A stretch of DNA of 64,000 bases, from assembly GCF_003856495.1 (NCBI RefSeq), contig NZ_CP034118.1, positions 1,406,001-1,470,000 of the forward strand. Direction: 5' to 3'. The notes under the pieces were generated by a model. It made no database searches. It saw only the letters and a program-made list of their open reading frames with translations, and was not told where the DNA came from. A program made the translations under genes and the position numbers. This DNA is from Staphylospora marina. GTDB lineage: Bacteria; Bacillota; Bacilli; Thermoactinomycetales; Thermoactinomycetaceae. Positions 1-64,000 of the stretch are shown piece by piece (position 1 is the first letter of the stretch; every line of letters begins with the position of its first letter).

Positions 1-1168
1 ACGGCGGGCGCAACGGGCCGTCGGCGGACAGCTCGATGCTCGCTCCCTGCACGAACGTTCCGGCAGCCATGATGACGGGATCCTCATAACCGGGCATGGG
101 CGCCGGTTCAGGCACAATGTGCGCATCCACCGGGGACCCGGACTGAATGCCGCGACAAAAAGCCACCAAGAGATCCGGACTCTTCAGTACCACTTGCTGG
201 ATGATGTCGGTACGCGGATCGTTCCAGGACGGCGAAGTGTCGAAACCCAGCTCTTCCAAGAGAGCCGCGGCAAATACCATGCCTTTCTGGGCCTCGCCGA
301 CCACATGGGGGGCAAGGAACAACCCCTGCCAGTAATCCCGCAAGTAACCGTAAGTGGCTCCTCCCTCAATGCCGATTCCCGGGGCGGCCAACCGTCCCGC
401 CGCGCGCTCCACCCACTTCGCTTTGCCGGCGATGTAACCGCCCGACTTGGCGAGACCTCCTCCCGGGTTTTTGATCAGAGAACCGGCAATGAGGTCGGCA
501 CCGGCATGCGTGGGTTCCTCTTCCTCCACGAACTCCCCGTAGCAATTGTCCACGAAGATCACCGAATCCGGCCGGATCTCGCGCACCTTTTCGATCATTT
601 CCCGTATTTTCGACACGGAAAACGACGGCCGGTCGGCATACCCTCGGGAACGTTGAATGCCCACCATTTTTGTTCGCGGGGTCAGCGCCGCCCGAAAAGC
701 CTCCCAGTCCACCTCACCGTCCGGCAGCAGGGGGATTTCCCGGTATCCGATCCCGAGATCCGCCAGAGATCCGGAGCCGTCCCGTCCCTTGCCGATCACT
801 TTGTGCAAGGTGTCGTAGGGACGACCCGTCAGGTAAACCAGTTCGTCTCCGGGGCGAAGAACCCCGTACAGACAGGCGGCGATGGCATGGGTTCCCGAAA
901 TGATGTTGGGGCGGACCAAGGCCGATTCCGCTCCGAACAAGTCGGCAAACACACGTTCAAACACTTCCCGACCGGAATCGCCGTACCCGTAGCCGGTGGA
1001 AGAATGCAAATGGAAATCGCTCACGCCGTGACGCCGGAATGCATCCAGCACCCGCCACTGCAATCGGTCGACGCGCCGCTGAATGTCCCGGATGACGGGA
1101 GCGATTTTCTCTTCCACCACATGCACTTTTCGTTCCAACCACAATCCATGGGTCAATGCTTCGTACAC
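1..1168 (-). CDS. ynbB: YnbB, methionine gamma-lyase/aluminium-resistance family PLP enzyme (3' end outside window)
   Basis: The minus-strand frame is open from the window edge to a GTG start at 1168 and encodes about 389 residues of a fold-type I pyridoxal-phosphate enzyme. The N-terminal part has the family-typical HLHSSTGYGYGDSGRE stretch and RPNIISGTHAI. The probable PLP lysine is in SLIKNPGGGLAKSGGYIAG. The family is annotated as methionine gamma-lyase-like or aluminium resistance protein; its true substrate is not established. It lies downstream of hflX, as in Bacillus, where glnR-glnA follow. No ATG is available between the in-frame upstream stop and 1168, so GTG is the likely start, with a weak GAG-type ribosome site. 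The C-terminus is cut off by the window. Confidence 0.85.
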   Translation of the reverse strand, partial: MYEALTHGLWLERKVHVVEEKIAPVIRDIQRRVDRLQWRVLDAFRRHGVSDFHLHSSTGYGYGDSGREVFERVFADLFGAESALVRPNIISGTHAIAACLYGVLRPGDELVYLTGRPYDTLHKVIGKGRDGSGSLADLGIGYREIPLLPDGEVDWEAFRAALTPRTKMVGIQRSRGYADRPSFSVSKIREMIEKVREIRPDSVIFVDNCYGEFVEEEEPTHAGADLIAGSLIKNPGGGLAKSGGYIAGKAKWVERAAGRLAAPGIGIEGGATYGYLRDYWQGLFLAPHVVGEAQKGMVFAAALLEELGFDTSPSWNDPRTDIIQQVVLKSPDLLVAFCRGIQSGSPVDAHIVPEPAPMPGYEDPVIMAAGTFVQGASIELSADGPLRPP

Positions 1169-1248
1169 TGTCTCACACCACTTTTGTCATAAGTTGCTCC
1201 GTTGCTCGGAATGAATCAAAGCAGGGGAGGATGAAACATGATTGCTTG

Positions 1249-2502
1249 TCAACCGTCCGTGTCACCGAACCGACCGTCAGGGACATGAAGGTGTGCTTTC
1301 AGCTCGCCGGAAATCCGGCGAAACCGTTCCCGGGACATGGACAATTCCATCACCATTTCCAGTCCGTCGATCCGGCTGTGCAATACCTCTCCGTCCCTGA
1401 ACAGCTCGGAGATCCAATCTCCCCGATCAGCCGGAATCCTGGCCTCGACGAGGATCGCATCCCCTTTCAGCATTTGTTCGATGCGTTCGCAAAGAACGGA
1501 CAAATCCTCATCGCGCAAAGCCGACATCACCACGGCTTCCCGCGAGGAACGCGGCGGAATCCGGAAACCGGCCTTGTCCGCCTTGTTCAGCACCATCAGG
1601 ACGGGAATGTCCGATGCATCCAGCTCCTCCAGCACCTTTTCCACGGCGGCGATCTGTTCGGCCGCTTCCGGATGGCTGCTGTCCACCACATGCAGAAGCA
1701 GATCGGCTTCCCTCACCTGTTCCAGGGTGGATCGGAAAGCCGCCACCAGTTGATGGGGGAGATTGCGAATGAACCCGACGGTGTCAGTCAGGATGACCTC
1801 GGTCCCCGCGGGCAACACCAGACGACGGGAAGTGGGATCCAACGTGGCAAACAATTTGTCTTCCGCCAACACGCCGGAACCGGTAAGCCTGTTGAGCAAC
1901 GTGGATTTTCCCGCATTGGTGTAACCGACGAGGGCCACTTGATAGGTTCCCGTTTTCTTTCGGCGGGTTCTGAGGAGTTGCCGATGCTTTTTCACCTCAT
2001 CCAATTCCCGTTTCAAATCCGCGATCAGCCGGCGAATGTGGCGACGATCCGTTTCCAGCTTCTTCTCTCCGGGCCCCCGGGTGCCGATTCCGCCTCCGAG
2101 CCGGGACATCTCCCTTCCCCGTCCCGACAGGCGCGGCAACAAATATTGCAATTGCGCCAGTTCGACCTGAATGCGCCCCTCCCGGGTTTGCGCACGCTGT
2201 GCGAATATGTCGAGAATCAGTTGGGTGCGGTCAATGATTTTGCACGGGATGATTCCTTCCAGATTCCGGATTTGCGCCGGAGACAACTCGCGGTCGAAAA
2301 TGACGAGATCCGCCTCCGTGTCTTCCGCGGCGAGAGCGATTTCTTCCGCCTTCCCTTTCCCGATCAACCAAGCGGGATCCGGCCGTTCCCGGAACTGGAC
2401 GAACCGGCCGACGGTGTCCGCCTTGGCCGTGTCCGCCAACTGCTCCAGTTCGGCCAAATCGGAGAGAATCTCCCATTCGTCACGCTTGGGTCCGCATCCC
2501 AC
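1249..2502 (-). CDS. hflX: GTPase HflX (ribosome-associated)
   Basis: HflX is a ribosome-binding GTPase that splits or rescues stalled 70S ribosomes. The protein has the N-terminal GTP_bdg1/middle region with a glycine-rich linker (GGGIGTRGPGEKKLE) and a G domain with P-loop GYTNAGKSTLLN, switch DTVGFIRNLP and NKAD. The listed start is a GTG inside the conserved VGCGPKRDEW strand and is probably too short. Twelve further codons upstream look native (KSTETREKAIL...). They begin at an ATC codon (2538-2536) about 10 nt after a strong AGAAGGAG site, with no ATG, GTG or TTG in frame before the spoVK stop. Translation may therefore start at a non-canonical codon. Confidence 0.92.
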   Translation of the reverse strand: MGCGPKRDEWEILSDLAELEQLADTAKADTVGRFVQFRERPDPAWLIGKGKAEEIALAAEDTEADLVIFDRELSPAQIRNLEGIIPCKIIDRTQLILDIFAQRAQTREGRIQVELAQLQYLLPRLSGRGREMSRLGGGIGTRGPGEKKLETDRRHIRRLIADLKRELDEVKKHRQLLRTRRKKTGTYQVALVGYTNAGKSTLLNRLTGSGVLAEDKLFATLDPTSRRLVLPAGTEVILTDTVGFIRNLPHQLVAAFRSTLEQVREADLLLHVVDSSHPEAAEQIAAVEKVLEELDASDIPVLMVLNKADKAGFRIPPRSSREAVVMSALRDEDLSVLCERIEQMLKGDAILVEARIPADRGDWISELFRDGEVLHSRIDGLEMVMELSMSRERFRRISGELKAHLHVPDGRFGDTDG

Positions 2503-2544
2503 CAGAATCGCTTTTTCCCGAGTTTCCGTGGATTTGATGGCCGT

Positions 2545-3570
2545 TCAACTCCTTCTGTCTGTCGCAAATCTGACACCGGATCCATTATACCACGGAGAAG
2601 CTCCCCGTTTTCCCGCTCCCAATCCGGCCATCACATCTTCCCCGCGCAACGTCATCAATTCGTCGCGGTCGGGATTTTTCATGCGAATCACACGCATCGC
2701 ATGCTGGCGAATCGCCTGTTCCACCAGGTTCCGAACGTGGCGTGCGTTGCCGGAATGACTGTCCCGCCTTCGCATCTCCTCTTCCAGATGCCTGCGCAAC
2801 CTCTCCCGGGCGGCAAGGGACAGGCGGTACTGTCTGGCCGACACCATCCGGTCCGCAATGTCCAGGAGTTCTTCCAAGGTGAAATCCTGAAACTTCAGAT
2901 GGACGGGAAAACGAGACGGCAATCCGGGATTGAGTCTGAGGAACCATTCCATTTCTTCCGGATATCCGGCAAGAATGAGGATGAAATCATTTTTGTGATC
3001 TTCCATCGCCTTGACCAGCGTATCGATCGCTTCTTTTCCGAAATCCTTGTCTCCGCCTCTGGCCAAGGAATAGGCCTCATCGATGAACAGAATGCCGCCC
3101 AATGCTTTTCGTACGTGTTCCCTGGTTTTCTGGGCCGTGTGACCGATGTATTCCCCCACGAGATCCGCCCGTTCCACTTCCACCAGATGCCCCCGGGACA
3201 AGACGCCCATCTCCTTGAACAGACGCCCCAGGATGCGGGCGACCGTCGTTTTTCCGGTACCCGGATTGCCCGTGAAGATCATGTGCAGCACCTGCTCATC
3301 CGCCGCCAGTCCTGCAGCTTTTCTTCGCTTCCCCACTTCCAGCCACGCATAGATCTCTTTCACGAACTCCTTGATGTTGACCAGTCCGACCAATTGCGAC
3401 AATTCTTCCAGACAATCGGAGAGCGCGCCGTGTTCGGATTCCTGCCAGAACAGTTCCGTTTCCCCCCGACGTTTTTTCTCGGGAGAAAACCGCCCGGTCG
3501 GATGATCAAACACGACATGGATCCGGTTTTTTCCGGTTTCCGCGAGAACTTTCCGGCCCATGGAGTTCAC
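2545..3570 (-). CDS. spoVK: Stage V sporulation protein K, AAA ATPase (CbxX/CfqX type)
   Basis: The 341-residue protein carries a single AAA+ module with Walker A GNPGTGKTTVAR, Walker B ILFIDEAYSLA, and a sensor/arginine region around ILAGYPEEM and NPGLPSRFP. This matches SpoVK, needed for spore maturation in Bacillus, and the related CbxX/CfqX AAA family. A good AAGAGGTGA ribosome site lies 6-8 nt before the ATG at 3570. It sits between hfq and hflX as in B. subtilis. Its TGA stop is in the same reading frame as hflX, which follows at once. The molecular substrate of SpoVK is not known. Confidence 0.9.
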   Translation of the reverse strand: MNSMGRKVLAETGKNRIHVVFDHPTGRFSPEKKRRGETELFWQESEHGALSDCLEELSQLVGLVNIKEFVKEIYAWLEVGKRRKAAGLAADEQVLHMIFTGNPGTGKTTVARILGRLFKEMGVLSRGHLVEVERADLVGEYIGHTAQKTREHVRKALGGILFIDEAYSLARGGDKDFGKEAIDTLVKAMEDHKNDFILILAGYPEEMEWFLRLNPGLPSRFPVHLKFQDFTLEELLDIADRMVSARQYRLSLAARERLRRHLEEEMRRRDSHSGNARHVRNLVEQAIRQHAMRVIRMKNPDRDELMTLRGEDVMAGLGAGKRGASPWYNGSGVRFATDRRS

Positions 3571-3686
3571 CTCTTGATCCCGTTCGCTGCCTTACTATAC
3601 GCAGGAGCCCAGAAAGAGGTGAAAGGAAGCGCGAAGAACTTCCCTGATTCCGGGCAAGAAAAAAGCGCGCCGCCATGCACCTTGCG

Positions 3687-3724
3687 AAAAAAAACAACCG
3701 GACCTCCGTCTTCTCCGGGTCCGG
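3687..3724 (-). terminator. Rho-independent terminator after hfq
   Basis: Arms CCGGACC (3698-3704) and GGTCCGG (3718-3724) form a stem that on the minus strand is followed by a run of eight T (3687-3694). It lies 38 nt beyond the hfq stop. A second GC-rich inverted repeat (3733-3762, AAGACCGGG/CCCGGTCTT) lies between it and hfq. Confidence 0.75.
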
Positions 3725-3761
3725 ACAAAGGGAAAGACCGGGCATGCTGGCCCCCCGGTCT

Positions 3762-4010
3762 TCACACTTCCTGTTGTTTTTCCTCGCTTGACGGCATGAG
3801 CGAAACGGGACGGGACGGGGTGAATGTGGAAATGGCATGCTTGTACACCATTTGTTGCTTGCCGTCGCTGTCAATCACGATGGTGAAATTGTCAAAACCC
3901 CGGATCACACCACGGAGCTGGAATCCGTTGACCAGATAAATGGTGACGGGGATCGATTCTTTCCGGATTTGGTTCAGAAATGTATCCTGAATATTGATGG
4001 TTTGTTTCAA
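3762..4010 (-). CDS. hfq: RNA chaperone Hfq
   Basis: An 82-residue Sm-like protein. Sm1 covers [20 protein letters not shown] and [17 protein letters not shown]; the Sm2 motif is YKHAIST. It forms a hexameric RNA-binding ring; in Firmicutes the role in sRNA regulation is modest. The C-terminal tail is short (about 15 residues), as usual for Gram-positive Hfq. It is next to miaA, the classic miaA-hfq pairing, with a 44-nt gap and its own GGAGG ribosome site before the ATG. Confidence 0.95.
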
Positions 4011-4054
4011 AATCCGAACCTCCTATGTATTTTTACATTCATTGTGTGGATACC

Positions 4055-4984
4055 TTATTCTCCGTCTGCTTGGAACTTTCCTGCAACCAGCTCCACAATT
4101 TCCGGAAAACTCCTGTTGTCTTCCGCATCAAACCAATGAATCTCGGAAAGACGTCGGAACCAGGAAAGCTGTCGTTTGGCGTATTTCCGGGTCCCCTTCT
4201 TGATGAGCCGCACCGCTTCTTCCCGGGAAATCTCGCCTTCCAGAAAGCTTATGATTTCTTTATACCCGATTCCTTGCATGGAAGTCAAATGCCGCCCGTA
4301 GCCCCGGTTGACCAATCGTCGCACTTCGTCGATCAACCCCGCATCCAGCATTTCATCGACCCGTCGGTTGATCCGTTCGTACAACCGGTCGCGTCGCATG
4401 GTCAGCCCGATCCACAAGGCATCGTACGGAGATTCGCCTTTCCCCGCTGACTTGGACAGCGGCTTGCCCGTGATTTCATACACTTCCAGCGCACGGATCA
4501 CCCGTTTCACGTCATTGGGATGCAACCGTGCGGCCGTTTCCGGATCGACCTCCGCCAAGACCCGGTGAAGGGCTTCGTTGCCCCGCTCTTCCGCCAATCG
4601 CCGATACTTCTCCCGGGTTTCGGGGCATTCTCTGACCTGCGGCATGAGATAATCGTGAACCACCGCCTCGATGTAGAGCCCGGTGCCTCCGACGAGAATC
4701 GGCAACTTTCCTCTGGCTTGAATGTCCGCGATGGTCCTTCGGGCCCGTGTTTTGAATTCAGACACGGAGAACGGAACGTCCGGTTCGATGATGTCAATGA
4801 GATGGTGCGGAACACCTTCCTGCTCTTCGGGCGTCACCTTGGCCGTGCCGATGTCCATGCCGCGATAAATCTGCATGGAGTCCCCCGAAACGACTTCCCC
4901 GTCAAACCGCTTTGCCAACCGGATGCCCAACCCCGTCTTGCCCGATGCGGTCGGCCCGACAATGATCAGAAGAGGCGGTTTCAT
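4055..4984 (-). CDS. miaA: tRNA dimethylallyltransferase MiaA
   Basis: MiaA transfers dimethylallyl from DMAPP to N6 of A37 in tRNAs reading UNN codons. The 309-residue protein has the P-loop GPTASGKTGLGIRLA, the GDSMQIYRGMDIGTAK substrate motif, PHHLID and GGTGLYIEA. It overlaps the upstream methyltransferase gene by 4 nt. Its product i6A37 is the substrate of MiaB, encoded at 15907-17394 in the same window. Confidence 0.96.
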   Translation of the reverse strand: MKPPLLIIVGPTASGKTGLGIRLAKRFDGEVVSGDSMQIYRGMDIGTAKVTPEEQEGVPHHLIDIIEPDVPFSVSEFKTRARRTIADIQARGKLPILVGGTGLYIEAVVHDYLMPQVRECPETREKYRRLAEERGNEALHRVLAEVDPETAARLHPNDVKRVIRALEVYEITGKPLSKSAGKGESPYDALWIGLTMRRDRLYERINRRVDEMLDAGLIDEVRRLVNRGYGRHLTSMQGIGYKEIISFLEGEISREEAVRLIKKGTRKYAKRQLSWFRRLSEIHWFDAEDNRSFPEIVELVAGKFQADGE

Positions 4985-5766
4985 CGCCGTTCCTCCTTCC
5001 GGATCACACCCCAGGCAAACCGCGAAGAAACGCGCGTGATTTCGAAGCCGAGCCGCTCAAATTCCCCGCTCTTCACCCGTTCTTTGAGCAGAACGAGCCG
5101 CCGGGCCACCCGCACGGCTTCCCGGACGGAGTGCTCGTCGAGAGGATCCGGATTGGCGATCGGCTTCAGGAGTTGCATGGCCGCGGACTCCTTCACGGTT
5201 TCGCGGAACATGGGGTCAAACATCACAACGTCAAAAGAATTGTCCGGCAAGTTCGGAAGGAAGTCCCGATAGTCACCCCTGAGCGCTTCAACCCGCCGCA
5301 TGGCCCGGTTCAGCTCCGTCCGTTCGGTCTGATACGTCCGAAGCCCGTGCCTTACGATGGCGGCGATCACCGGCTCACTTTCCAAGCCGACAACCCGTCC
5401 TTCCTCTCCCGCCGCGAAAGCGGCCACGATGGAATCGGCGGCCAAGCCGAGCGTGCAGTCGAGAATGTGGTCCCCGGGCCGAATCCCGGCCGCTTCCACC
5501 AAAGAGTCGCTTTGTCCCTGCATCAAATGCTTGATGCGCAAGGCAGCCATGTTGGGATGAAAGAAAAACCGGTTGCCGTGCACATCCTGATACCGCCATT
5601 CATCCCGGGTGACGATGACGGCTCGCTCCCCCTTCAATTCTCCGAACAGATCGGCGACGGAGCGGCGTTTTCTGGGGATGTACTCCCCTCCCAATTCTTT
5701 CGCCAGTTCCCTGGCTTCCCGGACCAATCTTTCATCCGGTCCGATCGATGTCGTCACATACAGCAA
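4981..5766 (-). CDS. Class I SAM-dependent methyltransferase, RsmJ-like (SAM_MT/UPF0341)
   Basis: A 261-residue protein whose core resembles RsmJ-type methyltransferases: motif I is ILDCTLGLAADSIVAA, followed by GLESEPVIAAI and the motif IV-like VVMFDPMF. RsmJ methylates 16S rRNA G1516 in E. coli; whether this Firmicute homologue has the same target is inference. The first residues (LYVTTSIGPDERLVREARELA) fit the family N-terminus. The start appears to be TTG at 5766 behind GGGTGATG overlapping the mutL stop. It overlaps miaA, so mutS-mutL-MT-miaA-hfq probably form one transcript. Confidence 0.75.
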   Translation of the reverse strand: MLYVTTSIGPDERLVREARELAKELGGEYIPRKRRSVADLFGELKGERAVIVTRDEWRYQDVHGNRFFFHPNMAALRIKHLMQGQSDSLVEAAGIRPGDHILDCTLGLAADSIVAAFAAGEEGRVVGLESEPVIAAIVRHGLRTYQTERTELNRAMRRVEALRGDYRDFLPNLPDNSFDVVMFDPMFRETVKESAAMQLLKPIANPDPLDEHSVREAVRVARRLVLLKERVKSGEFERLGFEITRVSSRFAWGVIRKEERR

Positions 5767-5769
5767 CGC

Positions 5770-7722
5770 CTACATCACCCTTTTGAACATTTTCTCCAGA
5801 TCCCGGGTGGAGAAGTGAACGAAAACGGGGCGGCCATGCGGACAGGTGTAAGGATTGTCGCATCCGTCAAGTTGCTCCAGAAGCGCCTCCATCTCCTCCC
5901 TGCGCAAATGCCGGTTGGCTTTGATCGCCGCCTTGCAGGCCATCATCTTGGCACTCGCGTCCCTGACCTTCGACGTTTCCACCTTCCCCGATGATTTCAG
6001 CCAATCGATGATTTCATGCAAAAGCGCAACCGCGTCCTCTTTCGGGAACCAGGATGGATAGGCGCGCACCAGCCAGGTGCTTCCGCCGAACGGCTCCAGA
6101 TCGAGTCCCCATCCGTGAAGTTGTACCCTGTGCATCTCCAAAATTTCCGACTCCGCCGGCGTACACTCCACGGTGAGCGGGATCAACAGAGGCTGTTGAT
6201 CCGACACGTTCTCTTCCATTTTCCGCAAAAAATACTCGTAGTAAATCCGTTCGTGCGCGGCATGCTGGTCGATCAGGTAAAAACCGTCTTCCGACTGGGC
6301 CACCACATAGGTTCCGTGCACCTGCGCCAGCGGTTGCATCATCGGCATCCGCCTTCGTTCCGTTTCCCGGTCCTCTTCCGCTTCAAAGATCTCCATTTCC
6401 CGGGCTTCTTCCGGCTCCCCGTGCAGCTGCCCGCCTGCTGACGGCCGGTTTTCGGCAGCGGGAGTCGGCCGCTGAGGTTCCCACGGATCCCGGACCGCCT
6501 CTCGCACGCGAAGCGGTTCTTCCTTCGAACTTGATTCGGCATGGTATGCCACCGCGGAAGACCGGTCTCCGATTCGGGGAAGGGCCGGTTCGTCGACCGG
6601 CGACCGCATTGGGACCGTTTCCGAAGAGCGCGGGGAACCATCACCGGGAGCTTTCCAATCCAGTGCCTCCTGGACGACCTCCGTTCGCCGGATTCGGGCC
6701 CCTCCCGGGTCCGTCCAGGCCGACGGGATCAGGTGTTGACGTTGAAGGGCTTCACGGACGGCCCGTTCTATCAGGCGACAACATTCCGATTCCTTGCTGA
6801 GGCGTACTTCCAGCTTGGCCGGATGCACATTGACATCCACCAGTTTCGGATCCATCCGGATCATCAATACGCCAATCGGCCATCTGCCCGAAGGCAGCAG
6901 AGTGCCGTACGCGCGGAGAACGGCCTGCACGAGCGGAACGGAACGCACATTCCGTCCGTTGAGAATCACCGAGAGGTGAGAACGACCGGACCGGGTCACC
7001 TCCGGCCTCGTCAAAAACCCCTCCACTTCAAAATCCATGTCTTCCGCCCGGAAAGGCACCATTTTTCCGGACACTTGCCTGCCGTAAAGAGCATGCAACA
7101 CATGAAGCACCTTGCCGTCTCCGGATGTCCGGAGGAGCTCCCGGGCATCGTGGTGAAGGGAGAACGCGATCCCGGGGTGGGCAAGAGCCAGCCGGCTGAC
7201 CGCATCGGCCACGTGACTGACTTCCGTGCCCACCGTTTTCAGGTACTTGAGCCTGGCCGGGGTATTGAAAAACAGATCGCGCACTTCCACATCTGTGCCC
7301 CGGGAACGGTTTGTCTCCTCCACACGCAGGATTTTTCCGCCTTCCATCGAGACCCGGGTCGCGGATTCCCCGGAATCACAGGAGGTGGTCAACGTCACTT
7401 TCGCCACGGAAGCGATGCTGGGCAACGCTTCCCCGCGAAATCCCAAGGTCCGGATGGAGAACAGATCCCTTTTTTGACGGATCTTGCTGGTGGCGTGCCG
7501 CGAAAAAGCCAGGACGGCATCTTCCGCATCCATGCCGGATCCGTTGTCCGACACCCGAATCAGCGAGATCCCTCCTTCTTCGATGCGAACCTGAATCCGG
7601 GAAGCACCTGCATCGATCGCGTTCTCCACGAGTTCCTTCACCACCGAGGCCGGTCTCTCCACCACTTCACCCGCGGCGATCTGGTTGGCCAGATGATCGT
7701 CCAGCAGCCGGATCTTTCCCAT
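5770..7722 (-). CDS. mutL: DNA mismatch repair protein MutL
   Basis: A 650-residue MutL with an N-terminal GHKL ATPase (VENAIDAGA, DNGSGMD, TLGFRGEALPSIASV), a variable linker at about 330-450, and a C-terminal dimerisation/endonuclease domain. The endonuclease metal site DQHAAHERIYYE is present, as expected for organisms lacking MutH, so this MutL can be expected to nick DNA. The C-terminal CPHGRPV motif is also intact. ATG at 7722 follows GGAGGAGGG. It lies 31 nt after mutS, its functional partner. Since mutL itself is intact, loss of mismatch repair would depend on whether the mutS intron splices. Confidence 0.97.
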   Translation of the reverse strand: MGKIRLLDDHLANQIAAGEVVERPASVVKELVENAIDAGASRIQVRIEEGGISLIRVSDNGSGMDAEDAVLAFSRHATSKIRQKRDLFSIRTLGFRGEALPSIASVAKVTLTTSCDSGESATRVSMEGGKILRVEETNRSRGTDVEVRDLFFNTPARLKYLKTVGTEVSHVADAVSRLALAHPGIAFSLHHDARELLRTSGDGKVLHVLHALYGRQVSGKMVPFRAEDMDFEVEGFLTRPEVTRSGRSHLSVILNGRNVRSVPLVQAVLRAYGTLLPSGRWPIGVLMIRMDPKLVDVNVHPAKLEVRLSKESECCRLIERAVREALQRQHLIPSAWTDPGGARIRRTEVVQEALDWKAPGDGSPRSSETVPMRSPVDEPALPRIGDRSSAVAYHAESSSKEEPLRVREAVRDPWEPQRPTPAAENRPSAGGQLHGEPEEAREMEIFEAEEDRETERRRMPMMQPLAQVHGTYVVAQSEDGFYLIDQHAAHERIYYEYFLRKMEENVSDQQPLLIPLTVECTPAESEILEMHRVQLHGWGLDLEPFGGSTWLVRAYPSWFPKEDAVALLHEIIDWLKSSGKVETSKVRDASAKMMACKAAIKANRHLRREEMEALLEQLDGCDNPYTCPHGRPVFVHFSTRDLEKMFKRVM

Positions 7723-7753
7723 GTTCCCTCCTCCTTCCCCGGTTTCGGCGACT

Positions 7754-10291
7754 TCAATTCAGCTTTTTCTTGAGTTCGTGAATCAGCAGCATGCAATCCA
7801 TGGGTGTTTTGTTCATCAGGTCAAAATCACGAAGAGCACGGAGCGCTTCCCGTTCCTCCTGAGAAAGCACCGGCACGGCGGATGCGGGTTGAACGGTCGC
7901 GGCCGTTTCGGAGACGAAGTCGTCGAACAGGCTGAGTTGTCCGTTTTCCGGTGTCGTCCGGGGGCCATCTTCCCGGCTCTCCCGGTCCGCCCCCTCCAGA
8001 TCTGCAAGCAGGTTTCTCGCCCTGTCGATCACTTCTTGGGGAAGGCCCGCCAGCTCGGCGACGTGAATGCCGTAACTCCGGTCGGCGCCTCCGGGAACGA
8101 TGCGGTACAAAAACACCACTTTCCCGTCTCTTTCCACACACCGGGCGTGAACGTTGACCAGATCTTTCAGCTGACCTTCCAACCGTGTCAACTCATGATA
8201 ATGAGTGGAAAACAGAGTCTTTGCCCCCACCCGGTCGTGAATGTGTTCCACGATCGCTTGCGCGAGTGCCATTCCGTCATAAGTGGATGTGCCACGTCCC
8301 ACTTCATCGAGCAAAATCAGACTGCGGGGAGTGGCTTCTTTCAATGCCCGGCAGGTTTCCGTCATCTCCACCATGAAGGTGCTGCGTCCCCCGATCAAAT
8401 CGTCGGCCGCTCCGATCCGGGTGAAGATGCGGTCGATGATTCCCACTTCCGCTTCGGCAGCCGGAACATAGGAACCGATCTGGGCCATCACGGCGATCAG
8501 GGCGACTTGTCGCATGAAGGTGCTCTTGCCGGCCATGTTGGGACCGGTCACCAACAAAATCCGACGGCTGTTTGCATCGAGCTCAACGTCATTGGCCACG
8601 AAATGGCCGTCCGGCGAGACCGCCTCCACCACCGGATGACGTCCGTCTTTGATGTACAAACGATCTCCCCGGGTGACGACGGGACGCACATAGCCGTAAT
8701 GACGGGCGACCTGGGCGAAAGCCCTCAAAACGTCCAGTTCGGCCACTTTTCCCGCCAACTCTTGCAACCGGAGCACCTCTTTCGCCACCTTGGCCCGAAC
8801 GTTCGTGAAGAGTTCGTACTCCATCTCCACCGATTTTTCCGCGGCATGAAGAATCCGTTCTTCCCGCTCCTTCAACTCCGGCGTGACATACCTCTCCGCG
8901 TTGGCCAGCGTCTGTTTTCGGATGTAGCGTCCTTCCGGAACCAGATGCAGATTGGACTTGGTCACTTCGATGTAATATCCGAACACCCGGTTGTAGCCGA
9001 TTTTCAAGGATTTGATCCCGGTCTCTTCGCGTTCCTTTTTTTCCAGGGAGGTGATCCAGCTTTTTCCGTCTTTCTGAATGTTCCGGAGCTCATCCAGCCG
9101 GTCGCTGTACCCTTCGCGAATCATGCCGCCTTCCTTGACCGAAACGGGCGGATCGTCCACGATGGCCCGCTCCACCAGTTCGCGGATGTCCGCGCATTCA
9201 TCGAGCGATTCCCCCGATTTCCTGAGGCGGGGACAACCGGCTTCGATCAGCAACCGTCGAAGATCCGGAATGACGGACAAGGACCGTTTCAGGCTGACAA
9301 GGTCCCGGGCATTGGCGGATCCGAACGAAATCCTCGCCGCCAGGCGCTCCAGGTCGTACACCTGCTTGAGTAAATCGGTAACCTCGTCGAACAGAATCCA
9401 GTCGTCGAGGAACGCTTGCACCACATCTTGTCTGGCCTGGATCTCCCCCAATTCCAGCAGGGGTTTGTCCAGCCATTTTTTGATCAGCCGGCTGCCCATG
9501 GCCGTCGCCGTTTTGTCCAGGAGCCACAGAAGCGATCCTTTCCGTTTCCCCTCCCCCAGCGTCACCGTGAGTTCCAGGTTTCTTCGGGCCGATTCGTCCA
9601 GCACCATGTATTGTCTGGCATCGTACCGGCGAAGACGTGTCAGATGTCCCAAAGACCGCTTTTGCGTCGCCGTCAGATACCCCAGCAAGACCGTGGCCAC
9701 CCGTCGGAGCAACGGCGTGTCACAGATTTCATCGAACCGCTCGAACTGCCGGGGGAGAGCCTCCAAGATCCCTGATTCCTCCGCGGGATCCGGAGTGAAG
9801 GGAGTGATGACCGCTTTCAATCGGAGCGTGATGGCTTGCCGCAATGCCGACTGTGAAGCCAGGGTCTCATCCAGCACCACCTCGCGAGGTTGGTATGAAG
9901 ACACTTCATCCAACCATCGATCGAAAGATCCGCTCCACTGCGTCACATGGCATTCGCCGGTGGAAAGGTCGGCCGCGGCGAGCGCCATGTCCTGTCCGTT
10001 GCCGCTCAGCACCACCAGGAAATTGTTTTCCTGATCCACCAGCATGTTTTCTTCCATCACCGTGCCGGGCGTGATCACCCGAACCACTTCGCGGCGGACC
10101 ACTCCCTTGGCTTCCGCCGGATTTTCCACCTGCTCGCAGATGGCCACCTTGTAACCTTTTTCGATCAGACGTTCCACATATGTATGTGCGGAATGAAAGG
10201 GAACTCCGCACATGGGGACCCGTTCTTTTCCTCCATCCCGACTGGTCAGCGTGATTTCCAGTTCTTTCGCCGCTTTGAGCGCATCATCAAA
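7754..10291 (-). CDS. mutS: DNA mismatch repair protein MutS, exon 2 (codons 35 to end)
   Basis: Exon 2 encodes 845 residues beginning FDDALKAAKELE; joined to exon 1 (12572-12673) it gives a MutS of about 879 residues. It contains the rest of the mismatch-binding domain (SRDGGKERVPMCGVPFHSAH), connector, lever and clamp domains, and the ATPase with Walker A GPNMAGKSTFMRQ, Walker B LILLDEVGRGTSTYDG and STHYHEL. MutS scans DNA for mispairs and recruits MutL. An ATG at 10213 could start a shorter product, but that lacks exon 1 and the FYE motif. The 5' end at 10291 is set by continuity with exon 1 across the group II intron, not by a start codon. Confidence 0.92.
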   Translation of the reverse strand, partial: FDDALKAAKELEITLTSRDGGKERVPMCGVPFHSAHTYVERLIEKGYKVAICEQVENPAEAKGVVRREVVRVITPGTVMEENMLVDQENNFLVVLSGNGQDMALAAADLSTGECHVTQWSGSFDRWLDEVSSYQPREVVLDETLASQSALRQAITLRLKAVITPFTPDPAEESGILEALPRQFERFDEICDTPLLRRVATVLLGYLTATQKRSLGHLTRLRRYDARQYMVLDESARRNLELTVTLGEGKRKGSLLWLLDKTATAMGSRLIKKWLDKPLLELGEIQARQDVVQAFLDDWILFDEVTDLLKQVYDLERLAARISFGSANARDLVSLKRSLSVIPDLRRLLIEAGCPRLRKSGESLDECADIRELVERAIVDDPPVSVKEGGMIREGYSDRLDELRNIQKDGKSWITSLEKKEREETGIKSLKIGYNRVFGYYIEVTKSNLHLVPEGRYIRKQTLANAERYVTPELKEREERILHAAEKSVEMEYELFTNVRAKVAKEVLRLQELAGKVAELDVLRAFAQVARHYGYVRPVVTRGDRLYIKDGRHPVVEAVSPDGHFVANDVELDANSRRILLVTGPNMAGKSTFMRQVALIAVMAQIGSYVPAAEAEVGIIDRIFTRIGAADDLIGGRSTFMVEMTETCRALKEATPRSLILLDEVGRGTSTYDGMALAQAIVEHIHDRVGAKTLFSTHYHELTRLEGQLKDLVNVHARCVERDGKVVFLYRIVPGGADRSYGIHVAELAGLPQEVIDRARNLLADLEGADRESREDGPRTTPENGQLSLFDDFVSETAATVQPASAVPVLSQEEREALRALRDFDLMNKTPMDCMLLIHELKKKLN

Positions 10292-10352
10292 GGTGAGTAG
10301 GAACCCGGCGCCTTTCCGCCTTTCGACGGCAGGTTTCCGGGAGCCCCTCTCC

Positions 10353-10386
10353 GAACCGCACGTACGCCTCTCGGCGTATACGGCTC
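10353..10386 (-). ncRNA. Group II intron domain V (catalytic hairpin)
   Basis: On the minus strand this is a 34-nt hairpin beginning GAGCCGTATACGCC, with a GAGA-type tetraloop, and ending GGCGTACGTGCGGTTC. It has the conserved size of domain V and the AGC catalytic-triad position near its start. Domain VI and the 3' splice site follow (10352-10292). An intact domain V argues that the ribozyme is still capable of splicing. Confidence 0.85.
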
Positions 10387-10525
10387 TCCACTTGCCTTCC
10401 GGTCCGGCACGGCGGACACGAAGATCCTGAAATCATCATCATTGACGGAACCGCGATCGGTCCCGCTCGCGCTGATCACCTGCTGCAACTCAACATCCCG
10501 GAAAACGTTCACCCGGTTCCGAACG

Positions 10526-12055
10526 TCAGGTTCCGGGCATTCGTTTGTGCGAAAATCCGCCGGGCAGCAAGTCCGCTTCTTCCGGCAGAACCCGTGTGTC
10601 CCGTTTGAATCCCCGATCATAAAGCACGGCACGTTTCATTCCGCTTTTCGTCCGGTACTCCACCGTGAACCGCCCGTCCCTCAGGTACCTCCCGAGAATC
10701 CTGGACACCGAGGTTTTGTACTTGCCTGCGAATGTCTTGTACATGCTGTACTTCATGATGTAAAAGAACTTTCTCAGGACATTCACGTTATCGGCCAGCC
10801 TGTAGTAATTGTACAAACCCTCGATTTCCGCATTGTAAACGTTCAGAATCTCGACGTCCTCCAAACGGGCGAGACGGGGAAGATGCATGGCGCGCCATCG
10901 ACCCTTTTCATCGATCTTCAGAACCTTCAATTGCAAAAGCCTGTTCATCCATGTTTCCTTCGGCACGCAGAGCCTGCATCTCATGTTGTCAAGCCGCGCC
11001 CCGGTTCCGCTCGTTCCTCCGGGGACAACGTCGGGTCTCGGGATGACAATGTCATGGGCGAGAAATCGGACCGGTTCGGACGAGTGGGTGATGAGGAGAT
11101 TCTCTTCCGGCAGGGAAACATTCAGACGTTCCCGTGCAAAAGCGGCGATCTCCTCCCGGATCCGCCTCGCATCCGCTTTGCTCCCGATGATTCCGATCAG
11201 GAAGCGGTCGGCGTATCGCACATGGCGGAGACGTTTGTTGCCCCCGTCCGTCGGACCCGCTCCGGTCGGATTCGGCTGAAATCCGGATCCTTCGAAACGT
11301 TCCCGGATGTCCGCCACATGCTTGTCCAACCGGTCGAGAAAGATGTTCGTCAGGACGGGACCGATGATCCCTCCTTGCGGTGTTCCGCTGTACGTGCCGT
11401 GATATCTCCAGTCTTTCAAATACCCGGCACGCAGGAACTTCCGGATCAGGTTGACGAACCTCTCGTCCTCGATTCTCTTTTTGAGGATTTCCACCAGTTT
11501 TTGGTGATCGATGTTTTCAAAGACCCCACCGAGATTTCCCTGAATGAACCATCGAACTCCCGTGAAACGTTCCCGGATGTGCATGAGAGCGGTGTGGCAG
11601 CTCCTTCCGGGTCTGAATCCGTGCGATTCATCCGAGAAGCTTCCCTCAAAAATGGCTTCGAGAATCATCCGGCAGACTTCCTGAACCAGCAAATCATCAA
11701 TGGCGGGTGATCGCGGCGGGTGTTTCGTTCCGACTTTCGTCGCGCAGACCTTCACGGGTTGATACGTTTGGTCTTTCAACTTTTCGATGATGGTTCGGAT
11801 CTTTCCGGCACAGGTTCCGTCCATGCCCCGTTCCCCCGCCGTCCGGTCGACCACGCCCTTTCGGGCAGACAGACGGTTCAGGGCCAGCCAAAAAAACTCC
11901 TCGTTGTAGAAGTTTCTGTACAGTCTCCGGAACTTGTACCTGTCATCCTTCGCTTTCCGTGCCAGACTGTTCAATACCGCCTTGGGATTTCTCACAGAGC
12001 CTCTCGCTCCTTCCCAATTCCGGATCAAACGAGGCAAGCTGCCCCCCTTCGCCAT
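10526..12055 (-). CDS. ltrA: Group II intron-encoded maturase/reverse transcriptase, LtrA type, RT active site degenerate
   Basis: A 509-residue intron-encoded protein in domain IV. RT blocks are recognisable: LVQEVCRMILEAIF, SHGFRPGRSCHTAL, YSGTPQGGIIGPVLTNIFL. The X/maturase region follows (about 380-480, ...LNVYNAEIEGLYNYYRLADNVN). There is no C-terminal HNH endonuclease domain. Catalytic residues are altered: the motif A aspartate in the usual EGDIKG is Asn (QGNLGG, about residue 174), YADD is YADR (281-284), and the RPLGIP stretch is HPPRSPAI. Known biology: maturase function in splicing does not need RT activity. Inference: the protein is retained for splicing mutS while retrotransposition is lost. 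Confidence 0.9.
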   Translation of the reverse strand: MAKGGSLPRLIRNWEGARGSVRNPKAVLNSLARKAKDDRYKFRRLYRNFYNEEFFWLALNRLSARKGVVDRTAGERGMDGTCAGKIRTIIEKLKDQTYQPVKVCATKVGTKHPPRSPAIDDLLVQEVCRMILEAIFEGSFSDESHGFRPGRSCHTALMHIRERFTGVRWFIQGNLGGVFENIDHQKLVEILKKRIEDERFVNLIRKFLRAGYLKDWRYHGTYSGTPQGGIIGPVLTNIFLDRLDKHVADIRERFEGSGFQPNPTGAGPTDGGNKRLRHVRYADRFLIGIIGSKADARRIREEIAAFARERLNVSLPEENLLITHSSEPVRFLAHDIVIPRPDVVPGGTSGTGARLDNMRCRLCVPKETWMNRLLQLKVLKIDEKGRWRAMHLPRLARLEDVEILNVYNAEIEGLYNYYRLADNVNVLRKFFYIMKYSMYKTFAGKYKTSVSRILGRYLRDGRFTVEYRTKSGMKRAVLYDRGFKRDTRVLPEEADLLPGGFSHKRMPGT

Positions 12056-12571
12056 GTGGCAGGCTTTCCCTGCCCCGGACTACTACGGGGGCTCCGTCAC
12101 CATATCGGATATTCAGGCACCGGACGTGCCATAGCCGGTTCATCTCCGGCGTTCCGACTTAGGTGATCCCCGTTTAGGCATCCGATGACGGGCATGTTGC
12201 AGTGTCGGATGGGACGTTCGCCCTTTCATCCCTTACCGGGCGCGAGCGGCCGCGGGACGCTCTGAGATGCCGCCATGTTTTTATGCGGATCTCCGTCGGC
12301 CGGATGGTGTGTCAGCTGCCTTTCACCATCGTCTACGATGTGACCTCTCGGGCTGTCCTTCAAGCAGTGTAGCCTTCATCCTCATCTGCAACGGTTTCGT
12401 CTCGCCACTCAGTCGCACCGTGGCAGCCCGGTGACTTGTGACTTTACCGGCATGCTGCACTCCCCATCGGGTTTCCCCTCCGGATCAGCCGGTTGACGAC
12501 AGGCCGTGTGTTCGCGTCCTGGGCCTGCTGCCTTGCCAGGGCAGATTCATCGGAAGCCCTTACGGGCGCAC

Positions 12572-12673
12572 AAACATTTCGTAGAAATCACCGAGCCTGA
12601 AAAACAAAAAGGCATCCGGATACTGTGCCTTGATGGACAAATATTGCTGAATCATCGGCGTGTATTGTCCCAC
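12572..12673 (-). CDS. mutS: MutS exon 1 (codons 1-34, ends after the FYE mismatch-recognition motif)
   Basis: The GTG start at 12673 lies 8 nt after GGAGGG. The 34 codons read [17 protein letters not shown], then [17 protein letters not shown], the invariant MutS N-terminus. The Phe and Glu of FYE contact the mispaired base in known MutS structures. The frame stops in unspliced RNA three codons into the intron (GTG CGC CCG TAA), so a functional N-terminus needs splicing. The exon is too short to be obvious by itself and would be missed by ordinary gene callers, giving an apparent N-terminally truncated mutS. Confidence 0.93.
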
Positions 12674-12742
12674 AGCTCACACCCTCCGACTTCGGTTTCA
12701 TTGTTCTATTGTATCAGAGAAACCGATCGGCGGACACGCCCA

Positions 12743-14134
12743 TCATCTTCCCCTGTTTTTCAAATGGTAAGGCGGAATCCGCCAGGATTTCCGGAAATCC
12801 CTGGTTTCATCCCACACCTTTCCCGACGCCAGATACCGGAAAAAGTCATCCAGATACCTGGCATACAACCGGTATTCTTCCGTTTGGCGAAGATCCTCCC
12901 AGATCGGCTCCAGCCAGGCGGCAAGCTCTTTCTTGTTCCCGCTGTAATACGCCTCCTGCATCTTCAGCTGCGCAAACGGGTCATGGCGGAGACTCCGGTA
13001 ATTGACGGCAATCACCTTTGCCGCGGCCAGCACCCCCTTGGTGAGGGTGGGCGAAACCAGCCAACTGGGCGGAGTCCGGTACTCGAATCCTCCATGCTCC
13101 TGATACCGGAAGTCACCGAGAAACCCGTATTTGGGACGTCTCTTGATCCCCTTCGCGTCTTCGGCGAGCGTCAGGGGAAGGGTGAGGTAATTGTCCAGCG
13201 CCCGCAACAATTTGAAATCGGGAAGGATGCCGCTGAAATGAATGTGACCACCGATGGGAAATCCGGGATGGGGAAGGCTTCCCGCAAGCCATTTGCACTG
13301 CACGTGCCTCGTTTTTTTGGCACAGTACAGAAGCGCCTGATACATGCGCACCACCAGAGTCTTCGGGTCGGGGGTCGGTTCCGGCCTCAATTCGAACAAC
13401 GGCTTCTGGTTACGGTTCTGTCCGATCCAGATGGCATCGCAGCCGACTTTTCCGCGGATCGGAACGTACCGGGACGCAATCACCAAATTTCCGTCGGGCG
13501 TCTTCATCACGAATTCCGGATCCGCTCCGAGCACGATCCGGTCCACGGACGGTTTCGGTTGGATGCACTGCTGATAATAACTCTGAATCGCTTGAACAAA
13601 ACCTTTTTCCATGTCCTTGTTCAGGATGGGGGCCGGTTGCACGTTCACGATTCCCATTCTTCTGCCCGTTCCGATGCGCAGGCGCACAAGCCCGTAATCC
13701 AGCCCCAGGGCGTAGACGGCGCGGATCGCCAGTGCCTGCGCTTTCCTCATTTCCTTTGACGATTCCGTCACGTCCGCCCGCACGTATGTTTGTTTTTTCC
13801 GGGCGGAAGCGTTCCAAACCGGGTGACCGCGGGTGCGCCACACGGCAACCACTTTGGTCTGAAACACGGCGAGAACATATTCCTTCACCGGCGTGAGAGT
13901 CTCGCCGACCGAAATTCCGTGCAACTTGAGCACGGCATGTCTGACGGTTGAATCCCTCGACCGTTTCACGGCTTTCTCATCGTTGAGCGAGAGAACGGAC
14001 GGTGACAATCCGAGACTCTCCGGAAGATCCAACAAAATTCCGGACGCCATTCTCCCGTCTTCCCCCACAAGATGCTTCCGGATCGAATCTTCATTTTCCA
14101 GTGACACGGTGTCGGCAACACGGACGGCGCCCAT
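12743..14134 (-). CDS. Putative amidoligase (COOH-NH2 ligase family) domain protein
   Basis: From the ATG at 14134 (behind AAAGGGGAAG) the product has about 463 residues. The C-terminal 260 residues resemble the putative amidoligase family, a glutamine-synthetase-like COOH-NH2 ligase fold: GADPEFVM, ELRPEPTPDP and PIGGHIHFSGI are probable metal/ATP-binding segments. The N-terminal 170 residues look like a small separate domain. The substrate is unknown. It sits between cotE and mutS, 69 nt before mutS, which suggests cotranscription and possibly a spore-related role, but this is inference. The frame stays open upstream to 14497, but that stretch is poor coding sequence and antisense to the pseudogene. 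Confidence 0.7.
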   Translation of the reverse strand: MGAVRVADTVSLENEDSIRKHLVGEDGRMASGILLDLPESLGLSPSVLSLNDEKAVKRSRDSTVRHAVLKLHGISVGETLTPVKEYVLAVFQTKVVAVWRTRGHPVWNASARKKQTYVRADVTESSKEMRKAQALAIRAVYALGLDYGLVRLRIGTGRRMGIVNVQPAPILNKDMEKGFVQAIQSYYQQCIQPKPSVDRIVLGADPEFVMKTPDGNLVIASRYVPIRGKVGCDAIWIGQNRNQKPLFELRPEPTPDPKTLVVRMYQALLYCAKKTRHVQCKWLAGSLPHPGFPIGGHIHFSGILPDFKLLRALDNYLTLPLTLAEDAKGIKRRPKYGFLGDFRYQEHGGFEYRTPPSWLVSPTLTKGVLAAAKVIAVNYRSLRHDPFAQLKMQEAYYSGNKKELAAWLEPIWEDLRQTEEYRLYARYLDDFFRYLASGKVWDETRDFRKSWRIPPYHLKNRGR

Positions 14135-14296
14135 ATCGTGCTTCCCCTTTCTTTGACCACTCTGCGGAAAGAGGCATGATGCACATGTTATGTCAAAAGC
14201 ATCCGATTGGTTAGCCGCGACCGTCTTCGCTTGACTCAAGCTTCCGTGCCCCCGGTGCGAAAATCGGCACTGTTCATCAAAAGAAAATTCAGAGGG

Positions 14297-14565
14297 ATGA
14301 ATTCGCGAAGGATCCATCACACGCCTGTCCTTGATCCTGATGCTCTGCCTCGTGTTCGCTTCCGTGTTCCCGTTCGGCGCCGGCATTTCGCCTCGCGCCG
14401 AAGCAAAAACGGCTTCTTTGGAGGAAGCGGTGATCCGGGCCATACCGTCAGATTCAGGACCTCCAACCTTTGGAACAAACACTTTCCAACGGCACATGGA
14501 TCAGCGACGCCTGCGTCTTCACGGGATCGGCCGGTCCGGTCGCTCCCGCCTGCCATGATCCCTGA
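14297..14565 (+). pseudogene. Decayed secreted-protein gene fragment
   Basis: Pieces of one small exported protein seem spread over three plus-strand frames. MNSRRIH begins at 14297 behind AGAGGG. A second frame gives a hydrophobic signal segment (SLILMLCLVFASVFPFGAG, then SPRAEA before KTASLEEAVIRAI). A third frame gives LEQTLSNGTWISDACVFTG and ends at TGA 14563-14565. Two frameshifts would be needed to join them. No homologue is recognised; calling it a pseudogene is inference from the signal-peptide composition and the order of the pieces. It lies in the 600-nt gap between the amidoligase gene and cotE, which otherwise holds only the cotE terminator. Confidence 0.4.
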
Positions 14566-14647
14566 GCCGAAAAAAACACCGCCCCAAAGAGAGGCGGAGG
14601 TGCTCGCCGGGACAATACGGGCGACAAAAGCCAAGTTTTGTGAACCG

Positions 14648-14680
14648 ACAAAAAACAGGCATCCGCCGCGGGTGCCTGTT
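14648..14680 (-). terminator. Rho-independent terminator after cotE
   Basis: Arms AACAGGCA (14654-14661) and TGCCTGTT (14673-14680) form a hairpin with extra GC pairs inside. On the minus strand it is followed by GTTTTTTGTC. It lies 57 nt past the cotE stop. Confidence 0.75.
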
Positions 14681-14736
14681 TCCCGTTCGTGCATAAAATG
14701 TCACGGAAAGCGGGCAACGCATGTTCCGCCGCCCGT

Positions 14737-15321
14737 TCAGTCTTCCAGATCGTCAATCTCCAGATTCGGGTCCAGCTCATCAAAAGATTCGGAACCGTAT
14801 TCGTCGGAGTATTCGCTGATCAGTTCCTTATCATCATTTTCGGCATACTCAAGCGGATACACGGGAACGCAAATCTTGGTTTCCCCGACCATTTCCACGA
14901 CGAACTCTTTTTCCACGCGGACCAAAACCCCGTCATCTTTCGAGGCGATGGACGCTTCGACGCAATTGGGCGCCTGGGTCACGGCCGCACTGACCAACAC
15001 GGACGACTCCCGGGTATTCCGATCATAGTAATGAAGAGGTATTTGTTCGGTATAATGAACCGTCTCCTTGACCACGTCCGTCTTGGTGTTGCCTTTGGTG
15101 GCATACCAGATGTTCACGTCATAGCTGCCCCGAACTTCGACCGCTTCCCCGATTTTGCCGCATTCGTACCGGTGATTGATCACCCAGGCACCGAGAATGG
15201 TGTGAATGTCTTCCGCCGGTTTGATCGTGTGAGTCGTTTGGGAAAATTTGCGTCCTTTGCCGCATACGGCGCGGGTGATGATCTGGCGATATTCGACGGC
15301 TCTGTCTGCGTACGACAACAT
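14737..15321 (-). CDS. cotE: Outer spore coat morphogenetic protein CotE
   Basis: A 194-residue CotE homologue: YRQIITRAVCGKGRKFSQ, ILGAWVINHRYECGKIGEAVE and GSYDVNIWYATKGNTKT are diagnostic, and the acidic C-terminal tail (ENDDKELISEYSDEYGSESF...) is typical. CotE recruits outer coat proteins and is made in the mother cell. ATG at 15321 follows GGAGGAGGGAAGC; an in-frame ATG five codons upstream lies within that ribosome site and is unlikely. It keeps the ricA-cotE-mutS order of Bacillus, although an amidoligase gene and a pseudogene now lie between cotE and mutS. Confidence 0.95.
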   Translation of the reverse strand: MLSYADRAVEYRQIITRAVCGKGRKFSQTTHTIKPAEDIHTILGAWVINHRYECGKIGEAVEVRGSYDVNIWYATKGNTKTDVVKETVHYTEQIPLHYYDRNTRESSVLVSAAVTQAPNCVEASIASKDDGVLVRVEKEFVVEMVGETKICVPVYPLEYAENDDKELISEYSDEYGSESFDELDPNLEIDDLED

Positions 15322-15351
15322 GCTTCCCTCCTCCATTCGTCGTTCACTGAC

Positions 15352-15379
15352 ATATGTATGCAGGGCATGTGTCTAGAGT
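15352..15379 (-). promoter_or_regulatory. Possible mother-cell (sigma-E/K type) promoter of cotE
   Basis: On the minus strand AC, 17 nt, then CATACATAT resembles the sigma-K pattern (AC-N17-CATANNNTA) with an imperfect end, and is also close to the sigma-E -10 element CATACANT. It lies 30 nt before the cotE start. The assignment rests on weak consensus matches and the known mother-cell expression of cotE in Bacillus. Confidence 0.35.
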
Positions 15380-15425
15380 GCAAAAAAACCTGCGAAAAAA
15401 ACTTTTCGGTTTTTTTGGCATGAAG

Positions 15426-15452
15426 AAAACCGGGGGACTTCCCCCGGTTTTT
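15426..15452. terminator. Bidirectional terminator between ricA and cotE
   Basis: AAAACCGGGGG and CCCCCGGTTTT flank a short ACTT loop. It is a strong 11-bp hairpin flanked by A- and T-runs, 25 nt past the ricA stop. It separates the miaB-ricA transcript from cotE. Confidence 0.85.
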
Positions 15453-15476
15453 TGTCGTCGTCGGTTCGGCCGTCGA

Positions 15477-15905
15477 TCAGGAACGATTGCCGCATCCGCA
15501 AGATCCTCCGCTCCCGCATCCCCCGGGCGAATCCCCTCCGGTTTCCACGCGGACGGTCTTGGCGACGGTATCCGCAATGACCCTCTGAATCGTCTGCAGG
15601 AGATCATTCACTTCGACCTGCGCCTGTCTGTATTCCCGCACGATCGGAAGATCATCCAGTTTTTGATTCAGGCGGTCCAGCTCACCACGGAGCATGCGGG
15701 CATATTCCGTTTTTCCGTAATGATTCGCATGAACCAACTCTTTTTGTTTCCGTTTGATCTCACGGATGGTTTCCTGCACGGTCGGGCTTTCGTTCACTTG
15801 GCGTTCGGCGATCCGAAACCTCGAGATCTCCTGGCTGTTTTGCAAATTGCGCGCGAGGCGCCTCGCTTTCTCCAGCACGGGGTGATCCTGGACGATGGAA
15901 TCCAT
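15477..15905 (-). CDS. ricA: RicA/YmcA family regulator (RicAFT complex subunit)
   Basis: From the ATG at 15905 the protein has 142 residues of the YlbF/YmcA helical family (ILE-rich helices over 1-115). The C-terminal tail GGCGSGGSCGCGNRS has three cysteines, in line with the Fe-S cluster ligands of RicA. In B. subtilis RicA-RicF-RicT act with RNase Y in mRNA maturation and influence sporulation, competence and biofilm; RNase Y is encoded at 31919-33463 here. The frame stays open upstream into miaB, but the start next to the miaB stop gives a normal family length. Confidence 0.85.
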   Translation of the reverse strand: MDSIVQDHPVLEKARRLARNLQNSQEISRFRIAERQVNESPTVQETIREIKRKQKELVHANHYGKTEYARMLRGELDRLNQKLDDLPIVREYRQAQVEVNDLLQTIQRVIADTVAKTVRVETGGDSPGGCGSGGSCGCGNRS

Positions 15906-15906
15906 G

Positions 15907-17394
15907 TCAGGCACCCGCTCCCGTCGCGGACGCTTCACCCACCAGCGTTCCCCGCAAGGTCCATGTTTGCGGATCGTCAATCCGGATTTTCACAAATTGA
16001 CCGATCAGGTGTTTCGGCCCGCGGAAATGAACCAGTTTGTTGGTCCGGGTTCTGCCCGACAAGACGTTCGGATCCTTCTTGCTTTCCCCTTCGACCAGCA
16101 CTTCGACCACCTGCCCGCGAAGAGCTTCGTTCTTGCGGCGGCCGATTTCGGCCAACAGACGGTTCAGGCGGTCAAGACGTTCTTTTTTCACTTCCATCGG
16201 AACGTCATCCTGCATCTTCGCGGCCGGCGTTCCCTCCCGCGGAGAATAGATGAACGTAAACGCGGAGTCAAACTCCACCTCGCGCACGAGGGACAGGGTG
16301 TCTTCAAACTGCTCCTCGGTTTCACCGGGGAATCCGACAATGATGTCCGTGGTGAGCACCACGTCCGGAATGGCTTCCTTGATTTTTCGCACCAGTTCCA
16401 GATAATGTTCCCTGGTGTATTTCCGCGCCATCAGTTTCAGGATCTGCGAGTTGCCCGACTGCACCGGCAGATGAATGTGCTCCACCAGGTTGCCTCGTTT
16501 GGCGAGGACTTCGATCAGACGGTCGTCGAAATCCCTCGGATGGCTGGTGGTGAAACGGACCCGCGGAATGCCGATTTTGCGGACATCATCCATCAGATCG
16601 GCAAACGTGTAATCACGATCCGTGAAATCTTTGCCGTACGCGTTCACGTTTTGACCCAACAGCGTGATTTCCTTGTATCCCTTGCGGGCCAAATCGCGGA
16701 TCTCCGCAAGCACGTCTTCCGGACGACGACTGCGTTCCTTTCCGCGGGTGTACGGAACAATGCAGTACGTACAGAACTTGTCGCAACCGTACATGATGTT
16801 GACCCATGCCTTGAGGCCGTCCCGTCGGACTTTCGGCAGGTTCTCCACCACATCTCCTTCTTTGGACCAGACTTCGACCACCATCTCCTTGGAGAACAGG
16901 GCATTCATCAGCAGATGGGGGAGCCGGTGGATGTTGTGGGTGCCAAAAATCAAATCCACGTATGGATAGCTCCGGAGAATGCGGTTGACCACCACTTCCT
17001 CCTGGGACATGCACCCGCATACCCCGAGGATCAATCCGGGTTTTTCCAGCTTCCTCTGCTTCAAACGACCCAGCTCGCCGAACACCTTGTCCTCGGCATT
17101 TTCGCGGATGGCACACGTATTGAGAAGAATCACGTCCGCATCTTCTTCGCCCGCGGCCGGCTCATATCCCATTTGTTCCAAAATCCCGGCCATCGTTTCA
17201 CTGTCATGGACGTTCATCTGACAACCGTAGGTGACAATCAGATATTTTTTCCCTCTGCCCGCATCCCGCATGGGTTCGGGAATGTCTTCAAACCGAATGA
17301 CCCGGACCCCGTCTTTGCTGCGCTTTTTGGCGGCTTTCAGATCCGGGGCCACAAAGTAACGGCTGTAATCTTTCTCTTGTCCCATCCCATTCAC
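15907..17394 (-). CDS. miaB: tRNA-i6A37 methylthiotransferase MiaB
   Basis: A 495-residue radical-SAM enzyme. The N-terminal UPF0004 domain has three cluster cysteines ([24 protein letters not shown]). The radical SAM core has [19 protein letters not shown]-terminal TRAM domain ends near residue 480. It adds the 2-methylthio group to i6A37 made by MiaA. It is followed within 2 nt by ricA, as in Bacillus ymcB-ymcA. The N-terminal 60 residues before the UPF0004 domain are normal for Firmicute MiaB. Confidence 0.96.
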
Positions 17395-17484
17395 CCTTTC
17401 CGTATTTGATGGATGTTTTTATTCGGAAGGAACGGTTCGAAACCTTTCCGTACTTTCGGCAAAGCAGTTGTTTGTAACTTAGAT

Positions 17485-17513
17485 ATTATACCCGTTTTTC
17501 ATGAAACGATCAA
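17485..17513 (-). promoter_or_regulatory. Sigma-A promoter of miaB-ricA
   Basis: On the minus strand TTGATC, 17 nt, TATAAT lies about 90 nt before the miaB ATG. A perfect -10 and four-of-six -35 make this one of the best promoters in the window. Confidence 0.75.
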
Positions 17514-17885
17514 TCAATGCCGGGCCTCACCCCACGGCCGGCATTCCGATGTCCGGGATTCCTTGATCGTCGGATGAAGCTTTCAAACCTGAAAACAGCG
17601 GTTCGACAGATCGCGGAAAGGTTTGTTTGCAATACAAACTTGTTTGAATGAATGCAACAAAGGAACACTCAACCTCCCCGGATTGAATCCACGCAAAGGG
17701 ATCCTGCACGTCAAATCAGATGAACGGGCAATCCTGACATCCAAGTAAACGGGCATGAATCACGGTGCTTCCGTCGAACGGGGGCATCGGCTCTGTCCGG
17801 ATTTTATCGTTGCATGGACAGACTTTTATTTGCAAACAATATCCATCCAGAAGACGTGCATGAATTGACGAAAGGGGGATTCGCC
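17514..17885. other. Intergenic region between divergent miaB and germination operon
   Basis: These 370 nt hold no convincing gene. An inverted repeat AATGCCGG (17516-17523)/CCGGCATT (17538-17545) sits just upstream of the miaB promoter. The germination operon promoter should lie in the right half. A sigma-G promoter is expected from the family, but I could not find a clear match. Confidence 0.5.
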
Positions 17886-19493
17886 ATGCCTCCCCGCTGG
17901 TCCCGAAAAAAAGATTCCAAATCAAAAACCGAAGAAAAGAACGGTCAAACACGTACATCCATCAGTCATCCGAAAAACCTGGAAATTCCTCTGTCCGAAG
18001 AACTGGAAGAAAACACCCGGTTGCTCGAAGCCCTTTATGACGGTTCCTACGACTTCATTGTCCGGCGTTTTCTCCTGGGCGGAACACGCCCCGCCGTGGT
18101 GATGTACTTCAAAAGCATGAGCAACTCCGAGGCTTTGAACGAACATGTCCTGCGCCCGTTGATGAACAAACCGTCCGTCGCTCCGGACATTGAGGAGATC
18201 ATCGAAATCCTCCTTCCCGTGGCGTACACGGAGAAACTGGAGAAACTGTCGGATTGCGTGGAACAATTGGGACGCGGGAACGCCGTGTTGTTGATGGACG
18301 ACATGTGCCGCGGCATCGGCATCGGCGTGGCCGTCCTCAAATCGAGGGGCATCGCGGAACCCGATGCGGAGCCGTCCATCCGCGGCCCCAAAGACGGATT
18401 CAACGAATCGCTGAACACCAACGTGAACCTGTTGCGTTCCCGCATCCGCTCCCCGTTTCTCAGACTGGAGATGATGAAAATCGGGCGCTACTCGCAAACT
18501 CCGGTCGTGATCGCCTGGATCAAGGGAGTGACCGATGCCGACGTGCTCGCCGAGGTGCGCAGGCGATTGAAACGGATTGACATCGACGGAATCCTGGACA
18601 GCGGGAACATCGAAGAGCTGATTGAAGACAATCCTTATTCTCCCTTCCCGCAAATTCAACAGACGGAGCGAGTGGACATCGTCGCGGGCTCTCTGATGGA
18701 GGGCAGAGTGGCCATCCTGATGGAAGGATCACCGGGCGTCCTGGTGGTGCCGCTCACCTTTCCGACCCTGATGCAGGCATCGGAAGATTATTACAACCGG
18801 CACATGGCCGCCACGGCGTTTCGCTGGCTCCGTTTTTTTCTGTACTTTCTTTCCCTGACATTTCCTTCATTCTATGTGGCGACGATCACGTTCCATCCCG
18901 AAGCCATCCCGACGGACCAATTGATCACGTTCGCGGGAGCGAGGGAGCGCATTCCTCTCCCCACGCTGGTGGAGGCTTTGCTGATGGAGACGGCATTTGA
19001 AGCTCTCCGTGAAGCCGGCCTTCGCCTTCCGAAAATCGTCGGTCCGGCCATCTCCATTGTCGGCGCCTTGGTGATCGGGGAAGCGGCCGTCTCGGCGGGC
19101 CTGGTTTCCGCACCGGTGGTGATCGTGGTGGCGGCGACGGCAATCGCTTCATTCACCATCCCCAGATACTATGCGGGCTTGTCCTTCAGGCTTCTGCGCT
19201 TTCCCATGATCATTCTGGGAGGGACGCTGGGAATCGCGGGATTGGTGCTCGGTCTGATCGCCATCGTGATTCACATGAGCACGCTGCGTTCGTTCGGGGT
19301 TCCGTATCTCTCCCCGATGGCACCGTTCCATGGCACGGCCATGAAAGACGTGCTGGCACGCGTGCCGATCTGGAAAAAGAATTACCGTCCGGGCATGCTG
19401 GAAACGCCCAATCCCAGAAGACAAGGTTACGGTCAACGTCCGGGTCCCGACCAAGGACTGGATGTTCCGTCTGAACGAGGTGAAACCACGTGA
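17886..19493 (+). CDS. Spore germination protein, GerA family A subunit
   Basis: A 535-residue GerAA/GerBA/GerKA homologue. The soluble N-terminal domain (about 40-290) includes LLEALYDGSYDFIVRRFLL and SPFPQIQQTERVD. It is followed by about five membrane segments (from RFFLYFLSLTFPSFYVATI on) and a short C-terminal tail. A subunits are part of the inner-membrane germinant receptor with B and C subunits and contribute to nutrient-triggered ion release. ATG at 17886 follows GAAAGGGGG; an ORF start at 17814 is unlikely. It overlaps the B gene by 4 nt. Forespore (sigma-G) expression is expected. Confidence 0.93.
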   Translation: MPPRWSRKKDSKSKTEEKNGQTRTSISHPKNLEIPLSEELEENTRLLEALYDGSYDFIVRRFLLGGTRPAVVMYFKSMSNSEALNEHVLRPLMNKPSVAPDIEEIIEILLPVAYTEKLEKLSDCVEQLGRGNAVLLMDDMCRGIGIGVAVLKSRGIAEPDAEPSIRGPKDGFNESLNTNVNLLRSRIRSPFLRLEMMKIGRYSQTPVVIAWIKGVTDADVLAEVRRRLKRIDIDGILDSGNIEELIEDNPYSPFPQIQQTERVDIVAGSLMEGRVAILMEGSPGVLVVPLTFPTLMQASEDYYNRHMAATAFRWLRFFLYFLSLTFPSFYVATITFHPEAIPTDQLITFAGARERIPLPTLVEALLMETAFEALREAGLRLPKIVGPAISIVGALVIGEAAVSAGLVSAPVVIVVAATAIASFTIPRYYAGLSFRLLRFPMIILGGTLGIAGLVLGLIAIVIHMSTLRSFGVPYLSPMAPFHGTAMKDVLARVPIWKKNYRPGMLETPNPRRQGYGQRPGPDQGLDVPSERGETT

Positions 19494-20599
19494 TCGAAAA
19501 AGGTCGCATCACCTCCGGGCAAATGGCTTTGATCATGTATGCTTCCACGATAGCCACCGGCTCGATCAGCCTGCCCGGCATTACCGGGCAGTTTGCGGGG
19601 CGCGACTTTTGGATTTCGCCCATTTGGGCCTCCGCAAGCGGCTTTTTGGCTTTGTTTCTCGCCGTCGGTTTGAACCGGCTGTATCCCAGGGACAACATCA
19701 TCGGATACAGCCGGAAAATCATCGGGACGATTGCGGGGAGCATCATCGGCTTTTTGTATTTCACCACCTACACCCATGCCAACTCTTTCGTGCTCCGGGA
19801 ATACGGGGAGTTGGTCAAAAGCGTGTTCTTGCGCGACACTCCCATCGTGGTGGTGATGGGAAGCATCGCATTGCTCAGTGCCGTTTCCATTCGCGGAGGA
19901 CTGGAAAGCTTTGCGCGCTGCACTCAATTCCTGTTCGTTCCCACGATCGTCATCTGGCTGCTCACCCTCTCGTTCACCATCCAGGACTGGCAGCCTGAAA
20001 ACATCTTTCCGATCTTCGACCACGGAATCCTTCCTTCTCTGAGGGGGGCGGTCGTTCAGATGAACTGGTTCAGCGACTTTTTTCTGATCTCCTTTTTGCT
20101 GCCCGGTTTGGTGGATCAAAAGAAAGCGCTTCGCTGGGGAGTGATCGCCATCGCCGGGGCGATGATCACCCTTTCGCTGATCAACTTGGTCACGCTGCTT
20201 GTCTTCGGAGAACAATCGATCAACTACACGTTTCCGTATTTTGAAGTGTTCCGTTACATTCACCTCGGCCAATTCATGGAGAGAATCGACTCGTTCATAC
20301 TGGCCATCTGGGTCATTGTCATATTCATCAAACTGGCCCTGTACCATTACGCGATCATCCTGAGCGTGGCCGAGTGGCTGAAACTGTCCGAATACAATCA
20401 TCTCTCCCTGCCCTGGGCGATCATCCTGATCGCGTTCGGATTTTGGACGACCACCGACTTTCCGTATCTCATCCAGTTTTTCTCCACCAAAGTGGTGTTT
20501 TACAGCCATCTGATGCAAATCGTCATCCCGTTCATCCTGCTTCTGATCGCATGGATCCGGCGAAGAAGAAAGTCCGGCAGCGTGGTGATGCGAAGATGA
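19490..20599 (+). CDS. Spore germination protein, GerA family B subunit (APC-type permease)
   Basis: A 369-residue integral membrane protein with about ten predicted helices, from KGRITSGQMALIMYASTI onward. It resembles GerAB/GerBB proteins of the amino acid-polyamine-organocation superfamily, the subunit that binds the germinant. It overlaps A (GTGA) and C (ATGA), so the three are translationally coupled. The germinant cannot be deduced from sequence alone. Confidence 0.93.
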   Translation: MIEKGRITSGQMALIMYASTIATGSISLPGITGQFAGRDFWISPIWASASGFLALFLAVGLNRLYPRDNIIGYSRKIIGTIAGSIIGFLYFTTYTHANSFVLREYGELVKSVFLRDTPIVVVMGSIALLSAVSIRGGLESFARCTQFLFVPTIVIWLLTLSFTIQDWQPENIFPIFDHGILPSLRGAVVQMNWFSDFFLISFLLPGLVDQKKALRWGVIAIAGAMITLSLINLVTLLVFGEQSINYTFPYFEVFRYIHLGQFMERIDSFILAIWVIVIFIKLALYHYAIILSVAEWLKLSEYNHLSLPWAIILIAFGFWTTTDFPYLIQFFSTKVVFYSHLMQIVIPFILLLIAWIRRRRKSGSVVMRR

Positions 20600-21762
20600 G
20601 CCGGTTTGTTGAGAAGATCCGACCGCCGCTCGCCAAAGGAATATCCATCCTGCTTGCGCTTGCCTTGCTCCCGGGCTGCTGGGACAAGAGAGAGCTGAAT
20701 GAAATCGCCATCGTTCGCGCTCTGGGAGCCGATTATACGGAAAACGAAGAGATCGAACTCAGCGCGCAACAAGTGATTCCGCAATCCGCCGAATCCGGTG
20801 AAGGAAACAAAGCGGGAACCCTGGAGGTATCCGGAACGGGGACCACCATGGCGGATGCTCTGTCCAAAATGCAGGGCAATGTGGGGAGAAAACTGTTTCT
20901 GGGGCACGTGGAAGTGGTGTTGTTCGGGGAAAATCTGGCCCGCGCGGGAATCGCGCCTTCCATCGACTTCCTGGTCAGATATCCGCAGCTTCGGACCAGA
21001 AGCCAGGTGTACGTGACGGAAGGGAATCCGTTGGAGATTCTGGCCATCAAACCGGTGATCCAAAACACTTCCGCGGAACTCCTGCTTTCCCACACGGAAC
21101 AGGGACGCGATCTGAGCGTGGATCTCAATGAACTGACCCAGATGTTGTCCGGTGAGAGTCGCGCCGCCGTGTTGCCGATCGTGAAAAAAAAGGATGACAC
21201 CATGGCGGTCATTCACGGCATGGCCCTGTTTGACAAGGGCAGGATGGTGGCAAAACTGGATCCGGAAACAGCCCGCGGTCTCCTGTGGCTGCGGAACGAA
21301 GTTCACTTTGCCACGGTCAGCATTCCGCTCAAACACAGTTCGGGCCAGATTTCGCTTGAAGTGATCAAATCCGAAACCACCCTGATCCCCCGAATCGAAG
21401 GAAACCGGTGGATCATGACCGTACGGATCCGCGCGGATGATGACCTCATTCAAAACGGAACGCTCACGGACGTGAGCGCGATTCGTTCCTCCATGAAGCA
21501 ATTGGAGGAGCTGGCCTCCAAAGACGTGGAAAACCGGGTGAAAGCCGCTCTTCGTGTGCTGCAGGAACACGGGACGGACGTGGTCGGGTTCGGGAAAGTC
21601 TTTCATCAAAAATTCCCGGCTGAATGGGAAAAAATGAAAAACCGGTGGCCCGAACAATTCCGGAACATCGAATTGGACATGGACGTCGACGTTCATGTGC
21701 GGCGCACCGGAATGGTCAAACAACCGGCCGGAGTGCCGACGGAAAGGATTCGCCGAAAATGA
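20596..21762 (+). CDS. Spore germination lipoprotein, Ger(x)C family
   Basis: A 388-residue lipoprotein. After a signal segment (KGISILLALALLPGCWDKREL) the lipobox LLPGC places the lipidated Cys around residue 31. WDKRELNEIAIVRALG is the diagnostic start of GerAC/BC/KC mature proteins. The ATG at 20596 overlaps the B-subunit stop. C subunits sit on the outer face of the inner spore membrane within the germinosome. The three domains typical of GerBC appear complete (ending PAEWEKMKNRWPEQFRNIE). Confidence 0.93.
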   Translation: MSRFVEKIRPPLAKGISILLALALLPGCWDKRELNEIAIVRALGADYTENEEIELSAQQVIPQSAESGEGNKAGTLEVSGTGTTMADALSKMQGNVGRKLFLGHVEVVLFGENLARAGIAPSIDFLVRYPQLRTRSQVYVTEGNPLEILAIKPVIQNTSAELLLSHTEQGRDLSVDLNELTQMLSGESRAAVLPIVKKKDDTMAVIHGMALFDKGRMVAKLDPETARGLLWLRNEVHFATVSIPLKHSSGQISLEVIKSETTLIPRIEGNRWIMTVRIRADDDLIQNGTLTDVSAIRSSMKQLEELASKDVENRVKAALRVLQEHGTDVVGFGKVFHQKFPAEWEKMKNRWPEQFRNIELDMDVDVHVRRTGMVKQPAGVPTERIRRK

Positions 21763-22001
21763 GGGTTTTGGGAAAAGTGTTCCTGATCACCGTGTTCGTC
21801 TTGCTGATTTTCCTGTTTGACTGGTCGCAGATCGATGCGAGAAGAACAAAGGAACGCATCGTGTTTGTCGCCGTCACCTTCATCGGTTGGCTGCTGTCGG
21901 TGCTGCTCGTCTTTTATCCCGACATGCCCGGACCGACGCAACTGATGGAATGGTTGCTGGGGCCGCTGAGCGTGAATCCCCCCGAACACCCGCCGTTTTG
22001 A
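21759..22001 (+). CDS. Small two-helix membrane protein, germinant receptor D-type subunit
   Basis: An 80-residue protein with two hydrophobic segments (VFLITVFVLLIFLFDW and IVFVAVTFIGWLLSVLLVF), starting at an ATG that overlaps the C-subunit stop. Some Bacillus gerA-type operons carry a fourth small gene of this size and topology, the D subunit, that modulates receptor function. Position, coupling and topology support this; sequence similarity of such short proteins is weak. Confidence 0.75.
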   Translation: MRVLGKVFLITVFVLLIFLFDWSQIDARRTKERIVFVAVTFIGWLLSVLLVFYPDMPGPTQLMEWLLGPLSVNPPEHPPF

Positions 22002-22038
22002 GGCAAACTTGAACCCCGCGCATGTCGCGAACAAAATC

Positions 22039-22065
22039 GCCCCCGGAGATTGGACCGGGGGCTTT
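22039..22065. terminator. Shared terminator between ger operon and kbl
   Basis: GCCCCCGG (22039-22046) and CCGGGGGC (22055-22062) with an 8-nt loop, followed by TTT on plus and ATTTTGTT on minus. It lies between the converging germination operon and kbl. Confidence 0.7.
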
Positions 22066-22082
22066 CAACCGATAACGGGGAA

Positions 22083-23258
22083 TCACAGAATCCCCAGTTT
22101 CTTGGCGGCTTGTTCAAACGCATCCAAACAGAATTGCAGGTCTTCTTTGGTGTGGGATGCGGTCACGATGGTGCGGATTCGCGCCTTTCCTTTGGGAACG
22201 GTGGGGTACACGATGCCTTGGGCGTACACGCCGCGTTCGAACAACTCATCGGACAGTTTCATCGCCAATGCGTCATCTCCCACGATCACCGGGGTGATGG
22301 GCGTCTCGCTGCCGGCGGTGTCAAAACCGAGCTTGTTCAGACCTTCTTTGAAGAAACGCGTGTTTTCCCACAGGCGATCGATCAATTCCGGCTCTTCCAG
22401 AAGCACGTCCAGCGCCGCATTGCAAGCAGCGGTCACGGCCGGCGGATGGGACGTGCTGAACAGGAACGGCCGGGCCCGATGAATCAAATAGTCACGCAAC
22501 ACTTGTGCACCGGCCACATAACCGCCCAGTACCCCGATGGCCTTGGACAGCGTGCCCACCTGGATGTGAACACGACCGTGCAAACCGTAATGATCCACGG
22601 TGCCCCGGCCGTTTTTGCCGAGCACGCCGCTGGCGTGTGCATCGTCCACCATGACGAGGGCATCGTATTTTTCGCACAGCTCCACGATTTGCGGCAGAGG
22701 AGCGATGTCACCGTCCATGCTGAACACACCGTCGGTCACCACGAGGCGGACACGGGAATCTTGTGTTTCCTTGAGGGCTTTTTCCAGATCATCCATGTCG
22801 TTGTGCCGGTAGATGCGGCGTTTGGCCTTGGTCAGACGGATGCCGTCAATGATGCTGGCGTGATTCAGCTCATCGCTGATGACCACGTCTTCATCCGTCA
22901 GAATGGAGGCGACGACACCCACGTTCGACGTGAAACCGGACTGAAACACAAGCGCGGCTTCCGTGTGTTTGAATTGAGCCAAGCGTTTTTCAAACTGTTC
23001 ATGCATGCTGAACGTTCCGGCGATGGTACGGACGGAACCGGTTCCCGCCCCGTATTGTTCCACCGCTTCCAGTGCGGCTTTCTTGAGCCGCGGATGATTG
23101 GTCAGGCCCAGATAGTTGTTCGAGGAAAGCTGGACCACTTCTTTGCCGCGGATCACGACCCGGGCGCCCTGCTCGGACTCGATCTCCGTGAGCGGACGGA
23201 ACGTCCCGGCCGCTTTCCATTCCTGAATTTCCTTTTCCAGATGAGCAAACGGTTTCAA
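22083..23258 (-). CDS. kbl: Glycine C-acetyltransferase (2-amino-3-ketobutyrate CoA ligase)
   Basis: A 391-residue fold-type I PLP enzyme of the alpha-oxoamine synthase family. [34 protein letters not shown] and the PLP lysine in [16 protein letters not shown] identify it. It cleaves 2-amino-3-ketobutyrate with CoA to glycine and acetyl-CoA, the second step of threonine breakdown after Tdh. It follows tdh by 37 nt in the same operon, the B. subtilis tdh-kbl order. Confidence 0.95.
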
Positions 23259-23295
23259 GCACGGTCACCTCGTTGCCGATCAGATTTCTCTTTGA

Positions 23296-24336
23296 TTATA
23301 CCGAAAAGACCACTTTTCCGCAGTTTCCGCTTTTCATGAGCTCGAATCCTTCCTCAAAGTCCTCGAGGGAGAGCCGGTGAGTGATCAAGGGTTTCAGGTC
23401 CACCCGGCCCGATTCCAGAAGACCGGATGTCTGCTCCCAGGTTTCGTACATCCGGCGTCCGGTGATTCCGTGAATGGTGACGCCCTTGAACACGATGTCG
23501 TTGGTGATGTCCAGTTCCACCGGACGGGTCGGAAGCCCCAACATGGAAACGCGACCGCCGTAGGTGACCATGGCGAATGCCTGACGAATCGCCACGGGAT
23601 GTCCGGACATCTCCAACACCACATCCGCCCCGTCTCCCCGTGTAACCGTTTTCACCGCCTGCACCGGATCTTCCTTGTTCACCCGAACCAGGTGCGTGGC
23701 TCCCATCGCTTCGGCCAGATTCAGCCGATACTCGTTCAGGTCGAGAGCGATCACCCGGGATGCGCCGGCTGCCTTGGCCACCGCCACGGCCATCAGTCCG
23801 ATCGGACCGCATCCCACCACGGCCACGGACCGTCCCGTGACTTCTCCGGACAGCGTGGTATGGACGGCGTTCCCCATCGGCTCCATCAGGGATGCAATTT
23901 CAAACGGAAGGCTTTTGTCATTCTTCCACAAATTCTCCTCGGGCAAGGCGACGTATTCGGTAAAACAGCCGTCGCGGTCCACACCGATGATGCGGGTGTT
24001 CAGGCACACATGATAGTCGTTGCGGCGGCAGGCGGAACACGTTCCGCACACGATGTGCGTTTCGGCGGACACATGATCCCCCACCTTCACCGACTTGACA
24101 TGTTCGCCCACTTCCACCACGACACCGCTGAATTCGTGACCGAATACGTAAGGCGGGCGAACCCGACCGGCCGCCCACTCGTCCCAGGTGTAAATGTGGA
24201 CGTCCGTCCCGCAGATACTGGTGGCTTTCACCTGAATCAAGACTTCATTCGGACCGATTTCAGGAACGGGAACTTGTTTCAGTACCGCTCCTTCCCCTGC
24301 GTGATGTTTCACCAAGGCGCGCATGGTTCCACTCAT
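23296..24336 (-). CDS. tdh: L-threonine 3-dehydrogenase
   Basis: A 346-residue zinc-dependent medium-chain dehydrogenase. Catalytic zinc ligands lie in TSICGTDVHIYTWDEW and FGHEFSG; the structural zinc cysteines are in CGTCSACRRNDYHVC; NAD binding is by VVGCGPIGLMAV. It oxidises threonine to 2-amino-3-ketobutyrate. ATG at 24336 follows AGGGAG; the longer open frame upstream to 24795 is not supported. A sigma-A promoter lies 60 nt upstream. Confidence 0.95.
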   Translation of the reverse strand: MSGTMRALVKHHAGEGAVLKQVPVPEIGPNEVLIQVKATSICGTDVHIYTWDEWAAGRVRPPYVFGHEFSGVVVEVGEHVKSVKVGDHVSAETHIVCGTCSACRRNDYHVCLNTRIIGVDRDGCFTEYVALPEENLWKNDKSLPFEIASLMEPMGNAVHTTLSGEVTGRSVAVVGCGPIGLMAVAVAKAAGASRVIALDLNEYRLNLAEAMGATHLVRVNKEDPVQAVKTVTRGDGADVVLEMSGHPVAIRQAFAMVTYGGRVSMLGLPTRPVELDITNDIVFKGVTIHGITGRRMYETWEQTSGLLESGRVDLKPLITHRLSLEDFEEGFELMKSGNCGKVVFSV

Positions 24337-24396
24337 GGCGGACACTCCCTTCCAATCCCCAATCGTTGGATCTTTCGACATTATTAGTTCCCCTCG

Positions 24397-24425
24397 ATTA
24401 TATCCCATTATTCCCTCAGCGGCAA
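24397..24425 (-). promoter_or_regulatory. Sigma-A promoter of tdh-kbl
   Basis: Minus strand: TTGCCG, 17 nt, TATAAT, about 60 nt before the tdh ATG. The -10 is perfect and the -35 matches at TTG. Confidence 0.7.
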
Positions 24426-24429
24426 ACCA

Positions 24430-24455
24430 GAAAAAATGTCCGCCCTGAGCGGACA
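24430..24455 (-). terminator. Terminator after the aminotransferase gene
   Basis: TGTCCGC (24437-24443), loop CCTGA, GCGGACA (24449-24455). The minus strand continues with six T (24431-24436). It lies 85 nt past the aminotransferase stop and just upstream of the tdh promoter. Confidence 0.75.
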
Positions 24456-24539
24456 AGGAATTCTGAGATAAAGACATCGTCTGACAAAAGCCTCGCCGGG
24501 GACCGGGAAAAGGAGTCCGGAACGGAAACCAACCCCGCT

Positions 24540-25733
24540 TCAGCGAACCGATCCTTTCAACTGGCGGTTCGCGGACAAAAACCGGCCGATCCGCATGGCA
24601 GCCTCCAACAGCATCTCCGAAGGCTGAACCATGGAAATTCGGACAAATCCTTCCCCGCGCTCGCCGAACGCCCGTCCTGGCGTCAGCACAACACCGGTCT
24701 CTTCCAGCAACCGGAACACGAATGCCTCCGATGTCCAACCTTCCGGAATCCGGGTCCACACGTACATCGTGGCGGGAGGAACGCTCACTTCCCAACCCAT
24801 TTCCTTCAGCCGGCTCACCAGAACATCCCGCCGGGATTCATACACCAGACGCTGGCTCCGAATGGTTTCCTCCGGCATTCTGAGCACCGCTTCCGCCGCT
24901 TTCTGCACGGGATAAAAAATCCCGTAATGAGTGTGGGACATGTACAGCGCCAGCCCCGCCAACACGTCTTCATAGCCGGTGACATATCCGATCCGGCAAC
25001 CGGCCATGTTGAACGTTTTGGACAACGAATTGAATTCCACCCCCACCTCCTTCGCTCCGGGAACGGACAGAAAACTGACCGCCTTCCTTCCGTCATACAC
25101 CAGTTCGGAATAGGTGAAATCATGAGCGACGATCAGTTCATGTTTTTTCGCAAAACGAACCACTTCCTCAAAAAACTCCCGTCCGGCCATGGCGGTCACC
25201 GGATTTCCGGGGTAATTGAGGATCATCAATTTCGCCTTGGCCAGCACTTCCGAAGGAATCTCCTCCAGGCGGGGGAGAAACCCGTTTTCCTCCAACAGCG
25301 GCATCTTGTACGGAGTCCCTCCGGCCAATCGGACGCCGGTTTCAAAGATGGGATACCCGGGATCCGGCACGAGCACCACGTCGCCGGGATCGATGAGGGT
25401 CATGGCCAGATGGGCCAAACCGTCCTGCGATCCCATGAGTTGAAGCACTTCCCGTTCCGGATTCAACGAAACGCCGTACCTGTTTTCATAAAACGATGCC
25501 ACCGCCTGCTTGAATTCGGGAAGAGCGGTGATCGTGTATCCGTATTTTGTTTGGTCTGCCGCCCACTTTTGAATCGTTTGCATGACCACGGGCGGAGGTG
25601 GAAGATCCGGACTGCCCACGCTCAGATCGATGATGGACATCCCTTTTTCCGCCACCAGGTTTTTTGCGTCGAACAATTCGACAAACACACTCACATCCAA
25701 ATTCCTCAACTTTTGAGACAACGAAACCCGCAT
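24540..25733 (-). CDS. Class I/II aminotransferase (DapL/aspartate aminotransferase-like)
   Basis: A 397-residue fold-type I PLP aminotransferase. SVGSPDLPPPP, TKYGYTITALPEFKQAVA, PDPGYPIFE and NYPGNPVTAMA are typical; the Schiff-base lysine is in FNSLSKTFNMAGCRIGY. The closest general match is the group containing LL-diaminopimelate aminotransferase and related PatA-like enzymes. The exact substrate cannot be decided by reading. ATG at 25733 has GGAGGATCAT before it; an upstream in-frame ATG overlaps this site. It lies between an MBL hydrolase and tdh, so no pathway is suggested by the neighbours. Confidence 0.8.
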   Translation of the reverse strand: MRVSLSQKLRNLDVSVFVELFDAKNLVAEKGMSIIDLSVGSPDLPPPPVVMQTIQKWAADQTKYGYTITALPEFKQAVASFYENRYGVSLNPEREVLQLMGSQDGLAHLAMTLIDPGDVVLVPDPGYPIFETGVRLAGGTPYKMPLLEENGFLPRLEEIPSEVLAKAKLMILNYPGNPVTAMAGREFFEEVVRFAKKHELIVAHDFTYSELVYDGRKAVSFLSVPGAKEVGVEFNSLSKTFNMAGCRIGYVTGYEDVLAGLALYMSHTHYGIFYPVQKAAEAVLRMPEETIRSQRLVYESRRDVLVSRLKEMGWEVSVPPATMYVWTRIPEGWTSEAFVFRLLEETGVVLTPGRAFGERGEGFVRISMVQPSEMLLEAAMRIGRFLSANRQLKGSVR

Positions 25734-25821
25734 ATGATCCTCCTCCATGCATCTTCAGGCATGAATCGCGTTCTTCCCCATCTTAATGGTTTGGAAGATA
25801 CGATTCAACCGAAGACGGAAT

Positions 25822-26571
25822 TCACATCGGCTCTCCCGCAAGGACCACCAGGCCGGTTTCCGCCACCAGACAACGCGGGTGTACTTCGGCCGCTTCGCGT
25901 CGAATCTCATCCGGATGGTATTCGGGAAAGAGGTGGGTCAGCAACAGGGTGTCGGCGCGGATTCGGGCCGCCGCCTCCGCCGCCTGTCGCGCGGACAGAT
26001 GACCGACCGGCTCCTTCGGCAAGTCCCGATGAAGGAAAGATGCCTCGCATACAAACAGATCCGGTGCCTCCGCCATTCGGGGCCAATCGGTATCCGGACC
26101 GGAATCCGCTCCGTACAGGATGGTGTGTCGTCCGTCCGTGATCACCATGGCAAAACACGGAACGGAGTGATCCGTCCGGTGAAACCGGATGCGAAGCCGT
26201 TCTCCGAACGGGACCTCCATCCCCTCCGCGACCGGATGCAACCGGACATGATCCCCGTAACGGAGCTTGACATGCCACCCCTCAGGCTGCTCCGGAGCCC
26301 ACACCGGAAGAGGATTTGCTCTCTTGCCCAGCTTCCTCGCCGTCATGATCGCATATTGAAGAACAAACATGTCCGACATATGATCATGGTGCAAATGGGA
26401 CAACACCACCGCGTCCAGGTCGTACGGGTGCATGAAGCGGGACAGTTGACCGAGCACCCCGCCCCCGCAATCAATCAGGACTCTTTTTCCGTCCGCTTCC
26501 AGCAAGTATCCCGGAGTGGCTCCTCCCGGGCCGGGAAACGGCGAATGACATCCGAGCACCGTCCATTTCAC
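25822..26571 (-). CDS. MBL-fold metallo-hydrolase (YhfI-like, RNase Z-related)
   Basis: A 249-residue metallo-beta-lactamase-fold protein beginning MKWTVLGCHSPFPGPGGATPGYLLE. Metal ligands are in LSHLHHDHMSDMF, with a second cluster around YGADSGPD and LLLTHLFPEY. It resembles B. subtilis YhfI and other RNase Z-like hydrolases of unknown substrate. The gene ends 88 nt before the aminotransferase start and may be cotranscribed with it. Confidence 0.8.
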   Translation of the reverse strand: MKWTVLGCHSPFPGPGGATPGYLLEADGKRVLIDCGGGVLGQLSRFMHPYDLDAVVLSHLHHDHMSDMFVLQYAIMTARKLGKRANPLPVWAPEQPEGWHVKLRYGDHVRLHPVAEGMEVPFGERLRIRFHRTDHSVPCFAMVITDGRHTILYGADSGPDTDWPRMAEAPDLFVCEASFLHRDLPKEPVGHLSARQAAEAAARIRADTLLLTHLFPEYHPDEIRREAAEVHPRCLVAETGLVVLAGEPM

Positions 26572-26643
26572 GGGACGTTCCTCCTTTTTTCAACCAGGAT
26601 TTTCGGAAAAGCCAAGGCAACCATGGACATCAGGCCGCACGGC

Positions 26644-26677
26644 GAAAAAAAGCCGCCTCCGGACGACGGAAGCGGCT
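26644..26677 (-). terminator. Terminator after korB
   Basis: AGCCGC (26651-26656) ... GCGGCT, with CTCCG/CGGA pairing inside; on the minus strand a run of T (26644-26650) follows. It lies just past the korB stop. Confidence 0.7.
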
Positions 26678-26693
26678 GCATGAGACGGTGTCA

Positions 26694-27560
26694 TCAGGCG
26701 AATTCGGACACCAGGTTTTCAAACTGGTCGCGAGTGAGCATCAGATCCCGCTTCGCGAGAGGCTCTTCCCGGAAGCCTTTGATCATGTCTTCGTAGGATT
26801 TGCTTTCCTTGTTCTGATAGATGATCCCGGTAACCAGACCATGATGCTCCATCAGTTTTTGCATGGCCATCTGGCGGTTGGACGGGTCATACCCTTCCAT
26901 CTCGTCCAGATTGACCAGCCTTTCCTTGAACCAGTCATACGTGTTGATCTTGTTGTAGGTCACGCACGGGCTGTACACATTGATCAAGGAGAAGCCTTTG
27001 TGTTTGATGCCTTCCTCGATCACGCGGGTCAGCTGTTTCAGGTCGCTGGAAACCGTTTGGGCCACGAAACCGGCTCCCACGGTGAGCGCCATTTCCATCG
27101 GGTGGATGGCAGACTCGATGGAACCGTGGGGAGTGGATTTCGTCTTGAAGCCCATTTCGGACCGGGGAGACGTTTGTCCCTTGGTCAGACCGTACACTTG
27201 GTTGTCCATCACGATGTAAGTGATGTCCACATTGCGACGGATGGCGTGGATGGTATGAGCCATCCCGATGGCGAAGCCGTCTCCGTCCCCGCCGGCGGCA
27301 ACCACCGTCAACTCCCGGTTCGCCAGTTTGAGGCCCTGGGCGATCGGCAAGGCCCGACCGTGCACTCCGTGAAATCCGTACGCATTCACATATCCGGAAA
27401 TCCGGCCGGAGCAACCGATCCCGGATACAATCGCCACTTCATGGGGTTCGAGACCGACATTGGCAAAAGCGCGCTGCATGGCGGCCAACACGGAGAAGTC
27501 CCCGCAACCCGGGCACCAGTTGGGTTTGACTTTGTTGCGGAAATCTTTAAATGTGGCCAT
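26694..27560 (-). CDS. korB: 2-oxoacid:ferredoxin oxidoreductase, beta subunit
   Basis: From the ATG at 27560 the protein has 288 residues. NWCPGCGDFSVLAAMQRA is the thiamine diphosphate/Fe-S start of the KorB family, followed by GIGCSGRI, AGGDGDGFAIGM and the TPP segment DNQVYGLTKGQTSPR. With KorA it oxidatively decarboxylates 2-oxoglutarate or another 2-oxoacid to an acyl-CoA and reduced ferredoxin. It overlaps the korA end by 14 nt. An open frame upstream to 27647 lies inside korA and is not used. Confidence 0.9.
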   Translation of the reverse strand: MATFKDFRNKVKPNWCPGCGDFSVLAAMQRAFANVGLEPHEVAIVSGIGCSGRISGYVNAYGFHGVHGRALPIAQGLKLANRELTVVAAGGDGDGFAIGMAHTIHAIRRNVDITYIVMDNQVYGLTKGQTSPRSEMGFKTKSTPHGSIESAIHPMEMALTVGAGFVAQTVSSDLKQLTRVIEEGIKHKGFSLINVYSPCVTYNKINTYDWFKERLVNLDEMEGYDPSNRQMAMQKLMEHHGLVTGIIYQNKESKSYEDMIKGFREEPLAKRDLMLTRDQFENLVSEFA

Positions 27561-29307
27561 GGACCAACAGCTCCTTACATTGGTTGTAAATTTCCGAGGG
27601 CAGGAACGGATTGCCGTCATATTTGCCGAAATGAACCAGCTTGTCACCCATCTGGGTATGCATCCGGATCAGATTGGTCAGCTGGCCGGTTGCGTTGTTT
27701 TCCACGACGAGCACTTTGTTGGCCCGTTTGATCTGCTCTGCCACGATGTCGGTCGGGAACGGAAGCAACTGGCGAATGTGCGCATGATTCACTTTCAGGC
27801 CTTCTTGTTCCAGCCGCTGTTTGGCCTCGGTGATGGTGCCTGCGGTCGAGCAGAACCCGATGATCAGGACATCGGCATCGTCATGCGGAGCATCCAGGAA
27901 AACCGGCGTGGGGAAACCGATATCGGCACTGGCCAGCTTGTTCAATCGCTTGTCCATCATCCGTTTCCGGTTGACCGGGCTTTCGGACGGACGTCCCGTT
28001 TGATCATGTTCCACACCCGTCACATGATGCAGCCCGTTTTTCATGCCGGGAAGCACACGGCGGGAAACACCGTCTTCGGTGAACCCGTAACGCGGGAACA
28101 GTTCCGAATCGCCCAGCTCCGGCAACTCTTCATCCCAGGAAACCAGTTTTCCGCGACGGATGCGGATCCGGTCGTACTCCAGCGGCTCCACGGTCTGTTT
28201 GCCGAGTGCCAGAGCAAGGTCCGTCATGATGATGACCGGACATTGATACTCTTCGGCCAGGTTGAACGCCTCGATCGTGTCATAGAAGCATTCTTCGGCC
28301 GTGCTGGGAGCGATCACGATTTTCGGGATCTCCCCGTGAGTGCTGTAAAGCATGGCCAGAAGGTCGCTCTGTTCCTGTTTCGTCGGCAGACCCGTGCTGG
28401 GACCTCCGCGCTGCGTGTTGACGATGACGGCGGGGGTTTCGGTCATTCCGGCCAGACCGATCGCTTCGGTCATGAGGGAAAGACCCGGTCCCGCGGAAGC
28501 CGTCAGGGCGCGGACACCGCCGTAGTTGGCTCCGATCACCATGGTGATGGCGGCGATTTCGTCTTCGGTTTGAACCACGGTACCGCCGAATTCGGGCAGC
28601 TTTTTGATGAGATATTCCATGATCTCCGACGACGGGGTGATGGGGTAGGCGGCCATCAAACGCGCTCCGGCCGCAAGCGCCCCGAGCGCCACCGCATCGT
28701 TTCCGATCATGTACAGGCGTTTCTTTCCGTCCGAAGGCTCCAGGCGGAAATCTTCGATCTCCCCGATTTCGGTTTTCACAAACTCAAGGCCGCGTGCAAT
28801 CGCTTCCATGTTTTTGTCCACGACCTTTTGGCCCTTACGTGCGAAACGCTCTTCAATGACTTCCTGGAAGGCGTCGACGGAAAGGCCGAGAAGGGCAATG
28901 GAAGCGCCCACGGCGACCATGTTTTTCATTTGGGCCATGCCCACTTCTTCGGCAATGCGGGTCAACGGAACAGCGAGCAGTCGTGCGGAAACTCCATCCG
29001 GGACGGTTGGATTGAACTTGGCATCGGCCAAGATGACGCCGCCCTCGATCAGTTCGTGGGCGTTGAGGTCGATCGACTCTTGGTCGAATGCGACAAGAAT
29101 ATCCAGCTCGTCGGAAATGGAGCGGATCGGGCTGTTGCTGATCCGGATCTTGGTGTTGGAGTGTCCTCCCTTGATCCGGGAAGAGAAATGACGGTAACCG
29201 TAAAGGTAATAGCCTTTTCGGTTCAGCGCCGTGGCCAGAATCTCGCCGGCGCTGTCAATCCCTTCCCCCTGTTGTCCGCCCACTTTCCACGAAAGCTGCT
29301 TTCTCAT
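27547..29307 (-). CDS. korA: 2-oxoacid:ferredoxin oxidoreductase, alpha subunit (fused gamma-alpha)
   Basis: A 586-residue protein with a gamma domain at the N-terminus (WKVGGQQGEGIDSAGEI, RHFSSRIKGGHS) fused to the alpha domain (AYPITPSSEIMEYL, QTEDEIAAITMVIGANYGGVRALTASAGPGLSLM). This fusion is normal in two-subunit KorAB enzymes. ATG at 29307 follows AAAGGAGATGAG. Such ferredoxin-linked enzymes can supplement or replace 2-oxoglutarate dehydrogenase. The substrate is inferred from family only. Confidence 0.9.
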   Translation of the reverse strand: MRKQLSWKVGGQQGEGIDSAGEILATALNRKGYYLYGYRHFSSRIKGGHSNTKIRISNSPIRSISDELDILVAFDQESIDLNAHELIEGGVILADAKFNPTVPDGVSARLLAVPLTRIAEEVGMAQMKNMVAVGASIALLGLSVDAFQEVIEERFARKGQKVVDKNMEAIARGLEFVKTEIGEIEDFRLEPSDGKKRLYMIGNDAVALGALAAGARLMAAYPITPSSEIMEYLIKKLPEFGGTVVQTEDEIAAITMVIGANYGGVRALTASAGPGLSLMTEAIGLAGMTETPAVIVNTQRGGPSTGLPTKQEQSDLLAMLYSTHGEIPKIVIAPSTAEECFYDTIEAFNLAEEYQCPVIIMTDLALALGKQTVEPLEYDRIRIRRGKLVSWDEELPELGDSELFPRYGFTEDGVSRRVLPGMKNGLHHVTGVEHDQTGRPSESPVNRKRMMDKRLNKLASADIGFPTPVFLDAPHDDADVLIIGFCSTAGTITEAKQRLEQEGLKVNHAHIRQLLPFPTDIVAEQIKRANKVLVVENNATGQLTNLIRMHTQMGDKLVHFGKYDGNPFLPSEIYNQCKELLVHGHI

Positions 29308-29424
29308 GAACTCATCTCCTTTAAATGCTCCCCACAACTGGCACATATGAAAATGAGAATAAGATCGCTTCTTCACAAAAGCCCGAAAAAAAATCGACTC
29401 TTTTGTGAATCAACATCATGTTTA

Positions 29425-29453
29425 ATTCTAGTCGTCATACCATGAAAAAGCAA
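29425..29453 (-). promoter_or_regulatory. Probable sigma-A promoter of korAB
   Basis: Minus strand: TTGCTT, 17 nt, TAGAAT, about 120 nt before the korA ATG. Elements are fair rather than perfect. The surrounding 230 nt between the dipeptidase and korA hold no gene. Confidence 0.5.
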
Positions 29454-29541
29454 CCAGTCAGACGTCTCTGTCATCTGAATTTACCCTTTTTTGGACCAAA
29501 TATCCCCCGGGTGCATCTCCTGCGTTCACGATCTCTGTTTT

Positions 29542-30507
29542 TCATCGATTTTTGTCGGAACCGTCCTTTGACAGATTCTTCACATAAAACCGTTCCGCGT
29601 TGTCCCAGGCCCACTTTTTCACAAGCCGTTCGGGGTACCTTTTCAGCAGCTCTTCGCGAAGGGCGACGATCCGTCCTGCATGTTCCAACCCGATCACCTT
29701 TTGCTCGATGCCGTCAAAGTCCGAACCGAAACACAAGTGATTTTCCCCGTCGAGTTCAAGCACGTGTTCCACATGGCGAAGAACATCGTCCAGGAACACT
29801 TCGCTTTCGGATTTGACGAAAGGCGGATAAAAAGTGATTCCGATGAGTCCGTCTTTCGCGATCAACGCACGAATCTGTTCATCATCCAGATTCCTGATGT
29901 GCGGACAGATTTTTTTGCAATTGGAATGGGAAGCGACGACGGCCAAGTCCGGCTCATCGATCACTTCCCAGAAGCCCCGAACGGACAGATGGGAAACATC
30001 CGCCACCATGCCAAGGTTTTTCAGTTCACGCACCAGGTTCCGGCCGAAATTCGTCAATCCGCCTCCGCGGGCTTCTTCGATCCCGTCCGCCGCTTCGTTG
30101 GCGTGATTCCAGGTAATTCCCACCTGTCTCACTCCCAACCGGTGAAAAAGGCGGAGAAAAGAAAGGTCCCCCTGGAGAGCGTCCGCTCCTTCCAGACACA
30201 GAAGGGCACCGATTCGATCGGGGGTGCATTGTTTGACATGCTCCGCCGACATGACGGGAAATACCTTGTTTCCTTCGGCGACGATTTTTTCGTGAAAAAG
30301 ATCGATCTGCTTCAGAGCCGCCGCCAGCCTTCCGGCTGCGGGAACCGTCGGGGGCACGAAGACCGCGAACGCCTGGAGGGCCACATGGGCCTCACGAAGC
30401 CGCCCGTACGTCACATCCAACCCGGAAGGAGGGCCGTAAAAAGAATGTTGCTTCGGCATTTTCCACATTTTGAGAAGAACGTCCGCATGACCGTCCATCC
30501 ACTGCAT
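29542..30507 (-). CDS. Membrane dipeptidase (renal dipeptidase, M19 family)
   Basis: A 321-residue metallopeptidase. Metal ligands are in the N-terminal DGHADVL, the central ALLCLEGADAL, and VADVSHLSVRGFWEVID and VVASHSNCKKI; FGSDFDGI near the C-terminus is typical of M19 enzymes. It hydrolyses dipeptides, often those with a D-residue or beta-lactam-like bond. The start at 30507 follows GGGAGGTGCC. It lies 54 nt after spoVS and probably shares its transcript. No signal peptide is seen, so it is likely cytoplasmic. Confidence 0.88.
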   Translation of the reverse strand: MQWMDGHADVLLKMWKMPKQHSFYGPPSGLDVTYGRLREAHVALQAFAVFVPPTVPAAGRLAAALKQIDLFHEKIVAEGNKVFPVMSAEHVKQCTPDRIGALLCLEGADALQGDLSFLRLFHRLGVRQVGITWNHANEAADGIEEARGGGLTNFGRNLVRELKNLGMVADVSHLSVRGFWEVIDEPDLAVVASHSNCKKICPHIRNLDDEQIRALIAKDGLIGITFYPPFVKSESEVFLDDVLRHVEHVLELDGENHLCFGSDFDGIEQKVIGLEHAGRIVALREELLKRYPERLVKKWAWDNAERFYVKNLSKDGSDKNR

Positions 30508-30561
30508 ACCGGCACCTCCCGAAAACATTGACCAACGGAAAGGAGAAACTTGTATCCATCG

Positions 30562-30822
30562 TCAACGCGGTTCCACAATCAACTTGATTGCCGTTCTCTC
30601 TTCACCATCGATCATGATGTCGGTAAACGCCGGGATGCAGATGAGGTCAATCCCGCTGGGAGCGACGAATCCTCGTGCGATTGCAACGGCTTTGACAGCT
30701 TGGTTCAGCGCCCCCGCGCCAATCGCTTGCATTTCGGCTTGGCCGCGTTCCCGCAAGACCCCGGCGAGTGCACCAGCAACGGAGTTCGGATTCGATTTTG
30801 CTGAAACTTTTAATACTTCCAT
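30562..30822 (-). CDS. spoVS: Stage V sporulation protein S
   Basis: An 86-residue SpoVS: MEVLKVSAKSNPNSVAGALA, AIGAGALNQAVKAVAIARGF and the end ERTAIKLIVEPR are nearly invariant in spore formers. SpoVS is an Alba-like small protein needed for late sporulation. ATG at 30822 follows GAGGAGGTACC; a start two codons upstream is possible. A sigma-H type promoter lies upstream, in agreement with its known early-sporulation control in Bacillus. Confidence 0.96.
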   Translation of the reverse strand: MEVLKVSAKSNPNSVAGALAGVLRERGQAEMQAIGAGALNQAVKAVAIARGFVAPSGIDLICIPAFTDIMIDGEERTAIKLIVEPR

Positions 30823-30865
30823 GTACAAGGTACCTCCTCGATGGTTGGAGTGAGTCCACTTTTAT

Positions 30866-30908
30866 CCTATTCGACCAACCAATAAAAATTCCTTCTGATT
30901 CGAATAGG
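30866..30908 (-). promoter_or_regulatory. Sigma-H promoter of spoVS inside a 9-bp inverted repeat
   Basis: Minus strand: GAAGGAATT (30887-30895), 11 nt, GTCGAATAG (30867-30875). This matches the sigma-H pattern RnAGGAWWW-N11-RnnGAATWW at all but the last base. It is framed by CCTATTCGA (30866-30874) and TCGAATAGG (30900-30908), a perfect inverted repeat that could be an operator. Confidence 0.7.
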
Positions 30909-30943
30909 CAGGCACAAAAAATTACAAAGAAAACCATTCAACA

Positions 30944-31739
30944 TTAACCATCAAAGGAGGTATCCTCGTCGATACGGATGCGCTTCAGTCCACGGGCTTT
31001 GCGTGTCTTTTCATCCACGTCCACCAATACGGCGTTGAACTGGGTTCTTCCCCCCGCAACCGTGAACCGGACGGGCATCTGTGTCAGAAACCGGCGAATG
31101 ACGGCTTCCCGGTCCACGCCGATCACGCCGTCATATCCCCCGGTCATGCCCACATCGGTCAGATATGCGGTCCCCCCCGGCAAGATCCGTTCATCCGCGG
31201 TTTGTACATGAGTATGCGTGCCGATCACCGCGGAAACCCTGCCGTCCAGATACCAGGCAAGCGCCTGTTTTTCCGACGTGGTTTCCGCATGAAAGTCCAC
31301 CAGAACGGGACAATCGGCAGGGATCTTTTTTAAAATTTCATCCACCGTTCGAAAAGGGCACCTCAAAGGCTCCATCAGGGCCCGACCCATGACGTTCACG
31401 ACGGCCAGCGGACCGGCCGGTGTCGGGATGACGGCATATCCTCTTCCCGGAGTGCCCGGCGGAAAATTGGCGGGACGGATCACATGCGATTCATGGCGGA
31501 CCATATCCACCGCTTCCGGATGGGACCAGGCGTGATTCCCCAGCGTGATGAGCCGGACTCCCGCTTCCAAGAGATCCCTGACGGCAGATCTTTGGATCCC
31601 CCGACCGTTTCCGGCGGAGTTTTCTCCGTTGGCGATGATCACATCGGGGCGGTATTTTTCCGTCACCCTGGGAAGCTCATCCTGGACGACGTGTCTTCCG
31701 ATGACACCGACGACATCCCCGATCATCAGGATTTTCATG
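30944..31739 (-). CDS. ymdB: YmdB metallophosphoesterase (TIGR00282 family)
   Basis: A 264-residue calcineurin-like phosphoesterase. Metal ligands occur in MIGDVVG, IANGENSAGG-like IIANGENSAGNG, TLGNHAWSH, VDFHAETTSEK and IGTHTHVQTADE. B. subtilis YmdB hydrolyses 2',3'-cyclic nucleotides and affects biofilm/motility decisions and RNase Y-linked expression. It follows rny as in Bacillus. ATG at 31739 follows GGAGG with 8-nt spacing. The C-terminus is slightly extended compared with B. subtilis. Confidence 0.92.
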
Positions 31740-31761
31740 AAATTAACCTCCAAACTTTCCA

Positions 31762-31788
31762 TAAAAACAAGCGGCCCTTGAAGGCCGC
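31762..31788 (-). terminator. Terminator/attenuator between rny and ymdB
   Basis: GCGGCC (31771-31776), loop CTTGAA, GGCCGC (31783-31788), followed on the minus strand by TTGTTTTTAT. It lies 130 nt past rny and just upstream of the ymdB ribosome site, so it may limit readthrough into ymdB. Confidence 0.6.
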
Positions 31789-31918
31789 GAGCAGTATGTT
31801 CCACATGTCCCGAGACCCGCCGGGCGCTTCTTCCCCGTTTGGTATTCACAGTTGTTCCGATCCTTTGAAGGAAAAAGCGCCGGTCGGGGGGAGTCCGTCT
31901 CAACCGACGGAAACCGCT

Positions 31919-33463
31919 TTATTTCGCGTATTCCACTGATCGTGTCTCCCGGATGACCGTCACCTTGATCTGACCGGGATAATCCAGTTCTCTTTCGATC
32001 CGCTTGGTGATCTCACGGGCAAGGCGCGCCGCTTCAGCATCGTCCACCTCATCCGGCTTCACGATGATGCGACACTCCCGGCCGGCTTGAATCGCATAGG
32101 ATTTCTCCACGCCGTCGAAGGAATCGCAGATTTCTTCCAGTTTCACCAAGCGTTTGATATAGGCTTCCAGCGTTTCCCTCCGGGCACCGGGACGCGCCGC
32201 GGACAACGCATCGGCCGCCCGAACCAGGACGGCGACGACACTGGTCGCCTCGCAATCGCCGTGGTGGGAAGCGATGCTGTTGATGACGACGGGATGTTCA
32301 TGGTATTTCTTCGCCAGTTCCACGCCGATCTCCACGTGCGAACCTTCGATTTCGTGGTCAATCGCTTTTCCGATGTCATGAAGCAGACCGGCCCGCTTGG
32401 CCAAATGAACGTCTTCGCCGAGCTCCGCGGCCAGCAACCCCGCCAGGTGGGCCACTTCCATCGAATGCTTCAACACGTTTTGACCGTAGCTGGTCCGGAA
32501 CTTCAGCCGCCCGATGATTTTGATCAAATCCGGGTGCAAACCGTGAACTCCGGTTTCAAAGGTGGCTTGTTCGCCGTATTCCCGAATGCGCTCGTCCACA
32601 TCCCGGCGGGATTTTTCCACCATTTCCTCGATGCGTGCCGGGTGAATCCGCCCGTCGGCCACCAGCTTTTCCAGGGCGACACGGGCAATTTCCCGTCGGA
32701 TGGGATCAAATCCGGACAAAATGACGGCTTCCGGCGTGTCGTCGATGATCAGGTCAATGCCGGTCAGCGTTTCCAGCGTCCGGATGTTTCGCCCTTCGCG
32801 ACCGATGATCCGTCCCTTCATTTCATCATTGGGCAAGTTGACCACCGAGACCGTGGTCTCCGCCACGTGATCGGCAGCACAACGCTGGATGGCCAATGAC
32901 AGGATCTTCTTCGCCCGACGGTCCCCTTCCTCAATGGCCTGCTGCTCCATTTCCTTGATGATCTGGGCCGTTTCATGTCTCATCTCATTCTCCACCCGCG
33001 TGAGAATGAGTTGGCGCGCTTCTTCCTGGGTAAGCCCGGAGAGCCGCTCCATTTCCTTTTGCTGTTCCTGGTATAGCTTTTCGATCTCTTGCTGCTTGAG
33101 CTCCAGTTCCTTTTCCCTTTGGTTCAGCAAATCTTCCTTGGTTTCCTGAGCCTGCTGTTTCCGCTCCAGAAGCTCTTCCTTTTGGTTCAGGCGTCGCTCG
33201 ATTCGCTGCAGCTCGTTTCTCTGTTCCCTGATTTCTTTTTCCGCCTCACTCCGCAAGCGGTGGGCTTCATCTCTGGCCTCGAAAATCTTTTCCTTCTTGA
33301 TGGCTTCCGCTTCTTTCCGAGCCTGATCTATGATCTCCGCGGCCGCTTGTTCGGCGCTTCCGATGCGCGCCTCAGCCGCCGTTTTCCGAATCCAGTACCC
33401 CGCGGCGGCTCCGACTCCGAGGGAGGCGATCAGGAGAACGATGTCGCTCGTTTCCAACACCAT
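31919..33463 (-). CDS. rny: Ribonuclease Y
   Basis: A 514-residue RNase Y: N-terminal membrane helix ([19 protein letters not shown]), a long charged coiled coil (about 30-200), KH domain ([17 protein letters not shown]) and HD domain ([23 protein letters not shown]). It is the main endonuclease starting mRNA decay in Firmicutes, anchored at the membrane. The ATG at 33463 has GGAGG upstream at a slightly long distance. It lies between recA-type repair genes and ymdB. A hairpin AAGACCGA/TCGGTCTT (33502-33522) lies in its leader. Confidence 0.95.
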
Positions 33464-33663
33464 GGTCCATCGCTCACCTCCTCTTTCTCCGATTACAAAA
33501 CAAGACCGATGAACTCGGTCTTCACACTTTCCGTCCGTCGGGTTTTCGGCTATACCGGGCAAAGGGCCCATGTTTGCCCCGTTTTGATTTCTCATGTTCG
33601 AACGAACCGGATCACAGAGGTATCTTTGCTTGAAAAGACAAAGATACAGTTCAATTGTATTAA
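33464..33663. other. Leader of rny with two hairpins
   Basis: Two inverted repeats lie between the split-Rad50 C-lobe gene and rny: GTATCTTTG (33620-33628)/CAAAGATAC (33639-33647) and AAGACCGA (33502-33509)/TCGGTCTT (33515-33522). The first may end the repair operon but lacks a T-run. No clear promoter for rny was found by eye. Confidence 0.4.
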
Positions 33664-34338
33664 TTAACCATTATCGTTGTCAAGGCGGCGGTTTTTCACC
33701 ACTTCCGATTTTCCGGAAGCCAGGCGGACGTACCATGCGGAATCGGCGGATTCCGCGAGGTGAACGTTGTGGCTGACCATGATGATTTGCCTGTCGAACG
33801 TTTCGCCGATCGACTTCAAAAATTCCACCATGGGGCCGATAAAGTCTTCGCTGACGTGTTTCCCCGGTTCATCCAAAATCAGGGGGCCCGCCGGAGTCGG
33901 TTTCACGGACAGCATCAGGGCGATGCGCAGCGCCAGGGAGATGATGTCCACGATTCCCCCGCCGCGGGAGTCCTGCGGTTTGTTTTTGATCTGTCGGTCT
34001 TCCCACTCCGTGACCACATAAAATTCGGCGGACGGGGTTCCCCGCTGTTCGGCGAGCTCGATTTCAAATCTGAAAGAAGGACCGAACACGTGTCTGAGAG
34101 CGTTCGTCACAAGTTCTTCCAGTTGCTGCTTTGCCTGATCCCTGGCATGATCCGCGGCCAGTTGGAGCAGGATCCGGCTTTTTTCCGTCACATCCTGCTC
34201 TTTGGTCTGGGAAGCGAGGCTGTTTTCCACCTCTTCCAGCCGTTTGTTGAGAAAGTCCCGCTCGATCCGGCGACGGGTCAGTTCCTCCCGGGCCGCGGCG
34301 AGGGATTGTTCCAAATCATGGAACGACGGTGATCGCAT
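33664..34338 (-). CDS. Rad50/SbcC-like ATPase, separate C-terminal lobe
   Basis: A 224-residue protein holding only the C-terminal half of a Rad50/SbcC ABC-type ATPase. After a short coiled coil (1-80) come the signature motif [19 protein letters not shown] (about 123-141), Walker [12 protein letters not shown] (152-162) and the switch histidine IIMVSHN (about 185-191). There is no Walker A; that is supplied by the gene at 34526-36034. It begins ATG directly after the TAA of the coiled-coil gene (TAAATG), so translation is coupled. Working ATP sites would require assembly with the N-lobe protein. Confidence 0.8.
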
Positions 34339-34584
34339 TTATTGTCTCATCTCCTCGGGGAGACAGTTCCATGCCTCGGTCAGTTTTTTCTCGATCTCTT
34401 CTTTCAGGCGATCGATTTCCTCTTCCAATTTGTCTGGGTCCACCCCCATTTCCCGTGTTTCTTTCATGATCTCTTCCTCGCGGCGGGTCAGTTCCTCCAG
34501 CCGCGCCTCCGCCTTCACCCTCATGTTATTGGCCTTCTCCAGCTGTTCCCTGAGTTTCCTGATCTTCTCTTCCAACTGCTGCAC
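34339..34584 (-). CDS. Short coiled-coil protein between the Rad50-like halves
   Basis: From a GTG at 34584 (behind GGAGGAGGAATC) the product has 81 residues, nearly all charged heptads (VQQLEEKIRKLREQLEKANN, then LEELTRREEEIMKET). An ATG further upstream (34623) gives 94 residues but bypasses the good ribosome site. It overlaps the end of the N-lobe gene by 59 nt and abuts the C-lobe gene. By position it corresponds to part of the returning coiled-coil arm of Rad50, made as a separate chain. No family was recognised. Confidence 0.7.
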   Translation of the reverse strand: MQQLEEKIRKLREQLEKANNMRVKAEARLEELTRREEEIMKETREMGVDPDKLEEEIDRLKEEIEKKLTEAWNCLPEEMRQ

Positions 34585-36034
34585 GGGCGATTCCTCCTCC
34601 GTACTCTTCCAGGATGTGTTCAATGACCGAACCTTCCAGCGGGGTCATGCAGGTGGGACACTTGCCCAACGAGCGGAGGGATTCCTCCAACCGCTTCAGC
34701 AGGTGAACCATGTCCCGGTTGATTTGCTTCAGATACTCCCGTCCGTCCTTGATCCGTTTTCGGGTGTCCGTCAGTTCTTCGTTTAATGCGGACAGGTCTT
34801 TCAACCGCTTGTGAAGCAGCTCCGTCCCGGACAACAGGGGAAGGATTTCGGAGACCCGGCTCCATTTTCGAGTCTCTTCGACAAGCCGTCGTTTTTCCCC
34901 GGACCATTTCAACCATTCATTGCGCATCTTTTCCATCCGGGCCAGCCGGGGAGTCATCGTCTCGACCTCGCTCACGGCCCGGAGCGCATCGGGCACGCAT
35001 CTGAACCTGTCACGAACCGTCTGAGCCGTCTCACGCTCCACGACAATTTTTTGAAGTTGATCCGCCTGGCGGCAAAGATCCTTCCATCTCTCCGATGCCT
35101 GCCGCGCTTCCGTCAGCAGCGTGAACGCCTGAGGCAACCTTGAGGAAGCGACGATCCACCGTCGGCACACCTTGATTTCCTGCGCGGTCTTCTTCCGGTT
35201 TTCATCCAATCTGGTCAGGCGACGCAACTGTTCTTGTCGAATTTCCGTGTCCCGGAGAATCCGAACGGCGGTCGGAAGCGCATCAAATGTCCGGATCCGC
35301 GCTTCCGTTTGTCGCTTCTCTTCGCGGACGGCAGACAGTTCCTCCGCCAAACGCACGAGTCGCCGCATTCGTTCTTGCTTCTCCCGGGCGTCCCGAAACA
35401 ATTCCTCCGCACGGGCCACGGTTTTTTCCAACTGTTCCAGCGTCTCGTACGGCTTCAGCTTTTCTTCGATCTCGCTCTTCTCTTCTTCCAGGCGCCGGAT
35501 CTTCTGCGTGGCGGTCCGATGATCGGAAGAAGCCATTTTGATCGCCCGATCAAACAGTTGGGCGCCGATGATCCGGCCGATGGTCTTGGCTTTGCTGCTT
35601 CCGGATTCAAACAGCAAAAACGGAGGTTCCAGCTGCCCTCCGAAATGAAGAAGGACTTCTTTTCCGTCCAACGGGATCGGACGAATGCCGTGGACTTGAG
35701 TGATCTCTTCCGGAACGGAATTGCCGAACCCTTCAAACGTCAGCTCCGGCTCCCCCGGTTTCCGCAGGATGTAGCGGTTGACGGACGAACTGCGAACGCG
35801 GACGATTTCCGTTCCGTCCATGAGCGTCAGGCTGACCCGGCATTCCCGGGCTCCGCTGCGGATGAAATCGGTCCCTCGCGGCACGTTGAACAGCACCCAG
35901 CGAAGCGCGCGCAACACGGCGCTTTTTCCGCTGTCACTGGGACCGACGAAAACGTTGAGTCCGGACGAAAAGTCGATCTCCGTCCGTTGATGGGATTGAA
36001 AGTTTTCGATGATGAGCTTTTTGAATCCGTTCAC
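34526..36034 (-). CDS. Rad50/SbcC-like ATPase, N-terminal lobe with coiled coil and zinc hook
   Basis: A 502-residue protein with the N-terminal half of a Rad50/SbcC ATPase: FKKLIIENFQSHQRTEIDF, Walker A GPSDSGKSAVLRALRWVLF (about 31-49) and Q-loop GGQLEPPF (132-139). A long coiled coil (about 170-455) leads to a zinc hook CPTC (459-462) followed by PLEGSVIEHIL. The chain ends 40 residues later; there is no Walker B, signature or H-loop. The start is a GTG overlapping the stop of the Mre11-like gene (GTGA). Confidence 0.83.
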   Translation of the reverse strand: MNGFKKLIIENFQSHQRTEIDFSSGLNVFVGPSDSGKSAVLRALRWVLFNVPRGTDFIRSGARECRVSLTLMDGTEIVRVRSSSVNRYILRKPGEPELTFEGFGNSVPEEITQVHGIRPIPLDGKEVLLHFGGQLEPPFLLFESGSSKAKTIGRIIGAQLFDRAIKMASSDHRTATQKIRRLEEEKSEIEEKLKPYETLEQLEKTVARAEELFRDAREKQERMRRLVRLAEELSAVREEKRQTEARIRTFDALPTAVRILRDTEIRQEQLRRLTRLDENRKKTAQEIKVCRRWIVASSRLPQAFTLLTEARQASERWKDLCRQADQLQKIVVERETAQTVRDRFRCVPDALRAVSEVETMTPRLARMEKMRNEWLKWSGEKRRLVEETRKWSRVSEILPLLSGTELLHKRLKDLSALNEELTDTRKRIKDGREYLKQINRDMVHLLKRLEESLRSLGKCPTCMTPLEGSVIEHILEEYGGGIARAAVGREDQETQGTAGEGQ

Positions 36035-37044
36035 TGGGCGGCCTCTCCTTCCGCCACTTCCGCCTTTTCGATGTACTCCATGGCTCGCTCCCGGATTTCT
36101 TCAATTTCTCTTTTTTTCTCTTCTTTTTCAACGTCCTTCAATTGTTCGTTGACCAAGTTATTGATGATATCTTTCACCGCGATCGCCTTGAAATCCATCG
36201 CGCGTTTCAAAGCGCTGATGAAATCGTCCAATTGCTTATCCCGGTACGCAGCCTCTTCAATGTACGTCCGGTCCAGCACTTCCGGTCCGGGTTTGGCACA
36301 CTGAAGCGGGATGCGCTCGATGCGGATCTCTTCATCCAGCTCGATCAGGACGACCTGAGGCTTCCGGTGGATTTCGGCCTTGTTGTTGTTGATCCTCACC
36401 AATGCGCCGGGATTGATGATATACTTTCCGTCTTTTCGCTGGATGTCAAATCCGTTGTGGTAATGGCCGGTCAGCAAGATGTCCACGTCTTCCGACCAGA
36501 CTTCATGCACCAACGTATGCGGCACACCGTCCGGGAGATTTTTGTCCACCAGCATGCCATGCACCATGTGAATGCAATACTTGGCGCCAACTTCGTTTTT
36601 GACCGCGTAATCCAACGCTTTCTCCCTGCGGTCCAGATCATAATGGAACGGTTGACCGCTCAGCTGCACCGTCACGCCGTCCTTTTCCAGCAGGATCCGT
36701 TCTCCCTCGCGGATCAGCCGGAGCATGCCGAACGCTTCGAGGAGCCCCAACATGGTCCGTTCCAGCGTGGCCGGATTGTGACCGTATATGTCATGATTGC
36801 CGGCAATGGCGTAGACCGGGGCGCGGAACCGGCGAAACTGCTCGGCAAATTCCCTGACCACGGCGGGGGACAAATTCGGACGGTCAAACACGTCTCCGCC
36901 GTGAAGGATCACATCCACCTGTTCCCGTTCGGCAATCCCGATCACTTCATCCAGCTTTCGGCGAAGCGTATCTTGGAAATCGTCGGTCCGGCTTCGCGGG
37001 GCGGTTCCGCGAATGTGGGTATCCGTGAAATACAAGAGTCGCAT
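36031..37044 (-). CDS. Mre11/SbcD-like metallophosphoesterase
   Basis: A 337-residue calcineurin-like nuclease with all phosphoesterase motifs: YFTDTHIRG, VILHGGDVFDRP, AIAGNHDIYG, IHMVHGML and LLTGHYHNG. Mre11/SbcD proteins are Mn-dependent nucleases that process DNA ends with Rad50/SbcC. The C-terminal 70 residues are helical and charged (KRAMDFKAIAVKDIINNLVN...), a likely Rad50-binding region. The ATG overlaps the recX stop (TGATG), and the gene overlaps the Rad50 N-lobe gene, so the set is translationally coupled to recX. Confidence 0.85.
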   Translation of the reverse strand: MRLLYFTDTHIRGTAPRSRTDDFQDTLRRKLDEVIGIAEREQVDVILHGGDVFDRPNLSPAVVREFAEQFRRFRAPVYAIAGNHDIYGHNPATLERTMLGLLEAFGMLRLIREGERILLEKDGVTVQLSGQPFHYDLDRREKALDYAVKNEVGAKYCIHMVHGMLVDKNLPDGVPHTLVHEVWSEDVDILLTGHYHNGFDIQRKDGKYIINPGALVRINNNKAEIHRKPQVVLIELDEEIRIERIPLQCAKPGPEVLDRTYIEEAAYRDKQLDDFISALKRAMDFKAIAVKDIINNLVNEQLKDVEKEEKKREIEEIRERAMEYIEKAEVAEGEAAQ

Positions 37045-37694
37045 CAACGTTTCCCCTCTTCCTGTTCATGCCGCAGGCGCAACTCTTTCAGCACGGACAT
37101 GACATCTTCCATGCCGAATCCCCGTCTGAGCAGATAGGCCCCCACTTTTCGCTCAATGTTTCTCCACGGTTCTCCGACAAGACGCAAGCAGCGCCTTTCG
37201 GCAAGTTCCATTGCCATTTGGCGCTGCCGGTCGTCAGGAATCTCCATGAGTGCTTCATCGACAAGGGAAGGGGCGATCCCCTTCCGGATGAGCTCCTGTC
37301 TGAGCCGCTTGGCGCCCAATTTCTTTCCGTCCTGCCGTTCCCGGATCCAGGCACGGACAAACCAATGATCGTTGATGTAGCCAAGCTCCTTCATTTCTTC
37401 CACGACCCGATCACAAACTCCTGCTTCGAACCCTTTCGACAACAGCCGGTTCCGGAGCTCCGCTTCGGTTCGGGGCCGATGGCTGAGATAGCGCAAGGCC
37501 GCTTGCTTCACCCGTTGGATTTCTTCTTCCTCCGCCATCTCCCGGAGCAGGTCGGGTTCGATCTCCATGTCCTTGTACAGCCGGAACTTGACCAATACGT
37601 CCTCATGCACGGACAGGAGGTTTTCCCCGTCCACGAAGATGAGGTACCTCCCGTCCGATGCCTTTCTGATATGGGTGATCCGTTTCCCGTTCAC
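37044..37694 (-). CDS. recX: Regulatory protein RecX
   Basis: A 216-residue RecX with three repeats of the three-helix motif: LRYLSHRPRTEAELRNRLLSKGF, WIRERQDGKKLGAKRLRQELIRKG and AERRCLRLVGEPWRNIERKVGAYLLRRGFG. RecX modulates RecA filaments. An N-terminal 50-residue beta region (GKRITHIRKASDGRYLIFVDG) is usual in Firmicutes. It lies 29 nt after recA; in B. subtilis recX is elsewhere, but recA-recX adjacency is common in other bacteria. Confidence 0.92.
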   Translation of the reverse strand: MNGKRITHIRKASDGRYLIFVDGENLLSVHEDVLVKFRLYKDMEIEPDLLREMAEEEEIQRVKQAALRYLSHRPRTEAELRNRLLSKGFEAGVCDRVVEEMKELGYINDHWFVRAWIRERQDGKKLGAKRLRQELIRKGIAPSLVDEALMEIPDDRQRQMAMELAERRCLRLVGEPWRNIERKVGAYLLRRGFGMEDVMSVLKELRLRHEQEEGKR

Positions 37695-37723
37695 GATGAC
37701 TCAACCTTTCCGGACACTTCCGA

Positions 37724-38839
37724 TCAGGAAAGCTCCGGCCCGCTTCCTTCGGCCACTCCGGCCGGAACCTCTTTCTCCTTCGCCCGGCGTCCTTTCTTTT
37801 GCGGCACGGTTTCTTCTTCCTTGGCAGCCGCGACCGGTGCATTCTCCTCCAGAAGGGGCAGATCGAAGTGGGCGCGGATCCGGTTCTCGATCCGGAGGCA
37901 CAGCTCGGGGTGATCTTTCAGGAACTGCTTGGCGTTTTCCCGGCCTTGTCCGAGACGCTCACCCTCAAAGGAATACCAAGCTCCGCTTTTGGCCACGATA
38001 TCCAGGTCGGTCGCGATGTCCAGCACGCTGCCTTCCCTGGAAATGCCCTCGCCGAACATGATGTCCACATCCGCCTGCTTGAACGGCGGAGCCACCTTGT
38101 TTTTCACCACTTTGATCCGGGTGCGGTTCCCCACCATGTCGTTGCCTTGCTTGATCGTCTCCTGGCGCCGGACCTCCAGCCGGACGCTCGCGTAAAACTT
38201 CAGGGCCCGACCGCCCGGAGTGGTTTCGGGGTTGCCGAACATGACTCCCACTTTTTCACGAATCTGGTTGATGAAAATGGCGATGGTCTTCGACTTGTTG
38301 ATCGCTCCGGACAATTTCCGCAACGCCTGGGACATGAGCCGGGCCTGCAGACCGACGTGGGAATCTCCCATTTCTCCTTCGATCTCCGCCTTCGGCACAA
38401 GCGCGGCCACGGAGTCAATCACGATGACGTCCACCGCTCCGCTGCGCACGAGTGCCTCGGCGATTTCCAAGGCTTGCTCCCCGGTGTCCGGTTGGGACAG
38501 GAGCAACTCGGAAATGTTCACTCCCAAATTGCGCGCATACACCGGATCCAACGCATGTTCGGCGTCGATGAACGCCGCGGTTCCGCCCCTCTTCTGCACT
38601 TCCGCGATGGCATGCAAGGCAACCGTCGTTTTCCCGGACGATTCGGGCCCGTACACTTCAATGATTCGTCCGCGCGGAAACCCGCCCACGCCCAACGCGA
38701 TATCCAGAGCCAGCGCACCGCTGGAAACCGTCTCCACCTGGGGGGATGTCTCTTCACCGAGACGCATGATCGAACCTTTGCCGAATTGTTTTTCAATCTG
38801 TCTGAGCGCCATCTCGAGCGCCTGCCGACGATCGGACAT
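37724..38839 (-). CDS. recA: Recombinase RecA
   Basis: A 371-residue RecA. Walker A is [37 protein letters not shown] carries Walker B and loop L1; [20 protein letters not shown] is loop L2. The C-terminal tail is Lys/Glu-rich and somewhat longer than in B. subtilis. It catalyses strand exchange and triggers LexA cleavage. A sigma-A promoter and a near-consensus LexA box lie upstream. recX and the Mre11/Rad50-like genes follow without a terminator. Confidence 0.98.
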
Positions 38840-38879
38840 GCAAGTTCCTCCTCTTCTCGCCCCATTGAATCACACATCC

Positions 38880-38908
38880 ATCATACCCTGTTTTCCGCTG
38901 TCTGCCAA
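38880..38908 (-). promoter_or_regulatory. Sigma-A promoter of recA
   Basis: Minus strand: TTGGCA, 17 nt, TATGAT, 40 nt before the recA ATG. Strong matches in both elements and ideal spacing. Confidence 0.8.
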
Positions 38909-38917
38909 GATGATTTG

Positions 38918-38931
38918 CGAACATTTATTCG
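38918..38931. promoter_or_regulatory. LexA (DinR) box upstream of recA
   Basis: CGAACATTTATTCG differs by one base from the Firmicute LexA consensus CGAAC-N4-GTTCG. It lies 10 nt upstream of the recA -35 element, as expected for SOS control of recA. Confidence 0.7.
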
Positions 38932-38943
38932 TTTTTTTGACCA

Positions 38944-38958
38944 CCCGTGTGACACGGG
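38944..38958. promoter_or_regulatory. 15-bp perfect palindrome between recA and the DUF59 gene
   Basis: CCCGTGTGACACGGG is a perfect 7-1-7 palindrome, 40 nt before the start of the plus-strand DUF59 gene and 13 nt from the LexA box. It looks like an operator for an unknown regulator. TTGACC at 38936-38941 beside it may be a -35 for the plus-strand gene, but no good -10 follows. Confidence 0.4.
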
Positions 38959-38997
38959 GAAAAATGTGGTACATTACAAATGGAAGGGGGTTTTCCG

Positions 38998-39312
38998 GTG
39001 AACAAGGACGCTCTCAGGGAAGCGATCATGGAGCGGCTGGAAGAAGTGAATGACCCGGAACTGAACATCGACATCGTCAATCTGGGATTGGTGTACGGGG
39101 TGGACATCGCGGATGACGGAAACGTCAAAGTCACCATGACTCTCACCGCCATGGGATGTCCGCTTGCCGGAACCATCCAGGAACAGGTCAAACAGGCCTT
39201 GGAGGGACTGGACGGCGTGAAAGACGTCACCGTGGACATCGTTTGGAACCCGCCATGGGACAAAAGCCGGATGTCCCGGTATGCGAAAATCGCCCTCGGC
39301 ATCGCCGACTGA
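38998..39312 (+). CDS. DUF59/MIP18 family metal-sulfur cluster assembly protein (SufT-like)
   Basis: A 104-residue single-domain protein from GTG at 38998 (after GGAAGGGGG). DPELNIDIVNLGLVYGVDI, TLTAMGCPLAGTIQEQV with the family cysteine, and VDIVWNPPWDKSRMS are typical of PaaD/MIP18 proteins that help mature Fe-S proteins. It is the lone plus-strand gene in this part of the window, divergent from recA. KorAB and MiaB encoded nearby are Fe-S enzymes, but a direct link is not shown. Confidence 0.88.
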   Translation: MNKDALREAIMERLEEVNDPELNIDIVNLGLVYGVDIADDGNVKVTMTLTAMGCPLAGTIQEQVKQALEGLDGVKDVTVDIVWNPPWDKSRMSRYAKIALGIAD

Positions 39313-39313
39313 C

Positions 39314-39355
39314 AACAAAACGGCTCTCCCGCCGATGCGGGAGAGCCGTTTTGTT
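39314..39355. terminator. Strong bidirectional terminator between DUF59 gene and cshA
   Basis: A 19-bp perfect stem (AACAAAACGGCTCTCCCGC with its complement) around a CGAT loop, flanked by A- and T-runs in both directions. It serves the converging genes on both sides. Confidence 0.93.
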
Positions 39356-39362
39356 CGGTGAA

Positions 39363-40952
39363 TCAAGCACGGGATTCCTGTTTTCCCCTGGGGCGGGCCG
39401 GTTCCATGTTGATGCGCGACCCGTTGATCTTGCTCTGACGAAGTGCTTCATAGACAAACGGCGCCACGTCTTCCGGAACTTCCACGAAGGAAAAACGGTC
39501 ATAGATGTTGATCTTGCCCACCTGACGGGGTGAAATGCCCGCGTGCTCGGAGATGGCCTTGGAAAGCTCCTGCGGGTTCAGATTGGCGTTGCGTCCCACG
39601 TTGAGGAAGAAGCGAACCATTCCCGGAGCCGCTCCCGTCTCTCCGAAATTGTACCCCGAATCAAATTTGGCGAACCGGTCGGAAAACGCCACGGAAAGGG
39701 CCGCGGAAACCACTTTTTCCGGCGAAAATTTCTCCAAAAGCCGCGCCGCCATCTCTTCGAACAAAGAGTGAGAACCTTCCCGGATCACTTCCTCGATCTG
39801 GGTCATCCAGGTCCCTTGCTGCCGGGCGGCCACTTCTTCCAGGGAAGGCAGTTCACGCGGATTCAGCCGCACGCCCGTCTCCTGTTCAATGGTGCGCAAC
39901 TGTTTCATTTCGCGCGGCGTGACCAACGTGATGGCGGTCCCTTCCTTGCCGGCGCGGCCGGTCCGCCCGATCCGGTGAACGTAACTTTCCACGTCCTGGG
40001 GAATGTCATAGTTGATCACATGGGAGACGCTGCCCACATCGATGCCGCGCGCCGCAACATCGGTGGCCACGAGCAGTTCGATTTCGCCGGAGCGGAACGC
40101 GTTCATCACCCGGTCCCGTTGCGGCTGGGCAAGATCCCCGTGCAAACCGCCTGCGAGATAACCTCTGACCTGAAGCGCCTCGGCCAGCTCATCCACGCCT
40201 TTTTTGGTGCGGCAGAAGATGATGCCCAGTTCCACTTCCTCGCTGTCGAGAATGCGGCTGAGCGCGTCCACTTTGGTGCTTTCCAGCACGCGGTAGTACA
40301 CTTGCCTGATCAGAGGAACCGTCACTTCCCCGCGGCTGACCGTGATGTATCGGGGTTTTCTCATGTATTTCTGTGCAAGGTGCCGGATCGGGCTGGGCAT
40401 CGTGGCGGAGAACAGGAGCAACTGTCGCTGCGCGGGAAGATGGCGGAACACCGCCTCGATGTCGTCGATGAATCCCATGTCCAGCATCTCGTCTGCTTCG
40501 TCCAGCACCACCATTTCCACATGATCGGTGCTCAGGGTTCCGCGGCGCAAATGGTCCAGAAGACGGCCGGGCGTTCCGATCACCACGTGCACACCCTGTT
40601 TGAGCGCCTTGATTTGGGTGCCGATGGATTGTCCTCCGTAGATCGGCAAGGTTTTGACACGCTTGGGGCGCCCGATTTTCCGGAGTTCGTCGGAAACCTG
40701 GATGGCCAACTCACGGGTGGGGGCCAAAATAATGCTCTGAACGACCGGCTGGCGAGGGTCGACCCTCTCCAGAACCGGGATGCCGAACGCGGCTGTTTTT
40801 CCGGTTCCCGTCTGTGCCTGCCCGATCACATCCTCCCCCCGGAGAACGGCGGGAATGCAGGCATCCTGGATCGGGGAAGGCTCTTCAAAACCCATTTCGT
40901 GAATCCCTCTGAGAATTTCGGGACTGAGACCAAACTGTTCAAAACGATTCAT
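39363..40952 (-). CDS. cshA: DEAD-box RNA helicase (CshA/DeaD type)
   Basis: A 529-residue DEAD-box helicase: Q-motif region FEEPSPIQ, AQTGTGKTAAF, APTRELAIQ, VLDEADEMLDMG, LFSAT, DVAARGIDV and HRIGRTGRAG. After the core it has a 150-residue extension ending in a DbpA-like RNA-binding domain (GMVRFFLNVGRNANLNPQEL) and a short basic tail. CshA takes part in the RNA degradosome and ribosome assembly at low temperature; RNase Y and RNase J, its usual partners, are also in this window. It overlaps cinA by 4 nt. Symbol assigned from architecture. Confidence 0.9.
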   Translation of the reverse strand: MNRFEQFGLSPEILRGIHEMGFEEPSPIQDACIPAVLRGEDVIGQAQTGTGKTAAFGIPVLERVDPRQPVVQSIILAPTRELAIQVSDELRKIGRPKRVKTLPIYGGQSIGTQIKALKQGVHVVIGTPGRLLDHLRRGTLSTDHVEMVVLDEADEMLDMGFIDDIEAVFRHLPAQRQLLLFSATMPSPIRHLAQKYMRKPRYITVSRGEVTVPLIRQVYYRVLESTKVDALSRILDSEEVELGIIFCRTKKGVDELAEALQVRGYLAGGLHGDLAQPQRDRVMNAFRSGEIELLVATDVAARGIDVGSVSHVINYDIPQDVESYVHRIGRTGRAGKEGTAITLVTPREMKQLRTIEQETGVRLNPRELPSLEEVAARQQGTWMTQIEEVIREGSHSLFEEMAARLLEKFSPEKVVSAALSVAFSDRFAKFDSGYNFGETGAAPGMVRFFLNVGRNANLNPQELSKAISEHAGISPRQVGKINIYDRFSFVEVPEDVAPFVYEALRQSKINGSRINMEPARPRGKQESRA

Positions 40953-42202
40953 GCGTCGGTTTCACCTTTCTTTAGTCGTTGCTGAAGAATGAAACAAGCG
41001 GTCTTGGCGGTGAGGAGACGGATTTTCCGGCGGTCCCCCTTCAGGTCCAAACGATGGCAACGCACCGGCTTCCCCTTCTCGGCGAAACCGATGAACACAA
41101 GGCCGGGGGGCTTTCCTTCGGCCGATGCAGGACCCGCGACCCCCGTAACGCTGATGCCGTAATCGGCATCAAACCGCTCAAGCGCATGCCTGGCGAGCGC
41201 TTCCGCCGTTTCCGCACTCACCGTTCCGTGCCGTGAGATGATTTCCGCGGGAACTCCGGCGACATTCTCCTTCACGTCTGCGGTATAGGCGACAAATCCG
41301 CCTTTCAGAACCCGGCTCGCACCCGGAACGGAAGAAATCAGACCGGCCAACAATCCCCCCGTGCAACTTTCGGATACGGCCACGGTTTTTCCCGCTTCAG
41401 CAAGAAGAGAAACAACCGCTTCTTCCGGTGACCGGTCATCCGGACTGTAACAATATTTTCCCGCCCTGCGCAAAACTTCTTCCCGAACGGGCAGCATCCT
41501 GTCCCGTGCCTCTTTTTCGGTGCGGCCATGTGCCGTGATCCGCAAAGAGACTCCCGCTTCCTTGGCATACGTGGCCACGACGAGGCCTTCTTGCGGCGAC
41601 ATCAGATCTTTCAGTTTTTCTTCCAAAGCCGATTCTCCGATCCCGAAAAAAGAAAGGGTCTCCGACAGGTACACCTTCCCTTTCGAGAAGCGCTCAAGCA
41701 GAAAAGGACGGACGCTTTTTTCAAACATGGGGTACAGTTCCCCAGGAGGGCCGGGAAGAAGGACGTACGTGACTCCTCCCTGCGTCACGGACAGCCCCGG
41801 TGCGGTTCCGCGGTCGTTGTGGAACACCGTTCCTCCCGGAAACACCAAGGCTTGTTTGCGGTTGTTGGGCGGCATGGGGACGCCCCGGCCCGCAAACAGT
41901 CGCTCCAGTCTTTCGAGCACTTCCGGATCCTGCCTGAGCGTGATCCCGAGGAATTCGGCCACCGTTTCCTTGGTCAAATCATCCATGGTGGGCCCGAGTC
42001 CCCCGCAGAGAATCACCAAAGAAGAACGGCCGGATGCGAGCTTGAGAACCTGCAACAAGGCCTCCCGGTCATCCCCGACCGATGAATGAAACCGCACTTC
42101 GATCCCGAGAGAAAAACACCGGCGGGACAGCCACGCCGAATGGGTGTCCACCGTGTTTCCCGTGATCAGTTCCGTTCCGACAGTAATGATTTCCGCAGTC
42201 AT
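40949..42202 (-). CDS. cinA: Competence/damage-inducible protein CinA (NMN/ADP-ribose pyrophosphatase family)
   Basis: A 417-residue CinA. The N-terminal MoCF/COG1058 domain has VGTELITGNTVDTHSAWL and LCGGLGPTMDDLTKETVA; the C-terminal PncC-type domain has VSESCTGGLLAGLISSVPGAS and GISVTGVAGPASAEGKPPGLVF. PncC domains deamidate nicotinamide mononucleotide; the N-terminal domain can hydrolyse ADP-ribose. The order pgsA-cinA is as in B. subtilis, but a helicase gene separates cinA from recA here. Confidence 0.94.
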   Translation of the reverse strand: MTAEIITVGTELITGNTVDTHSAWLSRRCFSLGIEVRFHSSVGDDREALLQVLKLASGRSSLVILCGGLGPTMDDLTKETVAEFLGITLRQDPEVLERLERLFAGRGVPMPPNNRKQALVFPGGTVFHNDRGTAPGLSVTQGGVTYVLLPGPPGELYPMFEKSVRPFLLERFSKGKVYLSETLSFFGIGESALEEKLKDLMSPQEGLVVATYAKEAGVSLRITAHGRTEKEARDRMLPVREEVLRRAGKYCYSPDDRSPEEAVVSLLAEAGKTVAVSESCTGGLLAGLISSVPGASRVLKGGFVAYTADVKENVAGVPAEIISRHGTVSAETAEALARHALERFDADYGISVTGVAGPASAEGKPPGLVFIGFAEKGKPVRCHRLDLKGDRRKIRLLTAKTACFILQQRLKKGETDA

Positions 42203-42240
42203 GTTCCCTTTCCTTTCGGATCTTCAGGCAAACGCGAATC

Positions 42241-42825
42241 TCATTGCGGCTTCGTCACACTGACGAGATTCCGGTTCTTGATGAAATAATCGATTCCGGA
42301 AATGATGGTGATGACAACCGCCAACCAGGTCATGATCATCGAAAACGGAAAGGCGAAGGAAGAAAAGGGCGCATTGTTCAACATGAGTGACACGATGGCC
42401 ACCACCTGGACAATGGTTTTGAGTTTCCCGAGCGAACTGGCGGCGATGACATGCCCTTCGGCCGCCGCAACAAGGCGCAAGCCCGTGACGGCAAACTCCC
42501 GACTGATGATCACGATGGCAATCCATGCTTCCAGGCGTTGCATCTCCACCAAAGAGACCATGGCCGCCGTAATCAACAATTTGTCGGCGAGAGGGTCCAG
42601 AAATTTGCCCAAATTGGTCACCATCTTGTTTTTCCGGGCGACATACCCGTCAAGGCCGTCCGTCACCGCGGCCAAAACAAACATCAGCGTGGCGATCAAT
42701 TCGGAAACCGTCAAGAATGCTTCCCCCACGCGAATCTGTCCGAGGTCAAGACGCACAAGAAGAAACAGCATCACAACCGGTACCAGGAGTATGCGAAAAA
42801 AAGTGATCTTGTTGGCCAGATTCAA
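42241..42825 (-). CDS. pgsA: CDP-diacylglycerol-glycerol-3-phosphate 3-phosphatidyltransferase
   Basis: A 194-residue membrane enzyme starting NLANKITFFRILLVPVVML. The CDP-alcohol phosphotransferase motif (DGLDGYVAR ... GKFLDPLADK) is complete at about residues 60-85, with four to five further helices. It makes phosphatidylglycerol phosphate. TTG at 42825 is 9 nt after GGGAGG and overlaps the stop of a small upstream ORF. A longer frame upstream to 43002 is not supported. Confidence 0.94.
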   Translation of the reverse strand: MNLANKITFFRILLVPVVMLFLLVRLDLGQIRVGEAFLTVSELIATLMFVLAAVTDGLDGYVARKNKMVTNLGKFLDPLADKLLITAAMVSLVEMQRLEAWIAIVIISREFAVTGLRLVAAAEGHVIAASSLGKLKTIVQVVAIVSLMLNNAPFSSFAFPFSMIMTWLAVVITIISGIDYFIKNRNLVSVTKPQ

Positions 42826-42935
42826 TTCAACCGACCTCCCGGGTGTTCGCAAATGTACTTTCCCCGAAGTTCCCGGTGCTCTCCCCTCCGGTCCGGTTCT
42901 GCGAAGGCCCCGGTCACGCAAACGATGATTGCCAC
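42822..42935 (-). CDS. Possible 37-residue small protein/leader peptide upstream of pgsA
   Basis: GTG at 42935 lies 7 nt after CTGGAGG. The frame encodes MAIIVCVTGAFAEPDRRGEH, then RELRGKYICEHPGGRLN, and its TGA overlaps the TTG start of pgsA (TTGA). It sits between the pgsA promoter and pgsA, so it is in the mRNA. Good ribosome site and coupling support translation; there is no recognised family. It could serve only to couple initiation at the poor TTG start of pgsA. Confidence 0.4.
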   Translation of the reverse strand: MAIIVCVTGAFAEPDRRGEHRELRGKYICEHPGGRLN

Positions 42936-42977
42936 GATTCATCCTCCAGCTTTTCGTTCCCGAAACATTCTTTCGTA

Positions 42978-43007
42978 AGTATAAACCATCAAAATCAGGC
43001 ATGTCAA
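42978..43007 (-). promoter_or_regulatory. Sigma-A promoter of pgsA-cinA-cshA
   Basis: Minus strand: TTGACA, 18 nt, TATACT. A perfect -35 and strong -10, about 150 nt before pgsA. The -35 overlaps the T-run of the terminator of the preceding RodZ-like gene. Confidence 0.8.
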
Positions 43008-43038
43008 AAACGGAAGCGGAGAGCCAAAGACTCTCCGC
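43006..43038 (-). terminator. Terminator after the first RodZ-like gene
   Basis: GCGGAGAG (43016-43023) and CTCTCCGC (43031-43038) with loop CCAAAGA; the minus strand then reads TTCCGTTTTTGAC. It ends the gene at 43048. Confidence 0.6.
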
Positions 43039-43047
43039 CCCGTTCGC

Positions 43048-43923
43048 TCAGCCGTTTCCCTCTTCCCCGTCTCCGACTCCCTCGAGTTTCAGCTGAAACA
43101 GGGAAACCTCTTCCAGTTTCGACGTATCAATGAACACACCGTTCACGAAAAGTTCCACGCGGTTGGGATGATCCAGCCTGACGGAAATCCATTCATCATG
43201 CTCGGCACTGACCACGTCTCCAGAATTCAGGCTTTTGTCAACCAGCGGTTCGCCGGTGGGGCCGCCACCGCGAACCCTGACTTTCGTCGTGTTCAGCGCC
43301 TTGATCTTCACCTCGACCCGATCTGCATCACGGATGGTGTACAAATCTCCGTATTTGTAACTTTCCGAGGTTTTGGTGAGCATGAGAACCGGTCGTTTCA
43401 TGCCGGTTTTCGATTCCGTGACTTCCGGTTTCTCTTCGGTCCGGGGAGCCGGATTTTCCGTTTCGGCATGAAGCGGCTTTTCCTCTTCCCCGGACAACAG
43501 AAGCCACGCCCCGATCCCCGTCAAAATCAGGACGCCGACACCGGCCGCCACCCACCGCAGCTTGACGGGAAATGCCGACAAGAGCTTGTTCAGTTCATCC
43601 TTCCACGATCTTTTGGCAACTCTCCGGCTCCTGCGCGCCTCCACCCGTGAGACAAGAGGTTTGTCCGGTACGGCGGAAGGCGTGTTTGAATGATTTTCAC
43701 TCATGCTGAACTCACGCAGCAACGGAGAGGGGTTCACCTTTACCAATCGGGCGTAAGCCCGGATCCATCCGCGGACCCGGGCGGAGTCGGACATGCCGCT
43801 GAAATCCCCCCGTTCGATTCGTGCGAGCACTTCGGGGTCGACACCCGTTCGAACCGCTGCCTCTTCCAGGGACATTCCCATGCTCTCCCGGGCCGCCCTC
43901 AACGCATCAAATGACCGGGTCAT
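43048..43923 (-). CDS. RodZ-like protein 1 (HTH + membrane helix + DUF4115)
   Basis: A 291-residue protein. The N-terminal HTH (about 8-70) is LRAARESMGMSLEEAAVRTGVDPEVLARIERGDF; a basic linker and one membrane helix follow (VAAGVGVLILTGIGAWLLL, about 125-143); the C-terminal beta domain (190-285) ends VELFVNGVFIDTSKLEEVSLF. The plan is that of RodZ, which links MreB to cell-wall elongation. It lies directly before pgsA, the place of ymfM/rodZ in B. subtilis. Its HTH diverges most from the other three copies, and it has its own promoter. Confidence 0.83.
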   Translation of the reverse strand: MTRSFDALRAARESMGMSLEEAAVRTGVDPEVLARIERGDFSGMSDSARVRGWIRAYARLVKVNPSPLLREFSMSENHSNTPSAVPDKPLVSRVEARRSRRVAKRSWKDELNKLLSAFPVKLRWVAAGVGVLILTGIGAWLLLSGEEEKPLHAETENPAPRTEEKPEVTESKTGMKRPVLMLTKTSESYKYGDLYTIRDADRVEVKIKALNTTKVRVRGGGPTGEPLVDKSLNSGDVVSAEHDEWISVRLDHPNRVELFVNGVFIDTSKLEEVSLFQLKLEGVGDGEEGNG

Positions 43924-43966
43924 CCGCTATGTACCCCCCGTGACCAGTTGTTTCTCCAGCTTCTTC

Positions 43967-43996
43967 AGTATATCGCACATTCAAAAGGACGGTCAA
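43967..43996 (-). promoter_or_regulatory. Sigma-A promoter of RodZ-like gene 1
   Basis: Minus strand: TTGACC, 18 nt, TATACT, about 44 nt before the ATG. It shows that this gene is transcribed separately from the next copy upstream. Confidence 0.75.
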
Positions 43997-44020
43997 AAAC
44001 GCCGTCGACAATCCGGTGAA

Positions 44021-44064
44021 TGATGAGAAAGCCCCGCCTGTGCACAAGCGGGGCTTTCATCATG
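44021..44064 (-). terminator. Terminator after RodZ-like gene 2
   Basis: ATGATGAGAAAGCCCCGC pairs with GCGGGGCTTTCATCAT around a 10-nt loop, with core GAAAGCCCCGC (44027-44037)/GCGGGGCTTTC (44048-44058). It is a long stem whose 3' half ends T-rich on both strands. Confidence 0.8.
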
Positions 44065-44104
44065 GACCGATTTTTTCGGCGGAGCAGGCGCTCTGACGGC
44101 ACAA

Positions 44105-45784
44105 TCACTCCGCATCCGTCGACTTTTTGATGTGAACGTTGACGGCCGGATCGATGAACGTTCCGTTGGCCTTCACAACCACGCTTTCCGGTTGTCCGAA
44201 CGTGATCCACAGATCCGGATTATCGGTGAAAACATGTTTGAATTCCCATTTTTGACCGCTTTTGAGCGTGGCTTCTTTCAATTTGTCCGTACCCGAAGCC
44301 TGCGCACCCCGGATCTCGATCCAGCAACTTCCCGAGGGAACCTCAAATTCAAGCGTCAGCTGATCGGTGCCTTTCAGGCGATAGTGATTCGTGTTGGCCC
44401 CTTTTTGCGCGGGTTCCAGGGTTCCTTTGGACGCCGGTTGGACTTTCTGCGCGGATTTTTCGTTGTTGCCATCGGTGTTGATTTCTTCGGACGAAGTGTT
44501 GTTTTTCGACTGATCCACATTTGATTTCGACTCGGACTCATTTCCCAACACCGACATGACTCCCCATCCGATCGAACCGCAAAGGATGAGCGCGGCCACC
44601 GCAGCCACTGCTTTCCGCTTCATCGGTGACCCGCTCGCGTCTTTCGATTGCTTGCGGGTCGCACTTCTCCTCGGCGTGGTGGGGAAACCGGGATCATGGG
44701 CGGACGGATCGCCCTCGCCCGCCGCCGCTTCCCGCGCGGCGAGAGCGCCCGGTTCGGGAGGCAACGTGTTTCTTTCCTGACGGATCCTTGCGCTTCTGGA
44801 AAGTGAACCGGCGGATGGCGACCCCCCCGGAGATCCTTGAACGCCGGAAGTCCCCGTCACGGGAGCATGGGAACCGGTCGATCTGGTCAACCCTCTGCCC
44901 AAAGCGGGATCTGCGACCGGTTTTGCCGGATTTGTCGAAAGAGGTTCCTGATCGGCAAGAGGCGGCAGACCCGGCGAGGAAGGTTTGATGCTCTCCGGGG
45001 ATGTGTCAGGTCCCGGAGATCTCTTCGGCATGTTGGGCAGGGGTCCCCCTGCGGGCGGTCTGACGGAATTCGGCTGTCCCTGCTCCCTTGGTCTGCGGGG
45101 AGGAAGGGTGCCGGCATGCATGTCCGGAAATGTTGCCTGTCGTTGATTCGTCGCCGGTTCCGAAGGCAAGGGAACACGTCCCGTCGCCGAAAGATCGGGT
45201 TTTTCCCGGACCTCGGGCTGAACGGGATTCGGAATCTGGGGTCCGTGAGGCATGGGCCTTGCCAGACCGGTATTCCGTTGGTAACCCAGATCACGTCTGA
45301 CCATTTCCCTGTCACGCATGATCTGCAATTTGCTCGTTTCCGACTTGGCTGCGGTAAGTGCCGTGTTGACACTCGTCCTGGGCATGCTTCTGCCCGCCGC
45401 CGGTTGCCTTGGATCTTGCGAAACGCCCCGAAGAGGCCCGCTTCCCGGACCGACCGCAGGCATTTTCAACGTTCCGGTGCCGGGAAAACGGCCGGTCTGG
45501 GACAAATCATTTTCCGTGACGGCCTTATGTACTCCCGTCATCCTTTCCGCCTGATCAATCTTGCGGTACTGTCTGAGAATGTGATGGGGCTCCACCTTGA
45601 CACAGTTGGCATAGGAACGGAGATAGGTCCTCACGTAAAAAGGACTGGGCAATTTATGAAACTCACCGTTTTCGATCGCGATCAAGAACGATTTCTGGAT
45701 CTTTGTTTTTTCCTGCACTTGGTCCAGGGTCATTCCAAGCGCCTCTCGGGCTTGTCGAAGGTATGAACCGATCTCGACAGACAC
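44105..45784 (-). CDS. RodZ-like protein 2, with long Pro-rich linker
   Basis: A 559-residue RodZ-like protein from GTG at 45784 (8 nt after AGGAGGTG). The HTH (YLRQAREALGMTLDQVQEKT, about 7-70) is followed by a 300-residue Pro/Ser/Gly-rich, probably disordered cytoplasmic linker. A membrane helix (AVAAVAALILCGSIGWGVM) and a C-terminal DUF4115 domain (YRLKGTDQLTLEFEVPSGSC to VVVKANGTFIDPAVNVHI) complete it. It is nearly twice the length of an ordinary RodZ. The HTH with LPSPFYVRTYLRSYANCVKVEP matches copies 3 and 4 closely. Confidence 0.83.
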   Translation of the reverse strand: MSVEIGSYLRQAREALGMTLDQVQEKTKIQKSFLIAIENGEFHKLPSPFYVRTYLRSYANCVKVEPHHILRQYRKIDQAERMTGVHKAVTENDLSQTGRFPGTGTLKMPAVGPGSGPLRGVSQDPRQPAAGRSMPRTSVNTALTAAKSETSKLQIMRDREMVRRDLGYQRNTGLARPMPHGPQIPNPVQPEVREKPDLSATGRVPLPSEPATNQRQATFPDMHAGTLPPRRPREQGQPNSVRPPAGGPLPNMPKRSPGPDTSPESIKPSSPGLPPLADQEPLSTNPAKPVADPALGRGLTRSTGSHAPVTGTSGVQGSPGGSPSAGSLSRSARIRQERNTLPPEPGALAAREAAAGEGDPSAHDPGFPTTPRRSATRKQSKDASGSPMKRKAVAAVAALILCGSIGWGVMSVLGNESESKSNVDQSKNNTSSEEINTDGNNEKSAQKVQPASKGTLEPAQKGANTNHYRLKGTDQLTLEFEVPSGSCWIEIRGAQASGTDKLKEATLKSGQKWEFKHVFTDNPDLWITFGQPESVVVKANGTFIDPAVNVHIKKSTDAE

Positions 45785-46090
45785 CCCAGCCACCTCCTGA
45801 CAGGCTGTATGAACATCGCACAAGCAAATTGTGCGTTGCATTCTCCAGCTTTTCGGGCTTCCCGCGCTTGCCCCAGTTGAAACATTTTACAATCGTTGCT
45901 TTGAATCCTCTTTTCTGTCACTTTTTTCGGCGGGTCAAAAAAGAGGTCCCCTGAAAAAATTCGCCGCCATCCCCCGTCTGGGAGGAGGCGGACACCACAA
46001 GTCAACGCAAAACGAACCGGAGCAAAACGCAGAATTTGACACAAGCATACCACGGCACACCAAACGTGTCAAAACGACTTGATCGGGGGA
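45785..46090. other. Leader region of RodZ-like gene 2
   Basis: A 306-nt gap with no gene. It holds the promoter at 46044-46072, giving an unusually long leader of about 250 nt. Within it are an inverted repeat CGCACAA (45817-45823)/TTGTGCG (45829-45835) 33 nt before the start, and CTTTTTT/AAAAAAG arms near 45921-45943. Confidence 0.5.
46044..46072 (-). promoter_or_regulatory. Sigma-A promoter of RodZ-like gene 2
   Basis: Minus strand: TTGACA, 17 nt, TATGCT. Perfect -35 and ideal spacing, just past the stop of RodZ-like gene 3. Confidence 0.75.
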
Positions 46091-47239
46091 TCAGGGAATC
46101 AGGGAAACCCGGATCACCTTTTCATTCTCATAGTTCTTGGTATCCACCTGGAATCCGTTGATCAACACCTGAACTTTGGCGGGTTTGCTGAGTTTCAACC
46201 AAATCTCCTTGTTGTAATTGGCCGTGAACGTTTTTCCGGGTCCCACCGATCCTTGGGCCACGACGTCCCCCACTTCTTCATGCCGGATCTCAAAATCCGA
46301 CTTTCCACCCCCGACCGACTTGATTTCGACTTTCATCGTGTCCGAATTGACCAGTTCATACCTGTCCGGAAATTCGGGTGAGGTATATAGGACAGACAAT
46401 CTCGGTGTTTTGGGGCCTTCGTTTTGCGGTGGGGTGTCCGTCTCCCCGGAATCCTGGGTCATCTCGGTGTTGCCCGTATTGCTCGACGCGTTTTCCATCC
46501 GGTAATACATGAACCATGCGGCGGCCAAAACCAGCAGGATCGCCCCGAAAATCAGGAAACGACCGTACCATTTGCCCAGTGATGAACCTTTTTCCTTCCC
46601 GGCATGCCTCGCCGACCTGCCGAGTTCCTGACCGTATGTCCGTCCACCCGTCGATGCGGCGGTCGTTTTTTCACGGGTGATCCCCAGCTCCTCGGGATCG
46701 GGCACATCCGGCGGCATGACCGGTCTGCGGGCACCGGAGGAGCGAGAGGGAATGCTCCTCGCCGGAGAGGAGTGACCGGAATGCACCGGATGAGAAAGAG
46801 AGGAAGAGGTTCTCACGTGGCGTTGCCGTTCCGGATCGGTGTCCTGAGGATAAGGCCGGGAAAATGTTTGGGATTCACGTCCGTAAACGGAAGGATTGGC
46901 TCCCGCGCTCCGGAAATCCCCGGATGCATACCCGCCCATGCTTTCCTCCGGTTCTCCGGCGGACGGAAGAGCATGGTGTCCGGGATGCCCGACCGGTTCG
47001 GTTCTCGGCCGCTGGGCCGGCTGGTAAAACTTCAGAAGCATCTGAGGGTTTTCCCCCACCACGCCTGCATAGCTCCGAATGTAAGAACGAACATAAATCG
47101 GACTGGGCAACAATTCGAATTGCCCGTTTTCAATGGCTTGCAAATATTTCTTCTGAATCCGGGTCCGGGCTTCCACATCTTCGAGCGTCATCCCCAGCGA
47201 TTCTCGAGCCCGCTTCAGGCGCTTGCCGATATCGATCAC
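46091..47239 (-). CDS. RodZ-like protein 3
   Basis: A 382-residue protein from GTG at 47239 (after AAAGGAGG). HTH: RLKRARESLGMTLEDVEART ... LPSPIYVRSYIRSYAGVVGENP (about 7-70). A 130-residue hydrophilic linker leads to one membrane helix (FLIFGAILLVLAAAWFMYY) and a C-terminal beta domain (YELVNSDTMKVEIKSV ... KVQVLINGFQVDTKNYENEKV). It starts 40 nt after RodZ-like gene 4 and shares its transcript. HTH-TM-DUF4115 order is complete, so the copy looks functional. Confidence 0.83.
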   Translation of the reverse strand: MIDIGKRLKRARESLGMTLEDVEARTRIQKKYLQAIENGQFELLPSPIYVRSYIRSYAGVVGENPQMLLKFYQPAQRPRTEPVGHPGHHALPSAGEPEESMGGYASGDFRSAGANPSVYGRESQTFSRPYPQDTDPERQRHVRTSSSLSHPVHSGHSSPARSIPSRSSGARRPVMPPDVPDPEELGITREKTTAASTGGRTYGQELGRSARHAGKEKGSSLGKWYGRFLIFGAILLVLAAAWFMYYRMENASSNTGNTEMTQDSGETDTPPQNEGPKTPRLSVLYTSPEFPDRYELVNSDTMKVEIKSVGGGKSDFEIRHEEVGDVVAQGSVGPGKTFTANYNKEIWLKLSKPAKVQVLINGFQVDTKNYENEKVIRVSLIP

Positions 47240-47278
47240 ACCAATACCTCCTTTGACCGCCCCGCTGCCCGGAACTCA

Positions 47279-48397
47279 TCATTTCTTCAGCTTGATCCGG
47301 TAGCTCTGTTCCGTGTCCTGAGCATCCGTGGACAAATCCACGCCGTTGACGGTGACTTGTACGTTGGAGGGAACGCTCAGCCGGAACCAAATTTCATTGA
47401 GCCCCGTTGCGTCAAGCCGGCGCTCCTCACCGACACGAAGTCTGAATTGATTCTTTTTCCCGTTTTTGAAATCGGCGGCCGTCGGGGCGTACATCACGAT
47501 GGATTCGCCCGATTTTCCTTTGACCACCACTTCCAGATTGGATGCATTGGTCAGATAGTACAATTGGCCCATGTAGGAGTCATCGGGAATCTCGCCCGGC
47601 TCCAGCATGGGATCGGCGATTTCTCCGGCACTCACGTCACCGTTCGAGAGCGTTTCAGTGTTCGAGTTGACGGTGGCATCGGGATCCTCCGATCCGGAGA
47701 AATACCAAATTCCCCCGCCGACGAGAAGCAGGGCGGCCACGGCCGCGGAAATCACCATCGGCGCCGGTTTGCGGGAATCTTCGTCCTCGAGCGATTGTTT
47801 CGCTTCCATGACGGCTTTTCTCGGAGCCAAAGGCTGGGGTTGGGGAGCGGGGAAAGAAATTCCGCCCGGTGATTGCGCAGCCGGCTTGCTCAGAGGTTGG
47901 AATCGCTGAGTGTTTTGCTGAACGGGTGCCGGCTCGACAGGATGCTGGCTTGTCCCGTACGGCACCGGCATGGACGGGGATGAACCGAACACGCTCCTCG
48001 GAAGCGTCTGACCGGAACCGACCTCTCCGGCTCTTCCCTGCTGACGGGGATTCGCGTTCGTCCGGTACGCGGGCCCCCTCTGCGCGGTCTGCTGAGGCCG
48101 GGTCCACTCCGGCTCCGGAAGAGACCGGCTTTGGGGAGGTGTCGCCGGAACGGAGGAAGATCCGGGATTCATCATCTGCTCATACATTTCCAAGAGAGGT
48201 TGGGCATCAAGGCCCAGACATTTGGAATAGGTTCTGAGAAAAGCCTTGGCGTAAAAAGGGCTGGGCAGCAGTTCAAACTGATCATTTTCCAGCGCTTGCA
48301 AATACTCAATGTGGATGTTGGTCATCCGGTTCATTTCTTCCAGGGTGTAACCCTGCTGTTCCCTGACCTGTCTCAAGTAGTTGCCGATACCCGCCAT
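47279..48397 (-). CDS. RodZ-like protein 4
   Basis: A 372-residue protein: HTH (YLRQVREQQGYTLEEMNRMT ... LPSPFYAKAFLRTYSKCLGLDA), a Gln/Pro-rich linker (70-215), membrane helix (ISAAVAALLLVGGGIWYF) and C-terminal beta domain ending VQVTVNGVDLSTDAQDTEQS. It follows ymfK by 24 nt. The similar HTH in copies 2, 3 and 4 suggests serial duplication. It may be the copy nearest the ymfK-ymfM junction of relatives, but which copy is the true RodZ is unclear. Confidence 0.83.
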   Translation of the reverse strand: MAGIGNYLRQVREQQGYTLEEMNRMTNIHIEYLQALENDQFELLPSPFYAKAFLRTYSKCLGLDAQPLLEMYEQMMNPGSSSVPATPPQSRSLPEPEWTRPQQTAQRGPAYRTNANPRQQGRAGEVGSGQTLPRSVFGSSPSMPVPYGTSQHPVEPAPVQQNTQRFQPLSKPAAQSPGGISFPAPQPQPLAPRKAVMEAKQSLEDEDSRKPAPMVISAAVAALLLVGGGIWYFSGSEDPDATVNSNTETLSNGDVSAGEIADPMLEPGEIPDDSYMGQLYYLTNASNLEVVVKGKSGESIVMYAPTAADFKNGKKNQFRLRVGEERRLDATGLNEIWFRLSVPSNVQVTVNGVDLSTDAQDTEQSYRIKLKK

Positions 48398-48421
48398 CTT
48401 GTTCCCCCCGTGACAAAGCCC

Positions 48422-49198
48422 TTAAAAATGACCTTCAAATCCTTTTTCCAGAATCTCGTATGAGATCTCTTCATCCGGATGATTCCGGAGTTCGATGATG
48501 TAATTGAAGTCATTGAGCGAAAATCCGGTTTCCTTGCAAAAAATATCGGGGTGTTCGATCACCTTGGTTGCGTTCATTCCCAGGATTTCTCTTACCAGCA
48601 TCGCATGTTTCTCCGTTGATCTCATCGTGGAGACGATTCCGTCGATGATGTATACGTGATCATCGGAAAATTCATCATGCGCCAGCTGGTTCCGGATCGT
48701 CTGTTTGAGCAGCGTGGACGACACGAACGTCCACCGCTTGTTGGCACAAACACTGGAGGCGACGATCGATTCCGTCTTCCCCACCCGCGGCATTCCCCTG
48801 ACCCCGATCAGCTGATGGCCATCTTTTTTGAACAATTCAGCCATAAAATCGACCAGAAGTCCCAATTCTTCGCGGGTGAAGCGATAAGTCCTCTTGTCTT
48901 CCAGACACCGGTCCAGATAGCGACCGTGACGGACCGCCAACCTGTCCACCAGCTTGGGCGGACGGAGGGCGGTGATCGTAATGTTGTCCACCCGTTCCAG
49001 AATGTTTCGGAGTGCGTCGATTTTTTCATCGTTGCGGGTTCTGAGCAACATCCCCCGCCGGTTGTCTTCCACACCGTTGATGGTCAATATATTGATGGAC
49101 AACATTCCCAGAAGCGATGCGATATCCCCCAGAAGACCCGGACGGTTTTTGTGAATCTGGTATTCCAGATACCATTCGCGAGATTCTTCCTGATTCAT
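48422..49198 (-). CDS. ymfK: YmfK family protein (DUF3388)
   Basis: A 258-residue protein. An ACT-like N-terminal region (WYLEYQIHKNRPGLLGDIASLLGMLSI) is followed by a P-loop-like segment (GVRGMPRVGKTESIVASSVC). It matches DUF3388/YmfK proteins of Bacillales, whose function is unknown. ATG at 49198 follows AAAGGTGTG. It heads a transcript that continues into RodZ-like genes 4 and 3. Confidence 0.85.
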   Translation of the reverse strand: MNQEESREWYLEYQIHKNRPGLLGDIASLLGMLSINILTINGVEDNRRGMLLRTRNDEKIDALRNILERVDNITITALRPPKLVDRLAVRHGRYLDRCLEDKRTYRFTREELGLLVDFMAELFKKDGHQLIGVRGMPRVGKTESIVASSVCANKRWTFVSSTLLKQTIRNQLAHDEFSDDHVYIIDGIVSTMRSTEKHAMLVREILGMNATKVIEHPDIFCKETGFSLNDFNYIIELRNHPDEEISYEILEKGFEGHF

Positions 49199-49258
49199 GA
49201 TCGCACACCTTTCATGCCGACACCCGAAAGTGTGGATTTGGCATTTCAACTGGTTTTT

Positions 49259-49287
49259 AGTATAACACACTCATGGTGCTTGAGGAA
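49259..49287 (-). promoter_or_regulatory. Possible promoter of ymfK and RodZ-like genes 4-3
   Basis: Minus strand: TGTTATACT is an extended -10 element 61 nt before ymfK. The -35 (TTCCTC at 17 nt) is poor. A strong terminator upstream makes a promoter here necessary. Confidence 0.45.
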
Positions 49288-49317
49288 GCGATTTGCCGTG
49301 AAATCATTGCTACAAAA

Positions 49318-49350
49318 TATAAAACACCCCGATAAAAAGGGTGTTTTATA
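49318..49350. terminator. Terminator after ymfJ
   Basis: A 12-bp perfect stem TATAAAACACCC (49318-49329)/GGGTGTTTTATA (49339-49350). It lies 20 nt past the ymfJ stop and is A/T-flanked in both directions. Confidence 0.85.
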
Positions 49351-49370
49351 TTAGTACACTTGCATTTTAT

Positions 49371-49622
49371 TTACTTTCCAGAATCAACCAGTTTCACCAT
49401 CAATCCGGCCATGGTCCTTTGTTCGTTTTCGTCCGCCACGGACCACAAATCTTTGAGAAGTCTTTCCTGGACATTTTCCGGATCCACGTCATTGGCCAGG
49501 TAGTCACCGATCTGGTATGCGATATCGTTGATGGTATCCCGGCTCATTCCCATTTTTTCGGCCTGGTGAACCCTGTCGGCGAGAAACTCCTTCCATTTCT
49601 CAAAATTCTCGAGTACGGACAT
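49371..49622 (-). CDS. ymfJ: YmfJ family protein (DUF3243)
   Basis: An 83-residue helical protein (MSVLENFEKWKEFLADRVHQA, ...DTINDIAYQIGDYLANDVDP) that matches the DUF3243/YmfJ family of Bacillales. Function unknown. It keeps the ymfI-J-K order. GGAGG precedes the ATG. Confidence 0.88.
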   Translation of the reverse strand: MSVLENFEKWKEFLADRVHQAEKMGMSRDTINDIAYQIGDYLANDVDPENVQERLLKDLWSVADENEQRTMAGLMVKLVDSGK

Positions 49623-49688
49623 GTTCTTTCCTCCTTGAAATCCGTCGTCGTTTCTAGGAGTAATATGACTCGCCCGTTTTGCTTTTAT

Positions 49689-50441
49689 TCATGTATACCA
49701 ACCTCCGTTTACCCGAAGAATTTGGCCCGTGATGTAAGAGGCTTCCGGCAGACAGAGGTAGCGGATGAGGGATGCCACCTCGTCGGGTCTCCCCAGTCTG
49801 CCGGCCGGAATCTCCTCCGCCAAAGCACGTTGGTCTTCGAACGGGAGTTGCCCGTCCAACATGGGCGTGGAAATCGCTCCCGGAGAGACGGCGTTCACGG
49901 TGATTCCGGAAGGAGCCAATTCTTTCCCCAAGGCCTTCACCATCCCGATTTGTGCCCCCTTGGCGGCAGAATAGAGAACTTCTCCCGATCCTCCCGTTTC
50001 CCCCCAGATCGAAGTGACCAGGATGATTCTTCCCCGTTTGACCCGGAGCATCCCCGGCAAAACGGCCTGAACCAGATGAAAGGCGGACCGGACGTGAACA
50101 TCCATCATTTCGTCATACTCCCGGTCCGTCACATCCTGAACCAATCCCGGTCTGGAAATGCCGGCGGCATGAACGAGAATCGAAGGCGAACGGAGCGAAC
50201 AAACCGAGCGAATCGCTTGTTCCACCGACGCACGGTCCGACATGTCCATCCTGACGACCCGTGCATCCGCTCCCGCGTCGCGGCACCGCTTTGCCGTCTC
50301 TTCCGCGCGATCCCTTCCTTCTTTGTAACCGATGACCACGTCCGCCCCCGCACGGGCCAGTTCAAGGGCGGTCGCGGAGCCGATGCCCCCGCTTCCGCCG
50401 GTGATCACGGCGGTTTCTCCTTTCAACGGCTTCCATCCCAT
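49689..50441 (-). CDS. ymfI: SDR-family reductase YmfI (EF-P 5-aminopentanone reductase)
   Basis: A 250-residue short-chain dehydrogenase: NADP site VITGGSGGIGSATALELA, catalytic Ser in VTSIWGETGG and YSAAKGAQIGM. B. subtilis YmfI reduces the 5-aminopentanone group on EF-P Lys32 to 5-aminopentanol; the genomic position supports that identity. It follows ymfH and its terminator and precedes ymfJ. Confidence 0.88.
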   Translation of the reverse strand: MGWKPLKGETAVITGGSGGIGSATALELARAGADVVIGYKEGRDRAEETAKRCRDAGADARVVRMDMSDRASVEQAIRSVCSLRSPSILVHAAGISRPGLVQDVTDREYDEMMDVHVRSAFHLVQAVLPGMLRVKRGRIILVTSIWGETGGSGEVLYSAAKGAQIGMVKALGKELAPSGITVNAVSPGAISTPMLDGQLPFEDQRALAEEIPAGRLGRPDEVASLIRYLCLPEASYITGQILRVNGGWYT

Positions 50442-50455
50442 GTCAAAACCTCCCG

Positions 50456-50484
50456 AAAAAAACCGTCCCTGGTTTCAGGGACGG
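50456..50484 (-). terminator. Terminator between ymfH and ymfI
   Basis: CCGTCCCTG (50463-50471), loop GTTT, CAGGGACGG (50476-50484), followed on the minus strand by seven T. It lies about 100 nt past ymfH and next to the ymfI start, so partial readthrough may feed ymfI. Confidence 0.8.
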
Positions 50485-50581
50485 CTTGATCGTACAATGT
50501 CTTCAACCGTCAAGGCTCCCGGCCGAACCGCCGGGAAACCCCTTCAGCCACATGTTCTGTCCCCCGATTCCGTTCACCGCG

Positions 50582-51877
50582 TTACAGCGGCCTGACGAGG
50601 GAAACGGCGAAACGGTCCCAGCTGACATGCTCCCGCAACCGCTTGTTGATGTCGTCCACCCGAAGTTCCTCAAGAACGGGAATGATCCGGAACATGTCCG
50701 CCCCGTTGAAGCGATACCTGGTGAACTGGTTGGCGATCCATTCGGGAGAGTTGAGAGAGCGAAGCTGGGAGCCGATCGATTTCTTTCTCAATCGGTCAAA
50801 CGTTTGCGCGTCAATCCCTTTTTCCGTGAGAACACGAAATTCCCGGCGAATTCTTTCCAGCAGCGCGTCCGGGTCCCGGGTGTCTCCGCCCATCATCGAA
50901 AATCCGTACCCGTCCTCCAGTGTGTAATCGAAACCGAACGTTTCGTCAATCAATCCGTCATCATACAACGCCTGATACAAATCGGAGGAGGGACCGATCA
51001 ATGCCTCCAGCGCAATTTTTGTCGCCATCTCCTGTTTCAGCAGATCGTCCCCTTTCACCCCCGTCCGGCCGGAGGCCTCTTTGAATCCGAACAGGCACTT
51101 GGAAACTCCCACGGAAAGGCGCACTTCCCGCAAGGACTCGTTGACCTGATCCGGCTCCGACTCGAAGAAACGCCGGATCCGTGGCGGCGCTTCGAATGTC
51201 TTGGCCGCCTGGTTGTTCCTCACCAATTCCAGGATGTTCTCCGGATCCACCGGACCGACCACGAACAACAGCATGTTGGAGGGATGATAGAACGTTTCAT
51301 AACAGGTGTACAGGAGTTCCTTGGTGATGTCCGCGATGGATTCCACCGTGCCGGCAATGTCGATGCGAACGGGGTGATTCTTGTACATGGCTTCGATCAA
51401 GCCGAAATAGGAACGCCAGTCGGGATTGTCATCATACATGCGGATCTCCTGACCGATGATCCCTTTTTCCTTTTCGACGTTCTGGTCGGTGAAGTGAGGG
51501 GTTTGCACGAAATCGATGAGCGTTTTCAGGTTGTCTTCCACCCGGGAAGTGGCGGAAAACAGGTATGCCGTCCGCGTGAATGACGTGAATGCGTTGGCGG
51601 AAGCCCCTTGACGGGCAAATTCCTGAAACACGTCCGTCCCGGTCGGTTGTTCAAACATCTTGTGCTCCAGAAAATGGGCGATTCCGTCGGGAACCGTGAC
51701 TTTCTCCCCGTCTCCGACGGCAAACGTGTTGTCCACCGATCCAAAGCGGGTGGTGAACGTGGCATACGTCTTGTTGAAATCGGGTTTGGGCAGAATCACC
51801 ACTTCCAGCCCGTTGGGCAACGTGTCCATGTAAAGCGTTTCCGCCACCTGACGGTGTTCAATTTTTTGCATCGCCAT
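50582..51877 (-). CDS. ymfH: M16 family peptidase YmfH
   Basis: A 431-residue insulinase-like protein with the M16 zinc motif HFLEHKMFE (inverted HxxEH) and downstream glutamate in IIGQEIRMYDD. Pairs of such proteins form a clam-shell peptidase; in Bacillus, YmfF and YmfH are a pair. It overlaps ymfF by 20 nt. The substrate is unknown. Confidence 0.9.
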   Translation of the reverse strand: MAMQKIEHRQVAETLYMDTLPNGLEVVILPKPDFNKTYATFTTRFGSVDNTFAVGDGEKVTVPDGIAHFLEHKMFEQPTGTDVFQEFARQGASANAFTSFTRTAYLFSATSRVEDNLKTLIDFVQTPHFTDQNVEKEKGIIGQEIRMYDDNPDWRSYFGLIEAMYKNHPVRIDIAGTVESIADITKELLYTCYETFYHPSNMLLFVVGPVDPENILELVRNNQAAKTFEAPPRIRRFFESEPDQVNESLREVRLSVGVSKCLFGFKEASGRTGVKGDDLLKQEMATKIALEALIGPSSDLYQALYDDGLIDETFGFDYTLEDGYGFSMMGGDTRDPDALLERIRREFRVLTEKGIDAQTFDRLRKKSIGSQLRSLNSPEWIANQFTRYRFNGADMFRIIPVLEELRVDDINKRLREHVSWDRFAVSLVRPL

Positions 51878-53156
51878 CCCCCCCGCGATCCCTCAGAAAA
51901 TAGATCGTGTCCAGCTTCACTTTTTCGGCCACTCTTCGCACATCATCGATGCCGATCCGGTCGATGTCCGCAAGCAGCGCTTCCAGATCGCGCTCTTTCC
52001 CCGTCAGCACCGATTGATAGTGGAAATGCACGAGTTCATGGTTTCTGTCCTGTTGCTCGCGAAGCTGATTGGCCAGCGTGGCTTTGGTCTGTTCCATTTC
52101 CCGGTCGCTGATGTCACCGCGTCTCATGGCCTCGAGCTGCTCCCGGATGATCGAAACCGCCTTTTCGTAATTGCCGATCTCGATGCCGGAGTGAATCAGC
52201 ACGAGACCTTTGTGACTCTCCACCCGCGACGAACAATAGTAGGCAAGGCTGGCTCTTTCACGCACGTTCATGAACAGCTTGGAGTGGGGGAATCCTCCCA
52301 GAATTCCGTTGTAGACCAAGAGCGCCGGGTAGTCCGGGTCGCCCGCCGTCACTCCGGATCTGAGTCCGAGGTTGAGTTTGCCCTGAGTCACGTCCATCCG
52401 CTCGATGACGACCTTTTCCCCGGTGACGTCCTTTTGCACCGCTCCCCCAACCGGCGTGCCGCGCGGAACGGAGAAACGCTCCTCGAAACGCTCCCGGAAC
52501 CACTCTTCCGCTTCTTCCGCGGAGACATGACCGATGCAATAAAAGTCGACCGGACAGGAGTCGAGCATTTCCCGGTAATATGTAAACAGGTTTTTCGCGT
52601 CGATGGCATCAAGGTCTTCAATGCGACCGTACGGATGGAGAGCAAACGGTTCGTTCTCGCACATGGCTTCGATCATCCGCTGGGAGGAATAGCGGATCTT
52701 GTCATCTTTCAAGCTTTCAATCCGTTGCCGCAAGTTCTTTTTTTCCGATTCCACATATGAAGAGGGAAATGCATCTTGTTCCGTCGCCGGTGACAGAAGA
52801 ATCTGGCTGAAAAAATCAAGCCCCTCTCTGAGCAGAGGCGTTTGTTCCCTGAGAAATCGGTCATTGGCGATTTCCATCGACAGTTGAAGCAGATGATTTT
52901 CTCCCCGTTTGAACACGTCTCCGTACAAAGCGGCTCCGTACAATTCATCCAACCGACGCTTGAGTTTGACGGTGGAAGGACAAGCCGATGTCCCCCGTTG
53001 CAAAACATTCGGCAAAAGAGCCGTTTTGGTCACGGTCTCCGGGGAAAGTTTCTGCCGAATCACCACGGAGATCAGCGTGGTTTTGAATTTGGGGCTGGAG
53101 CAAACATGCAGCCGGGCCTGTCCCACCGGCACCGTCCGGAATTGAGCGTATGCCAC
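51858..53156 (-). CDS. ymfF: M16 family peptidase-like protein YmfF
   Basis: A 432-residue M16-fold protein. The HxxEH zinc motif is not present at the expected N-terminal place (LPNVLQRGTSACPST), as in other YmfF proteins, so it is probably the non-catalytic partner of YmfH. The C-terminal R/Y-type segment (GGFPHSKLFMNVRERASLAYYCSS) is preserved. GTG at 53156 follows GGAGAGGTGA. Confidence 0.88.
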   Translation of the reverse strand: MAYAQFRTVPVGQARLHVCSSPKFKTTLISVVIRQKLSPETVTKTALLPNVLQRGTSACPSTVKLKRRLDELYGAALYGDVFKRGENHLLQLSMEIANDRFLREQTPLLREGLDFFSQILLSPATEQDAFPSSYVESEKKNLRQRIESLKDDKIRYSSQRMIEAMCENEPFALHPYGRIEDLDAIDAKNLFTYYREMLDSCPVDFYCIGHVSAEEAEEWFRERFEERFSVPRGTPVGGAVQKDVTGEKVVIERMDVTQGKLNLGLRSGVTAGDPDYPALLVYNGILGGFPHSKLFMNVRERASLAYYCSSRVESHKGLVLIHSGIEIGNYEKAVSIIREQLEAMRRGDISDREMEQTKATLANQLREQQDRNHELVHFHYQSVLTGKERDLEALLADIDRIGIDDVRRVAEKVKLDTIYFLRDRGGDGDAKN

Positions 53157-53286
53157 GTCGTCACCTCTCCTTCGGGTTTGAGCGATGTACTTCCATTATA
53201 GACCAATCCAAATTGGTTGGAAACGAACCGTTGATCCCCCGATCGGGTGGTTTTTCCAAGGATAGTATGCGCAAATCGCGTCGAAA

Positions 53287-53319
53287 CAAAAAATCCCCGG
53301 CGTCCGAAGACTCCGGGGA
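53287..53319 (-). terminator. Terminator after the ABC importer operon
   Basis: TCCCCGG (53294-53300) and CCGGGGA (53313-53319), followed on the minus strand by ATTTTTTTG. It lies 7 nt past the second permease gene. Confidence 0.8.
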
Positions 53320-53326
53320 AATTTCC

Positions 53327-54262
53327 TTATCTGCTTCCTTTTTCGTACGGTTTTCCGATTGCCGCGGGAGCTTCCGCTTTGCCCACGAATCCGGCCAAGG
53401 CAAGGATGGTGAGCACATACGGAAGCATGCTCAGCACCTCGCTCGGAACCACTTTGGTCAGACCGATCAGCTGTCCGATGAGCGCCAAGGCAACGGAAAA
53501 TCCGAAGAAAGCCGCCGCACCGAGCACGCCGTACGGACGCCATTTGCCGAAGATGAGTGCCGCCAGGGCGATAAACCCCTGACCTGCCACCGTTCCCTGG
53601 TTGAATTCGCTGCCGATGGCGATGGACAGCCCGGCTCCTCCGATGGCCGCCAAGGCTCCGCTGATGATCACGGCAATATATCGCATGCCTGCCACACTGA
53701 TTCCGGCGGTTTCGGCGGCATGGGGATGCTCACCGACCGCCCTGAGACGCATGCCGAACGGAGTCCGGTAAAGCAGGAAGGATCCGACGATCACCACCAA
53801 AATGGCGATGTAGGTGGTGGGAAGCGCGTTGAACAGCGACGGCCCGAGCACGGGAATGTCGCCGAGGAGCGGAATTTTCACCGCTTCCAACTTGTTTAAC
53901 ACGACCGGCGTCTGACCGGCCCCATCATACAAATGCTTCACCAGATAGACGGACAAGCCGAGAGCCAAAAAGTTGATGGCCACGCCGCTGACCACTTGGT
54001 CCGCCTTGAACGTGACGGAAGCGACGGCATGGGGAACGGCGAGAATCATTCCCGCAAGCATGGCGAAAAGCAATCCCAACCAAGGGTTCCCGGTACCGAG
54101 CGTGGCAACGGCCGCGGTGAACGCACCGATGGTCATCAATCCTTCCAATCCGATGTTGACCACACCCGAACGCTCGGAAAACAGCCCTCCCATCGCCGCC
54201 AGAATGAGCGGAGTGGAATACAGCACCGTGGTGGTAAGAATGTTGGTGATCATGTCCGTCAT
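53327..54262 (-). CDS. Nucleoside-type ABC transporter permease (NupQ/YufQ-like)
   Basis: A 311-residue membrane protein with about eight helices, from ITNILTTTVLYSTPLILAAMGGLFSE; FSERSGVVNIGLEGLM and RAVGEHPHAAETAGI are typical of the BPD_transp_2 family that works with BMP lipoproteins. With the gene at 54259 it forms the membrane channel. It overlaps that gene by 4 nt. Confidence 0.9.
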   Translation of the reverse strand: MTDMITNILTTTVLYSTPLILAAMGGLFSERSGVVNIGLEGLMTIGAFTAAVATLGTGNPWLGLLFAMLAGMILAVPHAVASVTFKADQVVSGVAINFLALGLSVYLVKHLYDGAGQTPVVLNKLEAVKIPLLGDIPVLGPSLFNALPTTYIAILVVIVGSFLLYRTPFGMRLRAVGEHPHAAETAGISVAGMRYIAVIISGALAAIGGAGLSIAIGSEFNQGTVAGQGFIALAALIFGKWRPYGVLGAAAFFGFSVALALIGQLIGLTKVVPSEVLSMLPYVLTILALAGFVGKAEAPAAIGKPYEKGSR

Positions 54263-55329
54263 GCCTGGTCCCCCCCTTTCTTTCGGCGAAGAGCTTCAAG
54301 AATTTTTCCGGACACGTTGGCGGCCACGAACAGGATGATGGCGGCAAACACGATGCGGATCACTTCGAACGGAACCCCGGCCGCAAACTGCATGTTGCCG
54401 CCTCCGTACGTGAGCACGCCGAACAGGACGGCGGAAAGAATGACCCCCACCGGAGTGTTGGCTCCGAGCAGCGCCACGGCGATTCCGTCAAACCCGATCC
54501 CGTTGAAGGCATGTTGAATCGAAAGATAGCCGCTCGTTCCAAGTGCTTCCGTGCTGCCGGCAAGACCGGCGAACAAACCGGAAATCATCATGGACATCAC
54601 GATGTTGCGTTTCACGTTCATACCGGCATACTCAGCCGCAAGGGGATTGTGTCCCACCGCGCGCAACTCGTATCCCAACCGTGTGCGCCAAAGCAGCCAA
54701 TACATGAGCGCCGCGGCGATGAGAGCCACGAAAATGCCCAAATGAATTCGTGCCCTGTCAAACATTTCGGTCAGGAAGTCGGCGCGCAACATGGCGGCTT
54801 CGGGAATTTTCTCCGTGGAGTCCGCCCCTTCCGACAGGGAAGTCCGGATGAGCACATTGGACAGATAAAGGGCAATCCAGTTCATCATGATCGAGATGAT
54901 GACTTCATGAACACCGCGGGTCGCTTTCAGGATTCCGGGAACGGCTCCCCAGAGGGCTCCGGCCACACCGCCGAGAATCATCGCCACAATCATGTTCAGT
55001 CCGGGAGGAAGCGGCAGATACAAGGCGATGATGACCGCGACCAATTGACCGACGATGAACTGCCCCTCCACCCCGATGTTGAACAGACCGGTCCTGAATG
55101 CGATGGCAACGGCCAAACCGGTCAAGATCAGCGGAGAGATCGTCCGGATCGTTTCTCCCATGTCAAAAGGCTCGACGAGCGCGCTGATGAACAAGGCATT
55201 GTAAGCGGCAACGGGATTGTATCCGGAAGCGAGCATGGCGACGGCTCCCACCAACATGCCCAGCAAAATGGAAATGAGGGAAGTAACGGCCGTGGATTGT
55301 CGGTTGATCCCCGAAAGAAGTTTCTGCAT
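54259..55329 (-). CDS. Nucleoside-type ABC transporter permease (NupP/YufP-like)
   Basis: A 356-residue membrane protein starting MQKLLSGINRQSTAVTSLIS; GLFNIGVEGQFIVGQLVA and RAVGHNPLAAEYAGMNVKRN are family motifs. ATG at 55329 follows GGGAGGTGAACTGAGG, only 2 nt from the ATPase stop. The open frame upstream to 55413 lies in the ATPase gene and is not used. Confidence 0.9.
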   Translation of the reverse strand: MQKLLSGINRQSTAVTSLISILLGMLVGAVAMLASGYNPVAAYNALFISALVEPFDMGETIRTISPLILTGLAVAIAFRTGLFNIGVEGQFIVGQLVAVIIALYLPLPPGLNMIVAMILGGVAGALWGAVPGILKATRGVHEVIISIMMNWIALYLSNVLIRTSLSEGADSTEKIPEAAMLRADFLTEMFDRARIHLGIFVALIAAALMYWLLWRTRLGYELRAVGHNPLAAEYAGMNVKRNIVMSMMISGLFAGLAGSTEALGTSGYLSIQHAFNGIGFDGIAVALLGANTPVGVILSAVLFGVLTYGGGNMQFAAGVPFEVIRIVFAAIILFVAANVSGKILEALRRKKGGDQA

Positions 55330-55331
55330 CC

Positions 55332-56852
55332 TCAGTTCACCTCCCGTTTCCGGAAGCTTCCCGCCATCAGAAGACCCAATTCCTCTTCGGTCGTCTCTTT
55401 GGGATCGACCCATCCGACGATTTTTCCTTCATAGATGACGGCAATCCGGTCCGACAATTTCATGATCTCATCCAGCTCGAAGGAGACGAGCAACACGGCC
55501 TTCCCTTTGTCCCGCTGCTCCACCAGACGGCGATGAATGAACTCGATCGCACCCACATCCAGGCCTCGCGTGGGTTGTGCGGCGATCAGAAAATCCGGAT
55601 CCCGGTCCACTTCGCGGGCGATGATCGCTTTCTGCTGGTTTCCCCCGGACAATGCCCGGATCGGGACATGTTCGCTCGGAGTGCGAACATCATATTCCTC
55701 GATCAGTTTATTGGCGTATTTGTGCACTTCCTCGAAACGGATGGACCATCCCTTGGAAAACGGGGGTTTGTAATAGGATTGAAGCACCATGTTTTCGCTG
55801 ACGGTGAAGTCGAGAACAAGCCCCCGCTTGTGGCGGTCTTCCGGAATGTGTCCCACTCCGGACTCCGTGACCTGCCGCGGCTTGAAACGGGTGATGTCAT
55901 TTCCCCTGAGACGGATGGTTCCGGATTCCGGGGATCTCAACCCGGTGATCGCCTCGATGAGCTCGGACTGGCCGTTTCCGTCCACACCGGCAAGCCCCAC
56001 GATCTCCCCGGATCGGACCTCGAGATCCAGCCCGCGAACCACATCCACCCCGCGCGCGTCCCGAACCACCAGGTTTTCCACTTGCAAAACGGGCTCACCC
56101 GGACGGGATTCCGTCTTGTTCACCTGGAAGGAAACTTCCCGTCCCACCATCAGGGCGGCAAGTTCATTTTCATCCGTATCGTTCACGTCGACGGTGGTGA
56201 TCACCTTGCCGCGGCGAATCACGGTCACCCGGTCACACGTGCGCATGATCTCTTTCAGTTTGTGCGTGATGAAAATGATTGTCTTGCCTTCCCGGACAAG
56301 ATTTTTCATAATTTCGATCAATTCGTCGATTTCCTGGGGCGTGAGCACGGCAGTCGGCTCGTCAAAAATGAGAATGTCTGCACCGCGGTACAACGTTTTC
56401 AGGATCTCCACCCGTTGTTGCATCCCGACGGAAATATCGGCAACCAGCGCCCTTGGATCCACCTTGAGACCATATTGATCCGACAAGCGGGAAATCTCCC
56501 GTTCCGCCCGCTTCAGGTCAAGAATCCCGTTTCTGGACCGTTCATCCCCGAGAATGATGTTTTCGGTCACCGTGAACGGCTGAACCAGCATGAAATGTTG
56601 GTGAACCATCCCGATTCCCAACCTGTTGGCATCGGTGGGTCCGTTGATGGTCACCGGTTTCCCTTTGATGCGAATCTCGCCTTCGTCCGGCTGATACAGA
56701 CCGAACAAAATGTTCATCAGTGTGGATTTCCCGGCCCCGTTTTCCCCCAGGAGTGCGTGAATCTCCCCCTGGCGAACGGACAAATGAACATTGTCATTGG
56801 CCACGATGCCGGGAAACCGCTTGGTGATCCCGACCATTTCCACGACATTCAC
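55332..56852 (-). CDS. Nucleoside-type ABC transporter ATP-binding protein (NupO/YufO-like)
   Basis: A 506-residue protein with two tandem ABC domains. The first has GENGAGKSTLMNILFG and DEPTAVLTPQEI. The second has a degenerate P-loop (GVDGNGQSELIEAITG) and LSGGNQQKAIIAREV. This asymmetry is normal for sugar/nucleoside importers of this type. It energises the two permeases downstream. Confidence 0.93.
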   Translation of the reverse strand: MNVVEMVGITKRFPGIVANDNVHLSVRQGEIHALLGENGAGKSTLMNILFGLYQPDEGEIRIKGKPVTINGPTDANRLGIGMVHQHFMLVQPFTVTENIILGDERSRNGILDLKRAEREISRLSDQYGLKVDPRALVADISVGMQQRVEILKTLYRGADILIFDEPTAVLTPQEIDELIEIMKNLVREGKTIIFITHKLKEIMRTCDRVTVIRRGKVITTVDVNDTDENELAALMVGREVSFQVNKTESRPGEPVLQVENLVVRDARGVDVVRGLDLEVRSGEIVGLAGVDGNGQSELIEAITGLRSPESGTIRLRGNDITRFKPRQVTESGVGHIPEDRHKRGLVLDFTVSENMVLQSYYKPPFSKGWSIRFEEVHKYANKLIEEYDVRTPSEHVPIRALSGGNQQKAIIAREVDRDPDFLIAAQPTRGLDVGAIEFIHRRLVEQRDKGKAVLLVSFELDEIMKLSDRIAVIYEGKIVGWVDPKETTEEELGLLMAGSFRKREVN

Positions 56853-57076
56853 ACGCGATCCCCCCTTCAGCGTTGGTTGAAAGGCGCATGCCGACCGGTC
56901 TTTTCAACATGAGGATGATTTCTCCGTCCGCAAAGTGAACGCTTTCAGGATGGAATCAAAAAGCCCGCGCGGCCGATGCCTTTCCAAACTCCTTATTCAT
57001 TAACATGGTTTAAGACACGTGCAGACTATAAGTATACATGAGATGTTTGGAAAATCAAAGACTTTGCATCACAATC
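56853..57076. other. Intergenic region between BMP lipoprotein and ATPase genes
   Basis: With the terminator after it, this 276-nt gap separates the BMP gene from the ATPase. No gene, clear promoter or riboswitch was seen. An A/T-rich block near 57000-57050 could hold a promoter for the ATPase operon. Confidence 0.4.
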
Positions 57077-57100
57077 AAAAAGGTCGGCACATGGCCGACC
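57077..57100 (-). terminator. Terminator after the BMP lipoprotein gene
   Basis: GGTCGGC (57082-57088) and GCCGACC (57094-57100) with an A-run before it on plus (T-run on minus). The binding protein is made in excess of the transporter in many such operons, and a partial terminator here would fit that. Confidence 0.7.
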
Positions 57101-57128
57101 CGTTGTTGTTCATTCTCGGGCGAACGGT

Positions 57129-58166
57129 TCATTGCAGCTTGAAGGAAGCCGCTTCTTCCATCGTCGCCGGAACCTTGATTTCGCCCTTCACGATCTTCTC
57201 TTTCAGTTCTTCCACTTTGTTCAGGACATCCTGAGAAATGTGGTTGCTCTTCACGAAATCCACGCCGCCTTCTTTGAGGCCCAATTCGATCTGGGTCCCC
57301 GGCTTCAGCGTGCCTTCCTTGAGTTGTTTGGTCACGTCAAACACGGCAACGTCCACTTTTTTCACCATGGAGGTCAGGGTGTGATCCGGAGCCAGTTTGG
57401 ATTGGTCCATGTCCACCCCGATCGCCCAGAATTTTCCTTGCTCCCGGGTTTTCACTTCATCAAACAGGCCTTTGCCCACACCGCCGGAAGCATGGAAGAT
57501 CACGTCAACACCGCTGTTGTACATGTTTTGCGCCAAGGAGCGTCCTTTGGTCGCATCGGTGAAGCTTTCCGCATAGGCGGCCGTCACGGTTGCATTCGGG
57601 TTGACCGCCTTCACGCCGGCGGTGAAACCGGCTTCAAATTTCTTGATCAGCGGAGAGGTGATTCCTCCGATGAAGCCCACTTTGTTCGATTTGGTGGTCA
57701 ATCCGGCGATGACACCCACCAGGAAAGAGCCTTCCTCTTCCTTGAAGGTGACCGCGGTCACGTTGCCCGGGATGTTTCCACCCAGGTTGCTGTCCACGAT
57801 GCCGAATTGAGCGTTCGGGAACTGGGCAGCCACTTCCGGAATGGCCTTTTCAAATTTGAATCCGACGGCCCAGGTGATGTCGGCCTTGTCGTTTTTGGCC
57901 ATTTTCGTCAGGTTGGGAATGTAGTCTTCATCCCGTTTGGATTCCAGCGCCTTGATGGTGGCACCCAATTCACTTTCCGTCCGTTTGATCCCTTCCCAGG
58001 CGGTCTGGTTGAACGATTCGTCATTCAGCCCGCCGGTATCGGTGACCATACCGACTTTGAAGTCGCCTTCGCCGGTGCCGCCGGTGTTTTCATTTTGACC
58101 GGAGCAACCCACTGCCGCAATCAACACGGCGGAGAGAAGAAGCGCAACCCACGACTTCTTGCTCAT
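57129..58166 (-). CDS. BMP family (PnrA-like) substrate-binding lipoprotein (NupN/YufN-like)
   Basis: A 345-residue lipoprotein: signal KKSWVALLLSAVLIAAVGC with the lipobox Cys at 21. Mature features are GMVTDTGGLNDESFNQTAWEG, AVGFKFEKAI and HASGGVGKGLFDEV, typical of basic membrane protein/PnrA purine-nucleoside receptors. It delivers substrate to the importer encoded downstream. Nucleoside specificity is inferred from the family. Confidence 0.92.
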   Translation of the reverse strand: MSKKSWVALLLSAVLIAAVGCSGQNENTGGTGEGDFKVGMVTDTGGLNDESFNQTAWEGIKRTESELGATIKALESKRDEDYIPNLTKMAKNDKADITWAVGFKFEKAIPEVAAQFPNAQFGIVDSNLGGNIPGNVTAVTFKEEEGSFLVGVIAGLTTKSNKVGFIGGITSPLIKKFEAGFTAGVKAVNPNATVTAAYAESFTDATKGRSLAQNMYNSGVDVIFHASGGVGKGLFDEVKTREQGKFWAIGVDMDQSKLAPDHTLTSMVKKVDVAVFDVTKQLKEGTLKPGTQIELGLKEGGVDFVKSNHISQDVLNKVEELKEKIVKGEIKVPATMEEAASFKLQ

Positions 58167-58349
58167 TTGCTGATTTCCCCCTTGTGAGTGAGATCATTGC
58201 TGTTGACGGACCGACGGGAATCTTGCCGGAAGCGGATCCCGAGACCGGAGCCGGGTATGTATGGGATCAGGCTCGTCCAATGTCCCGAAGGATTCATGCA
58301 AATTTCAGCAAAAATTCGCGGTCCATACAAAGTTATACCATGGGCACCT

Positions 58350-60698
58350 CTATTTGGCCACTGTTTTGTTTCCTTCATACTGCTCCAACGTCATCAGCAC
58401 TTCCCTCGGTTTGCTTCCTTCGGGCGGACCGACGATTCCGTTGGCCTCCATCATGTCGATCAGCCTGGCCGCCCGGGTGTATCCCACGCGGAGGCGACGC
58501 TGCAGGAGCGAGACGGAAGCCGTTTTGGCTTCCAAGACCAGCTTGACCGCTTGCGGATACAATTCATCGTCCATGACAACGCCCGAATCGGGATCGGTGC
58601 TGACCGGAATCATCTCCTCATGGTATTGCGGTTCGAGTTGCTTCTTCACAAAGTGTACCACCGCTTCCACTTCCTTATCCGACAAAAACGCACCTTGGAC
58701 GCGAATCGGTTTGGCCGCGCCCACGGGCAAATACAGCATGTCTCCTCGTCCCAGGAGTTTTTCCGCACCGCCCATGTCCAGGATGGTTCGTGAATCGGCC
58801 TGGGAGGAAACGGCAAAGGCAATGCGTGTGGGGATGTTTGCTTTGATCACCCCGGTGATCACGTCCACGGACGGGCGCTGCGTGGCGATGATGAGATGGA
58901 TGCCCGCCGCGCGCGCCATTTGCGCCAACCGGCAAATCGCGTCCTCCACGTCGGATGGCGCCACCATCATGAGGTCGGCGAGCTCGTCAATGATCACGAC
59001 GATGTACGGCAAAGGTTTTTTCTCCGGTTGATCCTGTTCCGCCAGCCACTGGTTGTACCGCTCGATGTCACGAACTCCGCTTTTGGCGAACAGTTCATAC
59101 CGTTTCTCCATTTCCGCGACCACTTTTTTCAGTGCCACGGAGGCTTTTCGGGGATTGGTCACCACCGGCACCAGCAAATGGGGAATGCCGTTGTACACGT
59201 TCAATTCGACCATCTTCGGATCAATCATCATCAGTTTCACTTCATCCGGACGCGATTTGTACAGCAAACTGGTGATGATGGCGTTGATGCAGACGCTTTT
59301 TCCGGAGCCGGTCGACCCCGCCACCAAGAGATGCGGCATCTTGGCCAGATCCGCAATGACCGGTGTACCGTAGATGTCGCGTCCCAGACCGATGCAAAGC
59401 CTGGAGGGGTGAGAGAGGAATTCGGCGCTTTCCAGCACTTCCCGAAGCCCCACCATGGCCGTTTCGCTGTTCGGAACTTCGATCCCCACCGCCGGTTTGC
59501 CGGGAATCGGTGCTTCGATGCGAATCGCTTTCGCAGCCAGTGCCAGTGCGATGTCATCGGTCAAACTGACGATCCGGCTCACTTTCACTCCTTCTTCCGG
59601 CTCGATTTCATATCGCGTCACCGCCGGACCGCGATGAATGCCGGTCACCGTGGCCTTCACTCCGAAGCTGGCCAACTTTTTCACCAAGGTATCGGCGCTT
59701 TTTTGCATCTCCGACTGATCGGCAAGAGGCCGGTTTTTCGACCGGGAAAGAAGCGCCAGAGGAGGCATGAGGTAGTGATCCAGGTTGTCATCCGTCCGAA
59801 ACTTGACGTCCATCGCATCTTCGCGTCCCGTTGCCTCCGGGGGATTCCCTCCCTGGCCACGCTCCGTCCGTTCCGTGGACTCCCGTTCGTCGGGAACGGG
59901 CTGTTCCAGAGGAAGCTTCATCTGAAGAACGCGCGGAATCTCTGCATCATCCGGAGGACCCGATTGAGCGGCGAAATCGTAGATGACGGGTTCCGGCACC
60001 GTTTCCCGGCTGACCGATTCCGCCGGGGATTTGCGCCTGGTGCGTTTCCGGGATCCGGAAGCTCCTTTTTCGGCCCGTTTCAACAGTTGTCCCGTCAGCC
60101 ATGCTTTCACTTCCCGCTTCCGGGATTTGAAAAATTGTTTCCCCTTGTCCGCGGCGGACACAAACGAAACATCGGCGATGAGCAAAATCCCGCTGATAAG
60201 CACCGCTCCAAGCATGATCAGCGTGCCGGTGTCATCGAAGAGGAAATGGAGAATCGCATACATGAAAGCACCGAGCATTCCGCTTCCGACATCCATGGGG
60301 TAGGCGGACGTGCGCTGCACCCAGAGATCGGACCAGGTTGTGTCAACGATTCCCGCCCCTTGCGGCAATCCGCCGTAGGACAGGTGATGGTTGAACGTGA
60401 GCACCGCCATCAGGCACATGATCACCCCGACTCCCCGGGGCGTCCATTTCCCCGGCCATTTCCGGTGAATCATGACATGAACGGCCAACCAGATTCCGAT
60501 CAGCGGAATCACAAAATCGAAAGTCCCCACCAGAAACCGGGACACAAACGCAAGATTCCGTCCGATGGCGCCGTAACTGGCGAGGGTGATGAGCGACAGG
60601 GCCAGCAAGCTGATTCCGTAAATCTCGAACAGGATCTCGTTTTTCAACTGTTCCGTACGGGCAGAATGTTTCTTCTTTTGTTTGCTCATCGGATTCAT
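58350..60698 (-). CDS. ftsK: DNA translocase FtsK/SpoIIIE
   Basis: From the ATG at 60698 the protein has 782 residues: four to five N-terminal helices ([19 protein letters not shown] onward), a variable linker (about 190-330), and the motor with [30 protein letters not shown] and [12 protein letters not shown]-terminal gamma winged-helix domain ([24 protein letters not shown]) reads DNA polarity. By synteny it is SpoIIIE, which pumps the chromosome into the forespore. An ATG three codons later (60689) has the better ribosome spacing. Confidence 0.95.
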
Positions 60699-60724
60699 CA
60701 CCTTTTCACCCGTCAATCAACCTC

Positions 60725-60753
60725 ATTATAGCATGGAAATGATCGCCAGAAAA
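60725..60753 (-). promoter_or_regulatory. Possible promoter of ftsK/spoIIIE
   Basis: Minus strand: TATAAT 27 nt before the start, with TTTTCT at 17 nt as a weak -35. A terminator immediately upstream makes an own promoter plausible. Confidence 0.4.
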
Positions 60754-60776
60754 AAAACGCCCTCAAATTTCGGGCG
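60750..60776 (-). terminator. Terminator after ylzJ
   Basis: CGCCC (60758-60762) and GGGCG (60772-60776) with loop TCAAATTTC, followed on the minus strand by at least eight T. It overlaps the last codons of ylzJ. Confidence 0.75.
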
Positions 60777-60984
60777 CAAACGTGACTTTCCGTCCGGGTT
60801 GAAAACGGGGATTCAGATAATCCGCCGGATTCGCCGAAAGCAGCCGTTCAATGACGGCTTCCCCCCGGTCGGTTCTTCGAATTTGCAATTTCACCCCGTC
60901 GATGACGCATTCCTCCACCGTCGATTTTGCCGAAGGACCGCTCAGCCACGTCCATTCGGCAGGCATGACGGAGTAGTGAATCAT
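60763..60984 (-). CDS. ylzJ: YlzJ-like protein
   Basis: A 73-residue protein ([14 protein letters not shown], ...[32 protein letters not shown]) that matches the small YlzJ family encoded between tepA and spoIIIE in Bacillales. Function unknown. It overlaps the tepA end by 4 nt. Confidence 0.85.
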
Positions 60985-61700
60985 TGGATCATCTCTCCTT
61001 TTCTGGAGGCGATCAACCGGTTCAGTTCCATCATGGCATCGGCGATCCCGCCGACCCTGTCGATCAATCCCATTTTCACCGCGTCTCTTCCGATCACGTT
61101 GGTTCCGATGTCCCTGGCCAGTTCACCCGTCCGAAACATCAGCTCACGGAAATACTCCTCGGAGATGTTGGAATGTTGCGCGACAAAGCGGATGACCCGA
61201 TCCTGCATTTTCTCCAGATATTCGAACGTTTGCGGCACCCCGATCACCATTCCCGTGAGGCGTACGGGATGAATGGTCATGGTGGCCGTCTCCGTGATGA
61301 AACTGGTGTCGGCGGCCACGGCAATCGGCACGCCGATGCTGTGACCTCCTCCCAACACGATCGACACCGTCGGTTTGGACATTGTGGCAATCATTTCGGC
61401 GATGGCCAGACCGGCTTCCACATCCCCGCCGACCGTGTTGAGCACGATCACCATTCCCTCAATCCGGGGATTTTGCTCGACGGCGATAATCTGGGGGATG
61501 ACGTGTTCATACTTCGTCGTTTTGTTGTGCGGCGGCATCACGAGGTGACCTTCCACCTGCCCGATGATGGACAGGCAAAACACGTTGCTTTCCATCTGTG
61601 GGACCGTTGTCTGTCCCAATTGTTGAATGGCTTGGAGCGTCGCATTTTTTTCGGCGTTTTCCTCTTTGGTAACCGGATTCTCATTCGGTTGTTGATCCAT
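60981..61700 (-). CDS. tepA: ClpP-family serine protease TepA
   Basis: A 239-residue ClpP/crotonase-like protease. The nucleophile Ser is in [16 protein letters not shown], with the oxyanion Gly-rich strand in [19 protein letters not shown] and [10 protein letters not shown] after it. TepA has been linked to protein export and degradation of small spore proteins. The start is uncertain: ATG 61700 has GAGGG too close; a GTG five codons upstream has AGAGG at better distance. Confidence 0.9.
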
Positions 61701-61790
61701 TCCCTCATGGAACACACACATCATCCTCTCTGCGGACTCTTCCGTAGTATGTGCAAGGCTTCCCCGTCTCAGCCAAAATCCCGTGCAAAA

Positions 61791-61828
61791 GAAAAATCGC
61801 CGCCATTTCCGAAGGAAATGACGGCGAT
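61791..61828 (-). terminator. Terminator after RNase J
   Basis: ATCGCCG...CATTTCC (61797-61810), loop GAA(G), GGAAATGACGGCGAT (61814-61828); the minus strand then has TTTTTC. It lies 19 nt past the RNase J stop. Confidence 0.85.
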
Positions 61829-61846
61829 GCATGTCGAATGGATCAG

Positions 61847-63523
61847 CTACACTTCCATGATGATCGGCAGGATCATCGGACGGCGGCGGGTCCGTTCGAA
61901 CAGAAATTTGCTGAGCGAATCACGGATGCTCGTCTTCAGGGATGCCCATTCGCTCACCTGGTCTTTCATGCATTTTTCCATGGTTTGACTGACGATCCGA
62001 TTCGCTTCTTCCATCAGTTGTTCAGATTCGCGAACGTAGACGAACCCGCGCGAGATGATATCCGGACCGGACAAAATGCTTCCGTTGGCTTTGCTCAGGG
62101 TGACGACAACGACCAAAATCCCATCTTGAGAAAGAAGTTTGCGGTCTCTCAGCACGATGTTTCCAACGTCTCCGACGCCCAAACCGTCAATCAGCACTTT
62201 GCCAGTCGGGATTTTCGGACCGAATCTGGCTCGACCGCCGGAAATCTCGACGGTGTCTCCATTGTCGCAAATAAAAATGTTTTCGGGGCGAACGCCCACG
62301 GATTCGGCAAGTTGGGCGTGAGCCCGCAACATGCGGTACTCACCGTGAATCGGAATGAAGTATTTGGGCTTCATCAGACTGAGCATCAGTTTCAAATCAT
62401 CCTGGGAACCATGCCCGGAAACATGTACGTGGGAAGTGGCGCTGTACACCACATCAGCGCCGATCCGGAACAGCTGGTCCACCGTCCGGCCAATCAGTTT
62501 CTCGTTCCCCGGAATGGGAGTGGCAGCGATGATCACCGTGTCCCCCGGAAGGATTTCCACTTTCCGGTGAGAGGCGTTGGCCATGCGGGTGAGTGCCGAC
62601 ATCGACTCTCCCTGGCTGCCGGTGGAGATCACGGCCACTTTGTTCGCGGGGAGTCTGTTGATTTCATCAGGTTCAATCAGGAGATCCGGAGGAATGTGCA
62701 GGTAACCGAGTTCCGAAGCAATGTTAACCACATTGACCATGCTTCGGCCGACGACCGCCAATTTGCGGCCGTACATCACGCACGCGTCGACCACCTGTTG
62801 AATCCGGTGAATGTTCGATGCGAACGTGGCCACGATCACCCGTTGTTTCGCTTTCCGAAACACTTCCTTGATTCCTTCACCCACCGTTCGTTCCGAACCG
62901 GTGAATCCGGGGCGCTCCGCATTGGTGCTGTCGGAAAGAAGGCACAAAACCCCCCGGTTACCGATCTCCGCCATCTTGTGGAGGTCGGCATGTTTGTCAT
63001 TGACGGGAGTCAGGTCAAACTTGAAATCCCCGGTGTGAACCACCAGTCCTTCCGGGGTCTCCACGCAGACTCCCACCGAGTCCGGAATGCTGTGATTGGT
63101 GTTGAAAAACGTCGCCTTCAGGTGGGTGCCCAGGCGAATCTCCGATTGGTTGTTGATGACGACCCGCTTCGTATCATGAAGCAAATGGGCTTCCCGCAAT
63201 TTGTGTTCGACCAGTCCCATCGTGAGTCGTGTGGCGTAGATGGGAACGTTCAGCTGACGCAGAATGTACGGAAGCCCGCCGATATGGTCTTCATGTCCGT
63301 GCGTCAGGATGATTCCACGTACTTTTTCCCGATTTTCCAAAAGGTATGTGATGTCCGGAATGACAATGTCGATGCCCAGCATGTCCTCTTCCGGGAACAT
63401 GAGCCCTGCGTCAATGACCACAATGTCATTCTCGTATTGCACCACATACATGTTTTTTCCGATTTCATCCAACCCACCGAGAGCAAAGATGTAAAGTTTG
63501 CCTCGTTGGTTTTTGTGCAACAA
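61847..63523 (-). CDS. rnjB: Ribonuclease J
   Basis: A 558-residue RNase J. The metallo-beta-lactamase motif [11 protein letters not shown] is intact, with [31 protein letters not shown] and the beta-CASP motifs ([30 protein letters not shown]). By position (dapA-rnjB-tepA) it corresponds to RNase J2 of B. subtilis. That protein has an altered motif and little activity, whereas here the catalytic set is complete, so this copy may be an active J1-like enzyme. A strong promoter lies upstream. Confidence 0.93.
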
Positions 63524-63580
63524 AGTACCCTCCTACAGTGAAGTTGCCGTCACCCGAACCGCACAATCTCACTTGAACTC

Positions 63581-63610
63581 ATTATATACGATTGAAAAAT
63601 CACGATGCAA
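63581..63610 (-). promoter_or_regulatory. Sigma-A promoter of RNase J gene
   Basis: Minus strand: TTGCAT, 18 nt, TATAAT, 58 nt before the start. Perfect -10. Confidence 0.75.
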
Positions 63611-63682
63611 GAGAATTGACGAACCCGTGACCAAAACGGCTCGCCGTCGTCCTCCGGGGCGGAAAGGGATTTTACGGCGACG

Positions 63683-63731
63683 AAAAAAGGGGGTTCCGCC
63701 CGCCCGTTTTCGGGCGAAAGCGAAAACCCCC
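63683..63731 (-). terminator. Terminator after dapA
   Basis: GGGGGTT...AACCCCC with an internal CGCCCG/CGGGCG hairpin, followed on the minus strand by six T (63683-63688). It lies 34 nt past the dapA stop. Confidence 0.85.
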
Positions 63732-63764
63732 GTGCTTTTCCGGATCATCGACCGCGATGGAAGA

Positions 63765-64000
63765 TCACCGTGCCAACGCATCCACCCATGCGTCCGTTTG
63801 CGGTCTCAGCCCTTCGTCCATGGGCGCCAGCGGCAGGCGAACATGAGGCTCGCACCAACCGAGACGCGCCATGGCGTATTTGAGCGGAACCGGGCTGGTG
63901 GTCACGAACAATCCGTTGAACACCGGAAGCAGCTTTTGGTGAATGGCCAGGGCTTTTTGATGATCGCCGGCGAAGAAGGACTCCATCATTTCTTTCATTT
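63765..64000 (-). CDS. dapA: 4-hydroxy-tetrahydrodipicolinate synthase DapA, C-terminal end
   Basis: Only the last 78 or so codons are in the window; the gene continues beyond 64000. FAGDHQKALAIHQKLLPVFNGLF and PVPLKYAMARLGW are the C-terminal helices of DapA, which condenses pyruvate and aspartate semialdehyde towards lysine, diaminopimelate and spore dipicolinate. The end EGLRPQTDAWVDAL fits. Identification is supported by its place before RNase J, as in Bacillus. Confidence 0.85.
   Translation of the reverse strand, partial: MKEMMESFFAGDHQKALAIHQKLLPVFNGLFVTTSPVPLKYAMARLGWCEPHVRLPLAPMDEGLRPQTDAWVDALAR

Follow-up and report, generated by a model that had tools for sequence, protein, structure and literature searches.

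A group II intron in the only mutS gene of Staphylospora marina, and its protein, which looks like a maturase and no longer a reverse transcriptase

The split mutS gene

The window, a stretch of 64,000 nucleotides from the genome of Staphylospora marina (positions without a locus prefix refer to it), carries on its minus strand a mutS gene in two pieces and, directly 3′ of it on the same strand, mutL (5770–7722). Exon 1 of mutS (12572–12673) comprises codons 1–34, starts with GTG, ends with GDFYEMF and matches positions 1–30 of the Pfam profile MutS_I (E = 6e-12); exon 2 (7754–10291) comprises codons 35–879, takes up MutS_I at position 31 and continues with MutS_II to MutS_V. Both exons are far over the cut-off in the Pfam profile search, which bears out the first-pass annotation in placing codons 1–34 at 12673–12572 and the next codon at 10291, and the uninterrupted mutS genes of 15 relatives confirm the exon boundaries. 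Joined, the exons form a stop-free open frame of 879 amino acids with all five MutS domains intact. Between them lies, in the same orientation and as had been proposed, a group II intron of 2,280 nt (10292–12571, minus strand), recognized by a match to the full model of Rfam family RF00029 and by the splitting of mutS at the same codon in eight other genomes. At such scores the question of chance does not arise for the exon and intron matches.

The genome of S. marina (family Thermoactinomycetaceae; 2.75 Mb, 2 contigs, 99.8% complete) was searched throughout for MutS domains. Domain I is present only in these two exons, so that a second intact mutS, which the first-pass annotation had wanted looked for, is not there; the two other candidates, a MutS2 with an Smr domain (L003) and a MutS_V protein lacking domain I (L004), are neither of them MutS1. 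The split gene is thus the sole MutS1 gene of the genome.

Intron ends and exon recognition

The intron begins with GTGCGCCCGTAA, the GTGCG at 12571–12567 conforming to the GUGYG consensus, and unspliced RNA would therefore be read as V-R-P and then stop, in agreement with the TAA noted earlier three codons into the intron. Domains V–VI together with the 3′ splice site (10292–10388, minus strand) match RF00029 with 56.3 bits (gathering score 40), and the match ends exactly on the base preceding exon 2. It is the only RF00029 match in the 2.75 Mb of the genome; there is no further copy. The 5′ end, GTGCGCCC, is likewise that of Ll.LtrB, the mobile group IIA, class ML intron of Lactococcus. Because of the RF00029 match, the site shared with eight other genomes and an intron-encoded protein (IEP) whose nearest relative is LtrA of Ll.LtrB, we regard the S. 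marina intron (GTGCGCCC...CTCACC) as kin of Ll.LtrB and probably of type IIA/ML. The likeness extends to an open reading frame in domain IV and to exon recognition via EBS1, EBS2 and delta.

EBS1 (AAACAT, 12275–12280, minus strand as are all the elements named here) forms six of six pairs with IBS1 (ATGTTT, 12572–12577) at the end of exon 1, and EBS2 (TCGTAG, 12333–12338) six of six with IBS2 (CTACGA, 12579–12584), also in exon 1, which makes 12 of 12. The A preceding EBS1 (delta, 12281) pairs with the T that is the first base of exon 2, as it does in all nine introns at this site. Across these nine, the pair formed by the third base of the exon Tyr codon and its partner in EBS2 is C-G in five introns, T-A in three and T.G in one (Fisher one-sided 0.048; p 0.03 when whole pairings are permuted), a covariation that in this small sample of related introns points toward a pairing kept by selection. 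At the chosen offset IBS2 forms on average 5.2 of 6 pairs and at other exon offsets at most 3.0 of 6, by which a placement one base nearer to the junction was ruled out.

The 3′ end is less regular. At 10292–10297 the sequence reads CACC|TT, whereas the eight relatives have CTAC|TT, and the only junction that keeps the frame leaves CC at the end of the intron in place of the usual AC (usual consensus AY). A cut one base earlier, after AC, would join ATGTTT to CTTTGATGA, resulting in a frameshift and a stop. The CC terminus could weaken or misplace the second splicing step, and splicing may be somewhat less accurate in this strain. One might go further and suppose that the intron splices so inaccurately that mutS is broken and the strain a natural mutator, as the first-pass annotation had considered: besides the terminus itself there is the out-of-frame AC one base upstream, and the domain V–VI score of 56.3 bits is the lowest among the introns compared. 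We consider this very unlikely. From the bulged A to the junction there are six bases in all introns, here when the in-frame junction is used, and this distance together with the delta-delta′ pair favors the in-frame junction. No stop interrupts the 879 codons, all five MutS domains are preserved, and the S. marina MutS, compared with that of an intact relative, has a dN/dS of about 0.10; in intron carriers MutS is generally under strong purifying selection (dN/dS about 0.08–0.10), unlike a dead gene, which does not support the mutator reading. A split mutS need not mean a pseudogene. Since the gene is the sole MutS1, both exons are conserved and the exon-recognition elements and domains V–VI are intact, mismatch repair in S. 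marina very probably depends on RNA splicing of mutS, as the first-pass annotation had suggested.

The intron-encoded protein

The IEP gene is located at 10526–11995 (minus strand) when read from GTG 11995, which is probably the start and gives about 489 amino acids; the longest frame begins with ATG 12055 and has 509 codons. The GTG is preferred since an in-frame stop separates the positions equivalent to 12055 and 11995 in several relatives. In a search of PDB sequences the IEP is nearest to LtrA (E 5e-99, the next best being 1e-26). Alignment with LtrA reveals that GDIKGCFD has become GNLGGVFE and YADD has become YADR, and hence that two of the three catalytic aspartates are lost, the RT3 Asp being replaced by Asn and the second Asp of YADD by Arg. 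An insert of roughly 45 residues between RT4 and RT5 is absent. An HNH endonuclease domain, present in the IEP at the same site in Shimazuella kribbensis, was not found in the S. marina IEP by Pfam or by alignment; a DNA endonuclease domain is present in many, not all, mobile group II introns.

Retained are the N-terminal LYRNFYN region, SHGFRPGRSCHTAL, SGTPQGG and domain X (YNAEIEGLYNYYRLA...YIMKYSMYKTFAGKYKTSV), the invariants of which are kept across the aligned mutS IEPs. An AlphaFold model (mean pLDDT 72.5, with six sequences in the alignment) matches intron-bound LtrA (8h2h) with E 1.6e-29 in Foldseek; in this model the LtrA-like fold with the maturase/thumb domain is retained, and sequence and fold agree in placing the protein in class ML (LtrA type). 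The 509-codon frame is still open, and its GC content by codon position (0.56/0.42/0.68, compared with 0.65/0.40/0.69 in mutS exon 2) is of the coding type, as in mutS and mutL. From the loss of the catalytic aspartates and of HNH and the retention of the maturase/thumb domain the IEP looks like a protein that is no longer a reverse transcriptase and acts as a maturase only, and the intron looks immobile and confined to splicing. LtrA, by comparison, is an active reverse transcriptase with HNH and supports a mobile intron, whereas the S. marina intron, with an apparently dead reverse transcriptase and no endonuclease, occurs as a single copy and in a housekeeping gene.

Introns at the same mutS codon in other genomes

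When about 85,000 species genomes were scanned for the pattern, 21 matches came up, of which 13 were not mutS and were dropped as chance. In eight other genomes mutS is interrupted at the same codon: six Thermoactinomycetaceae (Thermoactinomyces vulgaris DSM 43016, T. mirandus, T. daqus, Thermoflavimicrobium daqui, Shimazuella alba and S. kribbensis), one Bacillaceae (Bacillaceae bacterium Marseille-Q3522) and one Epulopiscium (Nele67-Bin005). Of 23 genomes of the family compared, 7 have mutS interrupted at precisely this codon and 15 have it whole, the remaining one, without a mutS match, being 68% complete; in the order the proportion is 7 of 42.

Six of the seven other mutS-resident IEPs have lost reverse transcriptase catalytic residues. 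The exception is that of S. kribbensis, in which GDIECFFD, YADD and HNH are all intact and whose intron has a second copy, 100% identical, at another site. In the S. alba IEP YADD has changed to YAND and all else is intact. In T. vulgaris and T. mirandus YADD is destroyed (YAGE and YGGE), RT3 is degraded and there is no HNH; Thermoflavimicrobium has lost the RT3 Asp (GGIQGCFE) and HNH is absent, YADD being kept; the Bacillaceae IEP has lost RT3 and reads YADA; and in the Epulopiscium protein (382 amino acids) the reverse transcriptase motifs are unrecognizable and domain X is kept. The intron of T. daqus has no open reading frame at all. It is 797 nt long and retains the domain IVa region, to which the IEP binds (DIVa). 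The same genome has a related intron in nrdB, the gene of the ribonucleotide reductase small subunit (L070:2288-4426), with an IEP that is itself RT-dead (GDIKRFFG and YAGD) and 49–52% identical to the S. marina IEP; this protein is a possible maturase in trans for the ORF-less mutS intron.

One and the same codon presents what look like several stages. In S. kribbensis the intron looks intact and mobile, in S. alba a single active-site residue has gone, and in T. vulgaris and T. mirandus the IEP is RT-dead and has been inherited since the two species separated. In S. marina it is RT-dead and the intron has no companion in the genome, T. daqus has an ORF-less intron together with a candidate for a maturase in trans, and in Epulopiscium the intron is minimal. 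The intact and recently copied S. kribbensis intron also raises the question whether the S. marina intron could still be a mobile retroelement served by a reverse transcriptase in trans. This is extremely improbable: its own reverse transcriptase is to all appearance dead and the endonuclease absent, the intron is single in the genome, and the one further reverse transcriptase gene of S. marina (L005:1501-2139) has no linkage to an intron and is not retrieved by similarity to the IEP. The product of L005 looks intact (YADD) and is perhaps retron-like.

Age, selection and descent

Between T. vulgaris and T. mirandus the RT-dead IEPs differ by a dS of 1.55 at a dN/dS of 0.25, and MutS by a dS of 1.65 at a dN/dS of 0.08. 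The similar dS values indicate that the RT-dead intron was inherited vertically and dates from roughly the time of the species split, and the IEPs are still under purifying selection. In the two Shimazuella species, the intron ORF has a dS of only 0.20 compared with 1.79 for MutS, from which it follows that the intron arrived recently by transfer. Because dS values as high as these are near saturation, only large contrasts in dS were used.

Single origin with vertical descent at the mutS site is unsupported. On the MutS tree the presence of the intron requires 7 changes, and a grouping of the S. marina IEP with those of T. vulgaris and T. mirandus is rejected (p 0.002), although a single clade of all mutS IEPs is not (p 0.076). 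For S. marina itself a conflict between host and intron is at most tentative, since the MutS data do not reject a placement of the species next to Shimazuella (p 0.18). Reading the tree by eye, and assuming that loss is irreversible, we count about eight losses of reverse transcriptase in the set, five of them at mutS; support is weak at several nodes and good for three of the mutS losses. A search for intron donors on plasmids and phages gave nothing closer than about 47% identity.

These data bear on the idea that the intron splices without protein and that the IEP frame is a relic. The intron of T. daqus at the same site is ORF-less, and C.te.I1, an independent ORF-less bacterial intron, self-splices in vitro (PMC4424553). 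We nevertheless think it unlikely. The S. marina frame has stayed open over 509 codons in spite of the loss of the reverse transcriptase and endonuclease sites, the domain X invariants are kept across the aligned mutS IEPs, and RT-dead relatives, in which selection was measured in place of S. marina itself, are under purifying selection (dN/dS 0.25 in the Thermoactinomyces pair and 0.33, at a dS of 0.44, in the soj introns of genomes G038 and G039). T. daqus, moreover, keeps the DIVa region and has the related maturase of its nrdB intron. In this respect T. daqus resembles bacteria with ORF-less introns that are spliced in trans (a cyanobacterial example and C.te.I1; PMC4424553), in that a related IEP is encoded elsewhere, and differs from them in that the candidate is RT-dead and resides in another housekeeping gene.

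From mobile element to splicing device

We therefore prefer, as very likely, the following explanation: an intron of the Ll.LtrB kind resides in the sole MutS1 gene and is spliced from the mutS-mutL transcript, and its IEP is solely a maturase, mobility having been lost after homing. A homing intron would target the run of hardly variable codons for GDFYEMF; it would have entered mutS in this way once or, in our preferred reading, several times. In a gene on which the cell depends, splicing would be selected and mobility not, so that the reverse transcriptase and endonuclease decay and domain X stays. The intron would be removed from the transcript through pairing of EBS1 and EBS2 with the end of exon 1, domains V–VI would catalyze the reaction, and the IEP would now serve only to help the intron RNA fold. 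From the comparisons above we infer that splicing takes place in vivo, that it depends on the IEP and that events ran in this order (entry, loss of mobility, obligatory splicing). The intron can be expected to persist, since its loss requires a precise deletion and loss of splicing would cost mismatch repair. What was once a jumping element now seems to serve as a permanent splicing device like those of organelles.

Organelles are where RT-dead maturases in housekeeping genes typically occur. The degenerate maturases found there (MatK in trnK, and those of nad1I4 and psbCI4; PMC4424553) have lost the reverse transcriptase site, kept domain X and are confined to splicing in a housekeeping host, as seems to be the case here, with the constraint on domain X measured in relatives. 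The S. marina IEP differs in being bacterial and chromosomal, in having arisen independently, in still residing in its own intron and in acting on that one intron; the action in trans on several introns known for MatK has no counterpart in a genome without another intron and is conceivable only in T. daqus. Group II introns of bacteria are mostly located outside housekeeping genes, a systematic search for domain V turned up a single bacterial one whose IEP is degenerate, and non-mobile bacterial derivatives seem not to persist for long (PMC4424553). The mutS site contradicts this; what would be new is a bacterial intron that has lasted long while only splicing, encodes a maturase-only protein and recurs at a single codon. 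A precedent, in a different gene, is the group II intron that splits recA, a housekeeping DNA-repair gene, of the thermophilic Bacillota species Geobacillus kaustophilus (Chee and Takami, 2005, as cited in PMC4424553). In the open-licence literature no paper was found on group II introns in Thermoactinomycetaceae or in bacterial mutS. So far, organelles have been the place to study the change from a retroelement to a splicing-only intron, and for the forerunners of the spliceosome it has been inferred; with the mutS introns it becomes open to experiment in culturable bacteria.

Related introns in other genes

mutS is not the only gene affected. In eight genomes of two families a related intron interrupts soj (parA) precisely within its Walker A motif, separating G from K in GGVG|KTTT (loci L079, L081, L084, L025, L019, L024, L026 and L027); seven of the eight IEPs are RT-dead, and together they form one clade with 100/100 support. 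nrdB and ssb, named by eye from the flanking translations, are likewise split by related introns. IEPs with an intact reverse transcriptase occur in the set in ssb, in one soj gene and in what by eye is an apparent transglycosylase gene.

The insertions in soj, nrdB and ssb suggest that mutS is not special, and this has to be weighed against the view that mutS splicing is a regulated step, kept because it is useful, by which temperature, Mg and maturase level set the mutation rate, a tuning that the first-pass annotation had raised as possible. Splicing of the sole MutS1 would indeed be obligatory, nine genomes have an intron at this site, and by re-targeting, group II introns can reduce the spliced mRNA of host genes in bacteria (PMC6003770). 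The presence of the intron is patchy, congeners have an intact mutS, and a conserved homing target explains the site well enough, so that we regard regulation of this kind as most improbable. Quite improbable, too, is a more specific version, in which maturase-dependent splicing is a maintained control point of the MutS level and the mutation rate and the nrdB maturase of T. daqus controls both introns. If it were true, temperature, Mg and maturase dose would alter splicing, with it the MutS level and finally the mutation rate, and in T. daqus a single RT-dead maturase would govern mismatch repair and nucleotide supply together.

The ssb introns (L078 and L080, in genomes G104 and G150) have IEPs in which both the reverse transcriptase and HNH are intact. 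G007, a genome of the same family (2.5 Mb, 4 contigs), contains at least 113 matches to group II domains V–VI; in places, as in C1:1852356-1858163, several of them follow one another at intervals of about 667 nt, as ORF-less introns in tandem would. In genome G012 two tandem IEP-like frames (L021:3-3185) lie upstream of the apparent second exon of an HU gene (hbs), possibly a twintron or a double insertion.
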